Origin: a virus
DNA length: 64,000 bases
Virus record (IMG/VR): IMGVR_UViG_3300028030_000005
Coordinates: 33,646-97,645 of that record
Direction: 5' to 3' (one strand)
The notes beneath the pieces were generated by a model. The model ran no database searches, had not been told where the DNA came from, and worked only from the letters and a program-made list of their open reading frames with translations. Positions 1 to 64,000 of this stretch are shown here, piece by piece (positions within the stretch are counted from its first letter, which is position 1; every line of letters begins with the position of its first letter). A program made the translations under genes and the position numbers.

Positions 1-845
1 CTATCAATTGGTCCTGGAGTGTGTTTGAATTTAGCTTCAGTCACTGTAATCATCGGACTCTGTTCATTGAGAGTATTTATCGTATCAGTTTCTTTTGATA
101 GAAAGGCAAATATATTTCTTATTCTCAAATCAACAATTGTAAGATTGCCAGCATTATTAGTAACTTTTGCTAATAAAAATTCCTTACCATCGATAACAAC
201 ATCACTTGCACGTAGTTCTACTTGATAGTGGTCATTGATGAATGGGAACTCATCACTAACTGATTGAATCGTTCCTGGAGTGAATGTTCCTATGATTCGA
301 TACTTTTGAGATTGTTCGTTTTGTAAGATATCGGCAGCAACATTTAACGCTGCTATTGTATCTGACTGTACGGATTGTATTATGTACTTGCCAGTATTCT
401 TTGTTGAGTACGGAAAGTCTATTACAGATGCAAAGTTTGGCAATCCTCTCAGTCGCTCTGTAAACTGCGTCGACGTTCCCATTATCGTGCCATCTTGCTG
501 AATGTCAACTAATCCTTGCTCTATTGACGTTTGTTTATAAGAAACTACCACATATCTTGGAATGTTGTCAGGTGGTACTGTCAAAACGTCAACTAAGTCT
601 TGTTTGATATCTATAACGTTAAGCTCGTCGTCGATGGCAATTCCTGCTCTCACAGTCAGTTTTCCCAGAGCAGAATCGACTACCTGTAAATTCTCAAAAC
701 TTTGCGAATGATATGGCTTAACTACTCCATATGACGATATCATCTGTTTTAATATCTTTTCATATCCTTCGTATTTTACAGAATTAATCAAATGTTTTAT
801 TTCTTGCAGACCTAAAAATAGGTCGTTTGAAAGTTTTAGATTCAT
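1..845 (-). CDS. Putative baseplate/tail structural protein, partial
   Basis: The ATG at 845 overlaps the stop of the upstream gene (ATGA). The frame stays open to the left edge, giving at least 281 codons without a stop, so the 3' end is outside the window. The protein begins MNLKLSNDLFLGLQEIKHL. I recognise no family. The sequence looks like a soluble alpha/beta virion protein, with no signal peptide or membrane segment. Its place at the end of the baseplate operon, after the baseplate J and adhesin genes, suggests a baseplate or fibre-attachment role; that is inference from position only. Confidence 0.75.
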   Translation of the reverse strand, partial: MNLKLSNDLFLGLQEIKHLINSVKYEGYEKILKQMISSYGVVKPYHSQSFENLQVVDSALGKLTVRAGIAIDDELNVIDIKQDLVDVLTVPPDNIPRYVVVSYKQTSIEQGLVDIQQDGTIMGTSTQFTERLRGLPNFASVIDFPYSTKNTGKYIIQSVQSDTIAALNVAADILQNEQSQKYRIIGTFTPGTIQSVSDEFPFINDHYQVELRASDVVIDGKEFLLAKVTNNAGNLTIVDLRIRNIFAFLSKETDTINTLNEQSPMITVTEAKFKHTPGPID

Positions 846-2389
846 AATAAATTTAATTTTGTTGTCATTCTATATGGTAACAGAGTATTGTTCATCACTT
901 CCTGCAAACACACTTCATTCAACGAAGCATTGTTTTTTATCCACGCCTCAATGAATGGATTATTGGTTGCTTTAGAATAGGCTGTTTTTAGCGGCTTAAA
1001 CTCTACATTACGAACTTGTATTTTTGAATCAGCATCAGCATCGAGTAAAATTTCAACAAACGTTTTAACAGCATCTATGTGCTGTTTTAAATTACTTCCG
1101 TAACCAATACTCGGAACTGCCGTAGATGGGTCTGTTTGAATTGCGATATCAGCTCCCCACAATATTACCCTAACTTCATACCAATTTTCTAACTTTGCAA
1201 ATTTCATTTGGTCAATTGCTATGTTAGATAGCCCTCCTTGAATAGATGCAGGATTCACGTCGTTATTCAATACATCTTTTGACCACATTTTAACGGTGAG
1301 CCTTGAATTATTGTCTAACGCCCTTACTTGAAATTGCAGTTGGTAGCTTAGTAAACTGTCTGTCGTTGTCCAGAACTTGTTAGCTGTCGCACTATCAATA
1401 GAAATTCCTTTGGCAGGACCTCCGGCTTGTTGTTTTATATTCAAAATAGCATCCATTTCGTTTGGTTGCCAATCTACGTCACAAAAACTCTCATCTATTG
1501 GAAAGTTTGCTCCATCTGCTCTATCTCTGTATAGTTGAAACAGCTTTACGTAGTCACGGTTATTTTCAATTCCTTTATATAAAGGACTGTGATGATTCAA
1601 CCACCATCCTGTATTGTGTCCTTTATTGATTGCTATTAAAAATTCATCGTAATCTTGTTTGTTGATGATTCGAAACAATTCGTCAGTGAAACGACGCGTT
1701 CCTCTATAATTATATTGACGAAATCTGTTTTTTGATAGAGTTTGTAATCTCGTTAAGTCAACATCTCCTGTATTTATGTCCCTAACTTGTAGGTATTTTC
1801 GAAGTAATGTAGAATCGTTGTTTGTTTTTTCGAAATATCTCGCATATATAACAAACATTGCGTAGTAACACGCGATACTACGCCAAAAATCAATGTAGTC
1901 TCTATCCTCGTCATTTTGGTTTTGATTGGTGTTACGAGTCATTGCTTTCATTACAATTCCCGGTTGATAAAGCTTGTTTGTTACGTTAAGACACCAATCT
2001 AATATATCGGGCTGACAACAAGTGAATACAGATGAAAATACAGATGAGTTGAAACTATCACCACACTCTCTTTCTATCGATTGATATTCAATTGTTGTAT
2101 AATCCCAACGAATTGTTCCTGATGCAGAACCTTCTCTGGTGTATCGAAATTCGATATCAAAATCAAATTGTGGTTGAATAGGTATGTCTTGTAACGATTG
2201 CTGAGTTAGTGACTGAAACTCTGTCCAGTTTATTCCATCAATTGTATAGCGAAATTCGCGACGCAACGTATGTGTAGCATCTTCTCCTATCACAGATTCA
2301 GTATATCCTGTGATAGATTGAATACCACTCGTTGGATGGTCGAGTTTGAACAGTCTTATATCTCCTACGTTAACAAATACGTTATTCAT
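842..2389 (-). CDS. Putative baseplate/tail-associated structural protein
   Basis: About 515 residues from the ATG at 2389, two bases after the stop of the small gene at 2391. A TTG five codons further upstream (2404) is in frame but would overlap that gene. The N-terminal third is beta-rich with aromatic 'FRYTIDG'-type strands. The centre is helical and charged and contains a Cys-Cys pair (FTCCQPD). The C-terminal part again looks beta-rich. I recognise no family. It sits between the glycosyltransferase/adhesin pair and another unknown structural gene, which points to a baseplate or fibre component (inference). Confidence 0.8.
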   Translation of the reverse strand: MNNVFVNVGDIRLFKLDHPTSGIQSITGYTESVIGEDATHTLRREFRYTIDGINWTEFQSLTQQSLQDIPIQPQFDFDIEFRYTREGSASGTIRWDYTTIEYQSIERECGDSFNSSVFSSVFTCCQPDILDWCLNVTNKLYQPGIVMKAMTRNTNQNQNDEDRDYIDFWRSIACYYAMFVIYARYFEKTNNDSTLLRKYLQVRDINTGDVDLTRLQTLSKNRFRQYNYRGTRRFTDELFRIINKQDYDEFLIAINKGHNTGWWLNHHSPLYKGIENNRDYVKLFQLYRDRADGANFPIDESFCDVDWQPNEMDAILNIKQQAGGPAKGISIDSATANKFWTTTDSLLSYQLQFQVRALDNNSRLTVKMWSKDVLNNDVNPASIQGGLSNIAIDQMKFAKLENWYEVRVILWGADIAIQTDPSTAVPSIGYGSNLKQHIDAVKTFVEILLDADADSKIQVRNVEFKPLKTAYSKATNNPFIEAWIKNNASLNEVCLQEVMNNTLLPYRMTTKLNLL

Positions 2390-2390
2390 A

Positions 2391-2528
2391 TTACCACTTA
2401 CCAATTAAGTTTTTTTCATCATCACTATAATAAGGATACGAATTGCCTTGATGAATAGTGTGAGTAACTGATTGAATTGTCTTTACTAATACATAAGCAA
2501 CTATAAAAATTAAAAATAACTTCCCCAT
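2391..2528 (-). CDS. Small membrane protein (45 aa)
   Basis: ATG at 2528 to TAA at 2391, 45 codons. Residues 4-15 or so (LFLIFIVAYVLV) form one hydrophobic segment and the rest is polar, ending NLIGKW: a single-pass topology. A repeated promoter-leader element lies directly upstream, the same one that precedes the amidase gene. The following gene starts two bases after the stop. Function unknown; being within the tail module and sharing a leader with the endolysin it could have a lysis-related role, but nothing in the sequence proves it. Confidence 0.65.
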   Translation of the reverse strand: MGKLFLIFIVAYVLVKTIQSVTHTIHQGNSYPYYSDDEKNLIGKW

Positions 2529-2550
2529 ATGTAATTTTTGTGTAAACTTA
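2529..2550 (-). promoter_or_regulatory. Late-type promoter-leader element, copy 1
   Basis: On the minus strand TAAGTTTA (2550-2543) is followed by CACAAAAATTACAT and the ATG. The same stretch recurs before the amidase gene (8111-8132), and a variant precedes the gene at 35716. TAAGTTTA fits the TAnnTTTG/A -7 box of Bacteroidota promoters. I see no TTG at the usual 19-20 base distance here, so it may need another factor, or may be mainly a translation leader. Confidence 0.45.
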
Positions 2551-3333
2551 CAATTTTTTCATCAAATTCCGATATATTATCGGATAGTTTTGTCGGAAAC
2601 GGTCATCAATTCGTTTTTTCCATACATCTTTGTACTTAGAAATTCCGTATAAATGAACATATCCTTTCTCAATAGCTTGTTGATTTTGTTGTTCAAGTGT
2701 GTGTCCTGGCAATAATACATCGACGCTCCATTGATTTTGTTGAGATAAACACGCCAACAAGTACTGTTCGATTATAATATTGGGCTCTGACATTTGTTTG
2801 GCTACTGATTTTAATTGATTCATCCAAACATTGTAATTTTCGATATAAACGGTTTTTTTATTTGAATCAGCGAATCCTACCACGCCGTGATTAAAACTGT
2901 AATCTAACATAGTGAAAAACGGTAATTCTTGTAAATGATGAGCTATTCTATTCAACTGAGAGAGATAGTGTTTATTGAATTGCTGTTTTTCAACTCTTTC
3001 TACAATAATTCTATCAAAATCAGGTAGTGGTTTAGATAGAAATACGTCTCCGTCAATATGAATAAATTTACCTTGTGTTCGTTCAATCGCTTCTATTTTC
3101 GAAGTTGTCCAAAATAAATTATTTGGTGGATTGTTTAGTGTTTTTATATCAGCAGGAAGCGAATCAAATAAAAACGCATCACTATCTGATATGTATAACT
3201 CAATGTCGTGAAATCTACTCGCTTGTAATATAGATAGCTGAAACATTTTAATTGTCTCGATATATTTATCACCTTGATTCCATCTCCCTTGTCGGATTGG
3301 TTGTGTGTGTAAACTGTAAACTAACTTTCCCAA
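2548..3333 (-). CDS. GT-A type glycosyltransferase-like protein
   Basis: 261 residues starting at a TTG (3333). The start is supported by alignment with the paralogue at 47841-48686: VYSLHTQPIRQGRW here against IYSMDTAALRNARW there. Residues 91-99 read IHIDGDVFL, a DxD-type metal/nucleotide-sugar motif with the preceding strand expected of GT-A enzymes. The C-terminus (HLYGISKYKD) also matches the paralogue (YYGYSKYDD). It overlaps the adhesin gene by 13 bases, so a virion adhesin or baseplate protein is a plausible acceptor (inference). The donor sugar is unknown. It could instead modify host surface glycans. Confidence 0.7.
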   Translation of the reverse strand: MGKLVYSLHTQPIRQGRWNQGDKYIETIKMFQLSILQASRFHDIELYISDSDAFLFDSLPADIKTLNNPPNNLFWTTSKIEAIERTQGKFIHIDGDVFLSKPLPDFDRIIVERVEKQQFNKHYLSQLNRIAHHLQELPFFTMLDYSFNHGVVGFADSNKKTVYIENYNVWMNQLKSVAKQMSEPNIIIEQYLLACLSQQNQWSVDVLLPGHTLEQQNQQAIEKGYVHLYGISKYKDVWKKRIDDRFRQNYPIIYRNLMKKL

Positions 3334-4847
3334 TTTCCTAATACTTGTGAATCGTTATTATAGTAACAATCAGCGTCTGATTTTATTTGCATATCTATCT
3401 GAGCAACATTGCTCCACGCTTGTCCGTCACTTGCTTGATAGTCAAAAATATATTCTCTCAAATCGTCAGAATCTGATTGATATGAAATGTCGTCAATTTG
3501 AGATGTCGTGAATTCTTGTCCAGAAACAATCGGTGTATTGTTGTATAATAACTGTCCTGCTGCTGGTAGTGTATTAAATCTTATTTTAGCCAACGAATCG
3601 CCATCTTGGTCGTCAAATTCGTCGATAAATAATTGTTGATAAAAATCGAACGTTGAATTTGGACACATTTGGATTGCAAAATCGCCTGCTTCCGGTGGAT
3701 GATTTACGTGAGCAACATCGATATTGATTTCTCCCATATTACTTGTTAGTGGTAGTATCTCACAACTATCTATAATCCTAAAATTGAACTGTGCATATCC
3801 ATTGCCATACGTATCTTGTTCTGGAATAAATCTCAATAACAAGTTGTTTGTTGGGTCGATTATTATTTGCTGTCCTACAGAAACCGGCAAGCTATTGTAT
3901 TCTAAATTCCCTCTATTTGGTAACGACTCTATTATGATTATGTGCGGCAAGTCTCCGTCTGCATCAATAAATATACCTGTCCAGAATTGATAAGAAAATT
4001 CAAAAATGCTGTTTTCATAAATAGCTCTACTTGTACTGGTCACGCTTGGCTTGTTGTTTGAGTTTATTCTCAGCGTAACTGCGTTACTATACATTGCAGA
4101 TGTATCATCTGTCACTGCAAATTGAAAGCTGTCTGAAGGACGTCCTATTTGCAGGGGATGAGATTCATATATCAAATCTCCGCTTTCTATTTGGCTGATT
4201 AGTATTTCGTCACCTACATTACACAATATTCCTGCTAACGACAATTCATTGGTAGGTAGTGTTATTAATTTTATTTTAGTAGGCAGGTTGTTTTGTAAAT
4301 CAACGTAATTTTGCAAAAAATCTAATTTATTAAACTGATATAAAGTATCAGATTCAATACAAACATCATTATCACTAATTTGTGGTGGAGTGTTAGCGCG
4401 AACATAAACTGTTACTACTGCCTGATTCGACCAGCGATTTGGATTTCCTCCTGAATCGGCTATTTGAATAGTAAATTCGTCGTGCGGCATTCCGTATGTA
4501 TTTGGATTTGGAATGTAGGTAAGGTTGTCTAAATCGTCGTAAGGAATAACCTGATTTAATACAACGTCAATATTATTGTATTGAAGCGTTCCTCGAGTAG
4601 GTAGCGACGTTATTCTAATTTGCACAATCTGCTCTCCGGCTTGTAGTCCTGAAGTTGCATTGTCTATCAACGATTCATTAAAATCAAATTCATCGTTCCA
4701 TTGCATTACAAACCAAAAATCACTCAACGTTGGTGGTGTATTGTGTGTTGTGCTGTTAGTTGATAAAATCGTTATCGTATCGCCGTTAATTAGCGACGAA
4801 TATTCAGTTAACGTTTCGTTTATGTGTGTGAGATTTATATAGCTCAT
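3321..4847 (-). CDS. Cadherin/CSPG-like repeat protein, likely tail adhesin
   Basis: 508 residues built from about four tandem units of roughly 110 residues. Each has the pattern 'SLP.RG.L.YN', a 'V..G..I' turn and a 'Y.P...G.D.F.F...D' strand region, typical of cadherin-like or CSPG-type beta-sandwich repeats (roughly 36-145, 152-255, 262-380, 384-490). There is no signal peptide. It begins where the baseplate J gene ends (4-base overlap) and overlaps a glycosyltransferase gene downstream. Likely a fibre or adhesin attached to the baseplate that contacts host surface glycans. The repeat assignment is visible in the sequence; the receptor role is inference. Confidence 0.7.
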   Translation of the reverse strand: MSYINLTHINETLTEYSSLINGDTITILSTNSTTHNTPPTLSDFWFVMQWNDEFDFNESLIDNATSGLQAGEQIVQIRITSLPTRGTLQYNNIDVVLNQVIPYDDLDNLTYIPNPNTYGMPHDEFTIQIADSGGNPNRWSNQAVVTVYVRANTPPQISDNDVCIESDTLYQFNKLDFLQNYVDLQNNLPTKIKLITLPTNELSLAGILCNVGDEILISQIESGDLIYESHPLQIGRPSDSFQFAVTDDTSAMYSNAVTLRINSNNKPSVTSTSRAIYENSIFEFSYQFWTGIFIDADGDLPHIIIIESLPNRGNLEYNSLPVSVGQQIIIDPTNNLLLRFIPEQDTYGNGYAQFNFRIIDSCEILPLTSNMGEINIDVAHVNHPPEAGDFAIQMCPNSTFDFYQQLFIDEFDDQDGDSLAKIRFNTLPAAGQLLYNNTPIVSGQEFTTSQIDDISYQSDSDDLREYIFDYQASDGQAWSNVAQIDMQIKSDADCYYNNDSQVLGNWES

Positions 4848-6031
4848 ATTATGGTAGATTGATAGTCAACGTCTATATTGTTTGGATAGTAAATCGGGTC
4901 AATGATACCAGAATTATCAATCATAACATCTCCTTGTAGGTCTCTAATAATAAAGCTTCGTATTCTCGGTAAATGTCCTGCATATGTAGCTATATCTGCT
5001 CGCGGATTAAAAAACTGGTCTGGTACATACTTTACAGCAGAATGTTGCTTTACAATTTGTAGTAGGTCATCCCATTGAACTGTTTGCATAGGATTCCAGT
5101 AGCGATAATCAAAGTACTTAGCAAATTGTTGCTGAATCTCTTGTCGAACTTGGTCTGCGTTTGCAGTCTGAATCAACTCTGCTCTAAAATCTATGTCTAT
5201 CAATTTGTATTCTATGTTTTTCACAACGACGTTGATACTGTTATTACTGATATGATTGTAATCTATCAGCGATAAGTAGGGAGATATATCAATTGCGAGC
5301 TGATTTAATTCGTTTTGTGTAAGGTCTATTCCGTTTTGTGTCGAGATTGCCAACACTAATTGTTGTTGTGCATTTACTCCATAATTATGAACACTGAGAA
5401 TGTTAGAATTGAATTTCAATAAAACTTGCGTAAGGTAGTCCATCGTTCCTCTTGCTAATACATTCGGACCTTTCTTTATTCGTTTTCTGAATAATTCGTC
5501 TGATTCAATATCACGACCTCCAGTAGCGTGATATTCGTTCACTACATATTGATGTCCTACAGGTTCAGGAGTTACTTGTGTAATTGATAATGGCGGAACA
5601 TTGGTTGATTTTCCGGTAGATTGACTTCTTACCTTGGCATATCCATACCCTTCTGAACCTACTATAAAATCATCTGTAAGTTCGAATACAACACCATTTG
5701 CTTGAAATAAATTAGTTGCCGCTTGATATGTGGTTCCTGGGTCTGCCACTAACTTGATGTATGTCGTAGATTTACTTGCCCCATATCTCGGAGCAATTCC
5801 TTCTCTCTCTGCAATATCATCTAAATGATATCCGTACGCATATTCAGGAAACAAATGACTTTCTACCAGAGCGATGTCTTTTAATGCTTTTTGTGCAACT
5901 TTCGCCGTTCCATAAGCAATTCCATTCAAAATAGATTCGTCAGAAACCTTAGTTACTTTGTCGGTTTTGTTTAGTAAAACCTCTATGTAGATTCTTTTTA
6001 ATTCCTCTACCGTACTTACGCGTGTAATCAT
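4844..6031 (-). CDS. Baseplate J-like wedge protein
   Basis: 395 residues. The family pattern of baseplate J / T4 gp6-type wedge proteins is clear: the N-terminal helical part with HLDDIAEREGI, the 'DPGTTYQAATNLFQANGVVFEL' type beta region, the GGRDIESDELFRKRI segment near residue 190, and an alpha/beta C-terminal half. It forms the inner wedge ring that triggers sheath contraction. Neighbours fit: a gp25-like candidate upstream and the adhesin downstream, with 4-base overlaps on both sides, so the genes are translationally coupled. Confidence 0.88.
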   Translation of the reverse strand: MITRVSTVEELKRIYIEVLLNKTDKVTKVSDESILNGIAYGTAKVAQKALKDIALVESHLFPEYAYGYHLDDIAEREGIAPRYGASKSTTYIKLVADPGTTYQAATNLFQANGVVFELTDDFIVGSEGYGYAKVRSQSTGKSTNVPPLSITQVTPEPVGHQYVVNEYHATGGRDIESDELFRKRIKKGPNVLARGTMDYLTQVLLKFNSNILSVHNYGVNAQQQLVLAISTQNGIDLTQNELNQLAIDISPYLSLIDYNHISNNSINVVVKNIEYKLIDIDFRAELIQTANADQVRQEIQQQFAKYFDYRYWNPMQTVQWDDLLQIVKQHSAVKYVPDQFFNPRADIATYAGHLPRIRSFIIRDLQGDVMIDNSGIIDPIYYPNNIDVDYQSTII

Positions 6032-6936
6032 AGCTGTATTGTTTTTTCTATCTCTTCTCCGAGACGTGTTCTTACCGTAAAATCAATAAACAAAGCATCT
6101 TGCTTGTTTGATATGTTTGTGATATTCAGTGCGGTCAGTGTATCATCTTTTCTAAATGTTTGATAAAACTGTCTAAATATCACTGGATATGCGATTGAGT
6201 GCCTGTTTTCTCCTATAATTAAGTTTGTTTGCAGTCCGTCGGTGGCAAATTCCGGAGTGCTACCATACCTCAACTCAGTCAATATATCGACTGCCTGAAT
6301 AACTGTTTGTTTATACGACAGCGCCTTCAAATCGTCATTTTCAAATGTTATTATTCGATTTATGTCGATTCCATAAACTCTTTCGCCGTATATATTATCG
6401 ACAACCGAATCAAGTTTTATTGTCAATTTGCCGAGATATCCTACCAACAAAGAGTTTCCTCCAGACAAATCATAATCTTGTTCTGACAAGTCATTTCTCA
6501 AAGCTATCGTTGCCCATTGATTGTCGTTATCTTTGTATCCAAAATCACTCGATAATTGCTCCAATGTTTGTAGCTGTTTCAGTTGACGAATTACCTCTAC
6601 ATTTGGATTAAAGTTGTTTTTGCTTATAGCACTTCTTAGCCACTTACTGCTATTTTCAATTGTAAGTAAGCTGATGTGCATATTATCCAACAACTCAATC
6701 AGTTGCCAAAATTCTGCATTCTGCATTCTATCTCGATGTAGCTCAATTTGCTCCAATATATCACGTGATTGTTGTAATAATTTACTTAAATTGTTAAAAG
6801 CATTTTTGTCTGCATCAGATACTCCGAGATAATAGTCTAATATTCGTTCTTTATCGGTATCCATAAACTCAACAAAGTTCGATATATATAATTTTAATGG
6901 GTATCTTGTTATATGTATAAACTTATCAATTACCAT
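6028..6936 (-). CDS. Baseplate protein, possible gp25-like C-terminal domain
   Basis: 302 residues. The first about 190 are helical and charged with a coiled-coil look. The last about 110, from ELRYGSTPEFATDGL onwards, resemble the GpW/gp25 lysozyme-like wedge fold: a 'P.F...GL' entry, a central helix with R and D/K residues (FRQFYQTFRKDDTLTAL), then a final hairpin. It lies immediately upstream of baseplate J with a 4-base overlap, where a gp25 homologue is normal. The gp25 assignment is weak; an extended wedge protein is the safer description. Confidence 0.6.
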   Translation of the reverse strand: MVIDKFIHITRYPLKLYISNFVEFMDTDKERILDYYLGVSDADKNAFNNLSKLLQQSRDILEQIELHRDRMQNAEFWQLIELLDNMHISLLTIENSSKWLRSAISKNNFNPNVEVIRQLKQLQTLEQLSSDFGYKDNDNQWATIALRNDLSEQDYDLSGGNSLLVGYLGKLTIKLDSVVDNIYGERVYGIDINRIITFENDDLKALSYKQTVIQAVDILTELRYGSTPEFATDGLQTNLIIGENRHSIAYPVIFRQFYQTFRKDDTLTALNITNISNKQDALFIDFTVRTRLGEEIEKTIQL

Positions 6937-7634
6937 TGTAGATTTCGGATTGAATTCGTTAGTTGATTGATTGATTGATTTAACACTCTCATTGACGTTG
7001 CTGTTTTTAATGACTTTTTATTTTCAAGAATAATTCTATCAATAGGAGCAATCGTCGTCATATTCAATGTGTAGTGCCACATCATATTTGATTGAGATTC
7101 GTCTTGTCTTAATTGAAAAGCATTGATTTTTACAAGATAATTGTGATTCAGACTCGGATTGTATAGAAATAACAAGTGTGGTTGTCCATAATCGTCTAAC
7201 TTTGTTGATTTTTCTTTTATCGACTCTAATACCTTTATTGACCCATATCCTGTTTTGAATTTTGCATTGAATACATTAGTTTTCACTGACTTATCATCTG
7301 AAAAATATCCTTTAGCAGATTGAGTCCTACTCATATCGCTTAACAATAAACGAAATTTTCTACCAAAAGTGCCTGTTATCACGTATTTTCTCGGAACAAA
7401 TGATTCGCTATCTAAAACAGTTACTCCACCTAATGTCTGTTTGACGTTAGTTAATGGTTGACTATTGTAGTCAATTGATTTTGGATTGACAGGAAATGTT
7501 AAAAACTCTACTGTCTTGCCCTTACTATTGACAAGCTCTAATGTAATAGCATAGTACTCAAAGTCATTTGGATACTTTGCTGCCAATCCTGCTCTACCAA
7601 TATTCGCTAATAACTGCTTTGCTTGTTCAATCAT
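6930..7634 (-). CDS. Tail-tube/baseplate connector protein
   Basis: 234 residues. The segment FPVNPKSIDYNSQP followed by QTLGGVTVLDSESFVPRKY and a GTFGRKFR turn resembles the opening of baseplate connector proteins of the XkdP/gp53 type, which link the tail tube end to the hub. No LysM tail is visible; the C-terminus is a basic helix rich in Asn and Gln. It lies between the endolysin and the wedge genes with short overlaps on each side. Family assignment is by pattern only, so moderate confidence. Confidence 0.6.
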   Translation of the reverse strand: MIEQAKQLLANIGRAGLAAKYPNDFEYYAITLELVNSKGKTVEFLTFPVNPKSIDYNSQPLTNVKQTLGGVTVLDSESFVPRKYVITGTFGRKFRLLLSDMSRTQSAKGYFSDDKSVKTNVFNAKFKTGYGSIKVLESIKEKSTKLDDYGQPHLLFLYNPSLNHNYLVKINAFQLRQDESQSNMMWHYTLNMTTIAPIDRIILENKKSLKTATSMRVLNQSINQLTNSIRNLQW

Positions 7635-8110
7635 AAGATGTGTTTCTCATCAATCCCAATTGAGCGTAACCAACTCGGAACATCGAAACTTGGACACGCC
7701 TTATTTGCTAATTGATTATGTCCTACTACCACAATGTCGGGATGTCTTAAAATTGTGTATTTGACGTACGTTTCTAATGCTTTACGTTGTTCGTCTGTGC
7801 GCGTATCTTTTGGCGGATAGTGTTGAAATTCAGCTGGTTTATATTCTGATGCTCCACCAACATAAACTACGTGACGTGAATGTGAGTTGTGTCCGCGAAC
7901 ACCATTCGTTAATTCCCACGGCTCTACTAAATCGTCTTGGTCGTATGGTACAAGATTTTCTAACTTACCATCAAGATGAATCATATCACTATAACCAACT
8001 CTTTTCCATCCTCGCTCTTTTAAATGCCATTTTTCAATATCTTTTCTTGATACAGGACGTCCTTCAGGTGTGTCTGTACAGTGAATAACTAAATACTTTA
8101 ACTTTGCCAT
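7631..8110 (-). CDS. N-acetylmuramoyl-L-alanine amidase, endolysin
   Basis: 159 residues, the size of T7 lysozyme, with the amidase_2 zinc ligands His10 (YLVIHCTDTPEG), His131 (VVGHNQ) and Cys139 (KACPSFDVP). Tyr40 and Lys137 stand where T7 lysozyme has its catalytic Tyr and Lys. It cleaves the amide between MurNAc and L-Ala in peptidoglycan. No signal peptide, so release needs the holin at 23727-24296. A repeated promoter-leader lies just upstream. Its location inside the baseplate operon would also allow a virion-associated role, but a free endolysin is more likely. Confidence 0.93.
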   Translation of the reverse strand: MAKLKYLVIHCTDTPEGRPVSRKDIEKWHLKERGWKRVGYSDMIHLDGKLENLVPYDQDDLVEPWELTNGVRGHNSHSRHVVYVGGASEYKPAEFQHYPPKDTRTDEQRKALETYVKYTILRHPDIVVVGHNQLANKACPSFDVPSWLRSIGIDEKHIL

Positions 8111-8132
8111 ATGTAATTTTTGTGTAAACTTA
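8111..8132 (-). promoter_or_regulatory. Late-type promoter-leader element, copy 2
   Basis: Minus strand TAAGTTTA (8132-8125), then CACAAAAATTACAT before the amidase ATG at 8110. Identical over more than 20 bases to the element at 2529-2550. No good TTG box 19-20 bases upstream. Confidence 0.45.
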
Positions 8133-8144
8133 CGAAAAAATAAC

Positions 8145-8951
8145 TTATTCTACCAGCACCTTATTGCTCAATAAAGAATCTATCTTTTGTAAAATATTTG
8201 AAAATGTTGATTGGTTGATTGGTGGTGTAGATGTTACAGGAGCTCCTGCTACCATTGTGGTTACTTGAATCTGCTGACACGCAGTTATCAAATCTTTTAA
8301 CAGTTTTTTAAGCTCGTCTCCCAGTACAACCGGATGTTTTGCATTCTTACCTATCTCAATTTGCTTATCGATTTTGATAGCACTATCAACAGACTCTACC
8401 GTCAACTCAATCACTTCTGATGCATCGAGCTCGATTTGTTTTTGTGAAATATTGATTGATGATTGTATTTCGTCTGCAATGGCCTTAAATGCAATACTTG
8501 ACCCTATCGATGGTTGAGAATGTACTACCACACTATACGTTCCTGAAGTTAAATCAATTGTTCTGCTATAACTAATAGATTCGAATTGCTTATGTTGTAC
8601 ATATCTATTTTCTTGCATTAATTGCGTCTCATCGGCTCGTAAATGAGTTGATACGATTGAAACCTGACTATTTTCATCAACAACATATCTGACTAACGTT
8701 CCGTATTGTCCTGGTAGTTGTGGAAATGTTAGTTCGTCGATTAATTCTTTTGGAATTGACACGTTATTTATCACTTGATTGTAGTTTGTTACTATACTAC
8801 ATAAAAGAGTTGAATATACGTGATTTATATACTGATTTCTTTGTATATCTGATGGAACGATTACATAGGCAAATCCGCCTTGCTTATTCTTATCAATATC
8901 AACGCGCTTCGTTAATTTCAGTGATTTATGTAATCTACGATTTTTTGCCAT
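8145..8951 (-). CDS. Baseplate spike/hub-associated protein (gpV-like C-terminus)
   Basis: I chose ATG 8951 (MAKNRRLHKS); an in-frame ATG at 8990 would add 13 residues and a long overlap with the upstream hub gene. About 268 residues. The C-terminal segment with VVLGDELKKLLKDLI followed by a Pro/Thr-rich stretch and a final helix (ILQKIDSLLSN) resembles the tail of many phage baseplate assembly V / spike-type proteins. The N-terminal part is beta-rich. It lies directly after the hub gene and before the endolysin. Role inferred from that context. Confidence 0.6.
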   Translation of the reverse strand: MAKNRRLHKSLKLTKRVDIDKNKQGGFAYVIVPSDIQRNQYINHVYSTLLCSIVTNYNQVINNVSIPKELIDELTFPQLPGQYGTLVRYVVDENSQVSIVSTHLRADETQLMQENRYVQHKQFESISYSRTIDLTSGTYSVVVHSQPSIGSSIAFKAIADEIQSSINISQKQIELDASEVIELTVESVDSAIKIDKQIEIGKNAKHPVVLGDELKKLLKDLITACQQIQVTTMVAGAPVTSTPPINQSTFSNILQKIDSLLSNKVLVE

Positions 8952-11766
8952 AACTGAATTGCATTTTTCTGATAAAAAATTGCAGTACATCAGAATTTAA
9001 CTGCATATTTGATTTGTAATTGAATTTATTGCTCACCTTCCCTTTGGTAATTGTGTCGTAAACTCCTTGCTTCAAATTATCAATATTTACGATATTGAAG
9101 TATGATACTGAAATATTCTTTTCGACTCCCTTAATCTTTATTTTAACCGGAATTTCACGAATATATCGCTTGACCATTCCTCGCTCAACAGTCAACGTAG
9201 TAGTACGTTCGATGTTGTTATTTGAAATCGTTATATTATTGCTTACTGACTTAACATAGAACACTTCCTTAGTCGGTCGATAATATATCCAGTGACCTAT
9301 CTTGATTCTACGGTCACCATTCACAGTAATTGTACCTTCTCTTGTAAATGGTAGATAGATGTTACTTTCGACAATATAGCTCAATAATTGTGCTGCTTGT
9401 TCTGCGTATAGGTCTATTTGTTTGTTTTGATTTTTGTTGTTGAAAAAGTATTGATTGCTGTAATTTGACGTGACTTCGAGCAGTTTATTGCCAAATATCT
9501 GCGCGTATTCATCAAAATAAAGAGATGGTACGTGTCCTAATGATACGGTGTTTCCTGCAAAATTCCCTTTATCTGTTATTTTGTACCACGCATATGCTTC
9601 ATTACTAAATTGCAAATCCTCACGAATCACGTCGTCAGAATTGATGTTTATTATTCGTGGGAAATTCGCTGATGACTTAATAACCACTTCGTCAAGCTCT
9701 ATCCCTTGTTTTGGAATTAATAGGCCATCGTCAGTAACAATAATGTCTGATTTTCCTGTTTTTTTTGATTGAGTTTTTTGTTGTGATTGTTGAGTTTGTT
9801 TGTATTTATTTTTTTGTGTGGCAGTTGCTGTTCCTACAGTAGATTGGGTTGATTTGTATTGAGAAAAATCTCCCATATCATCAGCATCAATCTGATTAAT
9901 CATCGCCATTACAGCATCTTGTGTTACTGGCGGTTGTCTGAAATTTAGATAGTACTTGTCTCCATACGTATCTGCAAAAAACTCTACAAACGGTCTTTGA
10001 GCTATTTTTTGAAACAGCTGTAGAATATTGCCCTTTGGATTCATTATGCTATCGTCAATGATTCTTAACTGCCGTACATTATCGTCAACAAAAACTTTGA
10101 TAATCTGCCAAATTCCATTAGTACGTTTTGTTGACTTTATTAAATCGCTGGTAACCACTTGCGTTTTATTATTCCACTGACTGAATACCTCGTCAGGAAT
10201 GTAACCAATCGATGCTATACGATTAGTTATAAATTCTACTTGCTGTTGTATTGTTCTTGGAATAACCGCGCTTAATAATTTGAATTCGCCGTTTAACATT
10301 CGGTCCGATAATTTACCACCGTAAATACTTTGGCTGTGTCCGATGCTATAAGGATTAAAATAACTATTATCGTCAGTCAAAACTTTTATCAAATCTCTAC
10401 CGCGAATTGAAATTGATGATTCATTTGTTGCTGCTGTTATGTCCTTACCCACAACATCTACCATCGCAATCATATCATACCATTTGTTTGAAGGTATTTG
10501 GCTTGAATCATTGTCAATGTCTAATTCCTCAAACGATATTAGTAATAGGTCGTTCTGATGAATCAACTGCTGATAGTAAAATAGTGGTTGAGTATATTCG
10601 CTCGATACATTTTCTCCATCAGAATAAACTTTAGACTTATTGACACTACCCAAATTCACAACACCATTGTCTGTTTGTATTACAGTAGAGTCTGATATCT
10701 TTGCTGGTAGTGTAATTGAAAAGTTCCCTCCAGCATCGAGTGATATATTAGTCGTAGCACTAACAATATCGTTTGTAATGTTAATCCATCCAGGAAACCC
10801 TTGTAGGTGTAGAGCTCTTGACCACAACCAGATATTAAGTTGTGGATAAATTTGTTTTGCATCAACTCCTCTGTTATATATTGCTGGAACAAATCCAGGG
10901 TCGTTGGTTAAGTGACGTAATATCGGAGCAAAATATTGTATAGAGTTGCTTTTTGTAATCGTTATATTTGATTGTACCAGATTTTCAAGTGATATCCATT
11001 CTTGTTTTATATACACAACAGTTCCTACAGCGATTTTATAATCAAACTCAGAATCATATTCAATTTTATCTGATTGTTGTTTTCTTTGTTTATTCGACAG
11101 CGCATCATATATTCTGCGATGATTTGTCTTGTTTTTATAAGTAAATTGTAAAAATTGCTGCTTTTTCACAACAACATTGCGAAATCTGTCTGTTTTTAAC
11201 AACTCATCGACAGATATTGATTGAGATACTTGATATGGCGTCGTTTTTTCAGCTGTTGATTGAATGACTTTTACATCGTCGATGCTACTCTTTTCATTTT
11301 CGTCGTCACAAGCTGCTTGAAATAAGTTGGTTGGGTTTTGAATAATGTTGTTGAATCGCACTTCCAGATGAACGTGATTCGTTATTCCTTTGTATTTTTT
11401 GTAAAGATTTTCAGCCGTTCCTATCACATTACCAACTGCAATAGTTTGCCCAACCACAACGTTTGGTTTTGCGTATAAAATTTTAACAGTCACTCCTTTA
11501 GCACATCCCATTCCTTTAATGATAATAGAATCATATCTATTGTCGTCACTATATGCTTTTCCTACGTGGATGATTGTTCCTGGAATTGGCGAGCGAATGT
11601 CTTGTCCTGTATAGGTCACTATATCGATTCCTTTGTGAGCGCCCGGAACACTGACCCACTTACCATTGATTTTTCGCTTTCTACTGGCACCAAATGCGCC
11701 CGAACCCGCAGCATCTTTACCGCGGAATCGTTGATTTGGTACTATGTCGTGTAATATTGGTTTCAT
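8935..11766 (-). CDS. Baseplate hub protein fused to M23-type peptidase domain
   Basis: 943 residues. Residues 1-150 are an M23/LytM-type domain: H44-x3-D48 (GAHKGID), GTIIHVG, and H131-x-H133 (NHVHLEV). The usual extra catalytic His of a YxH motif is replaced by Lys (ILYAKP, around 100). The remaining about 790 residues look like a tail hub, with beta strands such as IKIGHWIYYRPTKEVFYVKS near the C-terminus. Such fusions let the tail tip open peptidoglycan during injection. It overlaps the next gene and abuts the tape measure gene, as hub genes do. The missing His raises the question of full activity. Confidence 0.82.
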   Translation of the reverse strand: MKPILHDIVPNQRFRGKDAAGSGAFGASRKRKINGKWVSVPGAHKGIDIVTYTGQDIRSPIPGTIIHVGKAYSDDNRYDSIIIKGMGCAKGVTVKILYAKPNVVVGQTIAVGNVIGTAENLYKKYKGITNHVHLEVRFNNIIQNPTNLFQAACDDENEKSSIDDVKVIQSTAEKTTPYQVSQSISVDELLKTDRFRNVVVKKQQFLQFTYKNKTNHRRIYDALSNKQRKQQSDKIEYDSEFDYKIAVGTVVYIKQEWISLENLVQSNITITKSNSIQYFAPILRHLTNDPGFVPAIYNRGVDAKQIYPQLNIWLWSRALHLQGFPGWINITNDIVSATTNISLDAGGNFSITLPAKISDSTVIQTDNGVVNLGSVNKSKVYSDGENVSSEYTQPLFYYQQLIHQNDLLLISFEELDIDNDSSQIPSNKWYDMIAMVDVVGKDITAATNESSISIRGRDLIKVLTDDNSYFNPYSIGHSQSIYGGKLSDRMLNGEFKLLSAVIPRTIQQQVEFITNRIASIGYIPDEVFSQWNNKTQVVTSDLIKSTKRTNGIWQIIKVFVDDNVRQLRIIDDSIMNPKGNILQLFQKIAQRPFVEFFADTYGDKYYLNFRQPPVTQDAVMAMINQIDADDMGDFSQYKSTQSTVGTATATQKNKYKQTQQSQQKTQSKKTGKSDIIVTDDGLLIPKQGIELDEVVIKSSANFPRIININSDDVIREDLQFSNEAYAWYKITDKGNFAGNTVSLGHVPSLYFDEYAQIFGNKLLEVTSNYSNQYFFNNKNQNKQIDLYAEQAAQLLSYIVESNIYLPFTREGTITVNGDRRIKIGHWIYYRPTKEVFYVKSVSNNITISNNNIERTTTLTVERGMVKRYIREIPVKIKIKGVEKNISVSYFNIVNIDNLKQGVYDTITKGKVSNKFNYKSNMQLNSDVLQFFIRKMQFSYGKKS

Positions 11767-13493
11767 TAATCGAGTTTACCTATTAATTGGTCGAGCTTGT
11801 GTACGATTTTTTCAACATCCTCTCCAATTGGCGATATTAAGTCCTTAAATTTTTCTGCAAAGTTCAATAATTCAGCTTGCGCTCCAGACGATGAACGCAA
11901 TGCTCGTCCTTTGTAATCAAGTTCGTGTGTTTTGGCTCCTAAATCAATATCATCCAATGATTTTGACCCTGATAATAGTGCCCAGATATCTTTCTTACGC
12001 ATACTACCGCCTGTCAAGCTGTCAAACAATAATGCTTGTGAGTTCAAGTCTCCTCCCGAACCCTTAACAAAATCAAATAATCCAGACAAATATCCCTTAC
12101 TCGCAACACCCTTCTCCATCTCCATTTGGAGTTCGAAATATGATTTGTTCGGATTTTTACGACGCAAGACATCGAATTTAATTGCTTGTGCTTCAGGAGA
12201 GCCAGCAGACGTTAATCCTGAATTCAATCTACGCATTGTATCGAATGTATAGTCGTCAGAATTAAAATTACCACCCATTCCGTATAGGTGCCTCATCAAT
12301 CCCATTGTTCCAGTTGTTGATGTAGCTCCAGATGACATTAATAAGCTGGTCTGAAAGTTAGCGAATCCTGACATAACTGCATCCATACGTGCCATATCAC
12401 TGCCATCTTTTCCAAACACACCAGTGCGATAAAGTGACGAGAATACTCGGGTCGTCAGTTGTTGAGAGTCTGATGTTCGTGCTAATACTCGCGTTAATTT
12501 TTCTAACGTCGTGATTGTTGATTGACTGGTTCCTGTTGATTTCTCTAATTCCAATGCATTCATTGTAGCGTCATATCCACCAGCACTTCTACCACGAGCT
12601 CTTATAATAGCAGGCATTGATTGAGAAAGGAAGTCCTCACGAGATACACCTAATCTGCGCGGACCATAATCTCCATATCCTGTCCTACCTATTCCTCCAT
12701 CAATAATATCGTCAACAGACATCCCTGATAATGCTGCTAATGACGTTGCGCTATTTTCGCGATTTGCTCTTATTGCTAATGCTCCGACAGATGCTCCAAT
12801 AATAGCTGTAATTGCGCCTAAAAACGGAAAATCATTCGCTTGTTCGAGTTCTTGATTGATGGCAGTTACTCCATCACTACTATTCGTAAATCTACGCGCA
12901 CTTTGCGCAGCACGAACATAAAACGGACTTCGACGTCCTCCCTTTCCTCCTCCGCCACTGCCTGAACCTGCAGATTGTTCGTCGTTTTCTTGTGAAAGAG
13001 AATCTGCTAATCCAATATATCCTTCTCCTGCATCTGCTAACATAGCTCTATCGAGCATAGCCTGTTCACGAATTGAATTTGATGTATCAGACTTAATCTC
13101 TTGTTGAGATGTTCGTTTGACTGTTTCAATTAATTCGCGAAGTAAATCAATCTGAATCTGGTCCTCTTTACTGGATTGACGTAATTCAGAGACTTGTTGT
13201 CTGTATTGTTGTTTAAGTGCTGATTGGTCAGCTCCTTCAACTTGAGAAAGTGATTGGTATCGTCTATCTATCGCAGCACGACGCTGCTTTGCTTCGAGTT
13301 TATTTCGCTGTTCGAGAAGTTTTATCTGCTGTTCTATATATTGAACAGACTCACGTGCATTTTGAGAATTTTGCTGAGCTTCTCTTATTAGCTCATCACC
13401 GAGCTCATTTGCTGATTGCCTTAGCTTAGACATTAGGTCAGCTACTCCATTATCTCTGGCACTAAAAACTATTTCCTTGCGAGTTGAGCTCAT
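11766..13493 (-). CDS. Tail tape measure protein
   Basis: 575 residues. An N-terminal coiled coil (about 15-150, rich in Gln, Arg, Glu), a Gly/Ser linker (about 173-187), a hydrophobic helical centre (FPFLGAITAIIGASVGAL) and a Gly/Ser/Met-rich C-terminal half. Gene order (tube, two chaperone-type genes, then this, then hub) is that of a tape measure protein, which sets tail length and is ejected with the DNA. At 575 residues it predicts a fairly short tail. It overlaps the chaperone gene by 4 bases and the hub stop by one. Confidence 0.82.
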   Translation of the reverse strand: MSSTRKEIVFSARDNGVADLMSKLRQSANELGDELIREAQQNSQNARESVQYIEQQIKLLEQRNKLEAKQRRAAIDRRYQSLSQVEGADQSALKQQYRQQVSELRQSSKEDQIQIDLLRELIETVKRTSQQEIKSDTSNSIREQAMLDRAMLADAGEGYIGLADSLSQENDEQSAGSGSGGGGKGGRRSPFYVRAAQSARRFTNSSDGVTAINQELEQANDFPFLGAITAIIGASVGALAIRANRENSATSLAALSGMSVDDIIDGGIGRTGYGDYGPRRLGVSREDFLSQSMPAIIRARGRSAGGYDATMNALELEKSTGTSQSTITTLEKLTRVLARTSDSQQLTTRVFSSLYRTGVFGKDGSDMARMDAVMSGFANFQTSLLMSSGATSTTGTMGLMRHLYGMGGNFNSDDYTFDTMRRLNSGLTSAGSPEAQAIKFDVLRRKNPNKSYFELQMEMEKGVASKGYLSGLFDFVKGSGGDLNSQALLFDSLTGGSMRKKDIWALLSGSKSLDDIDLGAKTHELDYKGRALRSSSGAQAELLNFAEKFKDLISPIGEDVEKIVHKLDQLIGKLD

Positions 13494-13888
13494 ATTATAA
13501 GTTCGTCTGATTCATCTTGAATATCTGTGATTGATATTTTATCATAAATATCGTCAATTTCATCGTTGGTCAGTTGTTGTTGGGTAGATTTTTTTAACCA
13601 CACTCCCCTACCTGGCACGTATTGTGATATTGGTTGCTGTTCATACAATAGCTGTTTGTAAAATCTATCCTCCTCCCATTCCATCCGCATATCAATTATT
13701 CGTGTGTTGCGATGCTGTTCACTGTTTAGCGCAACTTTATACTTTTCTCTCCACCAACGGTCTATTGGATATAACTGATTCCACCTGACAATAAAATCAC
13801 GCAAATGTTGTGATGTAAATGCAGCGACGTCCCTCTTTAATTCAGAAGGACGTCGCATATTTGGCTTTATTAGATTATTTGTTCTCAC
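13490..13888 (-). CDS. Tail assembly chaperone-like protein 2
   Basis: Up to 132 residues from a GTG at 13888; an ATG ten codons in (13858) is the alternative start. Charged and helical, with paired Trp residues (IVRWNQLYPIDRWW) and an acidic end. It overlaps the preceding chaperone gene by 14 bases and lies one step before the tape measure gene, the position of gpGT-type or Mu gp42-type chaperones. The overlapping frame is one base ahead, so a fusion by frameshifting is conceivable, but I see no clear slippery heptamer. Confidence 0.6.
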   Translation of the reverse strand: MRTNNLIKPNMRRPSELKRDVAAFTSQHLRDFIVRWNQLYPIDRWWREKYKVALNSEQHRNTRIIDMRMEWEEDRFYKQLLYEQQPISQYVPGRGVWLKKSTQQQLTNDEIDDIYDKISITDIQDESDELII

Positions 13889-14252
13889 CTTCGTCCTTAG
13901 TTTCTACATCTCGAAGTGCTTTGGTAAATTGTTCAAACCACGGAACAAATTGTTGTTTATATGCTTTTTTTAACTCGGCTAAATCAAATGGGTCGAGCTC
14001 TCTCCACGAATTGACTGCAAGGTCCTTCATTAATTGTGGTACCAATATTGATAAATAGGCAAACATATCAATATTATCGAGATTGTATTCAGCCCAAACA
14101 GTTCTGTTATTCAGCACATCTCCATACCGGCCATTGGCTAAAACAGCCTTCATTTCCTCTACATCCCACAATTGTCCTGCTGTAGGAGTTTTAACGTGAT
14201 ATGTGTTGTCTTTGATTGTTAATTGTAACGGTGTTCTTAAATTTACGTTCAT
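13875..14252 (-). CDS. Tail assembly chaperone-like protein 1
   Basis: 125 residues: a short beta start (LTIKDNTYHVKTPTAGQL), helices, and an acidic/lysine tail (ETKDEGENK). Size and position, between the tube gene and the tape measure gene with a second small overlapping gene, match tail assembly chaperones that coat the tape measure protein while the tube polymerises. I see no sequence signature that would prove the family. Confidence 0.65.
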   Translation of the reverse strand: MNVNLRTPLQLTIKDNTYHVKTPTAGQLWDVEEMKAVLANGRYGDVLNNRTVWAEYNLDNIDMFAYLSILVPQLMKDLAVNSWRELDPFDLAELKKAYKQQFVPWFEQFTKALRDVETKDEGENK

Positions 14253-14271
14253 TTTGTTTTATTTTAACGGT

Positions 14272-14754
14272 TTATTTTGAATATATCATCGGAGTCAAAT
14301 ATGTGAAGTCTTGATTGTGTCCACTGATTTGACCTTCACTGATTGTTAGTCCTTCACGGTCTATAAAAGCCTGATTAATTGTTGCGTGCTTTTTCAATTT
14401 TGATTTGATTAGTCCGGTTTGCGGGTCAATAAAATCTTTGGTTTTTTTGAAAACCACAACGTCAATTCCGTCCTCTTGTAACAGCATATTGTCGACGAAC
14501 TCTTGTACAGAACCGGCAGTTCGTTTTATAGCGTCAGGAAGTCCTGTTTTTCGAAAATCGATTTCATAAAATTCAGCAGAGATATTTCCATTGAATTCTA
14601 ATGCAGGCACCTCTGATGCGTTGAGTTCTCCGATTCCACTAACACGACCTCGTCTGTAAGTTTCTGTTATTCGAAGGTTTTTCATCTTACCGACTGTAAT
14701 TCCTTTAACCTTAATCAAAGCTAATGGTGCGGTTAAAACTTTTTTATCTGACAT
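14272..14754 (-). CDS. Tail tube protein
   Basis: 160 residues of mostly beta character, with the opening ALIKVKGITVGKMKNL, RRGRVSGIGELN and EFNGNISAEFYEI typical of myovirus tube proteins of the gp19/XkdM type. Directly follows the sheath gene (13 bases apart) and precedes the chaperone genes. Forms the hexameric rings of the inner tail tube through which the genome passes. Confidence 0.85.
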   Translation of the reverse strand: MSDKKVLTAPLALIKVKGITVGKMKNLRITETYRRGRVSGIGELNASEVPALEFNGNISAEFYEIDFRKTGLPDAIKRTAGSVQEFVDNMLLQEDGIDVVVFKKTKDFIDPQTGLIKSKLKKHATINQAFIDREGLTISEGQISGHNQDFTYLTPMIYSK

Positions 14755-14766
14755 TTTTAACGTTTT

Positions 14767-16383
14767 TTAGTTTAAGTTGGGGTCTAATATCAATCCTGTG
14801 AAAAATAACTTATTTACTTCGAAATTTGGAACGAATCCATAATCGATACAATAAGCATCTTGTTTTATCTCAACGGTTATATCTTGATATGATAATATCA
14901 GATTGTCTTGCGTTGATGTTGCTGTTCTTTTGTTTAAATAAGAATCGACCCATTCCGCTACCACTTCCGGAGACAATGTAGCTCTGTTTGGACCTTGTTG
15001 TTGATTTCCAAGTAGGTCAATTTTCGCATTGACGATTATTTCTTTGTTTAATTGAGCGGCAATTCTCATCAATTGCCAACTGTGAGAAGTACCGTCAGGA
15101 TTTACAACGTTTTTGTTATTTTTAAGCGTTGTAATTCCTTGTGTGATTACAAAAGAGTTTAAATCGTCGTCGTAGTGTGTAGTCAATACACCATTATCGA
15201 GAGCAAGCGTCAATTCTTTATCGTTCATTTTATGACGCTCACCTGCATATGCTAACGCCTTAAATGTTGGTGGTGTTTGTGGTGGTAATCCTGCGACTCT
15301 ACCGAGCACATAAGCAGCGTGATATTTACTGTTTTTAATCCACTCACCCATATTGATGTTATTTTCAATACATCCTGCGTGAACCACAACAGCTTTCTCG
15401 CTATTCAGTGTGTTTGCTGCTGTTATTGATTGAGAGTGGAATGTGTTTCTGTCATTTCCTCCACCAACAATAATAGTTTTGTCGAAACGAGCTTCTTGAT
15501 GTACGTGTGCGAGAATTTTTAAATTATCTACACTAACTGCATCCGCTTCACTATCTAAACTCAAAATATTCGAATAATCAAGATTTTTGACAGCATCAAG
15601 TACATCATCAATTCTGTCAGTATTATAAGTTTGAGTTGCTCCTGCAAATAACTGATATCCTGCTAATGACGTAATGTCTGCTGCAACGATTGCTCCTCCT
15701 GTTGTTGAAATCAGTTTGAAGTTGTTGTTGAAATCATAATCGACTGATGCCCAATCAGCAAATTCGCTGATATCCGCTATCTCCGGACTCGAAGCTATTA
15801 ATACCGGCTGAACGTCGTTTTGAGATATTCCATCGTATAAAACGCCATTTTCATCAACTCCTTTATATCCACCTCTCCAAAATTTGAATCTGAACTTGTT
15901 TGTATCAACAGTACCTGCTTCTAATGTGACAGCAAATCCTGTTTGTAATTGTCCTACCTGGACATCTCCATTTGCTGTAAGTCCTTCGTGCTTGGTTTTT
16001 AACGCAATGCTACCATTTGTTAAGTTTAGTGTTAAACTTGCAGCGGTTGTTTTTAGCGCGCGAACATACCACAAAACAGATACTCCAGGATATCCAGGAC
16101 CGTTCGGTCTGAATAGTGGCTTAGCTAAGTCATACAACTCACCTCCACCAACAAATTTTCTAAAATCGCGAATATTGTCGAATCCATAGATTGAATCTTG
16201 TCCTTGTGAGAATTCGCCATCAATTCCTGCACCTCCACCATATTTACTTGTATCATCTTTGTCGATGATTAGCACATTGCCGTAAGACAATTTTAACGGT
16301 GGATTATTTACTCCTGACGATATTTTTGAATAACTACCGGGTAGTTTAATCAATTTTCCGTTGAAAATGTATTCTGTTGCCAT
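14767..16383 (-). CDS. Tail sheath protein
   Basis: 538 residues. Starts with a beta domain (YGNVLIIDKDD, FGG-like loop with GGGELYDLA), has a central variable region, and ends with the conserved sheath core: RVAGLPPQTPPTFKAL, a 'GVLTTHYDDDL.SFVITQGITT' strand pair, then WQLMRIAAQLNKEI and a C-terminal beta strand used for inter-subunit weaving. It is the contractile outer tail layer, so the virion is a myovirus. Followed by the tube gene. Confidence 0.93.
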   Translation of the reverse strand: MATEYIFNGKLIKLPGSYSKISSGVNNPPLKLSYGNVLIIDKDDTSKYGGGAGIDGEFSQGQDSIYGFDNIRDFRKFVGGGELYDLAKPLFRPNGPGYPGVSVLWYVRALKTTAASLTLNLTNGSIALKTKHEGLTANGDVQVGQLQTGFAVTLEAGTVDTNKFRFKFWRGGYKGVDENGVLYDGISQNDVQPVLIASSPEIADISEFADWASVDYDFNNNFKLISTTGGAIVAADITSLAGYQLFAGATQTYNTDRIDDVLDAVKNLDYSNILSLDSEADAVSVDNLKILAHVHQEARFDKTIIVGGGNDRNTFHSQSITAANTLNSEKAVVVHAGCIENNINMGEWIKNSKYHAAYVLGRVAGLPPQTPPTFKALAYAGERHKMNDKELTLALDNGVLTTHYDDDLNSFVITQGITTLKNNKNVVNPDGTSHSWQLMRIAAQLNKEIIVNAKIDLLGNQQQGPNRATLSPEVVAEWVDSYLNKRTATSTQDNLILSYQDITVEIKQDAYCIDYGFVPNFEVNKLFFTGLILDPNLN

Positions 16384-16386
16384 AAA

Positions 16387-16563
16387 TTACTTTTTTTCAA
16401 TTATTTTTTTGCGAACAAACTCTGCTTTCCATTTTTCAAGAGTCTGCAATTGCTTTCCATACAACTTTGCAACAGCAAAGATGTTTCTATTGCCCAGACC
16501 TAATGTTTGAGCGGCGGTAGATGCAGTTATTGTAACATCTTTTTTTGTATTGTTATTCGCCAT
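16387..16563 (-). CDS. Small conserved-looking protein (58 aa) before the sheath gene
   Basis: ATG 16563, TAA 16387. Overlaps the upstream gene's stop by 11 bases and ends 3 bases before the sheath start, so it is part of the tail operon. Basic and helical; TAAQTLGLGNRNIFAVAKLYG looks like a possible helix-turn-helix-type helical pair. No family recognised. The coding look (spacing, coupling, biased composition) is good for its size. Confidence 0.65.
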   Translation of the reverse strand: MANNNTKKDVTITASTAAQTLGLGNRNIFAVAKLYGKQLQTLEKWKAEFVRKKIIEKK

Positions 16564-17218
16564 CGTTAATGATTTTATTTGATTTACATAAAATTATGTC
16601 AGCAATGTTTTCGCTTCCCCACCACCTCGGAACCTCTACTTCATAGAAAAACGAGATACCTATGCTACGCATAAAAATATTTTCAGGGACAAGGTCCGAA
16701 TTTATTCTCAATTCTTGACCGGTTAGTGTAGCATTTTGCAATCCAGATAGTGATAATGTTTCTAATACAGTAATCAATCCTGCTCTAATCAGATGATACA
16801 TCAACAACACCTCTGCGCTGTTATCGCTGGTAATTACCAATTGAAATGTTGATTGAAAATTTTTTCTATATGCTACTGAGCTTCCTGACATTAATTCAAA
16901 TAACGTATCGCTATCTGACTCATCATTTGATAGCGTACCGTTTGTTTGATTTTCACTCGGAATAGTTATATGTACAGTTGGAATTCGAGCTCTTTCTGCA
17001 TCAAATGCTGTTCTTACTTCTATTTTACGTGGATGCTCTTGTTCTCTGGTAAACAAATCAATCGCTTGTTCGAGATACTCACGTTTTTCGTCCACAACGC
17101 TATCGAAATAATGATGTAATAACGTTTTACTTTTATCAGTAGCTGATATGTAATCGTTTTTAATGTGCTTCAATAACGCCTCTACTATATGCCTTAAAAT
17201 AACTTCTGGTATTATCAT
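16553..17218 (-). CDS. Putative tail terminator/neck protein
   Basis: 221 residues with helical N-terminus and a C-terminal beta domain (FMRSIGISFFYEVEVPRWW). The size and the place between the head-closure/gp10-like genes and the sheath gene suggest the tail terminator or a tail completion protein capping the tube and sheath. No motif decides this. Overlaps the next gene by 11 bases and the previous by 4. Confidence 0.6.
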   Translation of the reverse strand: MIIPEVILRHIVEALLKHIKNDYISATDKSKTLLHHYFDSVVDEKREYLEQAIDLFTREQEHPRKIEVRTAFDAERARIPTVHITIPSENQTNGTLSNDESDSDTLFELMSGSSVAYRKNFQSTFQLVITSDNSAEVLLMYHLIRAGLITVLETLSLSGLQNATLTGQELRINSDLVPENIFMRSIGISFFYEVEVPRWWGSENIADIILCKSNKIINDGE

Positions 17219-17979
17219 AATCCTAAATGTGCTAAGTAACTATCTATTGCGACATCAACAATATGTGGAACGTCCGTTTTTTGTAACGCTTTTTCGGCTA
17301 ATTTTTTTGGTTGAAATCCTGGATGAATCCATCTGTCCGCATCTGAATTTACGCTAACGCGCCTAAACATTACATATCCACCCCCCTTATTGCTTCCTAA
17401 TCCTTCATATATTGATGTCATTGCTGTTCCTTTCGGTATTGATGTCATTGCTCCACTCTTTAACTTTCTACGCAGAGTTGCTGATTGCGGAATGTGATAT
17501 TTTGTTGGAATGTCAGATAGTGACAACTGAGCTTTGCCTTGTAGAGCCTTTGCTTTTTGATGTATTATCGTCGGCATTACTCCTGCAAATGCATTGTTTT
17601 CTCCTAATGACGATGGTATTGCAAATCGAAATCCTATTGTCAAGTACGGCAATCCATTTTTAGTGTATTTTACTTTCCTACTTGACAAAAATCCGCGTTT
17701 CATATCGAACTCACTCGCTCCCATTTCAAGTGCGTTTGCAATCCAAACTGCCGGATTGAGATATACTACTCCGGTAAATTTATCACGCTTTTCAACTTGT
17801 ATTGCTTGTCGATACTGCTCTCGTGTACTTTTTAACGTTGTTTTTGCTTGCGTATCCCAATTGCGCGCAAATTGCGCTGTTACCTCATCGACAACAAATT
17901 CCAACATATCATCAACTTCTTTTTGTGAGAGTTGAAATTCCGCTGATATATCTCTTGTGTCGATGGATAAGTCTATCAT
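17215..17979 (-). CDS. Neck/tail completion protein, gp10-like
   Basis: 254 residues. The C-terminal segment FRRVSVNSDADRWIHPGF followed by KKLAEKAL is characteristic of HK97 gp10-type neck/tail completion proteins, which end in W-x-HPG-x2 and an amphipathic helix. The rest is charged and soluble. It probably links the head completion proteins to the tail. Coupled by ATGA to the small membrane gene upstream and by a 4-base overlap to the next gene. Confidence 0.72.
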   Translation of the reverse strand: MIDLSIDTRDISAEFQLSQKEVDDMLEFVVDEVTAQFARNWDTQAKTTLKSTREQYRQAIQVEKRDKFTGVVYLNPAVWIANALEMGASEFDMKRGFLSSRKVKYTKNGLPYLTIGFRFAIPSSLGENNAFAGVMPTIIHQKAKALQGKAQLSLSDIPTKYHIPQSATLRRKLKSGAMTSIPKGTAMTSIYEGLGSNKGGGYVMFRRVSVNSDADRWIHPGFQPKKLAEKALQKTDVPHIVDVAIDSYLAHLGL

Positions 17980-18140
17980 CGTCGCTTCGAAATTATCTTA
18001 CCGAGATGTGTGATTGTCATTACAGCAGATATCATAAATGTCAAATATATCCATCCGTTGTACGGGTACAATTTATTCAGATACATTGTTGTTCCCAGCA
18101 CTGCAGCTGATATGATTGTAATTATTGTATTCCTTTTCAT
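17976..18140 (-). CDS. Small membrane protein (54 aa, two hydrophobic segments)
   Basis: ATG 18140, TGA 17976. Two hydrophobic stretches (IITIISAAVLGTTMYL and WIYLTFMISAVMTIT) separated by a short polar turn (NKLYPYNG), with a basic end (KIISKRR): a two-pass hairpin. Overlaps the ATG of the next gene (ATGA) and the end of the preceding membrane gene. No family recognised; could be a holin/antiholin-type hairpin or another membrane peptide. Confidence 0.65.
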   Translation of the reverse strand: MKRNTIITIISAAVLGTTMYLNKLYPYNGWIYLTFMISAVMTITHLGKIISKRR

Positions 18141-18502
18141 AACAATATAATTATCAAGTTAAATATCCATAAAATGGCGCTAATTATTGACCATATTACA
18201 ATTAATTTTTTCTTTAATGCAGGTTCATTTTGTCCTACATAAAACAAATCTTTTTTCCAGACCCACGAAAAATGCCTATCAAACAGAACAGCTCTCGATA
18301 ATACTACAAAAGTACCAAATTGCCATCCTACATTAATCCACATTAAGATAGCAAATGAGAGATGAAACCAAACGTCCCACTGGTGCCATTTGATGTTGTG
18401 TTCACTATCTTTACTGTCTTTCGATACGTGATAATCGTGATACACTTCTATCACAAAGTACATCGTAAAAACAATCAGAATATTTGCTATTTTTATCAAC
18501 AT
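18137..18502 (-). CDS. Membrane protein, three predicted spans
   Basis: 121 residues with hydrophobic stretches near the N-terminus (ANILIVFTMYFVI), the centre (WFHLSFAILMWINVGW) and the C-terminus (LIVIWSIISAILWIFNLIIILL). His- and Asp-rich polar loop between the first two (YHDYHVSKDSKDSEHN). Sits in an island of two membrane genes inside the neck operon. Function unknown; membrane proteins here may serve infection or lysis rather than assembly. Confidence 0.7.
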   Translation of the reverse strand: MLIKIANILIVFTMYFVIEVYHDYHVSKDSKDSEHNIKWHQWDVWFHLSFAILMWINVGWQFGTFVVLSRAVLFDRHFSWVWKKDLFYVGQNEPALKKKLIVIWSIISAILWIFNLIIILL

Positions 18503-19293
18503 CTCTTAAAATTTAGACTGCTATCACACTGTTTGTCGTAACTGTTGTCAAGTAGGTAGTCTTGATTATAATTCTGAGAATCTAATATGTAATGAGCGGC
18601 CCTACCAACTGCACTGACAGGAAAGTCTTTATCGATATCTTTGCCTGCTGTTAATTTTTTTGATGTCATAACATCTCTATTGACGTCAAGTATATAATAT
18701 ACTGGATTGTATAGGTATCTTACGCTGATTGTTGGATATTGTTCGTTAACGTTATTCAGTTCAATCCATTGATTGTGCTGAATTGAATAATCGTCAGAAG
18801 TTAGTTTTATCAACGGACTGTCACTATCTGCAAATCTAAATATATCTACGATATCAATAATCGGATACGTTGTCATTACTCTGTATTTGCCGTCGGTATG
18901 TTGCTTTAAAAATAGCGTTTCGTTTAATGACTGAATCGAATTGATTATCGTAATTTTATCCATATACGACAATCTCTGTTCGTTAAGTGCAGTAATCTTT
19001 GCTGTGCCGAGATTCTCTTTCGACCACTCCTTGTATTGAGTATCTTTGTTGATACTTTGGATTACCATTCGTGTTTGGTTCGGATTGTAGAATACCCAAC
19101 CAGAGCCTCCACAATTACGACAATTTGATAAAGCCATTCCGTCTGGTCTATTTCTGCAAGGACATTCAATCGCTTTTTCAACAATAACATCATATCCTTT
19201 CTGCCAAACTAAAGCATCAAAGTCTGTTTTAACAAGGTCAACACGAGCCTTGCCTTGTAAATTTGGAGCAGTTGTTTTTACTAATTCTCCCAT
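18496..19293 (-). CDS. Head closure-like protein with zinc-binding motif
   Basis: 265 residues. Near residue 45 there is a zinc ribbon-like signature CPCRNRPDG...CRNCGGSGW (CxC...CxxCxGxG), found in some head-closure/stopper-type neck proteins. The rest is beta-rich. It follows the head-tail adaptor gene by one base, the usual place of the stopper that seals the portal channel. Zinc binding is inferred from the cysteine pattern. Confidence 0.65.
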   Translation of the reverse strand: MGELVKTTAPNLQGKARVDLVKTDFDALVWQKGYDVIVEKAIECPCRNRPDGMALSNCRNCGGSGWVFYNPNQTRMVIQSINKDTQYKEWSKENLGTAKITALNEQRLSYMDKITIINSIQSLNETLFLKQHTDGKYRVMTTYPIIDIVDIFRFADSDSPLIKLTSDDYSIQHNQWIELNNVNEQYPTISVRYLYNPVYYILDVNRDVMTSKKLTAGKDIDKDFPVSAVGRAAHYILDSQNYNQDYLLDNSYDKQCDSSLNFKRC

Positions 19294-19294
19294 A

Positions 19295-20071
19295 TTACAA
19301 ACTTGTTATTACCATTCCATCGTATTTAGCTTCAAGCTCATCCTTCATTCGCTTTAAATCATCGACATATCCTGTTACACGAGCACCGTATCCAGCATTT
19401 GTTGCAGACGATGTTGTCGATATACTTTGACTCAGTCCGTCGATTCCGATACTCTGACTTGCTATTCCAGCACCTAAGATTATATCTCCTAATTGATGAA
19501 ATATGTTTATCGATGCTAACTTGCCTGCAAAGTCAAGAATGTCGTCAGGCAACTTTTCAAAACTCGTACAATATTTTGCTGTCCAATAATTTGGAATTGT
19601 AGGTTGTCCAAACCATCCAGTATGTGGAGTTATTCCACTGAACACAACGCTATTGTGAGTCACTGCTCCAGCTGTAGGAACAATGTAAATTGCTCGGTGG
19701 AATCCGTGTCCATCCGATGTTTTTTTTGCAGAGAGCCATTCAGTTGGAAATTTGATTTGTTCTACGTTACCGAGAAATCCGGTTAGACTGATTGGCTTAA
19801 CTACTGGATAACTCGTTTGTAGTAGTCCCCAGTGTTTGTAGTCTTGTAGATTGTAATTTAGTGTTTCCTCAATTATCTGTTTTTTAACCTTTAAATTCAA
19901 CCATCCTTCAACATTTTCAATTGCTGCATTGATATAGAATTGAATTTTTTCAGGCGACATAATATTGCCAGAAGGGTCTTTGATAGGTATTCCAAAAAAA
20001 TACCTATCAACCAACTCCTCTGCCGATATTGCTGTTTTGTTTTTTTCAAACTTAATTGAGTATCGTGTCAT
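19295..20071 (-). CDS. Head-tail adaptor (connector) protein
   Basis: 258 residues. Opens with a beta strand and a helical region (EKIQFYINAAIENVEGWLNLKV) typical of adaptor proteins of the gp6/gp15 class that bind below the portal. The C-terminal third is Ser/Gly-rich then a helix (GYVDDLKRMKDELEAKYDG). Gene order portal..., capsid, small acidic protein, this, closure supports the role. Assignment by fold pattern and context. Confidence 0.68.
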   Translation of the reverse strand: MTRYSIKFEKNKTAISAEELVDRYFFGIPIKDPSGNIMSPEKIQFYINAAIENVEGWLNLKVKKQIIEETLNYNLQDYKHWGLLQTSYPVVKPISLTGFLGNVEQIKFPTEWLSAKKTSDGHGFHRAIYIVPTAGAVTHNSVVFSGITPHTGWFGQPTIPNYWTAKYCTSFEKLPDDILDFAGKLASINIFHQLGDIILGAGIASQSIGIDGLSQSISTTSSATNAGYGARVTGYVDDLKRMKDELEAKYDGMVITSL

Positions 20072-20072
20072 T

Positions 20073-20618
20073 TTATTCTTTTGTTAGAATACTGATTGCA
20101 AAATCAATCAATGCCGGTTTACCGTCTTTACCTTTGAATTCAGGCTTATTGATTTCAGCTTCGTCAACACCTGCTTCAACTAACATTTCACGAATCTCAG
20201 GCATTGTCATTGCTTGAAGTTCTTTTTTAACTTCGTTATTGTCGGTAGATTCGCTTGTAATGTCGTTACTATCTTGTGGTTCAACTGCCTGTTTCCCATC
20301 CGGTTCGGGATGTGGTGGTGGAGTTGCTGTAGTTGTTTGTGGTTCGAGCGGCTTTACTTCGTCAGATTTTGTTTCAGGCAATTCCGGTTCTTTGTTGATT
20401 TCATCGATATTTTCGTCCTTTGAAGTACCAGTGGTTTCGTCCGGAATAACCGGTTCTTGTGACTCGACGAATACTAATGAATACGATGCATTGACCAACT
20501 TTTGTGCTTGGTCATCCGGCAACTCTGCGATGCCATTTTCATCAAATTTAATTTTCCCAAATGATGTCGAACGCTCTTTTCCTCGTTCGTGCAAATGTAA
20601 TGTTCTAATCTTTGCCAT
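20073..20618 (-). CDS. Acidic linker protein with C-terminal HeH/SAP-like domain
   Basis: 181 residues. The first about 50 form a small beta domain (TLHLHERGKERSTSFGKI). Residues about 55-130 are a low-complexity stretch rich in Pro, Glu, Thr and Asp. The last about 45 (MTMPEIREMLVEAGVDE onward) look like a HeH/SAP helix-extension-helix. It follows the major capsid gene and has its own promoter (20653-20682). Could be a head decoration or capsid-associated protein; function inferred from position only. Confidence 0.65.
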   Translation of the reverse strand: MAKIRTLHLHERGKERSTSFGKIKFDENGIAELPDDQAQKLVNASYSLVFVESQEPVIPDETTGTSKDENIDEINKEPELPETKSDEVKPLEPQTTTATPPPHPEPDGKQAVEPQDSNDITSESTDNNEVKKELQAMTMPEIREMLVEAGVDEAEINKPEFKGKDGKPALIDFAISILTKE

Positions 20619-20652
20619 TTTACTGTTTTTTTGAATTAATGTTTTGTGAATC

Positions 20653-20682
20653 TAAATATACGAAAAATATCTAATATAACAA
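20653..20682 (-). promoter_or_regulatory. Bacteroidota-type promoter for the adaptor/neck operon
   Basis: On the minus strand TTG (20682-20680), 19 bases, TATATTTA (20660-20653), 35 bases before the ATG at 20618. Lies just past the capsid terminator. It lacks the AAAGATA half-site found in promoters of the right part. Confidence 0.65.
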
Positions 20683-20711
20683 AAGCCCACACATTTCTGT
20701 GTAGGCTTTTT
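20681..20711 (-). terminator. Terminator after the major capsid gene
   Basis: Minus-strand hairpin AAAAGCC(T)ACACA / TGTGT(G)GGCTTTT with a four-base loop region, 23 bases after the capsid stop. The T run is short (four), so it may be leaky, or act mainly as an mRNA 3' stabiliser. Confidence 0.6.
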
Positions 20712-20733
20712 GAGAATACAAAAGAGACCGGGT

Positions 20734-22257
20734 TTAGAAATTTCGTCCGATATTTACAAATCTTATCATCTTGCTTGGCGCATAAACGATAGGAGTACCG
20801 TACAATAATACCATAAAACGGTCGGCAGGGCTTAATTTTGCAAGCGGCATTTTCATAAGCGGAGCTAATTGTTTGAATTCAATAACATCTGTATCTCCTT
20901 GTAACAATAATGCTTCCTCAGTTCCAGGCAACCAACGGTTTCTGTCACGTACTTTACCAGCTGCTGCTCCATCCACTCCATTTGCTAACGAACCACGTTT
21001 TGTATCAGTTCCTGCTGCAGGAACGACCATAATCGGATACATTGTGGTTTTGTTAAATGGTGTTGACGGGTCTTTTAATGAGCGATATACAACATATGCG
21101 TTCGGTGTGTAAGCACCTGCAGTTGCTGTAAATGTCAAATCGACACTATCGTCAGCATTTGCGATGGTTACTGTGTTGCCTACTTGCGTCATTGCACTTT
21201 CGCCATATCGGTTAATTGCAGATACTGCATAGTAGTAATCGCCGATTCCGTCAGCAAATTTGCTGTGTCCGTCATTTGCTACTACATCAGCTGATACTGC
21301 TGTAGGTGCAGAAGGTGCTTTGGATGAGCTTGCCGGAGCTACTGAAAGTTTGCCAGGTGCTTTTGCTGCAAAAATGTCGTATTCGAAATCAATCAAACCG
21401 TACATTGATTGGAATTTACTGATGTGCTGACCAGTGGTCATTCCTTTAGTATTAGCATTTTGACTTCCACCAATCATTACGCGTTGTTTAGCGTAGAATT
21501 CGGTTGCAAAGTCAGATAATACTACAGGCGGCGCAATCAATAAGTTCGCTTGGGCAAATTTGTTCAATAATGTTTGAGCCCCTTTCTCAAGGTTTTCTTG
21601 TTTCAAGACACTTCCTCGCAGGTCAATCACTAACTCAGAATCCATATATTCATCTAAGTTGGCAAATTGGTCGTTGTTCATATGCTGCGCATATAAGCCG
21701 TTCCACTCTTGCTTAACGACTTTTTCATCACCGGTAAATAAAGCTCTATCCGCTTTTCTTAAAATCCACAAGATTCCGTTAGTAGTTTCTCTACGAACGA
21801 TATCTCCGACGTTGGTATTTACGAGCTGCATTTGATGTGTGACGGATTTGGTAACACCCAAATACTTCACGTGTTCAGCTTTACGAACGTATTTAGAATC
21901 CTCTTCTTCCGGCAATTCGCCTTCGTTATTGAATCCTCCACGGTCGCTACCGTAGCTCGTTAATTGGTTGTACTCCTCAACAGTGTTAAACGCTGCTGTT
22001 TTCGGGAAACGTTTCCAGAAGCGAATATCGCTTTCTTTAAACGTAATAAGTTTCAAAGAGCTTTCCAAACTCTCTGTTTTCAATGCACCACCATTGGTTT
22101 GATTTCCGGACATATCTCCACCTTGAAGCTGTCCAGCTTCAAGCGCTTTTGATAATTCAGCAAGTTGGTCTGCCGTTAAATTGGCTTGTCCCATTGCTGC
22201 TCCGTCAAATCCTGCACCGTGTTGGTAGTCTGCAAGATTTACTGAAAGATTTTCCAT
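20734..22257 (-). CDS. Major capsid protein with inserted Ig/FN3-like domain
   Basis: 507 residues. After a Gly/Gln-rich N-terminal delta-like region (1-60, with TESLE then SSLKLITF) comes the long helix and beta layers of an HK97-type capsid of the kind seen in large Gram-positive myoviruses (FKESDIRFWKRFPK, YNQLTSYGSDRGGF). About 315-430 resembles a fibronectin-III/Ig-like insert (SAPTAVSA, YYYAVSAINRYGESA, YVVYRSL), followed by the last capsid strands (KMIRFVNIG). Strong terminator-flanked gene; upstream lies the protease-scaffold gene. N-terminal processing by that protease is likely. Confidence 0.85.
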   Translation of the reverse strand: MENLSVNLADYQHGAGFDGAAMGQANLTADQLAELSKALEAGQLQGGDMSGNQTNGGALKTESLESSLKLITFKESDIRFWKRFPKTAAFNTVEEYNQLTSYGSDRGGFNNEGELPEEEDSKYVRKAEHVKYLGVTKSVTHQMQLVNTNVGDIVRRETTNGILWILRKADRALFTGDEKVVKQEWNGLYAQHMNNDQFANLDEYMDSELVIDLRGSVLKQENLEKGAQTLLNKFAQANLLIAPPVVLSDFATEFYAKQRVMIGGSQNANTKGMTTGQHISKFQSMYGLIDFEYDIFAAKAPGKLSVAPASSSKAPSAPTAVSADVVANDGHSKFADGIGDYYYAVSAINRYGESAMTQVGNTVTIANADDSVDLTFTATAGAYTPNAYVVYRSLKDPSTPFNKTTMYPIMVVPAAGTDTKRGSLANGVDGAAAGKVRDRNRWLPGTEEALLLQGDTDVIEFKQLAPLMKMPLAKLSPADRFMVLLYGTPIVYAPSKMIRFVNIGRNF

Positions 22258-22321
22258 TGTAATAATTAATTTTTGTTTTTAAATTCCGTCCTCTCTTTTC
22301 TTACACAATCTTTCAATATTT

Positions 22322-23755
22322 TTACTTCACTAATGTGATGCCTAATTGTTGAGCTTTAGCAATTAAATTTTTACCAACTGCACCGGCTTGCTCAAACATC
22401 ATAATTTCAGATGCTACAACTTTATCAGTAATTCCTTCGTCGGTTGTAATTGCTTTTGTCAATGTGTCGAGAATCTGTCTTTTATCTTTTGTGACCGACA
22501 AAACGTTTCCGGCTGGCTTTTTGTTCAAATCGTCATCAAAAGATTTTTCAACATAACTCTTTGTAGTGACACTTTTTCGTTGAACGGGCTGAGATTCGAT
22601 ACTGTCTAATCTTTCATTCAAATCACTGATTTGGTCCATCAATGATTTTTGAATCGTTCCTACAGCTTCGAATTTCTCATCAAGTTCGTCGTGAAGGTGC
22701 TCGTTATGTTCTTTTAACAATACACCAATTCCTTTGAGCAATTTACTTGAATCCACTTCACCATCAGAAATATCTTTCGATGCAATTTGTCCTTTCAAAA
22801 CTTCGATTTCAGCTAACGCTTTTTCTAATTTTTGTTCAACAACAGAAGCTACGTCCGTTGCTTGTTCAGTATTTACATCAGCTCCTACTTCAGTAGTGGC
22901 TGTATCGTCCGGAGTTTGTTCTGTTGTAGCAGCCTCTGCTGGTTCGTCAGTTAATTCTAACGCTTGTAATGCTTTTTCAATTGCTTCCTCAGAAACTTCT
23001 TTGATGGTTTTTTTATCTTTTGCCATATTGATTGATTTTTCAATTTTTAATGTAAGTTCGTATAATTTTTCGGCACCTACAATTGATATATGTGGTAAAT
23101 CTCGGAAAATTTTTTCAAAGAATGCACCTTTAGAAAAAGTTTTTTTAACTCCCTCTATCAAATCCTCCTTTGCTAATGCACGTCCGCTTGCTGATTCTGC
23201 CGACAGCGCTTTTTCACGAGTTTCGTCGTCCATATTTTCGTATGCCGATAATTTATTAAAATTATGTGATTTGATAATTTCTGTTACTGTATCACTATTT
23301 TTGGGGTTTGGAGTGATTGCACATCCTGTAATTCTTGCTTCAAGCACTTTCGCAGGATTGTCTTTATCTCGTTTTAAAACTTCTCCTTCGATAGATAATC
23401 CGAGAGCCATCCCTTGTGCTTCAAGTAATTTTTGAAGTTCGTAAATCTGTTGTGCTTTAACACTATCTGGAAATAAGTAGAATTCAATAACCAACTGCCC
23501 TTTACTGTTTACTTTTGCAGATATAGGTCGTCCAACTAATGCGAGTGGGTCTTTATTGGTTTGATGATTCCAGTTCATATATCCGTACTTCAAAAAGTAC
23601 GAGACATCAAATCCTTTCGGGTCAAGATATTCTCCGTCCGCATCCAACGAAGGTGTTGATGCGATTCCTCGCATTTTCATCACCTTAGAATTGCCTTCAC
23701 CTGCTTTTACCAGGTGTAGTGTTGCGTTAAACTTTATCGTTGAATTGCTCGTCAT
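22322..23755 (-). CDS. Prohead protease fused to scaffold domain
   Basis: 477 residues. The first about 165 resemble the serine prohead protease fold: His64 in NWNHQTNKDPLALVGRP and Ser121 in ALGLSIEGEV are the likely catalytic pair. From about 244 on the sequence is acidic, low-complexity and coiled coil (EKALAEIEVLKGQIASKD), as scaffolds are. An in-frame ATG at 23026 (MAKDKKTIKE) after an AT-rich stretch could give a separate scaffold protein of about 234 residues. Located directly before the capsid gene, the standard place. Confidence 0.8.
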   Translation of the reverse strand: MTSNSTIKFNATLHLVKAGEGNSKVMKMRGIASTPSLDADGEYLDPKGFDVSYFLKYGYMNWNHQTNKDPLALVGRPISAKVNSKGQLVIEFYLFPDSVKAQQIYELQKLLEAQGMALGLSIEGEVLKRDKDNPAKVLEARITGCAITPNPKNSDTVTEIIKSHNFNKLSAYENMDDETREKALSAESASGRALAKEDLIEGVKKTFSKGAFFEKIFRDLPHISIVGAEKLYELTLKIEKSINMAKDKKTIKEVSEEAIEKALQALELTDEPAEAATTEQTPDDTATTEVGADVNTEQATDVASVVEQKLEKALAEIEVLKGQIASKDISDGEVDSSKLLKGIGVLLKEHNEHLHDELDEKFEAVGTIQKSLMDQISDLNERLDSIESQPVQRKSVTTKSYVEKSFDDDLNKKPAGNVLSVTKDKRQILDTLTKAITTDEGITDKVVASEIMMFEQAGAVGKNLIAKAQQLGITLVK

Positions 23756-24296
23756 AACTTTCGTCTAAAAACCACTTATTCAATCTCTGCTTCAATACCT
23801 TCAATACAAACGATGTTTCTGTTAATCCTAATTTGTCGAGATTTTCAAAAACACTTATCAATAGTTGAACAATAATCATATTGAATACTGCATAAAATAG
23901 CCATTTGTGTATATTGATATCGAAATCAAAGACTTCAGGAGTTGGCAGATGTTTTGCAAATATATTCAATACTCCTAATATAACTGTATATGCCCCTATC
24001 TTTATAATCATTCTACCGAATTTCCTCGATTGAATTTTTTGACCTTGTTTCAGAGATGCCATTATGCCGGTCACAAACTCTCCTACAAGTAAAATTATAA
24101 ATGCTACGTAAACCAATGCTGTCACACCTATATACTCCTCTATTAATGTTGCTAAATAACCGGTCAGTGTGATTAGCAACACTCCAAAAGCAGATAGGTG
24201 CTTATAGTGAAATGTGCTATTTAGAAAATCGTCTATATTTCTATATCCGAATCCTTGTAACCAATAGGTTACCCAGTATATAACACTATTAATCAT
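23727..24296 (-). CDS. Phage holin (holin_4-type)
   Basis: 189 residues with several membrane segments: LSAFGVLLITLTGYLATL, VTALVYVAFIILLVGEFVTGIMASL, then KIGAYTVILGVLNIF and LFYAVFNMIIVQLLISV. The stretch GEFVTGIMASLKQGQKIQSRK is the signature region of the holin_4/toxin-secretion holin family. It permeabilises the inner membrane and lets the amidase reach peptidoglycan. Unusually placed between head genes, overlapping the protease start by 29 bases. Confidence 0.78.
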   Translation of the reverse strand: MINSVIYWVTYWLQGFGYRNIDDFLNSTFHYKHLSAFGVLLITLTGYLATLIEEYIGVTALVYVAFIILLVGEFVTGIMASLKQGQKIQSRKFGRMIIKIGAYTVILGVLNIFAKHLPTPEVFDFDINIHKWLFYAVFNMIIVQLLISVFENLDKLGLTETSFVLKVLKQRLNKWFLDESYDEQFNDKV

Positions 24297-24298
24297 AT

Positions 24299-24601
24299 TT
24301 ATTGTGAAGGTGTTGTTGCGGTTACAATCTCTGTAGCATCATCCTCATTAATGTCTATCACCGTTAATGATAAATTCAAGTCTTGTGCTACTTTTTTCAT
24401 TGTTTGCCAATCAAAATCCATTTCTTGAAATCCTAAACCAGCAATAATTGCATTGTCGTCGCGAACAATCTCCATATTGGTAAATTTCGTGTCAAATCCT
24501 TCGGTGGCTAATTCGTCGTTGGTTGCGAATATATCAACCTTTACTTCCGCTCTTACTTCGGGAGTTACTCCGTTTGCTGATTTATAAACTAATGTTTTCA
24601 T
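24299..24601 (-). CDS. Hypothetical protein (100 aa)
   Basis: Soluble acidic protein with strand-like N-terminus (MKTLVYKSANG) and a helix (WQTMKKVAQDLNLSLTVI). First gene after a textbook promoter (24622-24651), and separated by two bases from the holin gene. No family recognised. Confidence 0.65.
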   Translation of the reverse strand: MKTLVYKSANGVTPEVRAEVKVDIFATNDELATEGFDTKFTNMEIVRDDNAIIAGLGFQEMDFDWQTMKKVAQDLNLSLTVIDINEDDATEIVTATTPSQ

Positions 24602-24621
24602 ATGCTAATGTTTTTACTTGA

Positions 24622-24651
24622 CAAATATACAAAATTATTCTCGGTCACCAA
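24622..24651 (-). promoter_or_regulatory. Canonical Bacteroidota promoter for holin/protease/capsid operon
   Basis: Minus strand TTG (24651-24649), 19 bases, TATATTTG (24629-24622): exact match to TTG-N19-TAnnTTTG. 21 bases before the ATG at 24601. It overlaps the last codons of the upstream 59-residue gene. Confidence 0.75.
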
Positions 24652-24824
24652 ACCGGTTGCTTCAATAATTCAATTTCAATTTGCGCTTCAATCGCTTCTG
24701 TACGAAGTCTTATCAGCTCAGCTTTACATTTTTCGTACTTTTCTGCTGCTTTAATTAGCTGTAAATTGCGCTTTTTTAGTTCCATTCTCGCTGGACATAT
24801 CCAGTTTTTAATTTTTTCAATCAT
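24645..24824 (-). CDS. Small coiled-coil protein (59 aa)
   Basis: ATG 24824 overlaps the stop of the MuF-type gene (ATGA); TGA at 24645. Almost entirely one amphipathic helix rich in Lys, Glu, Ile and Leu (KAELIRLRTEAIEAQIEIEL) after a short IKNWICPARME start. Looks like a coiled coil. Translational coupling and codon look support it being real. Function unknown. Confidence 0.65.
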   Translation of the reverse strand: MIEKIKNWICPARMELKKRNLQLIKAAEKYEKCKAELIRLRTEAIEAQIEIELLKQPVW

Positions 24825-25786
24825 ATCTCTGTTGTTTTTCCGTTTACAGTTACTTTTACTTTACTACGTCTTTTAACTTTTCGAGTCCATTTTGTCTTAT
24901 CGTGAACAAATTGACTACCGTCCCAATACCATTCTCCTGTTTTTAATCCTTCTAACGTAAATCCATTTGGTACGTCCATTAGCGTACATCTGCAGTAGGG
25001 ATGTGTCGGTCCCACTACCGGTTTTAGCTCTTTTACCTTTCGACCTACATTAGTGCCATTTTGTTTCAGGTCATATAATTTGAATAATATTGGTTGCGAA
25101 CCCACCCCTGCTGTTGTGTATAATCTTTGACAGTGCGGACACGCACCTGCATATACATCTTTATAAACTAATGCATCTGCTCCTTTCTTTCGTTGTACCA
25201 TCATTGCCCTACCTTCATCAAATGCTGTGTGCATTACGTAGTCAGAGATTCTTGCTAAATCACGATTCCATTGTTGTGTTTTCTTTCCTATTGTTGACGT
25301 TACTTCTGTCACTGACTTTCTATCTGCAATTGCTTTTGCAGCTGCGTCAGTGACGAGTTTACTGTGCTTTACAGTATGTCGTTTTTTATCTGCAAATACT
25401 AATTCATCTGCAATTTGAGACTTGATTCGATTCGTTAATCGTGTAACGTCGTTATATGTTTGAGACTTAATGTTTTTCAGAGCAGCTCTTTCTAATGGAT
25501 TCAACTTAAACATTTTGCCAGAGCTGATATATTGTTTAAGCTGCTTGTAGTCCATATTCATCACAGCAGCTTTCCCTAATGCTTCTGACAACAATCCAAA
25601 CTTGAATGCGTGTTCAACGACACTTGTATCTTTCGCAATCGATTTATAGTTTATTCCTGCGTTTGTTAAGATAGATTTATCTTTTGATGATAGTACTTCT
25701 GTTCCTACATTATAAGCAATGAAGGTTAGTGTGTATCTATCTAAAATAGACAATAACTCTTGTATTTGATTTGGATTTAGAATCAT
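24821..25786 (-). CDS. MuF/SPP1 gp7-type head morphogenesis protein
   Basis: 321 residues. Helical body, then the family signature: YAGACPHCQRLY followed about 45 residues later by GPTHPYCRCTLMDVP (a zinc-type CxxC...HPxCRC arrangement). Basic C-terminal tail (WTRKVKRRSKVKVTVNGK). Such minor head proteins bind portal and capsid interior and often sit near cargo or effector genes, as here where the IEK-PIGTV family lies directly upstream. Confidence 0.82.
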   Translation of the reverse strand: MILNPNQIQELLSILDRYTLTFIAYNVGTEVLSSKDKSILTNAGINYKSIAKDTSVVEHAFKFGLLSEALGKAAVMNMDYKQLKQYISSGKMFKLNPLERAALKNIKSQTYNDVTRLTNRIKSQIADELVFADKKRHTVKHSKLVTDAAAKAIADRKSVTEVTSTIGKKTQQWNRDLARISDYVMHTAFDEGRAMMVQRKKGADALVYKDVYAGACPHCQRLYTTAGVGSQPILFKLYDLKQNGTNVGRKVKELKPVVGPTHPYCRCTLMDVPNGFTLEGLKTGEWYWDGSQFVHDKTKWTRKVKRRSKVKVTVNGKTTEI

Positions 25787-26001
25787 AATTTATCTAACTC
25801 ATCTAATACAATGTAGTAGAAAGAATACATTTCGTATTCCAACAACACGTCTGCAAGATTATCCAGAACTACCTCCTGAGAAAATTGTGTGTTGTTTATT
25901 TTTAGCCATTGTCTGAATTCAGACATCGACATATCGCTTAACAATAATCGTGGGTCTGTTTGCAATTTAGCAGCTTTATTATTTATTTGCTCAACTGTCA
26001 T
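25783..26001 (-). CDS. Hypothetical protein (72 aa)
   Basis: Acidic helical protein (LRQ...DNLADVLLEYEMYSFYYIVLDELDKL) coupled by 4-base overlaps to genes on both sides. Contains SEFRQWLKINN. No family recognised. The position between the modular family and the MuF-type gene suggests a head-related role (inference). Confidence 0.65.
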   Translation of the reverse strand: MTVEQINNKAAKLQTDPRLLLSDMSMSEFRQWLKINNTQFSQEVVLDNLADVLLEYEMYSFYYIVLDELDKL

Positions 26002-26516
26002 TGTATCTCAGATATCGTGATTAAATCATCGCCGTCACCATTACTTTCTTGATACCAGTTATCTATCACTTCCTCTAAGCTATCAGCGCCCCACTCGTCT
26101 AATAAATCATCAATCTCATCCTGGCTATATCCTTGAAATCTGTTATGCAATAAGTGTTGAATCACATCACTCCCTCTCCCAATATAAACTTCATTGCCTT
26201 CTCCAGGACCGTATCTTTCGTAAGGAGTTATTGTGATTGCATACGTTTTGTTCAAATCAATGTCTTTAACTGATTTAACGTCCTTTAAACCTTTGGTTGA
26301 TGGCGCTCGATTAATGTTTTTAGCACTATATAACTCTTTTTTAGATATTGATTTCGGTTTTTTGTCTTTTTTAACAGGAACCCACTTACCTTCTGCAACC
26401 TTCTTAAATCCACGAGAAACGGTTCCTATAGGAACCTTTCTCCCCTTCTCTATGTTACCTAAAGTAGATATCTGCTTTACTACAGATTCTTTATGATGTT
26501 TAATAGTATTATCCAT
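25998..26516 (-). CDS. Candidate capsid cargo protein A with IEK-PIGTV module
   Basis: 172 residues. Residues 1-55 carry the module shared with three neighbours: a basic helix, NIEKGRKVPIGTV, then KKVAEGKWVPVKKDKKPK. The C-terminal part (about 70-172) is different: KTYAITITPYERYGPGEGNEVYIG followed by a very acidic helical end (EIDDLLDEWGADSLEEVIDNW). The first 60 residues are nearly identical to those of the protein at 27668-28141, also at DNA level. This modular layout, near portal and MuF-type genes, suggests a protein packaged in the head; the activity is unknown. Confidence 0.75.
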   Translation of the reverse strand: MDNTIKHHKESVVKQISTLGNIEKGRKVPIGTVSRGFKKVAEGKWVPVKKDKKPKSISKKELYSAKNINRAPSTKGLKDVKSVKDIDLNKTYAITITPYERYGPGEGNEVYIGRGSDVIQHLLHNRFQGYSQDEIDDLLDEWGADSLEEVIDNWYQESNGDGDDLITISEIQ

Positions 26517-26628
26517 TTTTAGACTGTTTTTTACGTTTTACTAATTCAATTCCTATCATTTTTTTATAAATACCGTCGTCCATACTACGATATGCTGTTA
26601 ATAATTGTTGTGTTGTGTATTTTTCCAT
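26509..26628 (-). CDS. Small basic protein (39 aa)
   Basis: ATG 26628, TAA 26509, overlapping the next gene's start by 8 bases. Reads MEKYTTQQLLTAYRSMDDG then a basic end (ELVKRKKQSKNG). Fills the gap between two module-bearing genes. No family recognised; short, so moderate confidence. Confidence 0.5.
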   Translation of the reverse strand: MEKYTTQQLLTAYRSMDDGIYKKMIGIELVKRKKQSKNG

Positions 26629-26640
26629 AACTTTTTGATT

Positions 26641-27663
26641 TTATGCCATCATTGCTACAGCAACTTCTTTCCAATCTAAATTCGAACCAGATTCTGTTAC
26701 TTTTTTCTTGATTAGTGCTATTTGTCCTAATGTTCGCGCATTCAAATCGCCTATATCGATTTTGTCAGAAATCTCTTCTAAGAAGTCGATTGCTGCTTCT
26801 CTATCATCAGCACTAACCTGAATCGGATTGCCGTGATTGTCTTGAAACGGCATCTTGTGAATGAACGTTCTCATTCGCTCGATTGTTTCTTTTGGAGTCA
26901 TTGAAAGGTCGATTGTTAGTGAGCGCGACCTTAGTGGCTGCGGCATTTCTTTTGCTGATAAATTGCTGATGAATATTACCTTTCCTGCGAATGTGAACCT
27001 TTGTGGAATTGGCTCTCCGTCAGAATCCTTAATTTTCTTTGCAGAACCATACGAAATTGTACCATCTCCTGTAGTATCTAACGCTCCTTTCAAAATATTA
27101 ATTGATGTTGGGTCCTCCAGTACACTATCACAATCGTCAAATATTAATAACTTACCATTATGTTCGTACAACGCTTTGTATAGTGCTGTCGGAGTTGATT
27201 TTCCTGTGATTTTGATATAATCATAGCTATCAGAACCAGGCAAGTGTATGTCCTCGAGATATTCTTGTAGGTTGTGACGTTTCAGCGATTGTGTGACTGT
27301 GTACGTCTTTCCTACACCACCTATACCATATGAAATTGCACTTTTACCAAGTCCATCGATTACCATATCGATAAACAACTCATAACTTTGCCAACGTTCG
27401 TGTACTCCTACAGGCGGTAATTTACTGACTGCTTTATCAAGTTCTTGTAGCTCTTTTTCTACTGAGTCATCTTTCGATTGATTATTCGAAGGTAGTGGTG
27501 AGTGATATTTCCATCCTTGTGCTGTTTTGATGAACATTCCATTCGGACGCTTTTTGATAGTTCCTATAGGTAGTGCGCGTGCTTTTTCAATAACATTACC
27601 AATATTTGACTTCACAATATTGTTAATTACTTGTTGTTTATGTTTTCTTATAATATCGTCCAT
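26641..27663 (-). CDS. AAA+ ATPase with N-terminal IEK-PIGTV module
   Basis: 340 residues. Residues 1-55 are the shared module (NVIEKARALPIGTI, then a GWKY turn). The rest is an AAA+ domain: Walker A GIGGVGKT (113-120), Walker B LLIFDDCD (172-179), a sensor-like FISN segment, and an arginine-rich PQPLRSRS stretch followed by a helical lid (DDREAAIDFLEEISDKI). The module suggests it is handled like its neighbours, possibly packaged in the head. The substrate (DNA, protein or host complex) is unknown. An ATPase in a portal-proximal cargo-like cluster is unusual. Confidence 0.82.
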   Translation of the reverse strand: MDDIIRKHKQQVINNIVKSNIGNVIEKARALPIGTIKKRPNGMFIKTAQGWKYHSPLPSNNQSKDDSVEKELQELDKAVSKLPPVGVHERWQSYELFIDMVIDGLGKSAISYGIGGVGKTYTVTQSLKRHNLQEYLEDIHLPGSDSYDYIKITGKSTPTALYKALYEHNGKLLIFDDCDSVLEDPTSINILKGALDTTGDGTISYGSAKKIKDSDGEPIPQRFTFAGKVIFISNLSAKEMPQPLRSRSLTIDLSMTPKETIERMRTFIHKMPFQDNHGNPIQVSADDREAAIDFLEEISDKIDIGDLNARTLGQIALIKKKVTESGSNLDWKEVAVAMMA

Positions 27664-27667
27664 TATT

Positions 27668-28141
27668 CTAAATTTTCTTTTTTATAATTATAGCTGGCAT
27701 TTCGGTTCCGTACGCTCTACCCCTACCAGCTGTTTGAATCGTTATCGTTTCCCATACATCGAATCCTAATTTTTTAGCATAGTTTTTTATCTTTTTGTAT
27801 TTTGGATTATTTAAGAAAATAGTAACAGTTAATATATTTTTATTTTTCCCACTAAAAAGTTTTTTGTAATGGCCGCTATACAACTTCCCGTATTCTTTTA
27901 TTTTACTCCAATCTTGATTTAGTATTTCTTTATTTCGAGTTTGGATATCGTCGAGAGTGTCTTCTACAGATATTGATTTTGGTTTTTTGTCTTTTTTAAC
28001 AGGAACCCACTTACCTTCTGCAATTTTCTTTAAACCATTATGAACTGTTCCTATAGGCACTTTTCGTCCTTTCTCAATATCGTTCCCTAACGACATAATT
28101 TGTTGAGTTATTGCTAACCTATGTTTTTGAATGTTATCCAT
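27668..28141 (-). CDS. Candidate capsid cargo protein B with IEK-PIGTV module
   Basis: 157 residues. The first 60 nearly duplicate the protein at 25998-26516 (DIEKGRKVPIGTV, GKWVPVKKDKKPKSIS). The C-terminal 90 are unrelated to that protein: basic and strand-rich (ILTVTIFLNNPKYKKIKNYAKKL, then TIQTAGRGRAYGTEMPAI). A common head with swapped tails is typical of delivered effector or toxin families. No catalytic motif I can name. Ends one base from the fibre gene stop. Confidence 0.72.
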   Translation of the reverse strand: MDNIQKHRLAITQQIMSLGNDIEKGRKVPIGTVHNGLKKIAEGKWVPVKKDKKPKSISVEDTLDDIQTRNKEILNQDWSKIKEYGKLYSGHYKKLFSGKNKNILTVTIFLNNPKYKKIKNYAKKLGFDVWETITIQTAGRGRAYGTEMPAIIIKKKI

Positions 28142-28968
28142 TACTGCTTGATTTTCAAAGTTCCATTATCGTTCCACAAAGCTCCTACTGGCAATCCACT
28201 ATCTGATGTCGGCAATTCCGGCATAATTATCTTTGGAGTGTTGAATGTTAGATGCTTAGCTCCTCCCATCATTATCCCTTCAATGATAGATTTGAGTCCA
28301 TCTGTTTGGTCAGGATTTCCTATTTTAATCACACCAATTTTGTTTGGACCTGATGCAAATAGTCTATGTCCTATATACAAATTGTATGACCCTGTCTGCA
28401 ATCCGTTTCCTGCTTCATTGCCAATGGCAATATTGTGATGTCCAGTAGTTATACTTCGTAAAGTGGACACTCCTAAAGCAATGTTATGATATCCTGAGCA
28501 TCTCCATAAAGTTTCTTTTCCAATAGCAATATTGTAGTTTCCGGTTATTCTTTGTCCAGCACTATATCCAATTGCAACGTTGTGGTGTCCTGCTGTATTC
28601 ATATATAACGAATAGCTACCAAAACTCGTATTTCCGTTACCGGTTTTATTAGAATATTGAGAACCATATCCTATTGCCGTGTTATTATCTCCAGAAAGCT
28701 GTTTATTCATCGTCCAGTGACCTATGAATGTATTATATTTGTTCTTTGTTGCTATAAGGTCGGTATCAGTTGCTCCAACTATCAAATCTTTATTGTCTTC
28801 TAAACTCTGCAATCCTGTTGCGATAATTCTCCCATCATCGTTCAATGAAGGAAATTGCGAAATTATCCAGTATAACTGCTTTTTCAATTCGTCGTCAGTC
28901 TCTTGCAGTGAATACTTGCTCTTACTTATTGCTTGAATTGCTTCTAATATTACATCTATTCTTGCCAT
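28141..28968 (-). CDS. Head fibre-like protein with YadA-type repeats
   Basis: 275 residues. About residues 90-205 contain some seven repeats of about 20 residues with the core G-x-x-N-x-A-I-G (GDNNTAIGYGSQ, GHHNVAIGYSAG, GNYNIAIGKETL, GHHNIAIGNEAG), the beta-roll repeat of trimeric YadA-head adhesins. The C-terminus (SGLPVGALWNDNGTLKI) is the usual end of phage fibre proteins. The N-terminal helix probably trimerises or attaches. Placed amid head genes, so a capsid fibre is more likely than a tail fibre. Confidence 0.75.
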   Translation of the reverse strand: MARIDVILEAIQAISKSKYSLQETDDELKKQLYWIISQFPSLNDDGRIIATGLQSLEDNKDLIVGATDTDLIATKNKYNTFIGHWTMNKQLSGDNNTAIGYGSQYSNKTGNGNTSFGSYSLYMNTAGHHNVAIGYSAGQRITGNYNIAIGKETLWRCSGYHNIALGVSTLRSITTGHHNIAIGNEAGNGLQTGSYNLYIGHRLFASGPNKIGVIKIGNPDQTDGLKSIIEGIMMGGAKHLTFNTPKIIMPELPTSDSGLPVGALWNDNGTLKIKQ

Positions 28969-29366
28969 TATTTAATCATTTTTAATACATCTAAATTCAA
29001 AGATAAAATTTCTTTCGGTAATTTACTCAACTCAAACCATTTCATCTGTGAGAATTCGTTATTTGGCGTTAATTTCGGTTTTTTATCGTTTGTTTTTAAA
29101 ACGAAAAACGCAACGAATGGTTTAGTCGGGTGTACAATCATTGGCAATCTCAAAGGATGTGCTATGATGCCAGCTTCCTCATATGTTTCACGAATTGCAC
29201 TTTGAAGTGGATATTCGTTTCCATCAACTCCACCTCCAGGAAAAACCCACTTTCCGTCTCGTTCATCGTTTTGTCCTACTGACATTCCAAGAAGCAGGTT
29301 GTTATCATTATCAAATACGATAGCGACTGCTGCTTTTATTTCTTGCTTAAATCCTTTGAGTATCAT
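28968..29366 (-). CDS. Nudix hydrolase
   Basis: 132 residues with a full Nudix box at 45-67: G-x5-E-x7-RE-x2-EE-x-G (GGGVDGNE...SAIRETYEEAG). The preceding GKWVFPGGG fits. Hydrolyses a nucleoside diphosphate linked to another moiety; the substrate cannot be read from the sequence (NTP cleansing, ADP-ribose or NAD-type compounds and nucleotide sugars are options). It abuts the large modular gene and the fibre gene by single-base overlaps, an unusual place for a metabolic enzyme. Confidence 0.88.
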   Translation of the reverse strand: MILKGFKQEIKAAVAIVFDNDNNLLLGMSVGQNDERDGKWVFPGGGVDGNEYPLQSAIRETYEEAGIIAHPLRLPMIVHPTKPFVAFFVLKTNDKKPKLTPNNEFSQMKWFELSKLPKEILSLNLDVLKMIK

Positions 29367-32300
29367 TAGTAAATTGTTCTAATATATTCCGCAACTTTTT
29401 TTGGACTGCGGTAGGTCTTTATTGCACTGTTGTAATGCTTTTTCATCATATTATCCACATCCTTCGGATTATTTCCGTATTTAACCAACAACTCTCTTAC
29501 CTTTGATTTATGTTGCGCCAAAACTTCATCAGATTTCTTTAAAGTTAGTTCGTGAATATTATCATCGATTTCTTTTCCTACAACATATTCCTTTCCATTA
29601 TGTTTAATAGTTTCGCCTGGTTTGTAGAGTTTTTCCTCTGTATCGGGGTCGAGAACATCGATTGTTAATTTTCCTCCATCATCAATTACGAAAGGATGTT
29701 CGTCAAACGAAGCCAGTTCGTCTTTGTATAGTTTCTTAGCGTCCGCATCGATTTTAGCTGCTTTGTCAGGATATTTTTCTTTCAGCTTTTTAATTTCTTG
29801 CTCTACTGCGTACGGAATATCGTGTTTGTCTGATGCTGCTCTATCGAGCGCAGTTTTTAACTCATTGATAGAGTATTTTGATGAGTTAGATTTCTTTTGT
29901 TTATTATTCATATGGTCAGACACAAGGTTTCTCAAGGTAGATGACTTCATTGTGTCTGTATGATACACTCCATTTTTCTTAGCATATTCTGTCAACTCAT
30001 CTCGTGACATCGATGCTGCAGTTTTCTTATCAGACTTACTCGCTTGATGATGTTGTTGAGCTTTTTGACCAGTTCCTTTGCCGTAATATTTCCAACCAGA
30101 CGATGTTTTTATGTATTGACGTCCACCAAACTTTTTAACTGTTCCGATTGGATGAATTGTTCGTGCTTTTTCGATACCGAGAAGTTCAAATGCTTTTGAG
30201 ACTTTGTCATCAAAAATATTTTCGTTGTTTATAGTTTTTGCTCGTACGAGACCTTCAACTATATCGACAACGTCATCTTTTGAAAGATTTTCGTGCCACG
30301 AACCTTCTTTGATGTTGTGTTTAGCTATCGACAAAGACAATCCTCTTATAGCAGCCGATTCTTTCGAAGGAGTCCAATTAATTGTTTTTTTGATTTTGAA
30401 ATCTCTGTTTTCTAATCCAGCATCTTTTAATGAATCGACTACGCTTTTGATTTCGTCGTCAGAATAGTCACCTACCCAGTCTCTTACCAGATTAAATAAT
30501 TTTGGAGATTTCTTGCCTTTCTTTTCGTTAATTTTTTTATCCCACTCATCATCTTTATAACCATAATTAAATTTTGACTTCAATTGCTCGACTAAATCTT
30601 TATAAAGTTCGTGATGGTCAGTGTTGTTTTTGTCAAGACCTTCAATTGCTTCAATGAGTTTTTTGGATTTTGGATTGTCGAGAATGTCTGTGAATGAAGG
30701 TTTTTTATCTCCCATTTTTGGTTCCTTTCCTCCTCCACCAACTCCGTGTTGAGATGGTTTTTTGTTAGAATCTTTTTTAGCTAAAAATTGTTGGTTCGGT
30801 GTGAATTTACCGATTATTTGCCCTCCTTGTTTTTCGAACTGACTTACTCGATTATTTGTTGTTCTGATGAATTTGCCTTGATATTTTACTACTGAATAAT
30901 TTTCTGGCTTATTCAGTTTCCCAGCAGGATTCGTAGCTCTTTCTTTTGATGCGTAAATTGCATCACCATAAGACGATTTCGGTTCTATTGTTTTAGAACT
31001 TACTTTTGAACTACCATCCTTGACCGGTTTCCATTTACCGTCACCTTGTTTTTGGTATTTCTTTCCTTTCCATTGACGGATTGTTCCGACTGGATATGCT
31101 TTAATAAGGGTTTCCTCTGCTGTGAAGGTTTTAATTGCTTTTTCGATATTAGATTCTTTTAACTTCGCAACTAATCCTGAATCCGGATTGGCGATATAGA
31201 CATTGCCATCAGAAGCTAAATATATTGCAGTATCATCATCGAATCCCGTTACATCAAGTCTTTTAGCGTCTCCATTCAACACTTCATCTTGAATTTTACC
31301 ATCAACCTTATCGTTGGTAGTGTAGTCGTTTATAACGTCGTCGTAATCAAGTGAGCCATCAGACATCATATCCTCTATTTCATCAATAGTATTTTGTATT
31401 CCTGGAGACGGTTTGTTGGGCTGCTTTTTAGCTGCTTTTTGACTGTCTGAATTCCCGATAATTTTGTCAATTTTTTTATGAGTTCTGTCAAGATTTCCTC
31501 CATATTCATATCCCCAAAACATTGGATGTGGGTATTTTCCTGCCCCGATTTTCTTTGTAATTTGACTTATTTTACTATGTGCACTATTTACTTGCTTGAC
31601 CATTTTATTATGTTGGTCCATATCATTCCATTTCGCTTTACGATATTTTTCTACAAATTCCTCTTCGAGTTTATGGTACTTGTCGAGAAGTGGTTTTAAT
31701 TGTTTTAAGGAATCAGCAGACCTTCCGTTTTGCTTAACGTCTCTAAGAATGTTTTGTAAATCTTTTCCTAATTGAGTCCCTTCTTTAATATAGTCTTTAA
31801 TATCGTCAGCAGTAATAGGATTTCCGTCGGGACCTTTACCAATCACGTTTTCATCGCCTCCCTTATCCCAAAACTTACTGTCTGATTTCTTTTGAACACC
31901 AGCATCTACGAGCTTTTGATGAGTTTCGTCAAGTATTTTTGCAGCTTGTTGCATTGCTTTTTCATCTTTATCTGCATTCGCAACGTTCCATTTTCTTTTA
32001 GCTCGTACGAACTTTTCTTTTAATCCTTCAACTTCAGCAGCTTTCTTTTCATCAACGTTCTCAGTTTCTTTTGGAACGTGCTTGTCGAGATATTCTTTTG
32101 ACGTCTTGTTTAATTCTTTCTCACCGTCTTTAATTGTTTTCGAACGCTCATCGTCTTTACCGAGTTTATCAAAATCGACATCATCTTTACCAGCTGTGCT
32201 GTGTTGATGTTCGACTAATTTATTTACCACATCTTGTGGTACCTTATCTTGTGCTGCAGGATGTAATTCATTATAGATTTCGTGAGCTGCATCAATATCT

Positions 32301-32605
32301 CCAGATTGAAGTTTTTGTTTTAATAACGTTAGTTGAGCGATGTCTTGTTTTGTTACACTCGGTTGATTGTCGTCGCTGCCGCCAGGCTGCTTCCCGGTTT
32401 CATCGTCCGTTTTCTTTTCTTTCGGGTCAGTAACTGGTATCCATTTGCCACCGGTTTTTTTATATTTTTTACCATTCCATTCACGAATTTCTCCTTCTTG
32501 TCCGAGCTTACCTCCTTTCTCAATGGTATCTGACGTTGGCAAAACAATGCTATTTGCAATGTTTTTGATTATTTGTTTACGTTTGTTGATAATGTTGAAA
32601 TCCAT
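29366..32605 (-). CDS. Very large lysine-rich modular head-associated protein
   Basis: 1079 residues, highly charged, helical, few hydrophobic stretches. Three copies of the neighbouring module are present: near the N-terminus (TIEKGGKLG..., GKWIPV), around 500 (AYPVGTIRQWKGKKYQ, GKWKPV) and around 800 (GIEKARTIHPIGTVKKF, GWKYYG). Near 850-890 a SAP/LEM-like helix pair (MSRDELTEYAKKNGV) may bind DNA. Possibly a polyprotein cut by the prohead protease, or an internal head protein ejected with DNA. No enzyme motif recognised. Confidence 0.72.
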   Translation of the reverse strand: MDFNIINKRKQIIKNIANSIVLPTSDTIEKGGKLGQEGEIREWNGKKYKKTGGKWIPVTDPKEKKTDDETGKQPGGSDDNQPSVTKQDIAQLTLLKQKLQSGDIDAAHEIYNELHPAAQDKVPQDVVNKLVEHQHSTAGKDDVDFDKLGKDDERSKTIKDGEKELNKTSKEYLDKHVPKETENVDEKKAAEVEGLKEKFVRAKRKWNVANADKDEKAMQQAAKILDETHQKLVDAGVQKKSDSKFWDKGGDENVIGKGPDGNPITADDIKDYIKEGTQLGKDLQNILRDVKQNGRSADSLKQLKPLLDKYHKLEEEFVEKYRKAKWNDMDQHNKMVKQVNSAHSKISQITKKIGAGKYPHPMFWGYEYGGNLDRTHKKIDKIIGNSDSQKAAKKQPNKPSPGIQNTIDEIEDMMSDGSLDYDDVINDYTTNDKVDGKIQDEVLNGDAKRLDVTGFDDDTAIYLASDGNVYIANPDSGLVAKLKESNIEKAIKTFTAEETLIKAYPVGTIRQWKGKKYQKQGDGKWKPVKDGSSKVSSKTIEPKSSYGDAIYASKERATNPAGKLNKPENYSVVKYQGKFIRTTNNRVSQFEKQGGQIIGKFTPNQQFLAKKDSNKKPSQHGVGGGGKEPKMGDKKPSFTDILDNPKSKKLIEAIEGLDKNNTDHHELYKDLVEQLKSKFNYGYKDDEWDKKINEKKGKKSPKLFNLVRDWVGDYSDDEIKSVVDSLKDAGLENRDFKIKKTINWTPSKESAAIRGLSLSIAKHNIKEGSWHENLSKDDVVDIVEGLVRAKTINNENIFDDKVSKAFELLGIEKARTIHPIGTVKKFGGRQYIKTSSGWKYYGKGTGQKAQQHHQASKSDKKTAASMSRDELTEYAKKNGVYHTDTMKSSTLRNLVSDHMNNKQKKSNSSKYSINELKTALDRAASDKHDIPYAVEQEIKKLKEKYPDKAAKIDADAKKLYKDELASFDEHPFVIDDGGKLTIDVLDPDTEEKLYKPGETIKHNGKEYVVGKEIDDNIHELTLKKSDEVLAQHKSKVRELLVKYGNNPKDVDNMMKKHYNSAIKTYRSPKKVAEYIRTIY

Positions 32606-32610
32606 AATCT

Positions 32611-32757
32611 TTATTTTGATACTTGACGTTTTAATGTTTTAGTTAAATCTGTAATCGCTACTTTTAGCATTTGTTCGTATTGTTTTTTAAAATGATTTTC
32701 ATACTCGATTATCACTTTAAATCTCGGTGGGTCTTTGTATTGTTTTTTCTTTGCCAT
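32611..32757 (-). CDS. Small basic protein (48 aa)
   Basis: ATG 32757, TAA 32611, filling the gap between two long genes with 1-5 base spacing. Starts MAKKKQYKDPPRFKVIIEYE and ends KTLKRQVSK: a basic helical peptide. No family recognised. Spacing supports it being translated. Confidence 0.6.
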   Translation of the reverse strand: MAKKKQYKDPPRFKVIIEYENHFKKQYEQMLKVAITDLTKTLKRQVSK

Positions 32758-32758
32758 A

Positions 32759-33502
32759 TTACCATCTTTTCATTGCACCGACTAATATTCGACCTTGCGT
32801 ATCTATCGATGAGCCAAATTGCAGGTTTTTATATTGAGCTGCAAAATCAGCTTGAATCAGATACTGTTTATTGAAAATGTCTTTTCCTACTTTTGCTCCA
32901 TACCAGAATGACCATTTTCGTTGTTTTGGTTGGTTAATCGACAATGAACTCACATTGAGTTTATCTACAACTAACCAGTCAGGTCCTGATAAATTTGCTT
33001 CGTACAGCCCTGGTTTTTTCTCACTTATCGTTATATCAATAGGTAACTTGCCAAATTGCCAGTCACCTATTCTATTTCCGCTTTGTAATATCGTGCTTTT
33101 ATACCGGATAAACCAATTTTTCTCGTCAGGATACGAGTCTGTAAAGCTACCGTCTGTATTGACGTACACCGTATCGACCTTTGGTTTGAAGCTGTGTTGT
33201 GAGTTGATGATGCTTATCAGTTGACGATTTTGACTTCTCAGTTGGTCATATAGCTGTTGATTTTGTAGTTGTAATACTTGAAACAGCTGTTTTTGACTTG
33301 TATATAGGTCGTTTACTAACTTACTATATTGACCATCTGCTGTTTTTGTTAAACTGTCGTGCTCTATCTCATTTCGTTTATTTTTAGTTTGTTCGTCTTG
33401 TAGTTTTTTAATCGTATAACCTTGATAAATCGAATTTGCGGCAATAACTAACAAAAGTAATGCTAATACATAACTAATGATATTTTGCTTCGTTATATGC
33501 AT
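32759..33502 (-). CDS. Membrane-anchored coiled-coil protein, spanin-like
   Basis: 247 residues. An N-terminal anchor (IISYVLALLLLVIAANSIY), a coiled coil from about 30 to 105 rich in Gln and Leu, then a beta-rich C-terminal domain with alternating strands ending IDTQGRILVGAMKRW. Inner-membrane anchor plus periplasmic coiled coil fits an i-spanin or one-component spanin that disrupts the outer membrane at lysis. Many Bacteroidota phages carry similar proteins near head genes. Role inferred from topology. Confidence 0.6.
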   Translation of the reverse strand: MHITKQNIISYVLALLLLVIAANSIYQGYTIKKLQDEQTKNKRNEIEHDSLTKTADGQYSKLVNDLYTSQKQLFQVLQLQNQQLYDQLRSQNRQLISIINSQHSFKPKVDTVYVNTDGSFTDSYPDEKNWFIRYKSTILQSGNRIGDWQFGKLPIDITISEKKPGLYEANLSGPDWLVVDKLNVSSLSINQPKQRKWSFWYGAKVGKDIFNKQYLIQADFAAQYKNLQFGSSIDTQGRILVGAMKRW

Positions 33503-35214
33503 TATTTTTCAAATAAAATTTTTAGCGCATCTTTCATCATTGGATTGTCTGAGTATTCTGTTGCTGATAATGCTTTTTCAACCTTATCGTCTGTATCTAA
33601 TGTGTCCCAGAAATCGTCGTCTGACATAGATTCTTGCTCGTCTTGCATAACTTCACCGTTTTCGTCTTGTTCTCCTGCCATTTGAGCTTGTTGATATACT
33701 TGTATCCATTGTGGATTCAAAATCAAATCATCGTCTGGTAATTCGTCTGGTAATCCGTGTTTTCTACGAGCTTCTTTGTATCCCATAAACGAACTAACTT
33801 TACTGATATCCAAATCAACTTCAGATTTTTCATCATCAACATCAACACCAACAAAAGCAAACTCAAAATTCTCATCAATTGGATTGACCAGCCATTTGTT
33901 TATCCAAAACTCAATTGAGTGTAATAATGGTCGTAATCCTTTGTCTTTTGAGTATTTTAACTGCTGTTCGTTATTTGATTCGAATAAAGCTCCTCCTCCA
34001 GATGCATTCCCCAGGTTAAATCCTATTTCCTCCGGTGAGATTTTAAAGATTGCACACGCTACTTTGATTAGATACTCCTGCCACTTTGCAAATTGCATAT
34101 CAGTGTTGTTTTTTTGCAAGTCTATCCATTCCATCTTTTCGCTTTCAATCATTGGAATTTTCCACGCATTCTCAACACCAGCAACCATCGCTGCCCATTG
34201 TTGTCTAAATTCTGCAAGTCTATTTCGATTAATTCCTTTCGAAACTTTGAGTAATCCTTTCGGACTACTACCTTGAGAAAAGAACTTTCCGTTATAAGCA
34301 TCTGAATATAACATCCACGTAATGATGCTTATCAACTCCTCTACTTCTGACTTGCCATATCCGTTTGCACGAATATCTGTTGTTTGATTGCGTACTCCAA
34401 AACACAACTCCCACGGATAAAATTCACTTCTGATTACACCATCTATCACTTGAACGTAGCTCGGATAATACCCGTGTTTTTTCTCTCGATTGATACTTGT
34501 ATTCGGGTTATTTTCATATTCATCGTCGTCCCAACTATCTGCAATGCGGAATGTAGCTCCATCAACAGCAAGATATTCAACTGGAATCCCTGCTCTGTTG
34601 CGAACTACTTCAAACGTTGCTTGGTCGAGCGTTAATGCATCGTCAACGATTTTCTTTAAGAAGCTATCAAACGTATCACCGTGCCAACTATTCGCTTTGT
34701 CACCTCCGTTGAGCAAGAAATCAGTTATTTGTTTGATTTTTTGCTTATCGGTAGATGTTAATTCTACTTCGTCGCTTGTATAGTATTCTTGCTTTTTGCG
34801 AATAACAAATCCTGTTTCATATTTGTTTTTTTGTGGACGAGCAAATGCTGCTACTTGTGCTTGACGCGTTGTGATTATCGCTTTTATAATTGGAGTTTTT
34901 GCCATTCGACGTAATGTTGTGAATGACAAAGAAAATGATTTATGTTTATATCCTACTGCATCGTTCCATTGATTCGGGTCTATCAACTCTGATTTAAGTC
35001 CGGATGATTGTCTTGACTGTATGTCTTGCCAGTATGATTGTGCTTTCAAAAGAATGTCAGGATTGTCACTTTGAAATGCTTTTTCTAATATTTGACCAGT
35101 CTGTATATCAAGTTGATGACGTTGTTGTTGTAATTTATCGAGCTCTGTCGATACATCACTTTTAACGTCATCGCTTTGTCCAGCCGTTGATGTGATTACG
35201 TAGTTGAAATACAT
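33502..35214 (-). CDS. Portal protein
   Basis: 570 residues. Typical portal features: KHKSFSLSFTTLRRMAKTPIIKAII start, long helices in the centre (QVIDGV..., ELISIITWMLYSD), the WAAMVAGVENAW and MQFAKWQEYLIKVACAIFKISPEEIGF region near the tunnel-lining part, and an acidic C-terminus. It resembles SPO1/A511-type portals. Two (L/V)EKA motifs (about 43 and 545) match motifs in other head proteins. It forms the dodecameric DNA entry ring at one vertex. Confidence 0.88.
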   Translation of the reverse strand: MYFNYVITSTAGQSDDVKSDVSTELDKLQQQRHQLDIQTGQILEKAFQSDNPDILLKAQSYWQDIQSRQSSGLKSELIDPNQWNDAVGYKHKSFSLSFTTLRRMAKTPIIKAIITTRQAQVAAFARPQKNKYETGFVIRKKQEYYTSDEVELTSTDKQKIKQITDFLLNGGDKANSWHGDTFDSFLKKIVDDALTLDQATFEVVRNRAGIPVEYLAVDGATFRIADSWDDDEYENNPNTSINREKKHGYYPSYVQVIDGVIRSEFYPWELCFGVRNQTTDIRANGYGKSEVEELISIITWMLYSDAYNGKFFSQGSSPKGLLKVSKGINRNRLAEFRQQWAAMVAGVENAWKIPMIESEKMEWIDLQKNNTDMQFAKWQEYLIKVACAIFKISPEEIGFNLGNASGGGALFESNNEQQLKYSKDKGLRPLLHSIEFWINKWLVNPIDENFEFAFVGVDVDDEKSEVDLDISKVSSFMGYKEARRKHGLPDELPDDDLILNPQWIQVYQQAQMAGEQDENGEVMQDEQESMSDDDFWDTLDTDDKVEKALSATEYSDNPMMKDALKILFEK

Positions 35215-35215
35215 A

Positions 35216-35716
35216 TTATAGTCCGAGTACAGTTGCTTGTCTGATTGTTAATTGATAGGATTTTGAGTCGTTGATTCCTCTTATCAACGTATCCAACTCA
35301 ATGAGCTGTTTTTGACGGTCAATTATTCTACGAACAATCTGGTCGTGTTCTCGCATACATTGAGTTTGTTGTTTATCTTGTTGAGTTGGTAGAGACGATA
35401 TTGATTCGCTATCAGCAATCACTTCTGACGATTTTCCGTATATAGCAATGGTTAGCGACATTCTATCGTCATACGGCTCTAACCAATATGTAGGAATAGA
35501 TTCTGTTGGTTTTTGTCCACATTGAGCTATCTTTTGTTCAAGTTGAGTTGTAAATCTACTTATCTCTACTTTGATATCTGCAACGTTTTCTTGTAACCTT
35601 TGTTTTATCTGTTTTCCAGACTTTTTTAGAAAAATCTTATTATCTCCGTATTGAAAGGAGTCGATGATATTACTTTTGATAATTTCATCTCGTTTTTTAG
35701 CGTTTGGAAATTGCAT
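35216..35716 (-). CDS. Hypothetical head-module protein (166 aa)
   Basis: Helical soluble protein with two coiled-coil-like parts (QRLQENVADIKVEISRFTTQLEQ and MREHDQIVRRIIDRQKQLIEL). Ends one base before the portal start, and begins after a late-type promoter-leader (35717-35740). Likely a portal- or packaging-related protein by position. No family recognised. Confidence 0.68.
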   Translation of the reverse strand: MQFPNAKKRDEIIKSNIIDSFQYGDNKIFLKKSGKQIKQRLQENVADIKVEISRFTTQLEQKIAQCGQKPTESIPTYWLEPYDDRMSLTIAIYGKSSEVIADSESISSLPTQQDKQQTQCMREHDQIVRRIIDRQKQLIELDTLIRGINDSKSYQLTIRQATVLGL

Positions 35717-35740
35717 CGATGTAATTTTTGTATAAAGATA
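35717..35740 (-). promoter_or_regulatory. Late-type promoter-leader element, variant copy 3
   Basis: Minus strand TATCTTTA (35740-35733), then TACAAAAATTACAT and CG before the ATG at 35716. The ACAAAAATTACAT part is the same as before the genes at 2528 and 8110. A TGG rather than TTG lies 20 bases upstream. Confidence 0.5.
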
Positions 35741-35749
35741 CTAATTTTT

Positions 35750-36103
35750 CTAATAACCTGCCACCGACGAGATGATTGGTTTGTTCTCGTCTTTATCCCA
35801 TAGAATTTTCTTAGTTTGACGTGTGATGCGTTGGATTGTATTTACTTTACGAGCTAACTTGCTATCAAACACAGCATATATTTGCCATTGTTTGTATTTA
35901 CCGTTTAGTAATTCAACTAATGCTTGTCGTATGTTGGTTGGTGCTGAATTATCATAAGTTACGGTAAGGTCGTGTAGTGTATATTTAACATCAGACACAG
36001 CTACTTGTACAATTACATTTCCTTCATTATCTACTATATTATATAGTGTTGATTTCGATTTCTTTCCAGATACTACATCAAATGCTATTGCTGTTAGATT
36101 CAT
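35750..36103 (-). CDS. Hypothetical head-module protein (117 aa)
   Basis: 117 residues, beta-rich N-terminal half (NLTAIAFDVVSG, EGNVIVQVAVSDVKYTLHDLTVTYD) and a basic helical end (ARKVNTIQRITRQTKKILWDKDEN). Overlaps the upstream gene by 26 bases. No family recognised. Confidence 0.65.
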   Translation of the reverse strand: MNLTAIAFDVVSGKKSKSTLYNIVDNEGNVIVQVAVSDVKYTLHDLTVTYDNSAPTNIRQALVELLNGKYKQWQIYAVFDSKLARKVNTIQRITRQTKKILWDKDENKPIISSVAGY

Positions 36104-36419
36104 TGATTATTTGTTTTGCAAGTTTTGTGAATTTCTTTTTAGCGTTTTTCATATTTAACGCTTGAACGTATAGCATTTTCGGGTCATAAGTTACTTTATG
36201 ACTGACCTTTCTCGTCCCCTTATCAAAATCTGGTTTGACGACAGTTTCGTCGAACTCTACTTTCGATATTCTACCAGTCTCAATGCTCATCTGAAACAAC
36301 GTTAGTCCCTTACGTAATCGTATAGACCCTATGTGCTTTTGTTGCTTCTTTTGTTCTGCTTTTTTAACAAATTCGGTCGGCGTTTTTTCATCGACCACTT
36401 TTACTCCGAGTTGTTTCAT
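36078..36419 (-). CDS. Hypothetical basic protein (113 aa)
   Basis: Lysine-rich protein with a central beta part (GLTLFQMSIETGRISKVEFDE) and a basic helical end (KNAKKKFTKLAKQIINES). First gene downstream of the operator-type promoter at 36433-36463. No family recognised. Confidence 0.65.
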   Translation of the reverse strand: MKQLGVKVVDEKTPTEFVKKAEQKKQQKHIGSIRLRKGLTLFQMSIETGRISKVEFDETVVKPDFDKGTRKVSHKVTYDPKMLYVQALNMKNAKKKFTKLAKQIINESNSNSI

Positions 36420-36432
36420 AAGATATTTTTTC

Positions 36433-36463
36433 TAAACATACTCAATCGTTATCTTTTTTGCAA
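36433..36463 (-). promoter_or_regulatory. Operator-type promoter P0
   Basis: Minus strand TTG (36463-36461), 20 bases, TATGTTTA (36440-36433), 14 bases before the ATG at 36419. The spacer holds AAAGATA at the same place as in P1-P8, giving AAAGATA-N9-TATGTTT with one mismatch in the dyad. It is the only copy of this class inside the structural half, right after a terminator. Confidence 0.65.
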
Positions 36464-36464
36464 C

Positions 36465-36494
36465 AAAAAACCTTACAAATTTTCATCTGTAAGG
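36465..36494 (-). terminator. Rho-independent terminator after the 36529 gene
   Basis: Minus-strand stem CCTTACA / TGTAAGG around a nine-to-ten base loop, followed by TTTTTTG. It lies between the gene ending at 36529 and promoter P0. Confidence 0.75.
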
Positions 36495-36528
36495 CTCTTG
36501 TTAACCAAAAAATAATAATTATGAAAAA

Positions 36529-36861
36529 CTATTTACTTTCCTGATGACGTTTGATTGTCATTTCTCTTAATTCTGCTACTTGTTTTGGAACTTTAACAAC
36601 GTCTCCTACTTTTTTACCTTGACGCTTCAATTCTCCAACAGCATCGAGCTCAAAATCCAACTCAGTTAATTTGATTTCGACTAACTCTTGTGATGTTATT
36701 TTCTTGTTGAGTAGGTCGTTTTTTGTTGCTTCAAGCATTCCGACAATATAGACATCATCAACAGGTTGTCTTGTATTGATTCCTATTGTCATTTCTCCAG
36801 TTTTCTTTTGAGTGATTACTATCTTTATCACTTCATCTTGTGCTAATTCTACTTTTGACAT
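36529..36861 (-). CDS. Hypothetical protein (110 aa)
   Basis: Soluble alpha/beta protein: strands KIVITQKKTGEMTIGIN, then helices (MLEATKNDLLNKKI) and a charged end (KQVAELREMTIKRHQESK). Stand-alone transcription unit, with its own promoter (36884-36914) and terminator (36465-36494), which suggests strong or separately timed expression. No family recognised. Confidence 0.7.
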   Translation of the reverse strand: MSKVELAQDEVIKIVITQKKTGEMTIGINTRQPVDDVYIVGMLEATKNDLLNKKITSQELVEIKLTELDFELDAVGELKRQGKKVGDVVKVPKQVAELREMTIKRHQESK

Positions 36862-36883
36862 ATTTACAGTTTTTAAATTTTGT

Positions 36884-36914
36884 TAAATATACAACTTTAA
36901 TATGTTTTACACAA
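36884..36914 (-). promoter_or_regulatory. Bacteroidota-type promoter for the 36861 gene
   Basis: Minus strand TTG (36914-36912), 20 bases, TATATTTA (36891-36884), 22 bases before the ATG. No AAAGATA half-site, so it belongs to the second promoter class with 20653 and 24622. Confidence 0.65.
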
Positions 36915-36940
36915 CAAAAAATCCCCACCGAAGTGGGGAT
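36915..36940 (-). terminator. Strong rho-independent terminator
   Basis: Minus strand ATCCCCAC-TTCG-GTGGGGAT followed by TTTTTG: an eight-pair stem with a stable TTCG tetraloop. It ends the operon 38141-37064 and lies just before the next promoter. Confidence 0.9.
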
Positions 36941-36948
36941 AAGTTCTC

Positions 36949-37053
36949 ATATAGGTGCCTTTTAACGCTCCACGAATCCTTACGAACTCATATAGGTGCC
37001 TTTTAACGCTCCACAATCCCGAAGGATTATATAGGTGCCTTTTAACGCTCCAC
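36949..37053. repeat. Three 25-bp direct repeats, about 40-bp period
   Basis: Units at 36949-36973, 36990-37014 and 37029-37053, each ATATAGGTGCC-TTTTAACGCTCCAC, identical over 25 bases, with 16- and 14-base spacers. The second spacer is itself a small hairpin (AATCC-CGAA-GGATT). They lie in the 3' untranslated part of the 37064-38141 operon, just before the strong terminator. On the minus strand each unit can form a short GGaGC/GCaCC hairpin. Purpose unknown; protein-binding, packaging or recombination site are options. Confidence 0.85.
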
Positions 37054-37063
37054 GAGAGATGTC

Positions 37064-37759
37064 TTAAATAGGTTTATATGATATTGTTTTTGCACCGCCC
37101 TGGCCTATATTATGTAATCCAAACATCCAAAATTTATATAGGTGGTCTGTTGTGTAAATTTGTTTTTGAGTTGCTTTATCTATTGCAACGATTCGTAATG
37201 CAAATCGTTGTCCTTGATAGATTTTCGTGTTTCCTTCGTCTATATAATAATTTCCTCGCTCTCCTTTCATTGAAGGGAAGTCGTCTTTAAAATATTTTTC
37301 TTGATGAAAATCGAATGAAAATGACGCCGACGGAATGTTGAATTTATTTGGTCTTTGTGCTACACTTGCTACGTTTGTGTCGTGTTTCCATCCTGCACGT
37401 CTTTGTCTATCGTTTTTTACTCCTAAATACTCATATCGTCTCCACCTATCAACAGCAATCTTAATATCTATGTCGTCTGATTTCAATTTTTTGACGATAT
37501 CGAAATTTTTAATCAATAAAGAAGGTAATAGTAAGTTAATTTCAGGAGTGCTTTCGAGTTCTTTGTAATTTTCTTTACTCCACTTCATTTCAATCTCAAT
37601 ATCGTTCAACTGCTCATACATTCCTCCTGATATACTATCAATGATGTAATTTAAAGCACGTTCGTTGTTTTCAGACAATTCTTGTGTTGTTGCTGCCGTT
37701 ATTGACGAAATTGCTGATATCGTATCGGTTATCTTTTTTATCAATTGCTTATCTGCCAT
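37064..37759 (-). CDS. Putative head/virion structural protein
   Basis: About 231 residues from ATG 37759 (a TTG one codon upstream is also open). Helical N-terminus (KKITDTISAISSITAATTQEL), beta-rich C-terminus (FALRIVAIDKATQKQIYTTD, LYKFWMFGLHNIGQGGA). It abuts the next small gene and ends before a repeat array and a strong terminator. Looks like a virion protein by composition and context; no family recognised. Confidence 0.68.
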   Translation of the reverse strand: MADKQLIKKITDTISAISSITAATTQELSENNERALNYIIDSISGGMYEQLNDIEIEMKWSKENYKELESTPEINLLLPSLLIKNFDIVKKLKSDDIDIKIAVDRWRRYEYLGVKNDRQRRAGWKHDTNVASVAQRPNKFNIPSASFSFDFHQEKYFKDDFPSMKGERGNYYIDEGNTKIYQGQRFALRIVAIDKATQKQIYTTDHLYKFWMFGLHNIGQGGAKTISYKPI

Positions 37760-37763
37760 CAAA

Positions 37764-38141
37764 TTATCGTTTTACTACTACAATTATTTGAACCTTTCCT
37801 TGAGTTGACCAGTTGACATTTGAAATGTCTAATAACAAATATCGTCCTGTAATATCGTTACCCAAATCATATTTTGCAGACATATTATCTGACATTGTGA
37901 TTGTACTGGTCGCAGATACCTGGTCTGCTTGTCCGAGAATATTGCTCTGTTTTATCACAATTTGTCCTGATTGTCCAGAAGTTGCTTGTGGAAGTACTTG
38001 AACAGATGCTTTGCTAAATCCTAACATATCTACAAACAATTCTCCTCCTGCAAATCCGTCAGTCAAGTCGATATCAAATATCACTTGTTTTGCAACATTA
38101 GTATCGTGATGATGTATTTTGTGTTTTTTTATGGAACCCAT
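37764..38141 (-). CDS. Putative small structural (decoration-like) protein
   Basis: 125 residues, nearly all beta: VIFDIDLTDGFAGGELFVDML, ASVQVLPQATSGQSGQIVI, ending GKVQIIVVVKR. The N-terminus has KKHKIHHHDTNV, a His-rich stretch also seen as a KHDTNVASV-like segment in the following gene, hinting at related or interacting products. Resembles capsid decoration or fibre-base proteins by composition only. Confidence 0.62.
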   Translation of the reverse strand: MGSIKKHKIHHHDTNVAKQVIFDIDLTDGFAGGELFVDMLGFSKASVQVLPQATSGQSGQIVIKQSNILGQADQVSATSTITMSDNMSAKYDLGNDITGRYLLLDISNVNWSTQGKVQIIVVVKR

Positions 38142-38182
38142 TGTGATTGATTAATGATGTAAATATCTGTCTTTTTTTTCAA

Positions 38183-38220
38183 ATAAAAAAGCGTGCTACA
38201 TAAATGTAAACACGCTTTTG
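38183..38220 (-). terminator. Terminator of the tRNA/tmRNA operon
   Basis: Stem AAAAGCGTG / CACGCTTTT around a 15-base loop, with TTTTTT following on the minus strand and a shorter T run on the plus strand. About 40 bases after tRNA-fMet and before the gene at 38141. Confidence 0.85.
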
Positions 38221-38261
38221 ACCGAGACCTATAACAATGCTGTGCTGATATTGCACTGTTG

Positions 38262-38335
38262 TAGCAGGGGCCGGACTCGAACCGACGACCTTGAGATTAT
38301 GAAACTCACGAGCTAACCATCTGCTCTACCCTGCG
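38262..38335 (-). tRNA. tRNA-fMet (CAT), initiator type
   Basis: 74 nt to the discriminator A; CCA is not encoded (CAA follows). Acceptor CGCAGGG/CCCTGCT pairs except C1xU72. D stem GAGC/GCTC gives A11-U24, loop with GG. Anticodon loop TTCATAA with CAT. Variable AGGTC, T arm GTCGG-TTCGAGT-CCGGC. The unpaired 1-72 position and A11-U24 are initiator hallmarks, and D, variable and T arms closely follow bacterial initiator tRNA. However, the three G-C pairs that normally end the initiator anticodon stem are missing: 29-31/39-41 are A-U, G-C, UxU. Six bases from the tmRNA 3' end, so co-processed. Confidence 0.9.
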
Positions 38336-38340
38336 ATGTG

Positions 38341-38630
38341 TGGAGATGCTGGGATTCGAACCCAGGTCCCGTACAATTTGCAAATCAAAGTTTTATACAG
38401 CTTAATAGGGCCGACTGACGTCGTGATTTCCACCAGTTAGTTTTGTGAAAACTAACAAAACGTATTGTTCTCTACGCAGCTATCAACTCTGTTGATGTGT
38501 TCATTTTATGAACAATAAATCTGCTTTTGTTACTATTATTGCCAGTTATTTTAATTCACCGTACTTTTTAACGAGAGCTACCTCGGCTGAACTTTGAATT
38601 ACTCGTTGCAGGTCAATGCCGTACATCCCC
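38341..38630 (-). ncRNA. ssrA: tmRNA (ssrA) with abnormal tag-coding region
   Basis: 290 nt. Ends pair as a tRNA-like acceptor: GGGGATG (38630-38624) with CATCTCC (38348-38342), all seven pairs with G3-U70, the alanine identity pair. TACGGCATTGAC follows the 5' strand as in bacterial tmRNA, and a T arm CTGGG-TTCGAAT-CCCAG precedes the 3' strand. Helix P2 is visible: TCAAAGTT (38597-38590) with AACTTTGA (38392-38385). Two further hairpins, TGTTCAT/ATGAACA and GTTAGTTTT/AAAACTAAC, fit the pseudoknot region. The likely resume site GGT-GAA (38560) reads only G-E-L-K before TAA. No short frame ends in the usual LAA degron. CCA is not encoded. Confidence 0.9.
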
Positions 38631-38898
38631 ATATGTTAATGAACTATTATTTGGAAATTTGGTGGTGTACTCGCGAATGACTACACCACCTTATTTCCTA
38701 TCAAACACAAAACTATATCAATCCGGTATCTGCTTTATGTTTGATAACCATTGCCGTACTGTTTCTGTTACTTTACACTTCACCACAACGCTCCGTGTAA
38801 TAACGTTTCTGTTCCAGTTGCTACCAGCTAAACGTGTCTATTGTTGTGGCTCACCACGCGTCGCTCAAGTAGCTAAGAATTAACGGTTGGTTTTCTCG
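38631..38898 (-). other. Structured intergenic stretch between tRNA-Ile and tmRNA
   Basis: No convincing gene in 268 bases. It holds a strong hairpin GGTGGTGTA/TACACCACC (38661-38690) just upstream of the tmRNA, a nine-base inverted repeat TATCAAACA/TGTTTGATA (38699-38747), and a small GTGG-TGAG-CCAC hairpin. A 39-40 codon open frame on the minus strand ends ETVRQWLSNIKQIPD at 38718, but its first usable start is a GTG at 38786. Could be a leader or spacer for RNA processing, a separate small RNA, or a gene remnant. Confidence 0.5.
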
Positions 38899-38971
38899 TG
38901 TTGTGAGTAGGACTCGAACCTACGACCTCGTCCATATCAGGGACGCGCTCTACCAACTAAGCTATCACAAC
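38899..38971 (-). tRNA. tRNA-Ile (GAT)
   Basis: 73 nt to the discriminator A. Acceptor GTTGTGA/TCACAAC, D stem GCTT/GAGC with TTGGT loop, anticodon stem CGTCC/GGACG perfect, loop CTGATAT with GAT, variable AGGTC, T arm GTAGG-TTCGAGT-CCTAC. All stems pair and the invariant bases are present, so it should be functional. CCA not encoded. It reads ATC/ATT codons, frequent in this AT-rich genome. Confidence 0.96.
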
Positions 38972-39039
38972 CCCCATCCACATTTTAACGTCACAGAGTT
39001 ATCAACTCCCCTTAATCATTTGGATGATTTGATTGTTTC

Positions 39040-39228
39040 TTATTCAAACGTTGCTTTGAGATGATTTATATAATCAATACTCGTATGCATCGTTTTTGCT
39101 ATTTGTTCCGGCGTATATCCGATTTTTTCGAATTCTACTACCGATAAATAATCTCCGTATAATTTGGATTGTTCAGTTTCTTGCAACCAAGCATCCTCTC
39201 CTTTATCCTTTGTTTTTTGATTTGACAT
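39040..39228 (-). CDS. Small helix-turn-helix protein (62 aa)
   Basis: Residues about 36-58, IGYTPEQIAKTMHTSIDYINHL, form a helix-turn-helix: 'IA+TM' first helix, turn, 'SIDYINHL' recognition helix. The N-terminus is polar and charged. It is the first gene behind operator-type promoter P1 and heads the RNA operon, so it could bind the dyad in its own promoter (inference). The HTH could alternatively belong to a DNA-packaging or sigma-like adaptor. Confidence 0.68.
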   Translation of the reverse strand: MSNQKTKDKGEDAWLQETEQSKLYGDYLSVVEFEKIGYTPEQIAKTMHTSIDYINHLKATFE

Positions 39229-39251
39229 AACTCTCGGTTTTAATTACATTG

Positions 39252-39282
39252 TAAAGATACTCAATTTATATCTCTTAGACAA
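39252..39282 (-). promoter_or_regulatory. Operator-type promoter P1
   Basis: Minus strand TTG (39282-39280), 20 bases, TATCTTTA (39259-39252), ahead of the HTH gene at 39228 and the tRNA/tmRNA operon. The dyad is AGAGATA-N9-TATCTTT (one mismatch). Confidence 0.75.
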
Positions 39283-39294
39283 CGATTTCGATGA

Positions 39295-40965
39295 TTATTT
39301 TGAAAATCCTATGTAGTTTTCGAAGTAAGTACGCTGTTCGTCGTCAGTTAAGTCTAATTCTCCTTCCCAATGCTTTTTGTACATCAATGCCTTACTCGCT
39401 AACTTGTTCGGCCCTATTTCACTGAGCAATCTCATCGGAAACTGTACTCCATAACCACGATTATTCTCATTATTATAAAAATCCTTAAATGCTTTCTCTG
39501 CATCGTCTGCATCTTGTTGCGTTACAGTGTAGCTCCCGATATAAGGATTCTCTGTTATAGTTTTCCCCACAGAATCTTTAAATTTTTGAACAATCCTTTC
39601 AACAGCATCTCTTTCGGCCATAAATCCATATCTCATCCAAACATATCCACCCAAATCGATATTTGCACTGACATCGATTTTCTTAACACCAATATTTTTG
39701 TATTGCTCATACCAAATTTTGAATAATTTTTTACCAAACCCCTTTCCTTTGAAATTATCGTCTTTGATTTTGAAATATTGATGATATACGCTAATCTTAT
39801 CTGGGCGACGACTCGCATAGAATTGACGTACTATTCTTACTTTATCATTTTCTATTTCGAATTTAAGATATGTGTCTCCAACGCTATCTACTCCTGTCGC
39901 AATATCGAATTCAGTATCGATGTCACCAAAAGATTGTTTAAGTAGATTTTGAGTTTCCGATATCAATTTATCGAAATTGAGTTTACCAAACTTTTCGTCA
40001 AATTCGATGTCCTTTAATCTGTCGTTGTATGCTTGTTCTCGCTTTTGCTCAAATATTTCTCCAGGATATCCAGATATATCTGTCGGCACTCCGTTTACGT
40101 AGAAAATTACTTTGTGATTTTTTTCTATCTCTCGCTTTCTTTGCCAAGACATTGGTGGTTGGTCCTCAGGTTCAGATTGTCCTTTGTAAATTGAACTCAG
40201 TTTTCGTCGTGTACGTTTTCCGTCGTTTGTGACTAATTCCAACCACTCTCCTCGTGGATGAATGTATCGAATTTTTGCAGGTATTTCTTGTGACTTCGTT
40301 TTGATTGTCACTTCGTCTCCGACCGATATTTGCGATATGCTTTCAACTTTTGTTAGTCCTGTAGATTGTGGCTTTTTCTTTACTTCTGGTATATGTTTGT
40401 GAAACGACATTTGTTTATTCCACTCATTGCTATTTGTACGTGGAAGTTTTAACTGATACCCTTCAGGATATGTATAACTATTACGATTCCCGGTATCAAA
40501 TAGTTTGATGAATTTTGCTAATATGTAGTCACTACCGATGTCAGTTATTTTGAGATTTCCTTTCATCTGGTATGTGTCACCTGTACTCCATCCTTTGAAC
40601 TTTGCGTCGATGACATCTCCTACCTTCATTTGATTTTCATACTCATTCTGCTTTATAAATGAAGTCGCTTTTTCGTCATCATCAACTTTTTTGACATATA
40701 CTGTCTTGACATAAGCTACTCCGTTCTTATTGATGATTTGTCGCTTGACAGGAGTTAAATTTGCGATGTTTCTTTGCTTACTGAGTAAATCGAGAGCTTG
40801 TGGTAGTGATTGAAATGCTTTTTCGAGCTCATCTATTGTGTAAAATCTCGGTAAGTCTCCGAGATTTCTCAGAGACTTAGCGATTTGTTTTGCATCTGCT
40901 ACTTCACCGTCCAGTGAAACGTATTCAGCTAATTTTAGACGGGATTTTATCGTTTTTTCATCCAT
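39295..40965 (-). CDS. Multidomain protein with C-terminal GNAT-like domain
   Basis: 556 residues. N-terminal helical part with DELEKAFQSLPQAL, close in wording to the portal's LEKAFQS segment, then RQIINKNGVAYVKTVYVKK. A beta-rich centre (about 90-270) has two KOW/Tudor-like stretches (VGDVIDAKFKGWS, VGDEVTIKTK). About 330-470 contains a GNAT acetyltransferase-like core: FKGKGFGKKLFKIWYEQY (the acetyl-CoA loop R/QxxGxG/A equivalent is GKGFGK) and GYVWMRYGF. Separate promoter at 40981. Possibly packaged or head-associated; the acceptor is unknown. Confidence 0.7.
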   Translation of the reverse strand: MDEKTIKSRLKLAEYVSLDGEVADAKQIAKSLRNLGDLPRFYTIDELEKAFQSLPQALDLLSKQRNIANLTPVKRQIINKNGVAYVKTVYVKKVDDDEKATSFIKQNEYENQMKVGDVIDAKFKGWSTGDTYQMKGNLKITDIGSDYILAKFIKLFDTGNRNSYTYPEGYQLKLPRTNSNEWNKQMSFHKHIPEVKKKPQSTGLTKVESISQISVGDEVTIKTKSQEIPAKIRYIHPRGEWLELVTNDGKRTRRKLSSIYKGQSEPEDQPPMSWQRKREIEKNHKVIFYVNGVPTDISGYPGEIFEQKREQAYNDRLKDIEFDEKFGKLNFDKLISETQNLLKQSFGDIDTEFDIATGVDSVGDTYLKFEIENDKVRIVRQFYASRRPDKISVYHQYFKIKDDNFKGKGFGKKLFKIWYEQYKNIGVKKIDVSANIDLGGYVWMRYGFMAERDAVERIVQKFKDSVGKTITENPYIGSYTVTQQDADDAEKAFKDFYNNENNRGYGVQFPMRLLSEIGPNKLASKALMYKKHWEGELDLTDDEQRTYFENYIGFSK

Positions 40966-40980
40966 TGATAAATTTTTTGA

Positions 40981-41011
40981 TAAAGGTACTTAAAATTGAT
41001 ATCTATTCCAA
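40981..41011 (-). promoter_or_regulatory. Bacteroidota-type promoter for the GNAT-domain gene
   Basis: Minus strand TTG (41011-41009), 20 bases, TACCTTTA (40988-40981), followed by TCAAAAAATTTATCA and the ATG at 40965. The AAAGATA half-site is absent and the leader resembles the late-type ACAAAAATTACAT leaders. It overlaps the end of the upstream membrane gene. Confidence 0.6.
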
Positions 41012-41215
41012 CCACTCTATTACTGCTATCCAAAATTGTCCTACAATTACCATTAGTATAATCATCGGAAATATCCAAACAACATATAACATCAGATACA
41101 GTAATTCGTGTTTAAATATAGATACTACAATCGGTGCTGTCGCAATCGCTATTTCGATTAATAAAAAGAATACGATTGCTGTGAATGAGATGAGATTGTG
41201 AATGTAATGTTTCAT
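41003..41215 (-). CDS. Membrane protein (70 aa, two spans)
   Basis: Hydrophobic stretches SFTAIVFFLLIEIAIATAPIVV and LYLMLYVVWIFPMIILMVIVG, ending FWIAVIEWLE: a two-pass hairpin. Three bases after the stop of the next membrane gene. No family recognised. Confidence 0.68.
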   Translation of the reverse strand: MKHYIHNLISFTAIVFFLLIEIAIATAPIVVSIFKHELLYLMLYVVWIFPMIILMVIVGQFWIAVIEWLE

Positions 41216-41218
41216 TGG

Positions 41219-41638
41219 TTATTTTATTTCTATCATATTGTCATAATGTGGATATATCGACGATAGGTAGATATATTTGATACTATTCCCTTCGGTTTCT
41301 GCTAAAAGTGCTACTGGATGTGACCACGAAAACGGTCTGTATATTGCTGCACTGACCATCCATTCATTATCCACTTTCTTATATGAAGCATATCCGATTA
41401 CTTCAGAGAATCCACCACTATCGATTCTTTTGGTAAGTAGAGCAACTTCGTCAGTTGGATTTTCAATAAAGTCCGGCAACATTCCTTCTAACTTAATCGA
41501 AATTAAGATTTTGTCTTTTGTCCAGGTTATTACCGGTAATTTTCTTTTTACAGGATTTTCCCTTGTTCTTGAAATTACATACATTGTTGTGATTGCGATT
41601 ACTAAAATCGTCAGTACTAAAATCTCTGTGTTTGTCAT
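41219..41638 (-). CDS. Membrane-anchored protein (139 aa)
   Basis: One N-terminal span (ILVLTILVIAITTMYVI) followed by RTRENPVKRK and a soluble beta-rich domain (ILISIKLEGMLPDF, EVIGYASYKKVDNEWMVSAAIYR). Topology like a small periplasmic or cytoplasmic anchored domain. Adjacent to another membrane gene, suggesting a joint membrane function. No family recognised. Confidence 0.68.
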   Translation of the reverse strand: MTNTEILVLTILVIAITTMYVISRTRENPVKRKLPVITWTKDKILISIKLEGMLPDFIENPTDEVALLTKRIDSGGFSEVIGYASYKKVDNEWMVSAAIYRPFSWSHPVALLAETEGNSIKYIYLSSIYPHYDNMIEIK

Positions 41639-41656
41639 AACTATTATTTTTATTGG

Positions 41657-42460
41657 TTATAGGTTTATTCTCTTTGGTGGTTGTTTCTTGTTCAGACCAC
41701 TATTGTCGTACCAAGCATATTTCGATATTAGCTTGTTTTTAATCAAGTGTTTGACTACCTTACGACTGTTGATATTTGATTTATATACTACTTCTCGTGG
41801 AACCCATCGTTTTGTATCAACTCCTCGTTTCTGAGCGCTGTAAAACGCTTTGTCTGGTGGAACGTCAACAAATACCAATTTAATGTCGTATCCACGTTTT
41901 TTCAGGTCACGAATCAGCTTTTCTGCTTTTTGTTGTTTAGATAGTGTAGTATCTATTGTGATGTGATATTTGTTTTCAATAGCATCGTGTATTAATACTT
42001 TACTGAGATACGACGATTCACCGTGTACTTTATGTGCTGCTGACTTGTAGTCTTTCTTTATATATTTACTGTATTCGGGTAATTGTTGTTTGATATCATC
42101 GCTATTGATGTACACTGAATTCTCGTCGATTTTACCATAAAACTTTTGATATACGTACGTTTTACCACTTCCTGTTCCTCCAGCAAGAATCACTGCCGTA
42201 GGTCGTTTTTGGTCAGCAACTTTGTTTTTAAAGAAATTGTCGACTATCTTTTTGTGTAGCTTTACTCTTGAAGATGTCCATTCGTCGTTTATCTTGTACA
42301 AATGTTCAGTAGTAGTTTCTCTATACTTCTTTAATTCCGGGTCAACGCTGCCTCCATAAGCAAGTCCTACTCGTTGCAAACGACGATTCAGCCAATTATC
42401 TTTGTAATAACCTTTAATCAGATTTTTTACGTCGCTTTCTATTTTGTTTGTGGATTTCAT
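41657..42460 (-). CDS. Zeta-toxin-type P-loop kinase
   Basis: 267 residues. Walker A AGGTGSGKT (93-101), then YINSDDIKQQLPEY (the base/substrate Asp region of zeta kinases), YHITIDTTLSKQQKAEKLI, VFVDVPPDKAFYSAQKR, and a basic C-terminus. This is the zeta/PezT-like or polynucleotide kinase-like fold: it phosphorylates a small molecule or nucleic acid end. No epsilon-type antitoxin is adjacent; the overlapping 58-residue gene upstream is basic, unlike epsilon. In phages such domains may modify cell-wall precursors or tRNA. Confidence 0.78.
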   Translation of the reverse strand: MKSTNKIESDVKNLIKGYYKDNWLNRRLQRVGLAYGGSVDPELKKYRETTTEHLYKINDEWTSSRVKLHKKIVDNFFKNKVADQKRPTAVILAGGTGSGKTYVYQKFYGKIDENSVYINSDDIKQQLPEYSKYIKKDYKSAAHKVHGESSYLSKVLIHDAIENKYHITIDTTLSKQQKAEKLIRDLKKRGYDIKLVFVDVPPDKAFYSAQKRGVDTKRWVPREVVYKSNINSRKVVKHLIKNKLISKYAWYDNSGLNKKQPPKRINL

Positions 42461-42590
42461 CGAGATGTGGTTTAAGTTGCTTGTAACCTTTCGTCTTGTT
42501 GATTTTGTTGATGGATTCGATATCTGGGGTATCGTCCCAGATATCGTCTCTCATCCACTTTGGTGTTTTACTTGTCTTTTTTGAGTTCAT
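42414..42590 (-). CDS. Small charged protein (58 aa)
   Basis: ATG 42590, TAA 42414. Opens MNSKKTSKTPKWMRDDIWDD and ends in a basic cluster (KQNRKRRKKSD). It overlaps the start of the zeta-type gene by 47 bases and the end of the UVR-motif gene by 23, as many small genes here do. No family recognised; may regulate or accompany the kinase. Confidence 0.55.
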   Translation of the reverse strand: MNSKKTSKTPKWMRDDIWDDTPDIESINKINKTKGYKQLKPHLDEIHKQNRKRRKKSD

Positions 42591-43032
42591 CTAATCGTTT
42601 TTTCAATTCTGCTGCTCGTAGATAGTCCTCACTTTCTACTGCTGATTTTAACTGAGTTTCTAATTGTTCAATTTGTTGTTGTTTTGTCAGCTGTTTGTCG
42701 ATTTGTTGTTTCTTTTCGTCAATCAACTCGTTAATCAACGTTAATTTGCTTACATTTGGTGCTACAAAGTCAGCCATCAAACTCTCCACCTGTGGTGGTA
42801 ATGACATTCCCATTTCTGTTTGAGTGATTTCGAACAAAAAGAAATGTGTTTTTGATGCTGATATCACTTCTGTGAGATAGTCGATTGATTTATCACTTGT
42901 AAAGATTGTTAATGTCAATCCTGTCGAACCAACTATTCTACTGTCAAGAATAAATCCTTCTACCAATTCTCCTGCTATTTCTAAATCAGGGATTGGACTG
43001 AATCTTGCTAAGAAATATGTTTTAATTGTCAT
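42568..43032 (-). CDS. Hypothetical protein with C-terminal UVR-like motif
   Basis: 154 residues. First 80 are a strand-rich domain (KTYFLARFSPIPDLEIAG, GSTGLTLTIFTSDKS). The last about 40 (IEQLETQLKSAVESEDYLRAAEL followed by KKRLDEL) match the UVR motif of UvrB/UvrC and ClpC-type proteins, a helical hairpin for protein-protein contacts. Might bind a host UvrA/Clp-type partner (inference). Confidence 0.68.
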   Translation of the reverse strand: MTIKTYFLARFSPIPDLEIAGELVEGFILDSRIVGSTGLTLTIFTSDKSIDYLTEVISASKTHFFLFEITQTEMGMSLPPQVESLMADFVAPNVSKLTLINELIDEKKQQIDKQLTKQQQIEQLETQLKSAVESEDYLRAAELKKRLDELKKDK

Positions 43033-43042
43033 AGGTCTATTT

Positions 43043-43303
43043 TTATTGAAAGATTTCGTCTTTGTATGAATATAATACGTCCGATTCCTCTACAATATAA
43101 TAGTCAGTGAATTGACGAATTCCGTTGGCTTTATCAAAGTAACTGAGTTGATGTTTTGTTTTGTCTGCTCGAATGTGGTCTCCTACAGATAAATTCCCCA
43201 CATATCCATCAGGAAGCTTTTCGATTTGATATTGCATTATTCGTTGACGTGATACGAGTAAATGTCCGCGTCCTACCTTGATGTTGTCTAAATTTAGTTT
43301 CAT
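43043..43303 (-). CDS. Hypothetical protein (86 aa)
   Basis: Small beta-rich protein (VGRGHLLVSRQRIMQY, PDGYVGNLSVGDHI) with an acidic end (VEESDVLYSYKDEIFQ). First gene after operator-type promoter P2, so probably expressed in the same phase as the other P-class operons. No family recognised. Confidence 0.65.
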   Translation of the reverse strand: MKLNLDNIKVGRGHLLVSRQRIMQYQIEKLPDGYVGNLSVGDHIRADKTKHQLSYFDKANGIRQFTDYYIVEESDVLYSYKDEIFQ

Positions 43304-43334
43304 TTGATTAGTTTTTTTATTGATTTCTACACCA

Positions 43335-43357
43335 TAAAGATACTACATAGTTATCTT

Positions 43358-43365
<8 letters not shown>
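43335..43365 (-). promoter_or_regulatory. Operator-type promoter P2
   Basis: Minus strand TTG (43365-43363), 20 bases, TATCTTTA (43342-43335), then the shared leader GGTGTAGAAATCAAT. Perfect dyad AAAGATA-N9-TATCTTT (43336-43358). Confidence 0.82.
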
Positions 43366-45589
<2,224 letters not shown>

Positions 45590-45597
<8 letters not shown>

Positions 45598-46336
45598 ATT
45601 GAAACGTTATGTAATCGCTTCCGTCAAATTGAATCTTTTTCAAACGTCCTTCCTCAACTACCGACGTAAATGTGGTAGTTGAGTTGGAACCGGAATCTGA
45701 TACTTGACATTGGATAGGTAGGTTGCTTGAAAGATAGAATGCTATATCAATCCCTACTCCCGACCATCGTTCGTTGAAATCACTACATACGTTTATAAAT
45801 GGATTTTTGTCGTCTGTATATAGATACGTAATTGTTTGTACTACTTGTCCGTTTTGATAGGTTTGTATTGATTGTAGATTGTTGTTATCCCAATTAAAAA
45901 CCTTTGTTTGAAGTAGTTGTCCGGCATTACTATAACTTCTCTGTTCGGCAATTTTATTGTTGTTTAAATAATATATTTTGGTCAAATTTAACTGATTGTT
46001 TTCCTTATATGTTTTGATTATTGAATCAGCTTGATATTGATACGTGATTGTAGTTGTTAGTCCTCCTCCTGATATTTGTTTTTGAATGATTAGACCAGCA
46101 GAATCTGTGATTTCAGTCACGTCACTTACTGATTGAAATCCGGAAATCACGTCGTTTGTGTACATCACATTGAATACTTTGTCGTTGTCATCACTGAATA
46201 CAACTGTCTTCAATTTGATATCGGAATTCTGAGCTCGTTGTTGAACAACGTCGTCTTGTTTTTGACAACTTGTGGTTGTCATTGTCATAATCACTGCTAT
46301 AATCAGTGTTAATAGGTAAAAAAATCTTGTTTTCAT
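45590..46336 (-). CDS. Surface lipoprotein, Bacteroidota-type
   Basis: 248 residues. Signal MKTRFFYLLTLIIAVIMTM then lipobox TTTSC with Cys24. The next residues Q-K-Q-D-D resemble the lipoprotein export signal (Lys/Gln plus Asp/Glu pair) that sends Bacteroidota lipoproteins to the cell surface. The mature part is beta-rich with repeated Y-x-N/Q strands (TTITYQYQADSIIKTY, KIYYLNNNKIAEQRSYSN), like YD/RHS-type or DUF4595-like lipoproteins. Expression with chaperonin genes; could block superinfecting phages at the surface (inference). Confidence 0.8.
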
Positions 46337-46422
46337 ATTGATTTGTTTTTAAAATTAATTTCTTGTTTCTGATTGAACAGTGGCTTTATCCACCAATAAC
46401 ATCTTTTTTCATTCTAATCGAT

Positions 46423-46665
46423 TTAAGGTTGAGTATTACGGTCTTTGTTTATGCAACACTTTTTATATTTCTTTCCACTTCCACAAGGACAAGGTTCGTT
46501 TCGACCTATCTTTGGTTCGGTTCGAACTTTAACAAATTTTCCACGAATCCGTCGTGGTGGTGCAAAATAAGGTATGTCACGAGCTATCGGCATTACTTGC
46601 ATCACTGTTTCTGTGAATTTGCGTAGATAAGCATCGTCTCCTGTTATAATTGCTTTTTGTTCCAT
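46423..46665 (-). CDS. SEC-C motif protein (80 aa)
   Basis: The C-terminal segment [20 protein letters not shown] is an exact SEC-C motif (CxCxSGKKYKxCC), the zinc-binding tail of SecA that contacts SecB and ribosomes. The N-terminal 50 residues are helical then basic. A free SEC-C protein may bind ribosomes or the Sec machinery, possibly helping the lipoprotein encoded next door (inference). One-base overlap with the previous gene. Confidence 0.82.
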
Positions 46666-46895
46666 TATCCAAATATTTGTTCGGTTGCTATATCACTATC
46701 CATCACACTTGCTTGTAATCCTAATGAAGCACTACTTCCAAAACACCTTACTCTCTTATCGTTAGTATTGATTTCGCAAAATCCTGCTGTAACTGGAGCA
46801 AGATGTTTAAATTCAGAATGTTGAATTTCAGGTGAGAATATCACGATTCTCTCGTTCCGAAACAACCCTATTCTTATGTATTTTAGTTTTTTCAT
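46665..46895 (-). CDS. Hypothetical protein (76 aa)
   Basis: Starts with [21 protein letters not shown], a beta hairpin, then a His/Phe segment ([12 protein letters not shown]) and a Gly/Ser-rich end. Compact operon member with 1-4 base overlaps. Looks like a small nucleotide- or macrodomain-adjacent protein only by its KKLKYI opening, which recurs in the macrodomain gene; no real family recognised. Confidence 0.6.
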
Positions 46896-47131
46896 CGAAT
46901 GTCATTTTTTCTCTTTACTTCGTCATACAATGCTCGTAACGCTTGTTTTTGAGTGACGTAAATTCTATCGTAGTCTCTTTCAGGTAACTCATCATCAATT
47001 CTGTCAATAGCCATCGTATTGGTTGTAGTACAGTATCTGTTTATTCCTCTAATGTCGAATCCTATACGATAGTGTCCTTTACCCAAAAATGTGTGTCCTA
47101 AGTAGCGATTCTCTAATTGTTTTGTTGTCAT
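46892..47131 (-). CDS. Hypothetical protein (79 aa)
   Basis: Beta-rich N-terminal half (RYLGHTFLGKGHYRIGFDIRG) and charged helical C-terminal half (YVTQKQALRALYDEVKRK). First gene after operator-type promoter P3, which also drives the SEC-C, lipoprotein and chaperonin genes. No family recognised. Confidence 0.65.
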   Translation of the reverse strand: MTTKQLENRYLGHTFLGKGHYRIGFDIRGINRYCTTTNTMAIDRIDDELPERDYDRIYVTQKQALRALYDEVKRKNDIR

Positions 47132-47158
47132 CTTGATTTATTTTTGATTTCTACACCA

Positions 47159-47189
47159 TAAAGATACCCATTTTATATCTTTCAGACAA
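47159..47189 (-). promoter_or_regulatory. Operator-type promoter P3
   Basis: Minus strand TTG (47189-47187), 20 bases, TATCTTTA (47166-47159), then leader GGTGTAGAAATCAA. Perfect dyad AAAGATA-N9-TATCTTT (47160-47182). Drives the lipoprotein/GroES-like/GroEL operon. Confidence 0.82.
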
Positions 47190-47197
47190 CAGTTTGG

Positions 47198-47485
47198 TTA
47201 TTTATTTTGATTCAGGTGTCCGTCTGCTGACGCTTTTAGTCGTTTTTCAATCCACATTGATACCGTCATTCCGTACGTACTTCCAAGTACTGTTCCAACA
47301 ATATATGGAATGAATAACATAAAGCTCATATCACTCAATACCAGTTCTCGAAATGTCAAAAACCAAATTGAGTTACTGAATGTTGCTGCTATCAGGTGGT
47401 ACGTTTTGTTGTTTCGATTACGGGACCTACTTACCACACTAAAACTTACACTTTGAATAAATGCTAATATTAAAATCTTTATCAT
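47198..47485 (-). CDS. Membrane protein (95 aa), crossover-type
   Basis: Start ATG 47485 gives an ATGA overlap with the upstream gene; an upstream TTG (47524) is less likely. Two to three hydrophobic segments: IKILILAFIQSVSFSVV, LIAATFSNSIWFLTFRELV, FMLFIPYIVGTVLGSTYGM, then a charged end. Arrangement like small helix-hairpin transport-type membrane proteins. Last gene of the P4 operon. Function unknown. Confidence 0.62.
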   Translation of the reverse strand: MIKILILAFIQSVSFSVVSRSRNRNNKTYHLIAATFSNSIWFLTFRELVLSDMSFMLFIPYIVGTVLGSTYGMTVSMWIEKRLKASADGHLNQNK

Positions 47486-47841
47486 TTTGTTATATATATT
47501 TGTGAATCTGGATGTTGACGACAATTGTTAAGATAGTCCTCAACGAATTGTAATAAGTCGTCGTACGTTCCCCATCCATTTTCTGGTTGATATTTTAATA
47601 ATTTGTCTTTTTTACGTTTTAATTTTTTTAATCCTTTCTCAAGGTATGGAATTGCTTTTTCAGCAGTATCTACACCGAGCTTTTCTGGTTTCCACATCAC
47701 TTTATACAATTTTGCTTTCTTAGCCATTTTATTTAGATTGTGAGTGATGTTTCTCTCCCATACTACATCATCATAAATAACACATACGTTATTATCTCCA
47801 CACCTTTGTGGTTGGTAGAATAGTTCAATTGATAAGCTCAT
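47482..47841 (-). CDS. Hypothetical protein (119 aa)
   Basis: Begins SLSIELFYQPQRCGDNNVCVIYDD and has an ITHNLNKMAKKAKLYKVMW segment that reads like a common phage small-protein core, then a basic coiled coil (GLKKLKRKKDKLLKYQ) and an acidic helix. ATG 47841 overlaps the glycosyltransferase stop. An internal ATG at 47727 could give an 81-residue form. Function unknown. Confidence 0.65.
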   Translation of the reverse strand: MSLSIELFYQPQRCGDNNVCVIYDDVVWERNITHNLNKMAKKAKLYKVMWKPEKLGVDTAEKAIPYLEKGLKKLKRKKDKLLKYQPENGWGTYDDLLQFVEDYLNNCRQHPDSQIYITK

Positions 47842-48686
47842 TATCTTATGTATTTATTTAGATTGATTTCTAATTGTTTGTGTACTGATGGAAATAACGA
47901 CCTAAGCTCATCGTCGAACTTACGTTGGTTGATATCGTCATATTTCGAGTATCCGTAATAATGATAATATCCGTGTCTTTGTTCCCAGCTTCGCTGGGCT
48001 TTTTGAGTCATTCCACTTGTTAGAAATTTTGGTTTGATTCCGAGTTTTTCTAATCCTAAACGAATCCCCCATTGCTCAATTACAGCATTCGGGTCGAGTT
48101 TGTTTTGGAGAAATTTATATCCAAGTGACTTCTGACTTTGACGATATAGTAGTAGTGTTTCATCAACACTTTTAAGTACTTCTCGAAACATAGCACTGTT
48201 ACCAACCGATATGATTCCACAATTGACACACCACATATCGCTCGGTTGCCACCACTTAATCGTATCGTTTTGTCTTATCTGACGAAACATACTCAACCAA
48301 GGAGTGTAATGATGATGGAAGTTTTCAGTTTCGTATCGGTCGAACATCACTTGCTCAGTAGAGAGTTCGATTGGTTTTCTCATCACAAAGTCAGCATCTA
48401 TATGAACATACGAACCTATTTGATGACGAATTGTGTTAATTTTTGTCATAGCCCAAACGTCAGGTGGGACCGGATTGTCTATCAATACAGTTTCTACTGG
48501 TATTCCTTCAAACATAGCTAATGTCAACTCATCTCCGTAAATCACAATATCGTGGTACCATTGATTGGTCCAGCTCACAGACAAAGCAAATAGTCGAAAC
48601 GTCTTTTCCAACACTTGTTTCGTATCCTTCATTCCCCATCGAGCATTTCGTAATGCTGCTGTATCCATACTATATATTATTCTCAT
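47841..48686 (-). CDS. GT-A type glycosyltransferase-like protein 2
   Basis: 281 residues, paralogue of the 2548-3333 protein: same start (IIYSMDTAALRNARW), DxD motif in YVHIDADFVMRKPI (residues 93-106, DAD 97-99) and same end (HYYGYSKYDDINQRKFDDEL). Likely transfers a sugar to a phage or host molecule. It is coupled to a nucleotidyltransferase-like gene and a nuclease, in the P4 operon rather than with structural genes, so the two copies probably act at different times. Confidence 0.75.
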   Translation of the reverse strand: MRIIYSMDTAALRNARWGMKDTKQVLEKTFRLFALSVSWTNQWYHDIVIYGDELTLAMFEGIPVETVLIDNPVPPDVWAMTKINTIRHQIGSYVHIDADFVMRKPIELSTEQVMFDRYETENFHHHYTPWLSMFRQIRQNDTIKWWQPSDMWCVNCGIISVGNSAMFREVLKSVDETLLLYRQSQKSLGYKFLQNKLDPNAVIEQWGIRLGLEKLGIKPKFLTSGMTQKAQRSWEQRHGYYHYYGYSKYDDINQRKFDDELRSLFPSVHKQLEINLNKYIR

Positions 48687-49155
48687 AAAGTCGGTAAAAT
48701 GTTAGTCGTTTTTGGTGCTTTCTTTTTCTGTGGTCACTAATTGGTAGTGTTAGTGCTTTGCTATGTTGTTGTTTTCGTTCGTCGCTTGATTGATGACGAA
48801 TTTTCCAACATCCCTTATCATACAATACCGTTTTCTCTTTGATAGGTTGCTTCTTGACAAAGATATCGACATTACATCCATATATAAATGTGTAATATTC
48901 GTCTATCACATTTTGTCGGTAAATTCCTTCTACCTTTCGTAAGAAATAGTGTTTTTGTAATACTTTGAGTTGTTGTGGAGTAATCGTGATATCGACGTCG
49001 TGTGGAACGAAGTATTCAGTTTGTTTACATATATTGAGATAATCAGCTATCGAACCAGACAATATGTATTCGTCTGAAAATAGCTGTTGTAAAACAAACA
49101 ACGTTGTTTTAATCTCTAATGGTAGTCGGTTTATTTCAATTGCTGTGTTATCCAT
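48670..49155 (-). CDS. Nucleotidyltransferase-like protein
   Basis: 161 residues. LSGSIADYLNICKQ followed by HDVDITITPQQLKVL has the G-S-x10-12-D-x-D layout of the minimal nucleotidyltransferase fold (AbiEii-like or sugar/phosphocholine transferases), with a third acidic position in NVDIFVKK. The C-terminus is basic. Could transfer a nucleotide or phospho-sugar to protein, RNA or sugar. Overlaps the glycosyltransferase start by 17 bases, suggesting joint action. Confidence 0.62.
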   Translation of the reverse strand: MDNTAIEINRLPLEIKTTLFVLQQLFSDEYILSGSIADYLNICKQTEYFVPHDVDITITPQQLKVLQKHYFLRKVEGIYRQNVIDEYYTFIYGCNVDIFVKKQPIKEKTVLYDKGCWKIRHQSSDERKQQHSKALTLPISDHRKRKHQKRLTFYRLYENNI

Positions 49156-49610
49156 CTGTACATTATACTTCGGTAAATTTTTGTTTGGTCATCTTGTGAT
49201 AATTCGTGGTCAGTTAGCTTCTTTGCTCGTTTAATCGTTCGACACGATAGGTTCTCTCGTACATATATCAATCCAGCGTAATCTGGTACCTCGTTTTTGT
49301 CAACCATTCCTTCTGGTACGACATAGTAGAATTTGTATATCTTTCCTCGGTACCCATTCGTCATTCTACTGTGTTTTGGTTTCTTTCTATCTTGAAAGAA
49401 GTCAGACCTACTGATTTTCAACTCGTATTCAATCAGTTTATCTTGTTTAGTCACTACAAGGAAATCAATCTCGTGTTCTATCTGACTCGTTCGTAACGAT
49501 ACTATTTTCTGATGAAATTGGTATTGTATCATCGCTTTCTCCAATTGACGGGTAGAAAGCTTGACAAACTGACGCTTTAACTTGTTGTTCGATTTTGGTT
49601 TTTTGTTCAT
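49131..49610 (-). CDS. PD-(D/E)XK nuclease, MmcB-like
   Basis: 159 residues. Core EHEIDFLVVTKQDKLIEYEL then KIS: E..D and the E-x-K pair (IEYELK) with following SDFFQDRKK match the PD-(D/E)XK fold of MmcB-type nucleases. Further on YKFYYVVPEGMVDKNEVPDYAGLIYV is the usual fourth-strand region. Likely a DNA endonuclease or repair factor. Start: ATG 49610 overlaps the previous gene by 146 bases; ATG 49532 (MIQYQFHQ) is an alternative with less overlap. Confidence 0.72.
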   Translation of the reverse strand: MNKKPKSNNKLKRQFVKLSTRQLEKAMIQYQFHQKIVSLRTSQIEHEIDFLVVTKQDKLIEYELKISRSDFFQDRKKPKHSRMTNGYRGKIYKFYYVVPEGMVDKNEVPDYAGLIYVRENLSCRTIKRAKKLTDHELSQDDQTKIYRSIMYRWITQQLK

Positions 49611-49737
49611 TTGTTAATCTTTCAACTATATAATGGTCCCTCCACTCAATCTGACATTTGGTACCTACTTTTCTAAATTTCAATATCCATCCGTCGTATA
49701 GGTCACAATCTTGATATGTTGTCCATTGTGTTTTCAT
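49465..49737 (-). CDS. Hypothetical protein (90 aa)
   Basis: ATG 49737 overlaps the stop of the terminase-like gene (ATGA). Residues 1-45 (TTYQDCDLYDGWILKFRKVG, IEWRDHYIVERL) look like a genuine small beta domain; residues after 50 are polar and low in structure and lie in the overlap with the nuclease gene. The true 3' limit is uncertain, but the start is well coupled. No family recognised. Confidence 0.5.
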   Translation of the reverse strand: MKTQWTTYQDCDLYDGWILKFRKVGTKCQIEWRDHYIVERLTNEQKTKIEQQVKASVCQAFYPSIGESDDTIPISSENSIVTNESDRTRD

Positions 49738-50819
49738 TTTTGTACATTTTCAACTCTTGCTTGTGCTTTTTCAACATTTCTCTTACGCTCACGTAATTTC
49801 ATCATTAGTCGTTGTTTTGTTGTCATAGCTTGTTTTTTGACGGTAGGTTCGGGTTCGTCCCACTTTTGTAATTCCAGGTTGGTGTCCCCTGTTTTATGTT
49901 GTTGTTTAATCTTATCCCAATTATATACCATTGAGCTCGGAAATACAACTTCATCTTGTTCGTCATCGGGACGTACAAACCCACTGTATTTTGCATAGTA
50001 GGAATTATGTAACCTACTTATAAGGAACCTGGGATTGATATTCATTCGAGCAGCCACCCTTGCTACGATGATGTCGTTGATTGTCAGTCCCTTCATCACT
50101 TCATCCTGAATGTGGTGGTTGATAGTGATTTCAAGTTGAGCTGTGATATTGTGGTCTATCTTGATTCGCTTGTCTTCTACTTCATCACGAATTGCTCGTA
50201 ATGTCTGAAGCATTAGTTGGTAGTCAGATTTGCTTTGAGTTTGTTCGTACTTATGTTTTCTGCTGGTGTACATATATACCAACTCCTCGAGACGTCCCTT
50301 CTTATGAGCTAACCTAATATCGTCGATTTTCTGTTGGAACCTACTTTGAGCTTTCTTTATTTCCTTGTGATGACGCTTCTTGAAATTGATTAAAGTGCTT
50401 ATAGGGACATCGTATCCCCATTCAACTGTGATAATCTTATGTACTTCCTCGTTGGTCAGCATTCGTCCGAATAATGCAACTATCTCAGCTTGTCTCTCGT
50501 CGAGTAAACCTATATTGAGTTGATTGACGAAGTTCGATTTTCTAATACCGAACGCTTTGTGTTTGAGATTGGTAGCTTTGTTGTGTATTATCTTTACTGC
50601 TCGTACACGTCTGTTGATTTCATCTTGTTCGTCTAATGGTAGGTGTGTGATTTGTTTTGCTATTTGTGCAATTGGACGAAATGGGTCTATCACTAAATTG
50701 TTATCACTCGTTTGTATCAGTCTTTCTGGATAATGTAGTGCAGGCATAGCCTGGTATTTCTGCCAAGCATCGTATGCAATTTTATCTTTTATTTGACTTT
50801 CATCAAGTAGGTTGCTCAT
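49734..50819 (-). CDS. Terminase small subunit-like DNA-binding protein
   Basis: 361 residues. Around 125-165: DERQAEIVALFGRMLTNEEVH, then WGYDVPISTLINFKKRH, reads as a helix-turn-helix followed by the long central helix (RFQQKIDDIRLAHKKGRLEEL) seen in terminase small subunits. The C-terminal third is basic. It would recognise the packaging site and load the large subunit, which is not in this window. First gene after promoter P4. An unrelated DNA-binding role remains possible. Confidence 0.55.
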   Translation of the reverse strand: MSNLLDESQIKDKIAYDAWQKYQAMPALHYPERLIQTSDNNLVIDPFRPIAQIAKQITHLPLDEQDEINRRVRAVKIIHNKATNLKHKAFGIRKSNFVNQLNIGLLDERQAEIVALFGRMLTNEEVHKIITVEWGYDVPISTLINFKKRHHKEIKKAQSRFQQKIDDIRLAHKKGRLEELVYMYTSRKHKYEQTQSKSDYQLMLQTLRAIRDEVEDKRIKIDHNITAQLEITINHHIQDEVMKGLTINDIIVARVAARMNINPRFLISRLHNSYYAKYSGFVRPDDEQDEVVFPSSMVYNWDKIKQQHKTGDTNLELQKWDEPEPTVKKQAMTTKQRLMMKLRERKRNVEKAQARVENVQK

Positions 50820-50841
50820 AGGGTGTAGGGACTTAATATCA

Positions 50842-50872
50842 CAAAGATAACAAAATTATATCTGACTAACAA
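50842..50872 (-). promoter_or_regulatory. Operator-type promoter P4
   Basis: Minus strand TTG (50872-50870), 20 bases, TATCTTTG (50849-50842), full -7 consensus. The dyad is imperfect (TCAGATA-N9-TATCTTT). The -33 box overlaps the end of the upstream gene. Leader differs from P2/P3/P5/P6. Confidence 0.72.
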
Positions 50873-51138
50873 CACTGTGATTCGTAGTGTTCACACTGTG
50901 ATATCAGATTGAATTGTACTTCAGGTTGAAATATCTGTTTTGTCTTATCACAATGTACAACTACTTCTCTGTCAGTATGATTTGTTGATTTTGTTAGATT
51001 TGATAAGTACTCTATCCAGTCCTGAAATGAGACTGTAACTCGTAGGTTACTACACACTAAACACAAGGAATCAGGACTAAATAGCCCTGATTCGATGAGT
51101 AATTTGTTTTGTTTTACTTGTTTTTTCTGTTTTGCCAT
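50866..51138 (-). CDS. Cys-rich hypothetical protein (90 aa)
   Basis: Basic start (AKQKKQVKQNKLL), then CLVC (about 26-29), VVHCDK and a Cys/His end (ISQCEHYESQCC): a likely zinc-binding site. Overlaps the HNH-like gene by 25 bases. No family recognised; possibly a DNA- or RNA-binding accessory. Confidence 0.6.
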   Translation of the reverse strand: MAKQKKQVKQNKLLIESGLFSPDSLCLVCSNLRVTVSFQDWIEYLSNLTKSTNHTDREVVVHCDKTKQIFQPEVQFNLISQCEHYESQCC

Positions 51139-51578
51139 TTTGAACTGAGTTTATATACTTCAGGATTTCCGTGTTGTTTTTGTAGCTCAGTACTTTTATC
51201 TGCTCCTGTTTGGAATGTTAAGTTTGATAAGTTGTTGTTCAATGTATCTCCATCGATGTGAAGTGAATACCAATTTTTATATGTTTTCTTTCGATATTTT
51301 TGTTGAACGGTTACTTTAAAATCCTCCCATCCTACGTAGAATGCCTTTAGTACTTCACGTGCTACTTGATATTTACGTCTTTTACCTCTACACGTTACTT
51401 CAAATGCGAGATATCCGGGTTTTGATTCCCATAGTCTCATTTGTTTTCCGTCGTGTTTTCTTTTTACATTACCTAAATTCGAAATCAGATAATCACCACA
51501 GTCACTTACTGGTCTGTAGATTTCGATTTGGTGTTGCGATTTTGTTAAGTCGGATTTGTTTTTTAATCTCGGTTTCAT
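51114..51578 (-). CDS. NUMOD4/HNH-type homing endonuclease-like protein
   Basis: 154 residues. EIYRPVSDCGDYLISNLGNVKR matches the NUMOD4 opening (Y.ISN.G.V+), and SLHIDGDTLNNNLSNLTFQ matches the HNH core (H-x-D-x-D...N-N-x-L-x-N-L), although the first His of the usual His pair is Leu/Ser. Probably a free-standing homing-type endonuclease, a mobile gene common in large phages. Whether the changed His leaves it active is unclear. Transcribed from P5. Confidence 0.75.
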   Translation of the reverse strand: MKPRLKNKSDLTKSQHQIEIYRPVSDCGDYLISNLGNVKRKHDGKQMRLWESKPGYLAFEVTCRGKRRKYQVAREVLKAFYVGWEDFKVTVQQKYRKKTYKNWYSLHIDGDTLNNNLSNLTFQTGADKSTELQKQHGNPEVYKLSSKWQNRKNK

Positions 51579-51608
51579 AGTGTATAATTTTTATTGATTT
51601 CTACACCA

Positions 51609-51639
51609 TAAAGATACCCTACTTATATCTTTTATGCAA
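51609..51639 (-). promoter_or_regulatory. Operator-type promoter P5
   Basis: Minus strand TTG (51639-51637), 20 bases, TATCTTTA (51616-51609), then leader GGTGTAGAAATCAAT. Perfect dyad AAAGATA-N9-TATCTTT (51610-51632). Confidence 0.82.
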
Positions 51640-51651
51640 CGATTTTTGTAA

Positions 51652-52065
51652 TTATTTTTTCCAAATCAATCTATCAGCCAATAAAAGTTTGGTTATATTA
51701 TGAGCAGGCTGTATTTGTTTTGGAGAGTGTTCTTGTATATTGTTCTTACTAATCCTTTCTCCTTTACTATTTATTACAATAACTTCACAATCTTGCTCTA
51801 AGCTGAAAAACTGAACGCAGTTTGTTGAGAAGCTATCGTTCCTACTCAATCCCTCTATGTAAGACACTTCTGTTCCGTCAGTAAAATCCCAATGAATCGT
51901 TATTATTCGGTCACTTTGTGGCAACATCTCTCCGAGTAAGTCGATTTCTCCGTGTTCCGATATTTGGTCGAAGTGTTCGTTAACTAATTTCAGTAGTGCT
52001 GAGTGCTCGTCTTGTGCTTGTATTTCAATCACGTTGGTGTTTATTAAAAATCCGTATGTTTTCAT
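51652..52065 (-). CDS. Hypothetical protein (138 aa)
   Basis: ATG 52065 gives an ATGA overlap with the upstream gene; an upstream TTG is less likely. KTYGFLINTNVIEIQAQDEHSALLKL looks like a small alpha/beta fold used in several phage proteins, then VIVINSKGERISKN near the end. Last gene of the P6 operon. Function unknown. Confidence 0.62.
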   Translation of the reverse strand: MKTYGFLINTNVIEIQAQDEHSALLKLVNEHFDQISEHGEIDLLGEMLPQSDRIITIHWDFTDGTEVSYIEGLSRNDSFSTNCVQFFSLEQDCEVIVINSKGERISKNNIQEHSPKQIQPAHNITKLLLADRLIWKK

Positions 52066-52307
52066 TGTCTTAATGTTTTTCGTTCTTGTAGCCAAATGTC
52101 ATACTTACTGTCCTTATTTTCAAAATCTTTTTCAGACTCCGACATTATTTCATCCAACCATTCATCTGCTACATCGATAGGGTCTTTTCCGTTTTGCCAA
52201 TCGTCGTACCAGGTTTCTTTTAAAAAATTTCCTTTGTATCCTTTATTTTGACAAGTACTGACAAATACGTCGTACCACTCTTCATATGTTTCGTGTGTTG
52301 GTTTCAT
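52062..52307 (-). CDS. Acidic hypothetical protein (81 aa)
   Basis: Strongly acidic and aromatic (THETYEEWYDVFVSTCQNKGY, ADEWLDEIMSESEKDFENKD), so a possible DNA mimic or protein inhibitor by charge. It is flanked by a 26-base overlap with a zinc-ribbon gene. No family recognised. Confidence 0.62.
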   Translation of the reverse strand: MKPTHETYEEWYDVFVSTCQNKGYKGNFLKETWYDDWQNGKDPIDVADEWLDEIMSESEKDFENKDSKYDIWLQERKTLRQ

Positions 52308-52416
52308 TTTTCTTTTGTTTTTTATAACATTCTTTACAAGCTAATTTTACAGGAGTGTCCCAGCCTCCAAAAGCTACTACCGTCTTTTTACAGGTATCAC
52401 ATCTTAATAAAGCCAT
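52282..52416 (-). CDS. Small zinc-ribbon protein (44 aa)
   Basis: ATG 52416, TGA 52282. Two CxxC pairs, LRCDTCKK and ACKECYKK, about 20 residues apart form a zinc ribbon, followed by a basic end (KKQKKNETNTRN). Overlaps the acidic gene start by 26 bases. Likely binds nucleic acid or RNA polymerase; no family name possible at this size. Confidence 0.7.
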   Translation of the reverse strand: MALLRCDTCKKTVVAFGGWDTPVKLACKECYKKQKKNETNTRNI

Positions 52417-52422
52417 ATCTAA

Positions 52423-53121
52423 TTATTTTTGAAATACGTCATCATCTATCAACGATTGTAAATTTTGAATCAGTATGTATGATTTTTGTGGTCCAAATGA
52501 TTCAAATAACTCACGCGCTTTCATATTCATTTCGTCATCAATTTTCTTTTGCTCGTCTTGATTTATCATCATTTTATCACTCATCACTACTCCTCTTTTA
52601 TCAAGAAACGGCTTACAACAGTACTTTTGTGCAGTTCGTTTAGCTGCTTCATTGAGCTGTTCATCACTTAAAACCGGAGTTTGTTTGTTTTCTAACTTTG
52701 GTCCTAATGTGAATAATGTCACAACAACTCTTTTTCGCTCCTCTACTGGTCCAGCTACAAATAACTGTAAGTTGTGTTGTAGTGCTCTCATTCGTTCTGC
52801 AGTATAATTGTTCTTGAATATCACATATGCGACGTTATTGATGATGTCTATTGTATTACCAATTTTTTCTCCAGTTTGAGATACTACTTCATATTGTTTT
52901 CTGTTATATACAACTTCGTAAGGTAACTTGTCTGATGGAGCTATTTCGATGTTAATTACTTGTTCGTATTTGGTAGTCTCGATGTAGTGATGTGATATCA
53001 TCCAATTAAACTGTGGAATCTTGTCGTAAATCGCTGCTTTTTTGTAATCTGACGTCCACGTACTGTCTCCTATGTAGTAGTGCTTTTCTCCGTTATGTAC
53101 TTGATAAATTGTAAATTTCAT
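52423..53121 (-). CDS. Hypothetical protein (232 aa)
   Basis: Alpha/beta protein opening FTIYQVHNGEKHYYIGDSTW, with YEVVYNRKQYEVVSQTGEKIG in the middle and a polar helical C-terminus ending QSLIDDDVFQK. A CC pair (KYCCKPF) near 170. No membrane segment. No family recognised. Middle gene of the P6 operon. Confidence 0.68.
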   Translation of the reverse strand: MKFTIYQVHNGEKHYYIGDSTWTSDYKKAAIYDKIPQFNWMISHHYIETTKYEQVINIEIAPSDKLPYEVVYNRKQYEVVSQTGEKIGNTIDIINNVAYVIFKNNYTAERMRALQHNLQLFVAGPVEERKRVVVTLFTLGPKLENKQTPVLSDEQLNEAAKRTAQKYCCKPFLDKRGVVMSDKMMINQDEQKKIDDEMNMKARELFESFGPQKSYILIQNLQSLIDDDVFQK

Positions 53122-53124
53122 AAC

Positions 53125-53337
53125 TTATTTCTGATTAAGTTTAATATTTGCCTCTTTTACTATCACATTATATATCCCTATCAAAATTACGATGGCAAAA
53201 ATTCGTCCAGTAACTGTCCACTTCGGAATTATTTCATACCATTGAAAATTCCAACTAATGAAAGATATTACTAAATATAATATCAATAAGGTTCTGATGA
53301 GTAGTGTGATGATGAGTAGTGTTTTTCTGATTTCCAT
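53125..53337 (-). CDS. Membrane protein (70 aa)
   Basis: Two hydrophobic stretches (TLLIITLLIRTLLILYLVISFI and IFAIVILIGIYNVIV) with a short loop (WNFQWYEIIPKWTV) and a basic end. Two-pass hairpin. Three bases upstream of the 52423 gene start. Function unknown. Confidence 0.65.
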   Translation of the reverse strand: MEIRKTLLIITLLIRTLLILYLVISFISWNFQWYEIIPKWTVTGRIFAIVILIGIYNVIVKEANIKLNQK

Positions 53338-53339
53338 AT

Positions 53340-53567
53340 TTAGTCAATTAATTCGTCCATATTTACATTTGCTTGCTCAAATAGATGAGATATTCTTTCA
53401 AATACTCTTTCTACTGTTTCTGGGTCATTTCTTTCGTCGTGCAACATTTGCTTCTTAACATTAAATTGCAAGTCGAAAAGTACGTTTGCCATATCATTGG
53501 CTTTTACTTGACGCTTTAGGTCTTTGTATTCTTTTTCGTCGAATTCCAGTGTTAGAGTTGTTTTCAT
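53340..53567 (-). CDS. Hypothetical protein (75 aa)
   Basis: I start at ATG 53567 (MKTTLTLEFDEKEYKDL); upstream GTG/ATG at 53597/53594 are also open. The pattern of a beta start with a following helix (EFDEKEYKDLKRQVKAN) and acidic helices is like small ribbon-helix or protein-interaction modules. No family recognised. Confidence 0.62.
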   Translation of the reverse strand: MKTTLTLEFDEKEYKDLKRQVKANDMANVLFDLQFNVKKQMLHDERNDPETVERVFERISHLFEQANVNMDELID

Positions 53568-53673
53568 TCGGTTTATTTTTAATATTACACTCATCACAAG
53601 GAATAAGTTGATTCATTCCTGATGTATCAATATAGTGACATTGTAAATTGTTGGTTGTGTAGGGACATCTCAT
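53494..53673 (-). CDS. Small zinc-finger protein (59 aa)
   Basis: ATG 53673, TGA 53494. MRCPYTTNNLQCHYIDT, then PCDECN: C-x8-C-H ... C-x2-C gives a plausible zinc finger, followed by a basic tail (RRKRIQRPKASSKS). It overlaps the upstream gene by 47 bases and the downstream gene by 74, which lowers confidence, but the cysteine pattern and basic end look selected. Confidence 0.5.
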   Translation of the reverse strand: MRCPYTTNNLQCHYIDTSGMNQLIPCDECNIKNKPNENNSNTGIRRKRIQRPKASSKSQ

Positions 53674-53956
53674 TTTGTAAGAATTTTTGTAGCCACTTTG
53701 GCAGTTCTACATATCCTAAAGTTGTGCTAAATCCACTAACAATCGTACCGAATCCAGAATCAATCACTTCGATTTTCAATCCTCTGTACGAAGTTAACTT
53801 CATCTCTACTTCCTTATCTTTATGTATCAGCGGAACATCTAAATTATTGATAAAAATCTTTTTTACCCGCTCGTTCGGAAATAATATTACTTCCGGAGTT
53901 TTACCCAATTGATGGAGTAGATTTATTTGCTCGTCGATGTATTTTGCTATATTCAT
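53627..53956 (-). CDS. Hypothetical protein (109 aa)
   Basis: NIAKYIDEQINLLHQLGKTPEVILFPNERVKKIFI reads as a helix-strand unit, and then LTSYRGLKIEVIDSGFGTIV. Looks like a small alpha/beta protein that occurs in some phage heads (a 'thumb'-like repeat), but I cannot name a family. Coupled by a 4-base overlap. Confidence 0.62.
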   Translation of the reverse strand: MNIAKYIDEQINLLHQLGKTPEVILFPNERVKKIFINNLDVPLIHKDKEVEMKLTSYRGLKIEVIDSGFGTIVSGFSTTLGYVELPKWLQKFLQNEMSLHNQQFTMSLY

Positions 53957-54312
53957 TTCAAATCTATTTTAAATGTTAGTATATCAGTATGGTTTTGCAA
54001 CTGCTTCAAGTTGTTGATGAACACAACTGCTGTGTCACGATTCACTGAAATCACACTATATCCAGTATAAATAGACAAAAATTCTATGTTTTGAATCTTT
54101 TCGTGTTTAAAGTGGATTATCACTTTTTGTTCGTTCAAATATACAGCTACTCGATTGTTTTTTGATTCTGCATAATCTAATCCTATCGACTGTGTCCAAG
54201 GGTCATTATCGATTTTTATCAGGTTATCTTGACTGTCATATTGGAGTCGGATACTGTATCCAAACAACCAACGAAGTATTCGTTTTATCATTATTTTAAT
54301 ATTTATATTCAT
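53953..54312 (-). CDS. Hypothetical protein (119 aa)
   Basis: Start ATG 54312; an in-frame ATG at 54291 (MIKRILRWLF) avoids overlap with the upstream gene. N-terminal hydrophobic/basic helix (IKRILRWLFGYSIRL) then beta strands (KNNRVAVYLNEQKVIIHF). Could be membrane-associated by its first helix. No family recognised. Confidence 0.6.
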   Translation of the reverse strand: MNINIKIMIKRILRWLFGYSIRLQYDSQDNLIKIDNDPWTQSIGLDYAESKNNRVAVYLNEQKVIIHFKHEKIQNIEFLSIYTGYSVISVNRDTAVVFINNLKQLQNHTDILTFKIDLK

Positions 54313-54631
54313 CTGAGTAAGGAATTACCCTACGCTTTGTTTTAATATGTAAATCTAATTCTAATCTATCACAAGTATTTAGTTGTGCTTGTGTAGGATG
54401 TTTTTCACTAATATATGCTACGTGATATATTGTACTTCCTACTAAAATCCATCCTAATTGTGATAATACGTCCTCAGGATATTTGACTTGTGGATGTATT
54501 CTATGAGCTATTTCATAATGAACGCTCGTTATGTCAGTTAAATCAGTATTGGACGGTAGTTTGTGGATTTTTCCTTGTCTATCAATCCAATACTGATTTT
54601 CTAATCTCCAACTATCGTAATTTATATTCAC
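54296..54631 (-). CDS. Hypothetical protein (111 aa), GTG start
   Basis: Starts at GTG 54631, overlapping the end of the previous gene by 20 bases; no nearby ATG in frame. NINYDSWRLENQYWIDRQGK and IHPQVKYPEDVLSQLGWI are typical of small phage cytosolic proteins with a histidine-rich centre (HYEIAHRIH). No family recognised. Confidence 0.62.
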   Translation of the reverse strand: MNINYDSWRLENQYWIDRQGKIHKLPSNTDLTDITSVHYEIAHRIHPQVKYPEDVLSQLGWILVGSTIYHVAYISEKHPTQAQLNTCDRLELDLHIKTKRRVIPYSDEYKY

Positions 54632-55124
54632 AACTCATCGGGTCTAAAACTCCGTATTTATTTGTTTTTGTACGTGACGGGTCTGGCCATCCAAATTTAC
54701 AATATCCGTCTTTGACCCACCATTCTCCTGTCGTTCCGTCCGTAAAGTGTGCTGTTTTGACTACCGTACTTCCTAAGACATCTGTAAGATACAATATGTG
54801 CTCTCTTTGCTTGAACTTCCAATATTCCATATCTTGTTGATGAAATTCCTCCCAACTATCGTGAGTATTCATCATTTTCAATTTAATGCCTACTTGTTCA
54901 AGTATCTGTGCTTGTTGAAATGTTAAATATAAATATTCAACTCTCGCATCAGGAATTCCACTACCTTCAACCGATATCACTTCCCATCCATTAAACGAAA
55001 ATACTGTTTTGCGGTCTAACACTTTACCAGTATTCGAAACTCGTGATGGTTTAGTTTCTCTTTTTAACTTGTCATTTTGAAACAAACAAGTCGGAAATTC
55101 TAAAATTTGAAAACGTGCTTTCAT
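54612..55124 (-). CDS. Hypothetical protein (170 aa)
   Basis: Soluble, aromatic- and charge-rich protein (FSFNGWEVISVEGSGIPD, DSWEEFHQQDMEYWKFKQ, DGTTGEWWVKDGYCKFGW). No transmembrane segment, no recognised family. First gene downstream of operator-type promoter P6 and head of an eight- to ten-gene operon of small proteins. Confidence 0.65.
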   Translation of the reverse strand: MKARFQILEFPTCLFQNDKLKRETKPSRVSNTGKVLDRKTVFSFNGWEVISVEGSGIPDARVEYLYLTFQQAQILEQVGIKLKMMNTHDSWEEFHQQDMEYWKFKQREHILYLTDVLGSTVVKTAHFTDGTTGEWWVKDGYCKFGWPDPSRTKTNKYGVLDPMSCEYKLR

Positions 55125-55152
55125 ATCTTTTTGGTTTTTGATTTCTACACCA

Positions 55153-55183
55153 TAAAGATACTACATAGTTATCTTTTAGACAA
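55153..55183 (-). promoter_or_regulatory. Operator-type promoter P6
   Basis: Minus strand TTG (55183-55181), 20 bases, TATCTTTA (55160-55153), then leader GGTGTAGAAATCAA. Perfect dyad AAAGATA-N9-TATCTTT (55154-55176). Confidence 0.82.
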
Positions 55184-55207
55184 CGATTTTTACAAAAATT
55201 TTAAGAT

Positions 55208-56689
55208 TTATGCATATAAAATTGCTTTTCGTCCTAATTCCGGGTCAATTATTATAACCTGAGATTCGACTTGTCTGCCCATATATCCTTGTCCTTTGTG
55301 CCACCAATCATCAACATCACTCAAAGATGACAATCCTATTCGTTGTACATTTCCGTTTAAATCTCGAGTACTTCCGACGTGTTCGTGTCCGTGAAATAGA
55401 ATGTATTTTTCTACATCCATCACATTAATTCCGTGTTGTTTTGCTTCTGCAAGTATTAATTGATGAATCTTGCCTTCGAGATTAGCTATCGAACGCATCT
55501 CATCTCCGTGAGTTGCTATCAAACATACTCTATCGTACTGAACATATGTTCTGTTATCGTAATTCGTCACCACACTAACTCTTTCATCGTCTCTGTAATA
55601 GATTTCCAAAAACGATTGAAGTGCTATCGATGTTTCGAAATCGTGATTTCCTTTAACTGGTAGTAGTGTAATTGGAGCTATTTGTTTGTAGAAGTCGATG
55701 ATGTCTATCTGAATTTGAATGTAGTTTTTCAGCTCTAATCTCCACAATCCATCAGTCGCTTCGTGTTGTGTAGTTCCTTTAGTTGTTGTATGATGTGTTC
55801 CGTCAACGTGAATATTATCATTTCCTACCATTAAAAAGAATCTTTCTGGACGTCCATATCGACTTGTTTCGCTTGCTAATCTTTCTGTGTGAGACTTGAT
55901 TCGTTTTATCGCGATTTGACGGTCGTACGTTATCTCTCCTCGATGATTGTAGCATAGTTTGAGATAATGCATATCTGATAGTCCGATAAACGCTGAAAAA
56001 CGATAATTTTTATCTGGTAATCGTAATTGCGCTGTCGATATCTGTCTTTCTCTAAGTTCGATTGTAAGTGCTTCGATTGATTCTAATAATGAATTTTCTA
56101 ATGTCCACCACTTATTTGCAGCATCAACTGTCTCTTTCCACTTTTGTCGTTGAGTTTGCTTGTAAACCTTTCTTTTTAGTGTTTGGATATTTTCCTCTAC
56201 TGCTTCATCGACTGTTTTACCTAATTCAAATTCAATATCTGTTTGTGGTGGACTCGCTTTACTAAACCCGTGAATTTTTGCATATTTGTACACAGCTTTG
56301 GTATGTGGAAAGTCAAATTCCATAGCCACTATTGCAGCTGTTTCTCCTTCTCCGTCGTGTACATATTTACGTTGGATTAGTTTATGTCTATCGAGTGAGC
56401 ATATGTAACTTCCGTACTCACCTAAATCAGTTACAATTGTCTTATCGGACCAATTGATGACGTAACCGTCTCTCATTTCCAATCCTGTTTTGATTGTAGT
56501 AGGTTCAGGTTTCTGACTTTCGAGTTTTTTCCATACACCCACCACCTTTCTAATGTAGTCTAATGTATGTTGTAGTTTATGTTGTTCTATCAGTAGTTGT
56601 GCGATTTTACGGTCGGATGTGTTGGGGTTTTCTTGTACTATCTTACTGATGTAGTCTGATAGTTGTTTCGCTTTATTTTCGTATTTCAT
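55208..56689 (-). CDS. Metallophosphoesterase
   Basis: 493 residues. All metallophosphoesterase motifs: D239-x-H241 (LSDMHYL), GND (289-291), GNHD (347-350), THGDE and GHEH further on. The first about 60 residues look like a helix-turn-helix-like or winged region (NPNTSDRKIAQLLIEQH). Dimetal enzyme, probably cleaving a phosphodiester in DNA, RNA or a cyclic nucleotide. A cyclic-oligonucleotide (anti-CBASS type) or recombination nuclease role are both open. Flanked by a terminator upstream and promoter P6 downstream. Confidence 0.85.
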   Translation of the reverse strand: MKYENKAKQLSDYISKIVQENPNTSDRKIAQLLIEQHKLQHTLDYIRKVVGVWKKLESQKPEPTTIKTGLEMRDGYVINWSDKTIVTDLGEYGSYICSLDRHKLIQRKYVHDGEGETAAIVAMEFDFPHTKAVYKYAKIHGFSKASPPQTDIEFELGKTVDEAVEENIQTLKRKVYKQTQRQKWKETVDAANKWWTLENSLLESIEALTIELRERQISTAQLRLPDKNYRFSAFIGLSDMHYLKLCYNHRGEITYDRQIAIKRIKSHTERLASETSRYGRPERFFLMVGNDNIHVDGTHHTTTKGTTQHEATDGLWRLELKNYIQIQIDIIDFYKQIAPITLLPVKGNHDFETSIALQSFLEIYYRDDERVSVVTNYDNRTYVQYDRVCLIATHGDEMRSIANLEGKIHQLILAEAKQHGINVMDVEKYILFHGHEHVGSTRDLNGNVQRIGLSSLSDVDDWWHKGQGYMGRQVESQVIIIDPELGRKAILYA

Positions 56690-56717
56690 TCTACTGAATA
56701 ATTTGACTGAATATCAG

Positions 56718-56746
56718 TAAAAAATGCGACTTAACAAAGCCGCATT
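56718..56746 (-). terminator. Terminator after the 56769 gene
   Basis: Minus-strand stem AATGCGGC / GTCGCATT (one G-U pair that exists only in the minus RNA) with an 8-base loop, then TTTTTT. Next to it an AGATA-N9-TATCT dyad (56763-56781) resembles the P-class operator but lacks a TTG box at 20 bases. Confidence 0.75.
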
Positions 56747-56768
56747 CGATTGATTATCAGTAAGATAA

Positions 56769-56954
56769 CTAAGTCTTATCTCTTTTTACATCAAAATTTG
56801 ATATTGTTTTTGGTTTTGGATTATCGACATATTCTTTTATTGCCCTGGTTTTTAGTCGCTCGAATGCAATTTTTGCTTTCAATAACGACTGTTGCAATGC
56901 TTCATCTGAAGGTGTCTTTATATACCATAACTTACTTTCAATCTCATTACTCAT
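56769..56954 (-). CDS. Hypothetical protein (61 aa)
   Basis: Helical basic protein (SDEALQQSLLKAKIAFERLKT, IKEYVDNPKPK). ATG overlaps the helicase stop by 4 bases, so probably a co-translated small partner of the helicase. No family recognised. A terminator follows. Confidence 0.62.
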   Translation of the reverse strand: MSNEIESKLWYIKTPSDEALQQSLLKAKIAFERLKTRAIKEYVDNPKPKTISNFDVKRDKT

Positions 56955-58411
56955 CTCTTTGTTTTATTACTATTTATGTAAATCAATTTGTTTTTTGCAC
57001 GAGTAATTGCTACATATAATAAATTACGCTCTTGTTTGAGCTGGTCCTTTGTTGTTGCATATTTACTCGGAATCAGATTGACGTCGAGTATGAATACATT
57101 GTCTGCTTCCAGTCCCTTTGATTTGTGAATTGTACTTAATACTACACCTTTCTTTTCATTGTCTGAAAACAGTCTTTCTAAAAATGCAATCACTTGTCCG
57201 ACCGTAGCATATTGTTCTGCTATAAAAAATAGTACATCGATTTTGTCAGATAGATTTCCATACGAAGGATGATTGGTTACGTTGATTATTCCTCTGTCTT
57301 GTAATTCTTTTTGTTTATCTGATAATTTTGCAAATAAATATGTATTCATCTGTCCAACCGTAGTGTGTGGCGGTAGTGGTTTTATTAGTTTTATCAATCC
57401 CTTTCCTATGTCCTTTCCTTTAATAGTCGCTTTCATTCCATTCGCCAATAATTTAAAGTACACATCTACTAACGGACGAACATTCCTACATATTACCATA
57501 TCTCCTTCTTGAATCTCATTGATTTCTCCTACACGAACAATTCCAGGTGGATTTTTTTCAAATGGTTCCATAATGTTATAAACACGATTTGCTTTATCTA
57601 CAATTCGTGTTCCACATCGATAACAGATAGACAACGGCATTTGTTTCACATTCGGTTTTTCTAAGAATAAATCAAACGATTTGCTATGTGCACCAGCGAA
57701 TCCATATATTGATTGATATGGGTCTCCGACAGCAACAAATCTTGCTCGATTTTCGTTTATTAGTCTATCAATCAACTGATGTTGACAAGCATTAAGGTCC
57801 TGACATTCGTCGACAAATACTAACTTCGGTTGTAGCGCTAATCTAATTTGCCTATTCGTTGCTGGAATATAAATCATATCAGTGAAATCTATCATTTCAG
57901 GATTTTTATTATATTCATCTATCTCTCTCATCAAATCAATCGACTTGCTTATTTCATCATTGGAATATTCTACTCCAAGCTCATCAGCTACCTTACGTAA
58001 GTCGTCAGCATCCTGACATAGGGTCAATCTATATAAGTCGACAAGTTGATGTACTGTTGTCATTGTTCTAACATATTCGCTCGGCTCTATTTGCCAACCA
58101 AGTTTTTTAGCTAATTCCCACGGCTTATTTGCTTGCACTTTTATGTTACGACGAAAGTGTCGCAACAAAGATTTCATTCCAAGAGAATGTATTGTACTCA
58201 CTGTTACGTTCGGCTGACTTACCTTACTTTCGATTTCTTGTTGAATACTTTTGTTAAATGCTAAGAATGCTGTTGGTAAATATGTTCGTTTTAACAATTG
58301 TAAGAGCGTACTAGTTTTACCACTTCCTGCAACGGCACTTACTACCAGATTATGATTGGTAGTGTCAAATTCATCATATATTGCTTGTTGGTATTTACTC
58401 GGCTTGAACAT
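56951..58411 (-). CDS. UvrD/Rep-type superfamily 1 helicase
   Basis: 486 residues. Motif I AVAGSGKT (26-33), Ia FLAFNKSIQQEI, II VFVDECQDLN (198-207), III VAVGDPYQSIYGFAGA (226-241), V VVLSTIHKSKGLEADNVF and VI LLYVAITRAKNKL. ATP-dependent 3'-5' DNA helicase fold, smaller than UvrD, in the size range of phage helicases that act in replication or recombination. RNase H and dNMP kinase are neighbours, matching a DNA metabolism operon. Confidence 0.93.
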   Translation of the reverse strand: MFKPSKYQQAIYDEFDTTNHNLVVSAVAGSGKTSTLLQLLKRTYLPTAFLAFNKSIQQEIESKVSQPNVTVSTIHSLGMKSLLRHFRRNIKVQANKPWELAKKLGWQIEPSEYVRTMTTVHQLVDLYRLTLCQDADDLRKVADELGVEYSNDEISKSIDLMREIDEYNKNPEMIDFTDMIYIPATNRQIRLALQPKLVFVDECQDLNACQHQLIDRLINENRARFVAVGDPYQSIYGFAGAHSKSFDLFLEKPNVKQMPLSICYRCGTRIVDKANRVYNIMEPFEKNPPGIVRVGEINEIQEGDMVICRNVRPLVDVYFKLLANGMKATIKGKDIGKGLIKLIKPLPPHTTVGQMNTYLFAKLSDKQKELQDRGIINVTNHPSYGNLSDKIDVLFFIAEQYATVGQVIAFLERLFSDNEKKGVVLSTIHKSKGLEADNVFILDVNLIPSKYATTKDQLKQERNLLYVAITRAKNKLIYINSNKTKR

Positions 58412-58643
58412 TGTTTCTGTCTTTTAAATAATTATTCATCAACTGATTCATTCTTATATCAATTTGTTTATCTATTTTTTCAATCAACTGTTGATTTTTA
58501 GTACTGATTGACAAAAACGAAAATTTTCCATCTTTTATCATTCCTCGAATAGGTTGATTTGTAATGATTCTAACTTTTAATGTTTGTAAATGAGTGATTT
58601 CACTATCACTCAAAATTAATTCGTTAAGTTGTTGTTGTGTCAT
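58395..58643 (-). CDS. Hypothetical protein (82 aa)
   Basis: TQQQLNELILSDSEITHLQTL is a helix, then a beta strand and a basic helix (NQQLIEKIDKQIDIRMNQLMNNYLKDR). Overlaps the helicase start by 17 bases and the RNase H stop by 20. Probable operon partner of the helicase; no family recognised. Confidence 0.62.
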   Translation of the reverse strand: MTQQQLNELILSDSEITHLQTLKVRIITNQPIRGMIKDGKFSFLSISTKNQQLIEKIDKQIDIRMNQLMNNYLKDRNNVQAE

Positions 58644-59103
58644 TTTTCTCGGTTTTTTGTAATCGTCCTTTGTTTGCTAATTCATCAGCAAGTTCATTGT
58701 ATTGATTCCCATTGTGCCCACGAACCCAATGTAAGTGAACAAACTCATCCATTCCGTGTTGTTGATATAATTGGTAAAATTGTGTCCATAAATCCATATT
58801 CGCTTTTTGTTGTCCTCGAGATATCCAATTGAACAGCCATTTCTTTTCTACTGTATTGACGACGTACTGATTATCAATGTGAATATGAATTTGATAACGT
58901 TTTCTTTTTTTAATCAATTTCAACGCTGTGATTAGTGCTAAAATTTCCATTCTTGCACTGGTGGTATTGATGTACTTACCGTCGTAATGAGTCTTTGTGT
59001 GAAGTTTTCCGGCTTTATCTTTATACATCATAACAACGCCAATTCCCCCGGTTTTTTTGCCGGTTCTATTATCTGCACTTCCGTCTGTATAAACTGTTAT
59101 CAT
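58624..59103 (-). CDS. rnhA: Ribonuclease HI
   Basis: 159 residues, the size of E. coli RNase HI. Catalytic set D7 (YTDGSA), E53 (SARMEILALITAL), D77 (HIHIDNQYV), and D140 with H130 (VRGHNGNQYNELADELAN). It degrades RNA in RNA/DNA hybrids, e.g. replication primers. Overlaps the dNMP kinase stop by 4 bases. Confidence 0.95.
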   Translation of the reverse strand: MITVYTDGSADNRTGKKTGGIGVVMMYKDKAGKLHTKTHYDGKYINTTSARMEILALITALKLIKKRKRYQIHIHIDNQYVVNTVEKKWLFNWISRGQQKANMDLWTQFYQLYQQHGMDEFVHLHWVRGHNGNQYNELADELANKGRLQKTEKNDTTTT

Positions 59104-59759
59104 TCTGTAGCAAGTATTGCTGTGACTACTTCCAGTGCTTCTTGACTTAGATGTTGTAAGTCTTTATTGTTTTGAATCGGTAGAGTGTCCCATCCATTAA
59201 AGTCTTTCAGTTCAGTTTCACTTCGATGATTCATACTGCGCGAATCATAATTTTCAGAATTGAATTCGCGATGCACTTTAAACTTGTACACATCAACAGA
59301 ATCAATTTCACTGCAACAAAACTGTTCGTTCAAAAATCTAAAATCCGGAATCAAAATATTGACAGTTCTTACTCTATGAAAGTGTTGATGTTGAATAATG
59401 CTCTGTACGCTTTTCTCTAATGTTCTTTTCCAAGTATCTTTATCAAAATTGTCGCGCACTGCTTCTGTAGCGAATTTTTGTAGCCACTGTCCTAATGTCA
59501 TATTCCACTCTTTTAAGAACGTATTTTTTTGTTTGTGAGTGAAATCATATATTTCATTGTTGTACACATTTTGATTGTGTTTAATTCGTTTAATTCCTGT
59601 CAGTCTTTCTGCAATGAATTTCAATTCGTCAGCAAAGTGCAATTTGTAGTTTTCGGACAGTGATTCGTATCGTTTAAAATGCCCTGCCATCATATCAGCG
59701 AACGTATCTTTTCCAGACTGGAATCCACTTCCGTTTATAAGAATAACTCGTGTTTTCAT
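59100..59759 (-). CDS. Deoxynucleoside monophosphate kinase
   Basis: 219 residues. P-loop GSGFQSGKDTF (10-20, GxxxxGKD). The FADELKFIAERLTG and TLGQWLQKFATEAVRDN stretches and IPDFRFLNEQF match the T4 gp1-type dNMP kinase family. Supplies dNDPs for phage DNA synthesis. Has no visible own promoter after the rIIB terminator, so read-through or an internal start upstream may feed this operon. Confidence 0.83.
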   Translation of the reverse strand: MKTRVILINGSGFQSGKDTFADMMAGHFKRYESLSENYKLHFADELKFIAERLTGIKRIKHNQNVYNNEIYDFTHKQKNTFLKEWNMTLGQWLQKFATEAVRDNFDKDTWKRTLEKSVQSIIQHQHFHRVRTVNILIPDFRFLNEQFCCSEIDSVDVYKFKVHREFNSENYDSRSMNHRSETELKDFNGWDTLPIQNNKDLQHLSQEALEVVTAILATE

Positions 59760-59773
59760 AAAAATAAGATTTT

Positions 59774-59812
59774 AAAAAAGCCACACAAGCACGTGAATGA
59801 ATGTGTGGCTTT
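59774..59812 (-). terminator. Terminator after the rIIB-like gene
   Basis: Minus-strand stem AAAGCCACACA / TGTGTGGCTTT (11 pairs) around a 14-base loop, then TTTTT. The 14 bases between the rIIB stop and the stem (59826-59813) are TTGATTTCTACACC, the exact complement of the leader of promoters P2, P3, P5 and P6. Confidence 0.88.
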
Positions 59813-59826
59813 GGTGTAGAAATCAA

Positions 59827-61107
59827 CTAACCGATAACCGTATATCCGGCTTGTTCGAATAGTTCACGTGCTTTATTTTTAACCGCTTTTTCATTAAGAA
59901 ACTTGTTGAGTTCCTCATTGAATTTATCTTTTACCAATTGCATCGTTTGTTTACGATTCAATTTACTAAGGTCAATTTCGTTTTGCAATGTCGATTGATT
60001 GGTTCCGGCACTAACTTCAGTGTCAATCGATTCAGCGTCCTTAGTCAATTGTTTAGTCGCTTCGTATGCTTCCAAAATTCCAGCAGCTTTTTTCAAAATA
60101 CTACGTTTGTTTTTTGGATTGTCAGTCATTTTAGTTCCTGTTTGCTGCTCTACATATTTCATTATATCTTTCGCTGTCATTGATTTCAATTTTTCAATGT
60201 AGGGATTGGTCTCAACTACTTTCAGTTGTTCAATCGGTTTGGCTTTGACATATTTGACTTTTTTACCCGTTCCAAACGACTTGTTCGCTTTCGATTGAGC
60301 TCGCATTTTTTGTTCGGTTTCTACGTCTGGAGTTTTGATAAAATCACTCAATTTAACGACTTGAGAATCGCTATGTGATTTTGTACTGTATCCCATCACT
60401 TGATAACGACATACTCGCATTTTAGTGTTGTTGTAGTCAGTAGGAACCGATACTACGTCAGTTGGATTGACAACACACTTAACGATAATATCTTGTCCGT
60501 ACCATTGACGTACGTAATCCGGAGCACCAACGTGAAGTCCGAATGAGCAAGTTCGATTTGGATTGTCGTCAACTTGTTCTCTCGGCATCTCAACAATCAT
60601 ACCAACACTGTTGTCAACTTTTCCTGTGTACGAATCAACCAATTCTCCTGGCAATCCTCCTGGTTTTTGAGATACTCCTTTCTCAACAACGATATCTCCT
60701 TGTTCAGTCAACGGAATGTTGTTGTGTAACATAAATCCGTACAATTGTTGTTGACTTTGTTCACTCGGATTTTTACGTAATTTTTTCCAAAATCTAATGA
60801 GTGGCAAGAAATCTCCACCGGATTTTTCTAACTCGAGTAATTTTTTAACAATCACATCAGGAATCGGCTTGTTATCACCTTTCAATGTGACTTTTCCGGA
60901 ATTAACTTCGAACAAGTTATTGCTGAATTTCTCAATACGAGATTTGATGTCTAAAAACTTACCAATTAAGTTTTTTTCATCGCGATTGAGTAACATTTCT
61001 GCAACTTGTTGAAACAATTGTTCATCCTCTTGTCTTTGGATGTTTACTTCTTGTCCTTCGTATTTAAGGACGATAGTGTTTTCGCTAATTAAACCTTTGA
61101 TTTTCAT
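59827..61107 (-). CDS. rIIB: rIIB-like protein
   Basis: 426 residues. The region about 115-250 holds the rIIB family core: FMLHNNIPLTEQGDIVVEKG, IVEMPREQVDDNPNRTCSFG, LHVGAPDYVRQWYG, KMRVCRYQVMGYS. The C-terminal 150 are basic and helical (KMTDNPKNKRSILKKAAGIL). T4 rIIB works with rIIA in lysis timing and exclusion, membrane associated. Own promoter P7 and strong terminator; next to rIIA as in T4. Confidence 0.83.
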   Translation of the reverse strand: MKIKGLISENTIVLKYEGQEVNIQRQEDEQLFQQVAEMLLNRDEKNLIGKFLDIKSRIEKFSNNLFEVNSGKVTLKGDNKPIPDVIVKKLLELEKSGGDFLPLIRFWKKLRKNPSEQSQQQLYGFMLHNNIPLTEQGDIVVEKGVSQKPGGLPGELVDSYTGKVDNSVGMIVEMPREQVDDNPNRTCSFGLHVGAPDYVRQWYGQDIIVKCVVNPTDVVSVPTDYNNTKMRVCRYQVMGYSTKSHSDSQVVKLSDFIKTPDVETEQKMRAQSKANKSFGTGKKVKYVKAKPIEQLKVVETNPYIEKLKSMTAKDIMKYVEQQTGTKMTDNPKNKRSILKKAAGILEAYEATKQLTKDAESIDTEVSAGTNQSTLQNEIDLSKLNRKQTMQLVKDKFNEELNKFLNEKAVKNKARELFEQAGYTVIG

Positions 61108-61154
61108 AATACTTATTTTTAAGTGAGATGGGTATCTCTGTTATTATTACATTA

Positions 61155-61185
61155 CAAAGATACCCAATCTATATCTTTTATGCAA
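61155..61185 (-). promoter_or_regulatory. Operator-type promoter P7
   Basis: Minus strand TTG (61185-61183), 20 bases, TATCTTTG (61162-61155), exact -7 consensus, perfect dyad AAAGATA-N9-TATCTTT (61156-61178). The -33 box is inside the last codons of rIIA. Leader differs from the GGTGTAG type. Confidence 0.8.
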
Positions 61186-63343
61186 CAGTTATTTGATATT
61201 TTTTTATTTCTTTCTGCATTTTTTCAATTGAATCATTTGATGTTCTGATATAATTGTACAACATTGAGTTATCATCCAAACGTTTTTGAATTTTTGTTCT
61301 CAGTCCTTTGAAGTCAAATTTTAGTTTGATATCATCTATCTTAACTCCATTGAGTTGATTATCTACTTTGAAATCATTTTCGATGATATGTCTCATCGAT
61401 TTTGGTAGTAATTCAGGATATAATTTAATCATCTGTTGTACTTTACTACCGTAGCCAAAAAAACTTGTAAATATACTTGTTAATTGTTTGTCCAGTGCAT
61501 ACTTGACTAATCGTTTTTGCAATCGTTTCTCAATCTGTTTGACTAATTCATCTGCATCTATTACCATTGATTTTGGTAGTGTTGAAAAGTATCTATCGTA
61601 CGTACGTTGATTAATAGCAATCAATTCGTAGTCACTGAATTTTTCGATTAATTTATGATTGGTGTGAGCGTTACAAGAATTATTGAGTGATGTCAATCTA
61701 TCGACAATAACATAAGCGAATTTTGCATCAACTTGTTCGTTGGTTTGTGTATCCCACCAAACTTGTTTTTCTCGGTGTAATTCAACTCGGTCAGACTCCC
61801 AACAACTACTTCCCCAAGATGATTGATTGTATTGACGAAATTTGATTGTGATTGTACTTGTTGGTTTGTATGCAGAATATGTTGTAATGTCATTGTTTTC
61901 TGCTTTTTCAACGGTACTAAACAACTCTATATCAAGGTCAAATGTGTGTACAAGTTCAAATTGTTCGTCTGCTTGTTGTTTAATGTCAACTCCCGGTTTT
62001 GGTTGGAGTAAGATAAAATCTCCTTTATTTTCCCATATTGTGATGTTTCTACGAATATTTCGTTTAACGTCGGCATAGTAGATTGGTAATTTAAACCAAC
62101 TGTTTGTGATGTTGTTTGTTAACTCAACGTACGATACTTTTTCTCCATTTTGTGGCTGAGCCACTCTATACGCTTTGTGGTACTTTAACGGCAGTTGTCC
62201 TGTGATTTTTTTACCGTTCCATTCTTGCTGTTTTTTGATAGACGATTTCATTCCACTCAAAATCCCTTTAACCCAATAATCATCTTGTAGTGCAGATTTA
62301 TACATTTTTACTTCAGCATCGTCGATACGTTGTTGTCCAAACAATCCGTTATATCGATAACAGGCTGTTATGTACTTGTCTGCTCCGGAAATGTAGTTTT
62401 TAATCGATTTAGATAGATATTGCTTAACTTCGTCGTTAATCTGTTTCAACTTTTCAACAGTATCGTCATCATATTGAATTGCTTCACGATTTGCAGCAAG
62501 TGTGATGTCTCCTGTATTGAGTTTTAGCTCAATTACCATACTATTCCCTACACCTTTATTTATTTTTAATAGTGACGTATTCAACGGATACATTATTCCA
62601 TCAACGCTCGCGATGTAGTAGTCACCATCAATATAGCTATTTTTCTCTATTATACTAAATGATTTTTCATCAATAACTCGGTTGATTTCAGGAACTTTTT
62701 TGATAAAATTGATTAATGTCGGACGAGTTTTCCAAAGTAACGTACTTTTAATCACTTCATACTCAAATGTTTCTCTATCATCAGATTTGATAGGTACTAT
62801 GATTTGAGTCCCTGTATTTTCAGTAGTTTCCTCAGAATCGAACATAATCATTTTACCCTTTCTACTACTATCAATCATTGCAGTGTAGTGGTATTTTATT
62901 CGTTTTCCTCCTACATTACACGTAGTAATGACGGTAAATGTGTCTGTGTACGCGAACGGTGTTTTAGCTCCAAGGCCAAATCCTCCTGTTTGTCCGTTGG
63001 TATTTCGTTTTGTACTCGCAGCATATTTGACGAACACATCGGCCATTCTATCAGGAGAAATTCCTATTCCATTGTCTCTGAATATGATTGACATATCGCC
63101 TAAGAACGTAAATTTATTCGGCTTAGCGATTTCAACTTCGACAGGAACATCAGCTCTACCTGCTTCACGATTTGCATCTCTACTGTTCGAAATTACCTCA
63201 CGACACAAACTTCCAATCTTATTGGAATACATTTTATCTCGTAAGATATCAAAAATGATTGAGTTGTTGTCATCGATTGAGAAGTTTAATTCTTGTTCGG
63301 CTCCGATGACTAAGTCGTTGAACGATTCTTTTTTTAGTTTCAT
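61178..63343 (-). CDS. rIIA: rIIA-like protein, GHKL ATPase
   Basis: 721 residues, same size as T4 rIIA (725). N-terminal ATPase of the Hsp90/MutL/GyrB fold: EVISNSRDANREAG (49-62, N-box), RDNGIGIS (89-96, G1), GGFGLGAKTPFAYTD (120-134, G2), GTQIIVPIK. The C-terminal two thirds are specific to rIIA proteins, with a coiled coil near the end. Role in T4: lysis timing and protection against the lambda Rex exclusion. Driven by promoter P8; rIIB follows from P7. Confidence 0.88.
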   Translation of the reverse strand: MKLKKESFNDLVIGAEQELNFSIDDNNSIIFDILRDKMYSNKIGSLCREVISNSRDANREAGRADVPVEVEIAKPNKFTFLGDMSIIFRDNGIGISPDRMADVFVKYAASTKRNTNGQTGGFGLGAKTPFAYTDTFTVITTCNVGGKRIKYHYTAMIDSSRKGKMIMFDSEETTENTGTQIIVPIKSDDRETFEYEVIKSTLLWKTRPTLINFIKKVPEINRVIDEKSFSIIEKNSYIDGDYYIASVDGIMYPLNTSLLKINKGVGNSMVIELKLNTGDITLAANREAIQYDDDTVEKLKQINDEVKQYLSKSIKNYISGADKYITACYRYNGLFGQQRIDDAEVKMYKSALQDDYWVKGILSGMKSSIKKQQEWNGKKITGQLPLKYHKAYRVAQPQNGEKVSYVELTNNITNSWFKLPIYYADVKRNIRRNITIWENKGDFILLQPKPGVDIKQQADEQFELVHTFDLDIELFSTVEKAENNDITTYSAYKPTSTITIKFRQYNQSSWGSSCWESDRVELHREKQVWWDTQTNEQVDAKFAYVIVDRLTSLNNSCNAHTNHKLIEKFSDYELIAINQRTYDRYFSTLPKSMVIDADELVKQIEKRLQKRLVKYALDKQLTSIFTSFFGYGSKVQQMIKLYPELLPKSMRHIIENDFKVDNQLNGVKIDDIKLKFDFKGLRTKIQKRLDDNSMLYNYIRTSNDSIEKMQKEIKKYQITVA

Positions 63344-63374
63344 TGGTCTCAGTTTTTATTGATTTTCTACACTG

Positions 63375-63405
63375 TAAAGATACTACATAGTTATCTTTTA
63401 TGCAA
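63375..63405 (-). promoter_or_regulatory. Operator-type promoter P8
   Basis: Minus strand TTG (63405-63403), 20 bases, TATCTTTA (63382-63375), leader AGTGTAGAAAATCAAT (near-match of the shared leader). Perfect dyad AAAGATA-N9-TATCTTT (63376-63398). Same 23-base core sequence as P2. Confidence 0.82.
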
Positions 63406-63417
63406 CAATTTTATCAA

Positions 63418-63870
63418 TTATTTTGAGACAAAATTCACTATCGTCACATTTTCGTGGCGTAGTTCGTAAGAAATAATTTTTTCAATTTTAGTCCAATTAC
63501 CACCTGCTATTCCAGCTCCTATCTTTGGTAATCCGACTCTCATCTTTTTACCACGTATCATTCGAGCCATTTTTCGCACAGATAATCGTAGTGCAGTATA
63601 ATCAAGGTTATTTCCTGGCTGATATTGTGTGTATAGATTAAATATCAATCCGTAATCAGTAACAGCTAACGATAAACTACCTAATTTCAATAAATCTCCT
63701 GGTGTAGTAGTATTATCTGCAACGACTGCTTCAGGAAAACGAACTGCAATTTGACCAGCAATTCCAGCACCCATCATATTGAAGCAATTCGCTCCGTGTG
63801 CAATCACATCGAACTGTTTTGATTGAAATAAATCGAGCAAATTACCGTTTATGTATTTTAATTTTTTCAT
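63418..63870 (-). CDS. Macrodomain protein
   Basis: 150 residues, one macrodomain. NGNLLDLF (8-15), VIAHGANCFNMMGAGIAGQIA (22-42, the ADP-ribose loop) and RVGLPKIGAGIAGGNW (111-126, the second binding loop) are intact. These bind ADP-ribose and often remove ADP-ribose from protein, DNA or nucleotide; a phage copy could undo host NAD/ADP-ribose-based defence. Overlaps a small membrane gene by 29 bases. Closest by eye to Poa1p/TARG1-like domains. Confidence 0.9.
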   Translation of the reverse strand: MKKLKYINGNLLDLFQSKQFDVIAHGANCFNMMGAGIAGQIAVRFPEAVVADNTTTPGDLLKLGSLSLAVTDYGLIFNLYTQYQPGNNLDYTALRLSVRKMARMIRGKKMRVGLPKIGAGIAGGNWTKIEKIISYELRHENVTIVNFVSK

Positions 63871-63958
63871 AACATTTTTTAATCAGTTTAACAATCGCTA
63901 CAAACGAAATTGCGTGTACTATTATATGTACTACAAATAATATACCGACGATTTTCAT
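63842..63958 (-). CDS. Small membrane protein (38 aa)
   Basis: ATG 63958 overlaps the stop of an upstream gene (ATGA); TAA at 63842 inside the macrodomain gene's start region. One hydrophobic span (IVGILFVVHIIVHAISFVAIV) and a basic end (KLIKKCYEKIKIHKR). Single-pass membrane peptide. No family recognised. Confidence 0.6.
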   Translation of the reverse strand: MKIVGILFVVHIIVHAISFVAIVKLIKKCYEKIKIHKR

Positions 63959-64000
63959 TTTTTAATCACATTTACACGAACAACTCCATCACCTTTATAG
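63955..64000 (-). CDS. 3' end of an upstream gene, partial
   Basis: Only the last 14 codons are in the window: YKGDGVVRVNVIKK, then TGA overlapping the next ATG. The 5' part lies beyond the right edge. A beta hairpin with a basic end; nothing more can be said about function. Confidence 0.5.
   Translation of the reverse strand, partial: YKGDGVVRVNVIKK

Follow-up and report, generated by a model that had tools for sequence, protein, structure and literature searches.

A one-piece phage tmRNA with a 23-residue tag and a family of extended-tag tmRNAs in Bacteroidota phages

The window, which is the whole 64,000-nucleotide stretch of viral DNA analyzed here, encodes a one-piece tmRNA that probably works with host SmpB to add Ala and a 23-residue tag to stalled chains, marks the product through an Ala-Ala end, and is a member of a phage tmRNA family with extended tags. 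The RNA, its tag frame, the family, and selection at the peptide level within the family are demonstrated by computation. During trans-translation, tmRNA is alanylated by virtue of its G3-U70 pair and enters the ribosome guided by SmpB, after which translation resumes on the tag frame and the tagged chain is released. The tags are usually about 10 residues long and are treated as simple degrons.

Results

A complete one-piece tmRNA between two tRNA genes

ARAGORN reports a complete one-piece tmRNA at 38340–38630, and the covariance search suggested in an earlier, sequence-only reading of this DNA yields a match to Rfam RF00023 at 38338–38630 with 80.2 bits (E = 1.7e-29, gathering score 47). 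All window features given here lie on the (−) strand. Pairing of the acceptor stem and T arm sets the ends of the gene at 38341–38630, or 290 nt without CCA, which is not encoded in the gene sequence. The 5′ acceptor strand GGGGATG (38624–38630) pairs with CATCTCC (38342–38348) at seven of seven positions, including G3-U70, and the T arm CTGGG-TTCGAAT-CCCAG (38349–38365) forms five of five T-stem pairs. Both the fold and the Rfam alignment contain a P2 helix between TCAAAGTT (38590–38597) and AACTTTGA (38385–38392). The tmRNA ends described in the sequence-only reading are thus borne out, and TACGGCATTGAC is present as well.

Within the body of the RNA, a hairpin, CGAG-GTAGCT-CTCG (38572–38585), is seen in the sequence and the fold in the place of PK1. 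A P5-like hairpin, GTTAGTTTT-CAC-AAAACTAAC (38436–38456), lies 3′ of the stop codon. It is followed by TGGTGGA (38429–38435), an element common to the phage tmRNA family described below, and by a further family element, CCCTATTAAGCTGTATAAA (38392–38410), directly 5′ of the P2 3′ strand. tmRNAs typically contain four pseudoknots around the tag, with the number differing between tmRNAs; in the window tmRNA, PK2–PK4 are not evident in the fold or the Rfam alignment, and hairpins are seen around the tag. The gene is not permuted, as ARAGORN and Rfam give the one-piece order with no 3′ half ahead of the 5′ half. Nor is the RNA of the type found in mycobacteriophage DS6A, a tRNA-like-only RNA (PMC4131195). 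Both are phage-encoded tmRNA relatives, but the DS6A RNA is without a tag part, whereas ARAGORN and Rfam place a full tag part and tag frame in the window RNA.

Two tRNA genes identified by ARAGORN flank the tmRNA. A tRNA-Met (CAT; 38261–38335, also found by Rfam), which has a C1-U72 mismatch, lies 5 bases 3′ of the tmRNA end and is probably part of the same transcript. Upstream lies a tRNA-Ile (GAT; 38898–38971, likewise found by Rfam). No RNA family reaches its gathering score in the ~265 bases between it and the tmRNA (38631–38897), which contain no clear gene. A possible terminator can be read from the sequence at 38187–38219, where AAAAGCGTG, a 15-base loop, and CACGCTTTT are followed by a T run; it is absent from the list of our terminator scanner, which covered loops of 3–8 only.

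The tag frame is long and ends in Ala-Ala

The tag frame comprises 23 codons and TAG (38472–38543, GNNSNKSRFIVHKMNTSTELIAA) according to ARAGORN and the resume context. Its first codon, GGC (38543–38541), directly follows TAACT (38548–38544) in the resume site AAATAACT|GGC, and the frame closes at TAG 38474–38472. Bacteroidota host tmRNAs resume at TAA[ACT]T|GGC-GAA-AAT; the comparison with host tags advised earlier therefore points to GGC 38543. Upstream stands GGTGAA (38555–38560), an element retained in related phage tmRNAs, where it lies 5–6 bases ahead of TAA[AC]T|GG[AC] and outside the frame under selection. Because a host-like resume signal precedes GGC 38543 and GGTGAA is a conserved upstream element, the tag is long rather than cut short, and the match of TAACT|GGC to host tmRNAs indicates that the 23 codons from 38543 to TAG would be translated.

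The frames named in the sequence-only reading, namely GGT-GAA-TTA-AAA-TAA at 38560 and the 23 codons from GGC 38543 with two hairpins inside, do exist. Its expectation of an unusual phage tag holds for the second frame, with its ELIAA end, and fails for a cut-short GELK tag. The end of the window tag, ELIAA-TAG, keeps the hydrophobic-Ala-Ala pattern, and a frame that is both open and ends in [LIVMF]AA arises in only 0.005% of base-shuffled tags; this end is not due to chance. There is accordingly no support for ribosome rescue without marking of the products, and the normal tag of 8–10 codons ending in LAA, the contrary outcome that had been named, was not found either, as the tag has 23 codons and an IAA end. 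Part of the frame is folded (38476–38524; −12.4 kcal/mol, z = −2.0 for the tag frame), with GCAG/CTGC closing two hairpins at 38498–38514 and 38482–38496 that might slow or block translation.

Host tmRNAs in Bacteroidota carry short tags

As a control, 148 Bacteroidota genomes drawn evenly provided 70 tmRNA stretches, to which four from an earlier GENNYALAA pattern set were added. ARAGORN read 66 tags of 9–10 residues in these stretches. Three of its host calls looked wrong, one of which is DNTSFALAA by inspection (L437) and two of which were left unread, and a stretch that it missed (L388) contains ANDYAYAMAA. Since the sampled hosts have tags of 9–10 residues, long tags are a phage feature in this sample. 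One genome (G150) with an intact copy also has a second match, L406, an apparently decayed tmRNA in which the tag GENNYALAA is kept and the acceptor and T arm are changed.

The window tmRNA shares with the Bacteroidota RF00023 tmRNAs, which have GENNYALAA-type tags, the G3-U70 alanine acceptor, T arm, P2, TAA[ACT]T|GGC, and an Ala-Ala end. It differs from them in its tag (23 residues versus 9–10), its size (290 nt versus mostly ~350–400), its own signatures (GGTGAA, TGGTGGA, and AAGCTGTATAAA), and PK2–PK4, which are not evident.

A family of extended-tag tmRNAs in phages

We define the family by TCAGC, GGTGAA, and the resume site on the 5′ side, by a hairpin, TGGTGGA, and AAGCTGTATAAA on the 3′ side, and by a tag clearly longer than 9–10 residues. 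A first scan of viral contigs searched for the upstream element followed by the resume site (TAAAN{3,7}GGTGAAN{5,6}TAAMTGGM), and its set was filtered for tags of ≥20 residues ending in AA (or MVA). Together with the window and locus L007, a tmRNA from a related phage, it comprises at least 46 loci with at least 35 different tags of 23–49 residues. One first-scan match with a T arm, L306, has an ordinary 9-residue tag, GKKTYALAA. The second scan used post-tag elements only (TGGTGGAN{20,50}AAGCTGTATAAA) and accepted a reading where the tag ended in [AGV][AV]. Of its 71 loci, 53 are readable, with tags of 18–45 residues (one of 18); 5 others are truncated where their contig ends, and the remaining 13 are, by inspection, chance matches in other sequence.

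Overall, the family tags span 18–49 residues, nearly all end in AA, and most have an internal core resembling QIEANMNKVFSLL, as in the typical tags GKNNSRVVALGANAQIEANMNKVFSLLREEVAVAA, GNTNENAQVRANMTVVHNILNGEVSASREVELAVAA, and GNVEDQIQANMDTVHAILGSEVEVAA. All 35 RNAs with assignable ends, the window and L007 included, retain G3-U70, and the acceptor stems around it vary (GGGGGTG/CACCTCC, GGGCCTG/CAGGTCC, GGGCTCG/CGAGTCC, and others). This widespread group of phage tmRNAs with tags of 18–49 residues has apparently been undescribed so far.

A T-arm scan revealed further long-tag classes. These viral tmRNAs fall into L131, L142, L157, L175, and L464; L153 and L196; L132 and L218; L198 and L216; L146; and L217, with internal motifs such as TFEDAMAW, LDGLVIDWHLA, and DYTVESLFAEL. 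Because these classes carry other internal motifs, tag extension seems to have arisen more than once.

The tag core is under peptide-level selection

Among 35 different tag DNAs, internal stops are absent from frame 0 and interrupt each other frame in every one; base shuffling leads to an expectation of ~2.5 open tags of 35. Since the length filter partly ensures the openness of frame 0, pN/pS in the core is the stronger test. Across 29 different DNAs of the 13-codon core, the tag frame has a pN/pS of 0.43, versus 0.83 and 1.44 for the shifted frames, and 44% of the core changes fall at third positions. Pooled pairs of whole tags give a pN/pS of 0.67. The family core is therefore under selection at the level of the peptide.

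Several pairs from the T-arm-scan classes behave likewise, namely SLDGLVIDWHLAEYDVPSEPIGDYQPTYAYA (pS 0.44, pN 0.12), the FEDAM types, and the WSL types; the pattern is absent in the L198/L216 pair. Tests of the cores for amphipathic helices indicate a mild tendency that is mostly not significant for single cores. AlphaFold models the tag of L143 as one long helix (mean pLDDT 74.9, pTM 0.37), which is weak evidence for so short a peptide.

The window tmRNA is a family member at the RNA level

A model of the 5′ part built without the window and L007 matches the window with 39.9 bits (E = 1.3e-5), compared to at most 21.8 bits for host tmRNAs; this test is circular in part, since the window contributed to the first-scan pattern. 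The corresponding model of the 3′ part, which is non-circular, matches with 32.2 bits (E = 2.1e-4). At the RNA level, the window tmRNA is a member of the family.

The interior of its tag has no detectable family core, scoring 1.0 bit with the core HMM, a value reached by 990 of 3000 shuffles. As no core like QIEANMNKVFSLL was found in it, we left the window out of the ANM-core subgroup. The core is also missing in L316 (49 residues) and L500 (GNDSSKVVSLEQEYKVAA, 18 residues). The window tag and 10 others share the motif [IV]VH[NK] (shuffle frequency 0.0017), which we did not count as proof, since it was chosen post hoc and the HMM disagrees.

No close relative of the window tmRNA was found. 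Searches through the neighboring 125-aa and 556-aa genes gave none, and a DNA search of phage records with the window tmRNA gave weak partial matches only, mostly in the T arm. A portal search returned five relatives, with a tmRNA match in one record only, a 95-kb virus record (L006) whose portal is 66–68% identical to that of the window and whose tmRNA lies at L007:1501–1853. Its aligned resume codon, TTTAAAT|GGA, opens a frame of 37 codons, GNTDMTAGETAQVEANMNVVHNLVNNSNEIAEYKLAA, which replaces the tag AEYKLAA called by ARAGORN. The folding of this tag region is unremarkable (z = −0.9). The 12-mer GATATTTACATC is identical in the window (38156–38167) and at ~2314–2325 (+) of L007, shortly ahead of the next gene, and is possibly a promoter element.

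Carrier phages

The family is carried by crAss-like and other Bacteroidota phages, and the terminase of L277, for instance, is nearest to those of crAss-like phages. Cultured carriers are Flavobacterium phage FpV21 (tag GNTNNSVVSLEDNAQVEANMNMAFSLIREDVAVAA), Cellulophaga phages phi38:1 and Calle_1 (tag GNNTNAVNAQIEANMEAVNAILNLEVAVGV), and Cellulophaga phage phi14:2 of the Crassvirales (tag GNDTDNTQLKANMTVVHNILNGSDALIGSSVQKLAMVA). These tmRNAs share the RNA signatures and an extended tag with the window tmRNA, but their tags have 30–38 residues and an ANM core, whereas the window tag has 23 and no detectable core. In the public records, nothing is annotated at the tmRNA of FpV21 (L446), that of phi38:1 (L447) is covered by a CDS predicted for the opposite strand, and withdrawn predicted proteins stand in place of that of phi14:2 (L449). 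The Calle tmRNA is annotated, and it has been counted in print with its tag undiscussed (PMC8776804). Gut phage cr128_1 has the TGGTGGA hairpin region in common with the family and, by eye, a short tag, GNTYRAAA.

The virus record containing the window is 97,645 bases long. Among annotated phages, its portal is nearest to those of Chryseobacterium phage MA9V-3 (47%) and Bacteroides phage DAC19 (42%), followed by SPO1-like phages. On the basis of these matches, the window phage most likely belongs to the SPO1-like phages and infects Bacteroidota. The window portal has no match in any of 35 family records, many of which are fragments, and the RNA family thus seems to cross phage groups. Besides the tmRNA, the window encodes a GroEL-like chaperonin (43596–45194; PHROG chaperonin groEL, E = 1.1e-119; Pfam Cpn60_TCP1), so that the phage has two proteostasis genes. 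A gene with a Zeta-toxin-like kinase domain (41657–42460; PF06414, E = 1.4e-35) lies two genes upstream of the 556-aa gene, which precedes the tRNA/tmRNA cluster.

Permuted tmRNAs with moderately long tags (12–17 residues) also occur in Bacteroidota phages, namely MA9V-3 and gut crAss-like phages, unlike the window and family genes, which are one-piece. Their tags (L370 of MA9V-3, and L371 and L451–L454 of gut crAss-like phages) include GNVIDINKYVAKLEVAA and GNNFVTDYTQLAVA. In MA9V-3 (L511, 27220–27663), a 281-residue AAA_2 (ClpX-like) protein is found ~4 kb from the tmRNA and has been named ClpX (PMC13120357).

Discussion

In the mechanism that we favor, G3-U70 would allow the window tmRNA to be charged with alanine, and the RNA would bind host SmpB and enter stalled host ribosomes. 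Translation would then switch to GGC at 38543, and Ala plus GNNSNKSRFIVHKMNTSTELIAA would be added to the stalled chain up to TAG 38474–38472, the ribosome having to unwind the two small hairpins within the frame. The Ala-Ala end (IAA) would mark the product for host proteases of the ClpXP type. Searches of the window phage record gave no match to SmpB, ClpX-core, or ClpP, which we count as neutral; host factors would accordingly be used. Family tags contain extra sequence inserted between the tag start and the AA end, and for most of the family this insert is a conserved peptide under selection. This segment could provide a second contact, with an adaptor or another protease, or a better degradation handle during infection, and recruitment of a second factor is our leading guess. 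More broadly, a selected tag segment in unrelated Bacteroidota phages may recruit a host adaptor, another protease, or a phage protein and so redirect host rescue and protein disposal, with the window carrying a divergent version; we regard this as a tentative idea, possible but on the doubtful side.

The window frame could also be an ordinary degron with filler, in which only the AA end matters and a core has decayed or was never present. The undetectable core in the window tag fits this explanation, as do the coreless tags of L316 and L500, and base pairing within the frame could itself be what is selected. Elsewhere in the family the middle evidently matters, given the selected core in most members, and long tags persist in different phage groups, in contrast to the 9–10 residues of host tags. 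Overall, we give this explanation a substantial chance, somewhat short of even, and for the window itself, without a core, a role of the AA end only remains a strong rival.

Two further explanations would deprive the RNA of its marking function. It could be inactive or inhibitory, either because it has decayed or because it acts as a decoy and titrates SmpB in the manner of the DS6A RNA; at 290 nt it is smaller than host tmRNAs, and a phage RNA of such a kind has been described (PMC4131195). This is very unlikely, because the acceptor, T arm, P2, resume signal, open AA-ended tag, and family signatures are all complete, and compact relatives (~320 nt) have tags under selection. Resumption at GGT-GAA (38560) would instead yield GELK and rescue ribosomes without marking products, and GGT-GAA does look like the host tag start GGC-GAA. 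That GGTGAA is a conserved element at a fixed 5–6 bases before the family resume signal, that host-like resume context precedes GGC 38543, and that the selected frame in the family is the one set by the downstream GG[AC] codon together make resumption there highly improbable. A working tmRNA with a 23-residue tag thus remains our preferred reading.

Mycobacteriophage Bxz1 may also have a long tmRNA tag. The Mesoplasma florum ssrA tag is long and is degraded by Lon (PMC9382460). Like the window tag, it is natural and longer than usual, and it shows that tag length can accompany another protease, but it is bacterial, ends in NYAFA, and has no sequence in common with or known link to the window tag. 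A 2014 survey listed few phage tmRNAs (PMC4131195). The available part of a 2025 database paper gives 10 as the most frequent tag length and remarks on 2-residue tags; that part contains no comment on long phage tags, an absence that is no proof of novelty (PMC11915505).

The family described here brings tags of 18–49 residues, mostly with a selected internal segment, into cultured and sequenced phages, in which annotation of the tmRNA gene is partly missing or predicted protein genes overlap it. Two questions become directly testable with this family, namely why phages carry a tmRNA and whether the role of tags goes beyond marking proteins for ClpXP. The family would also supply natural long degrons for Bacteroidota.
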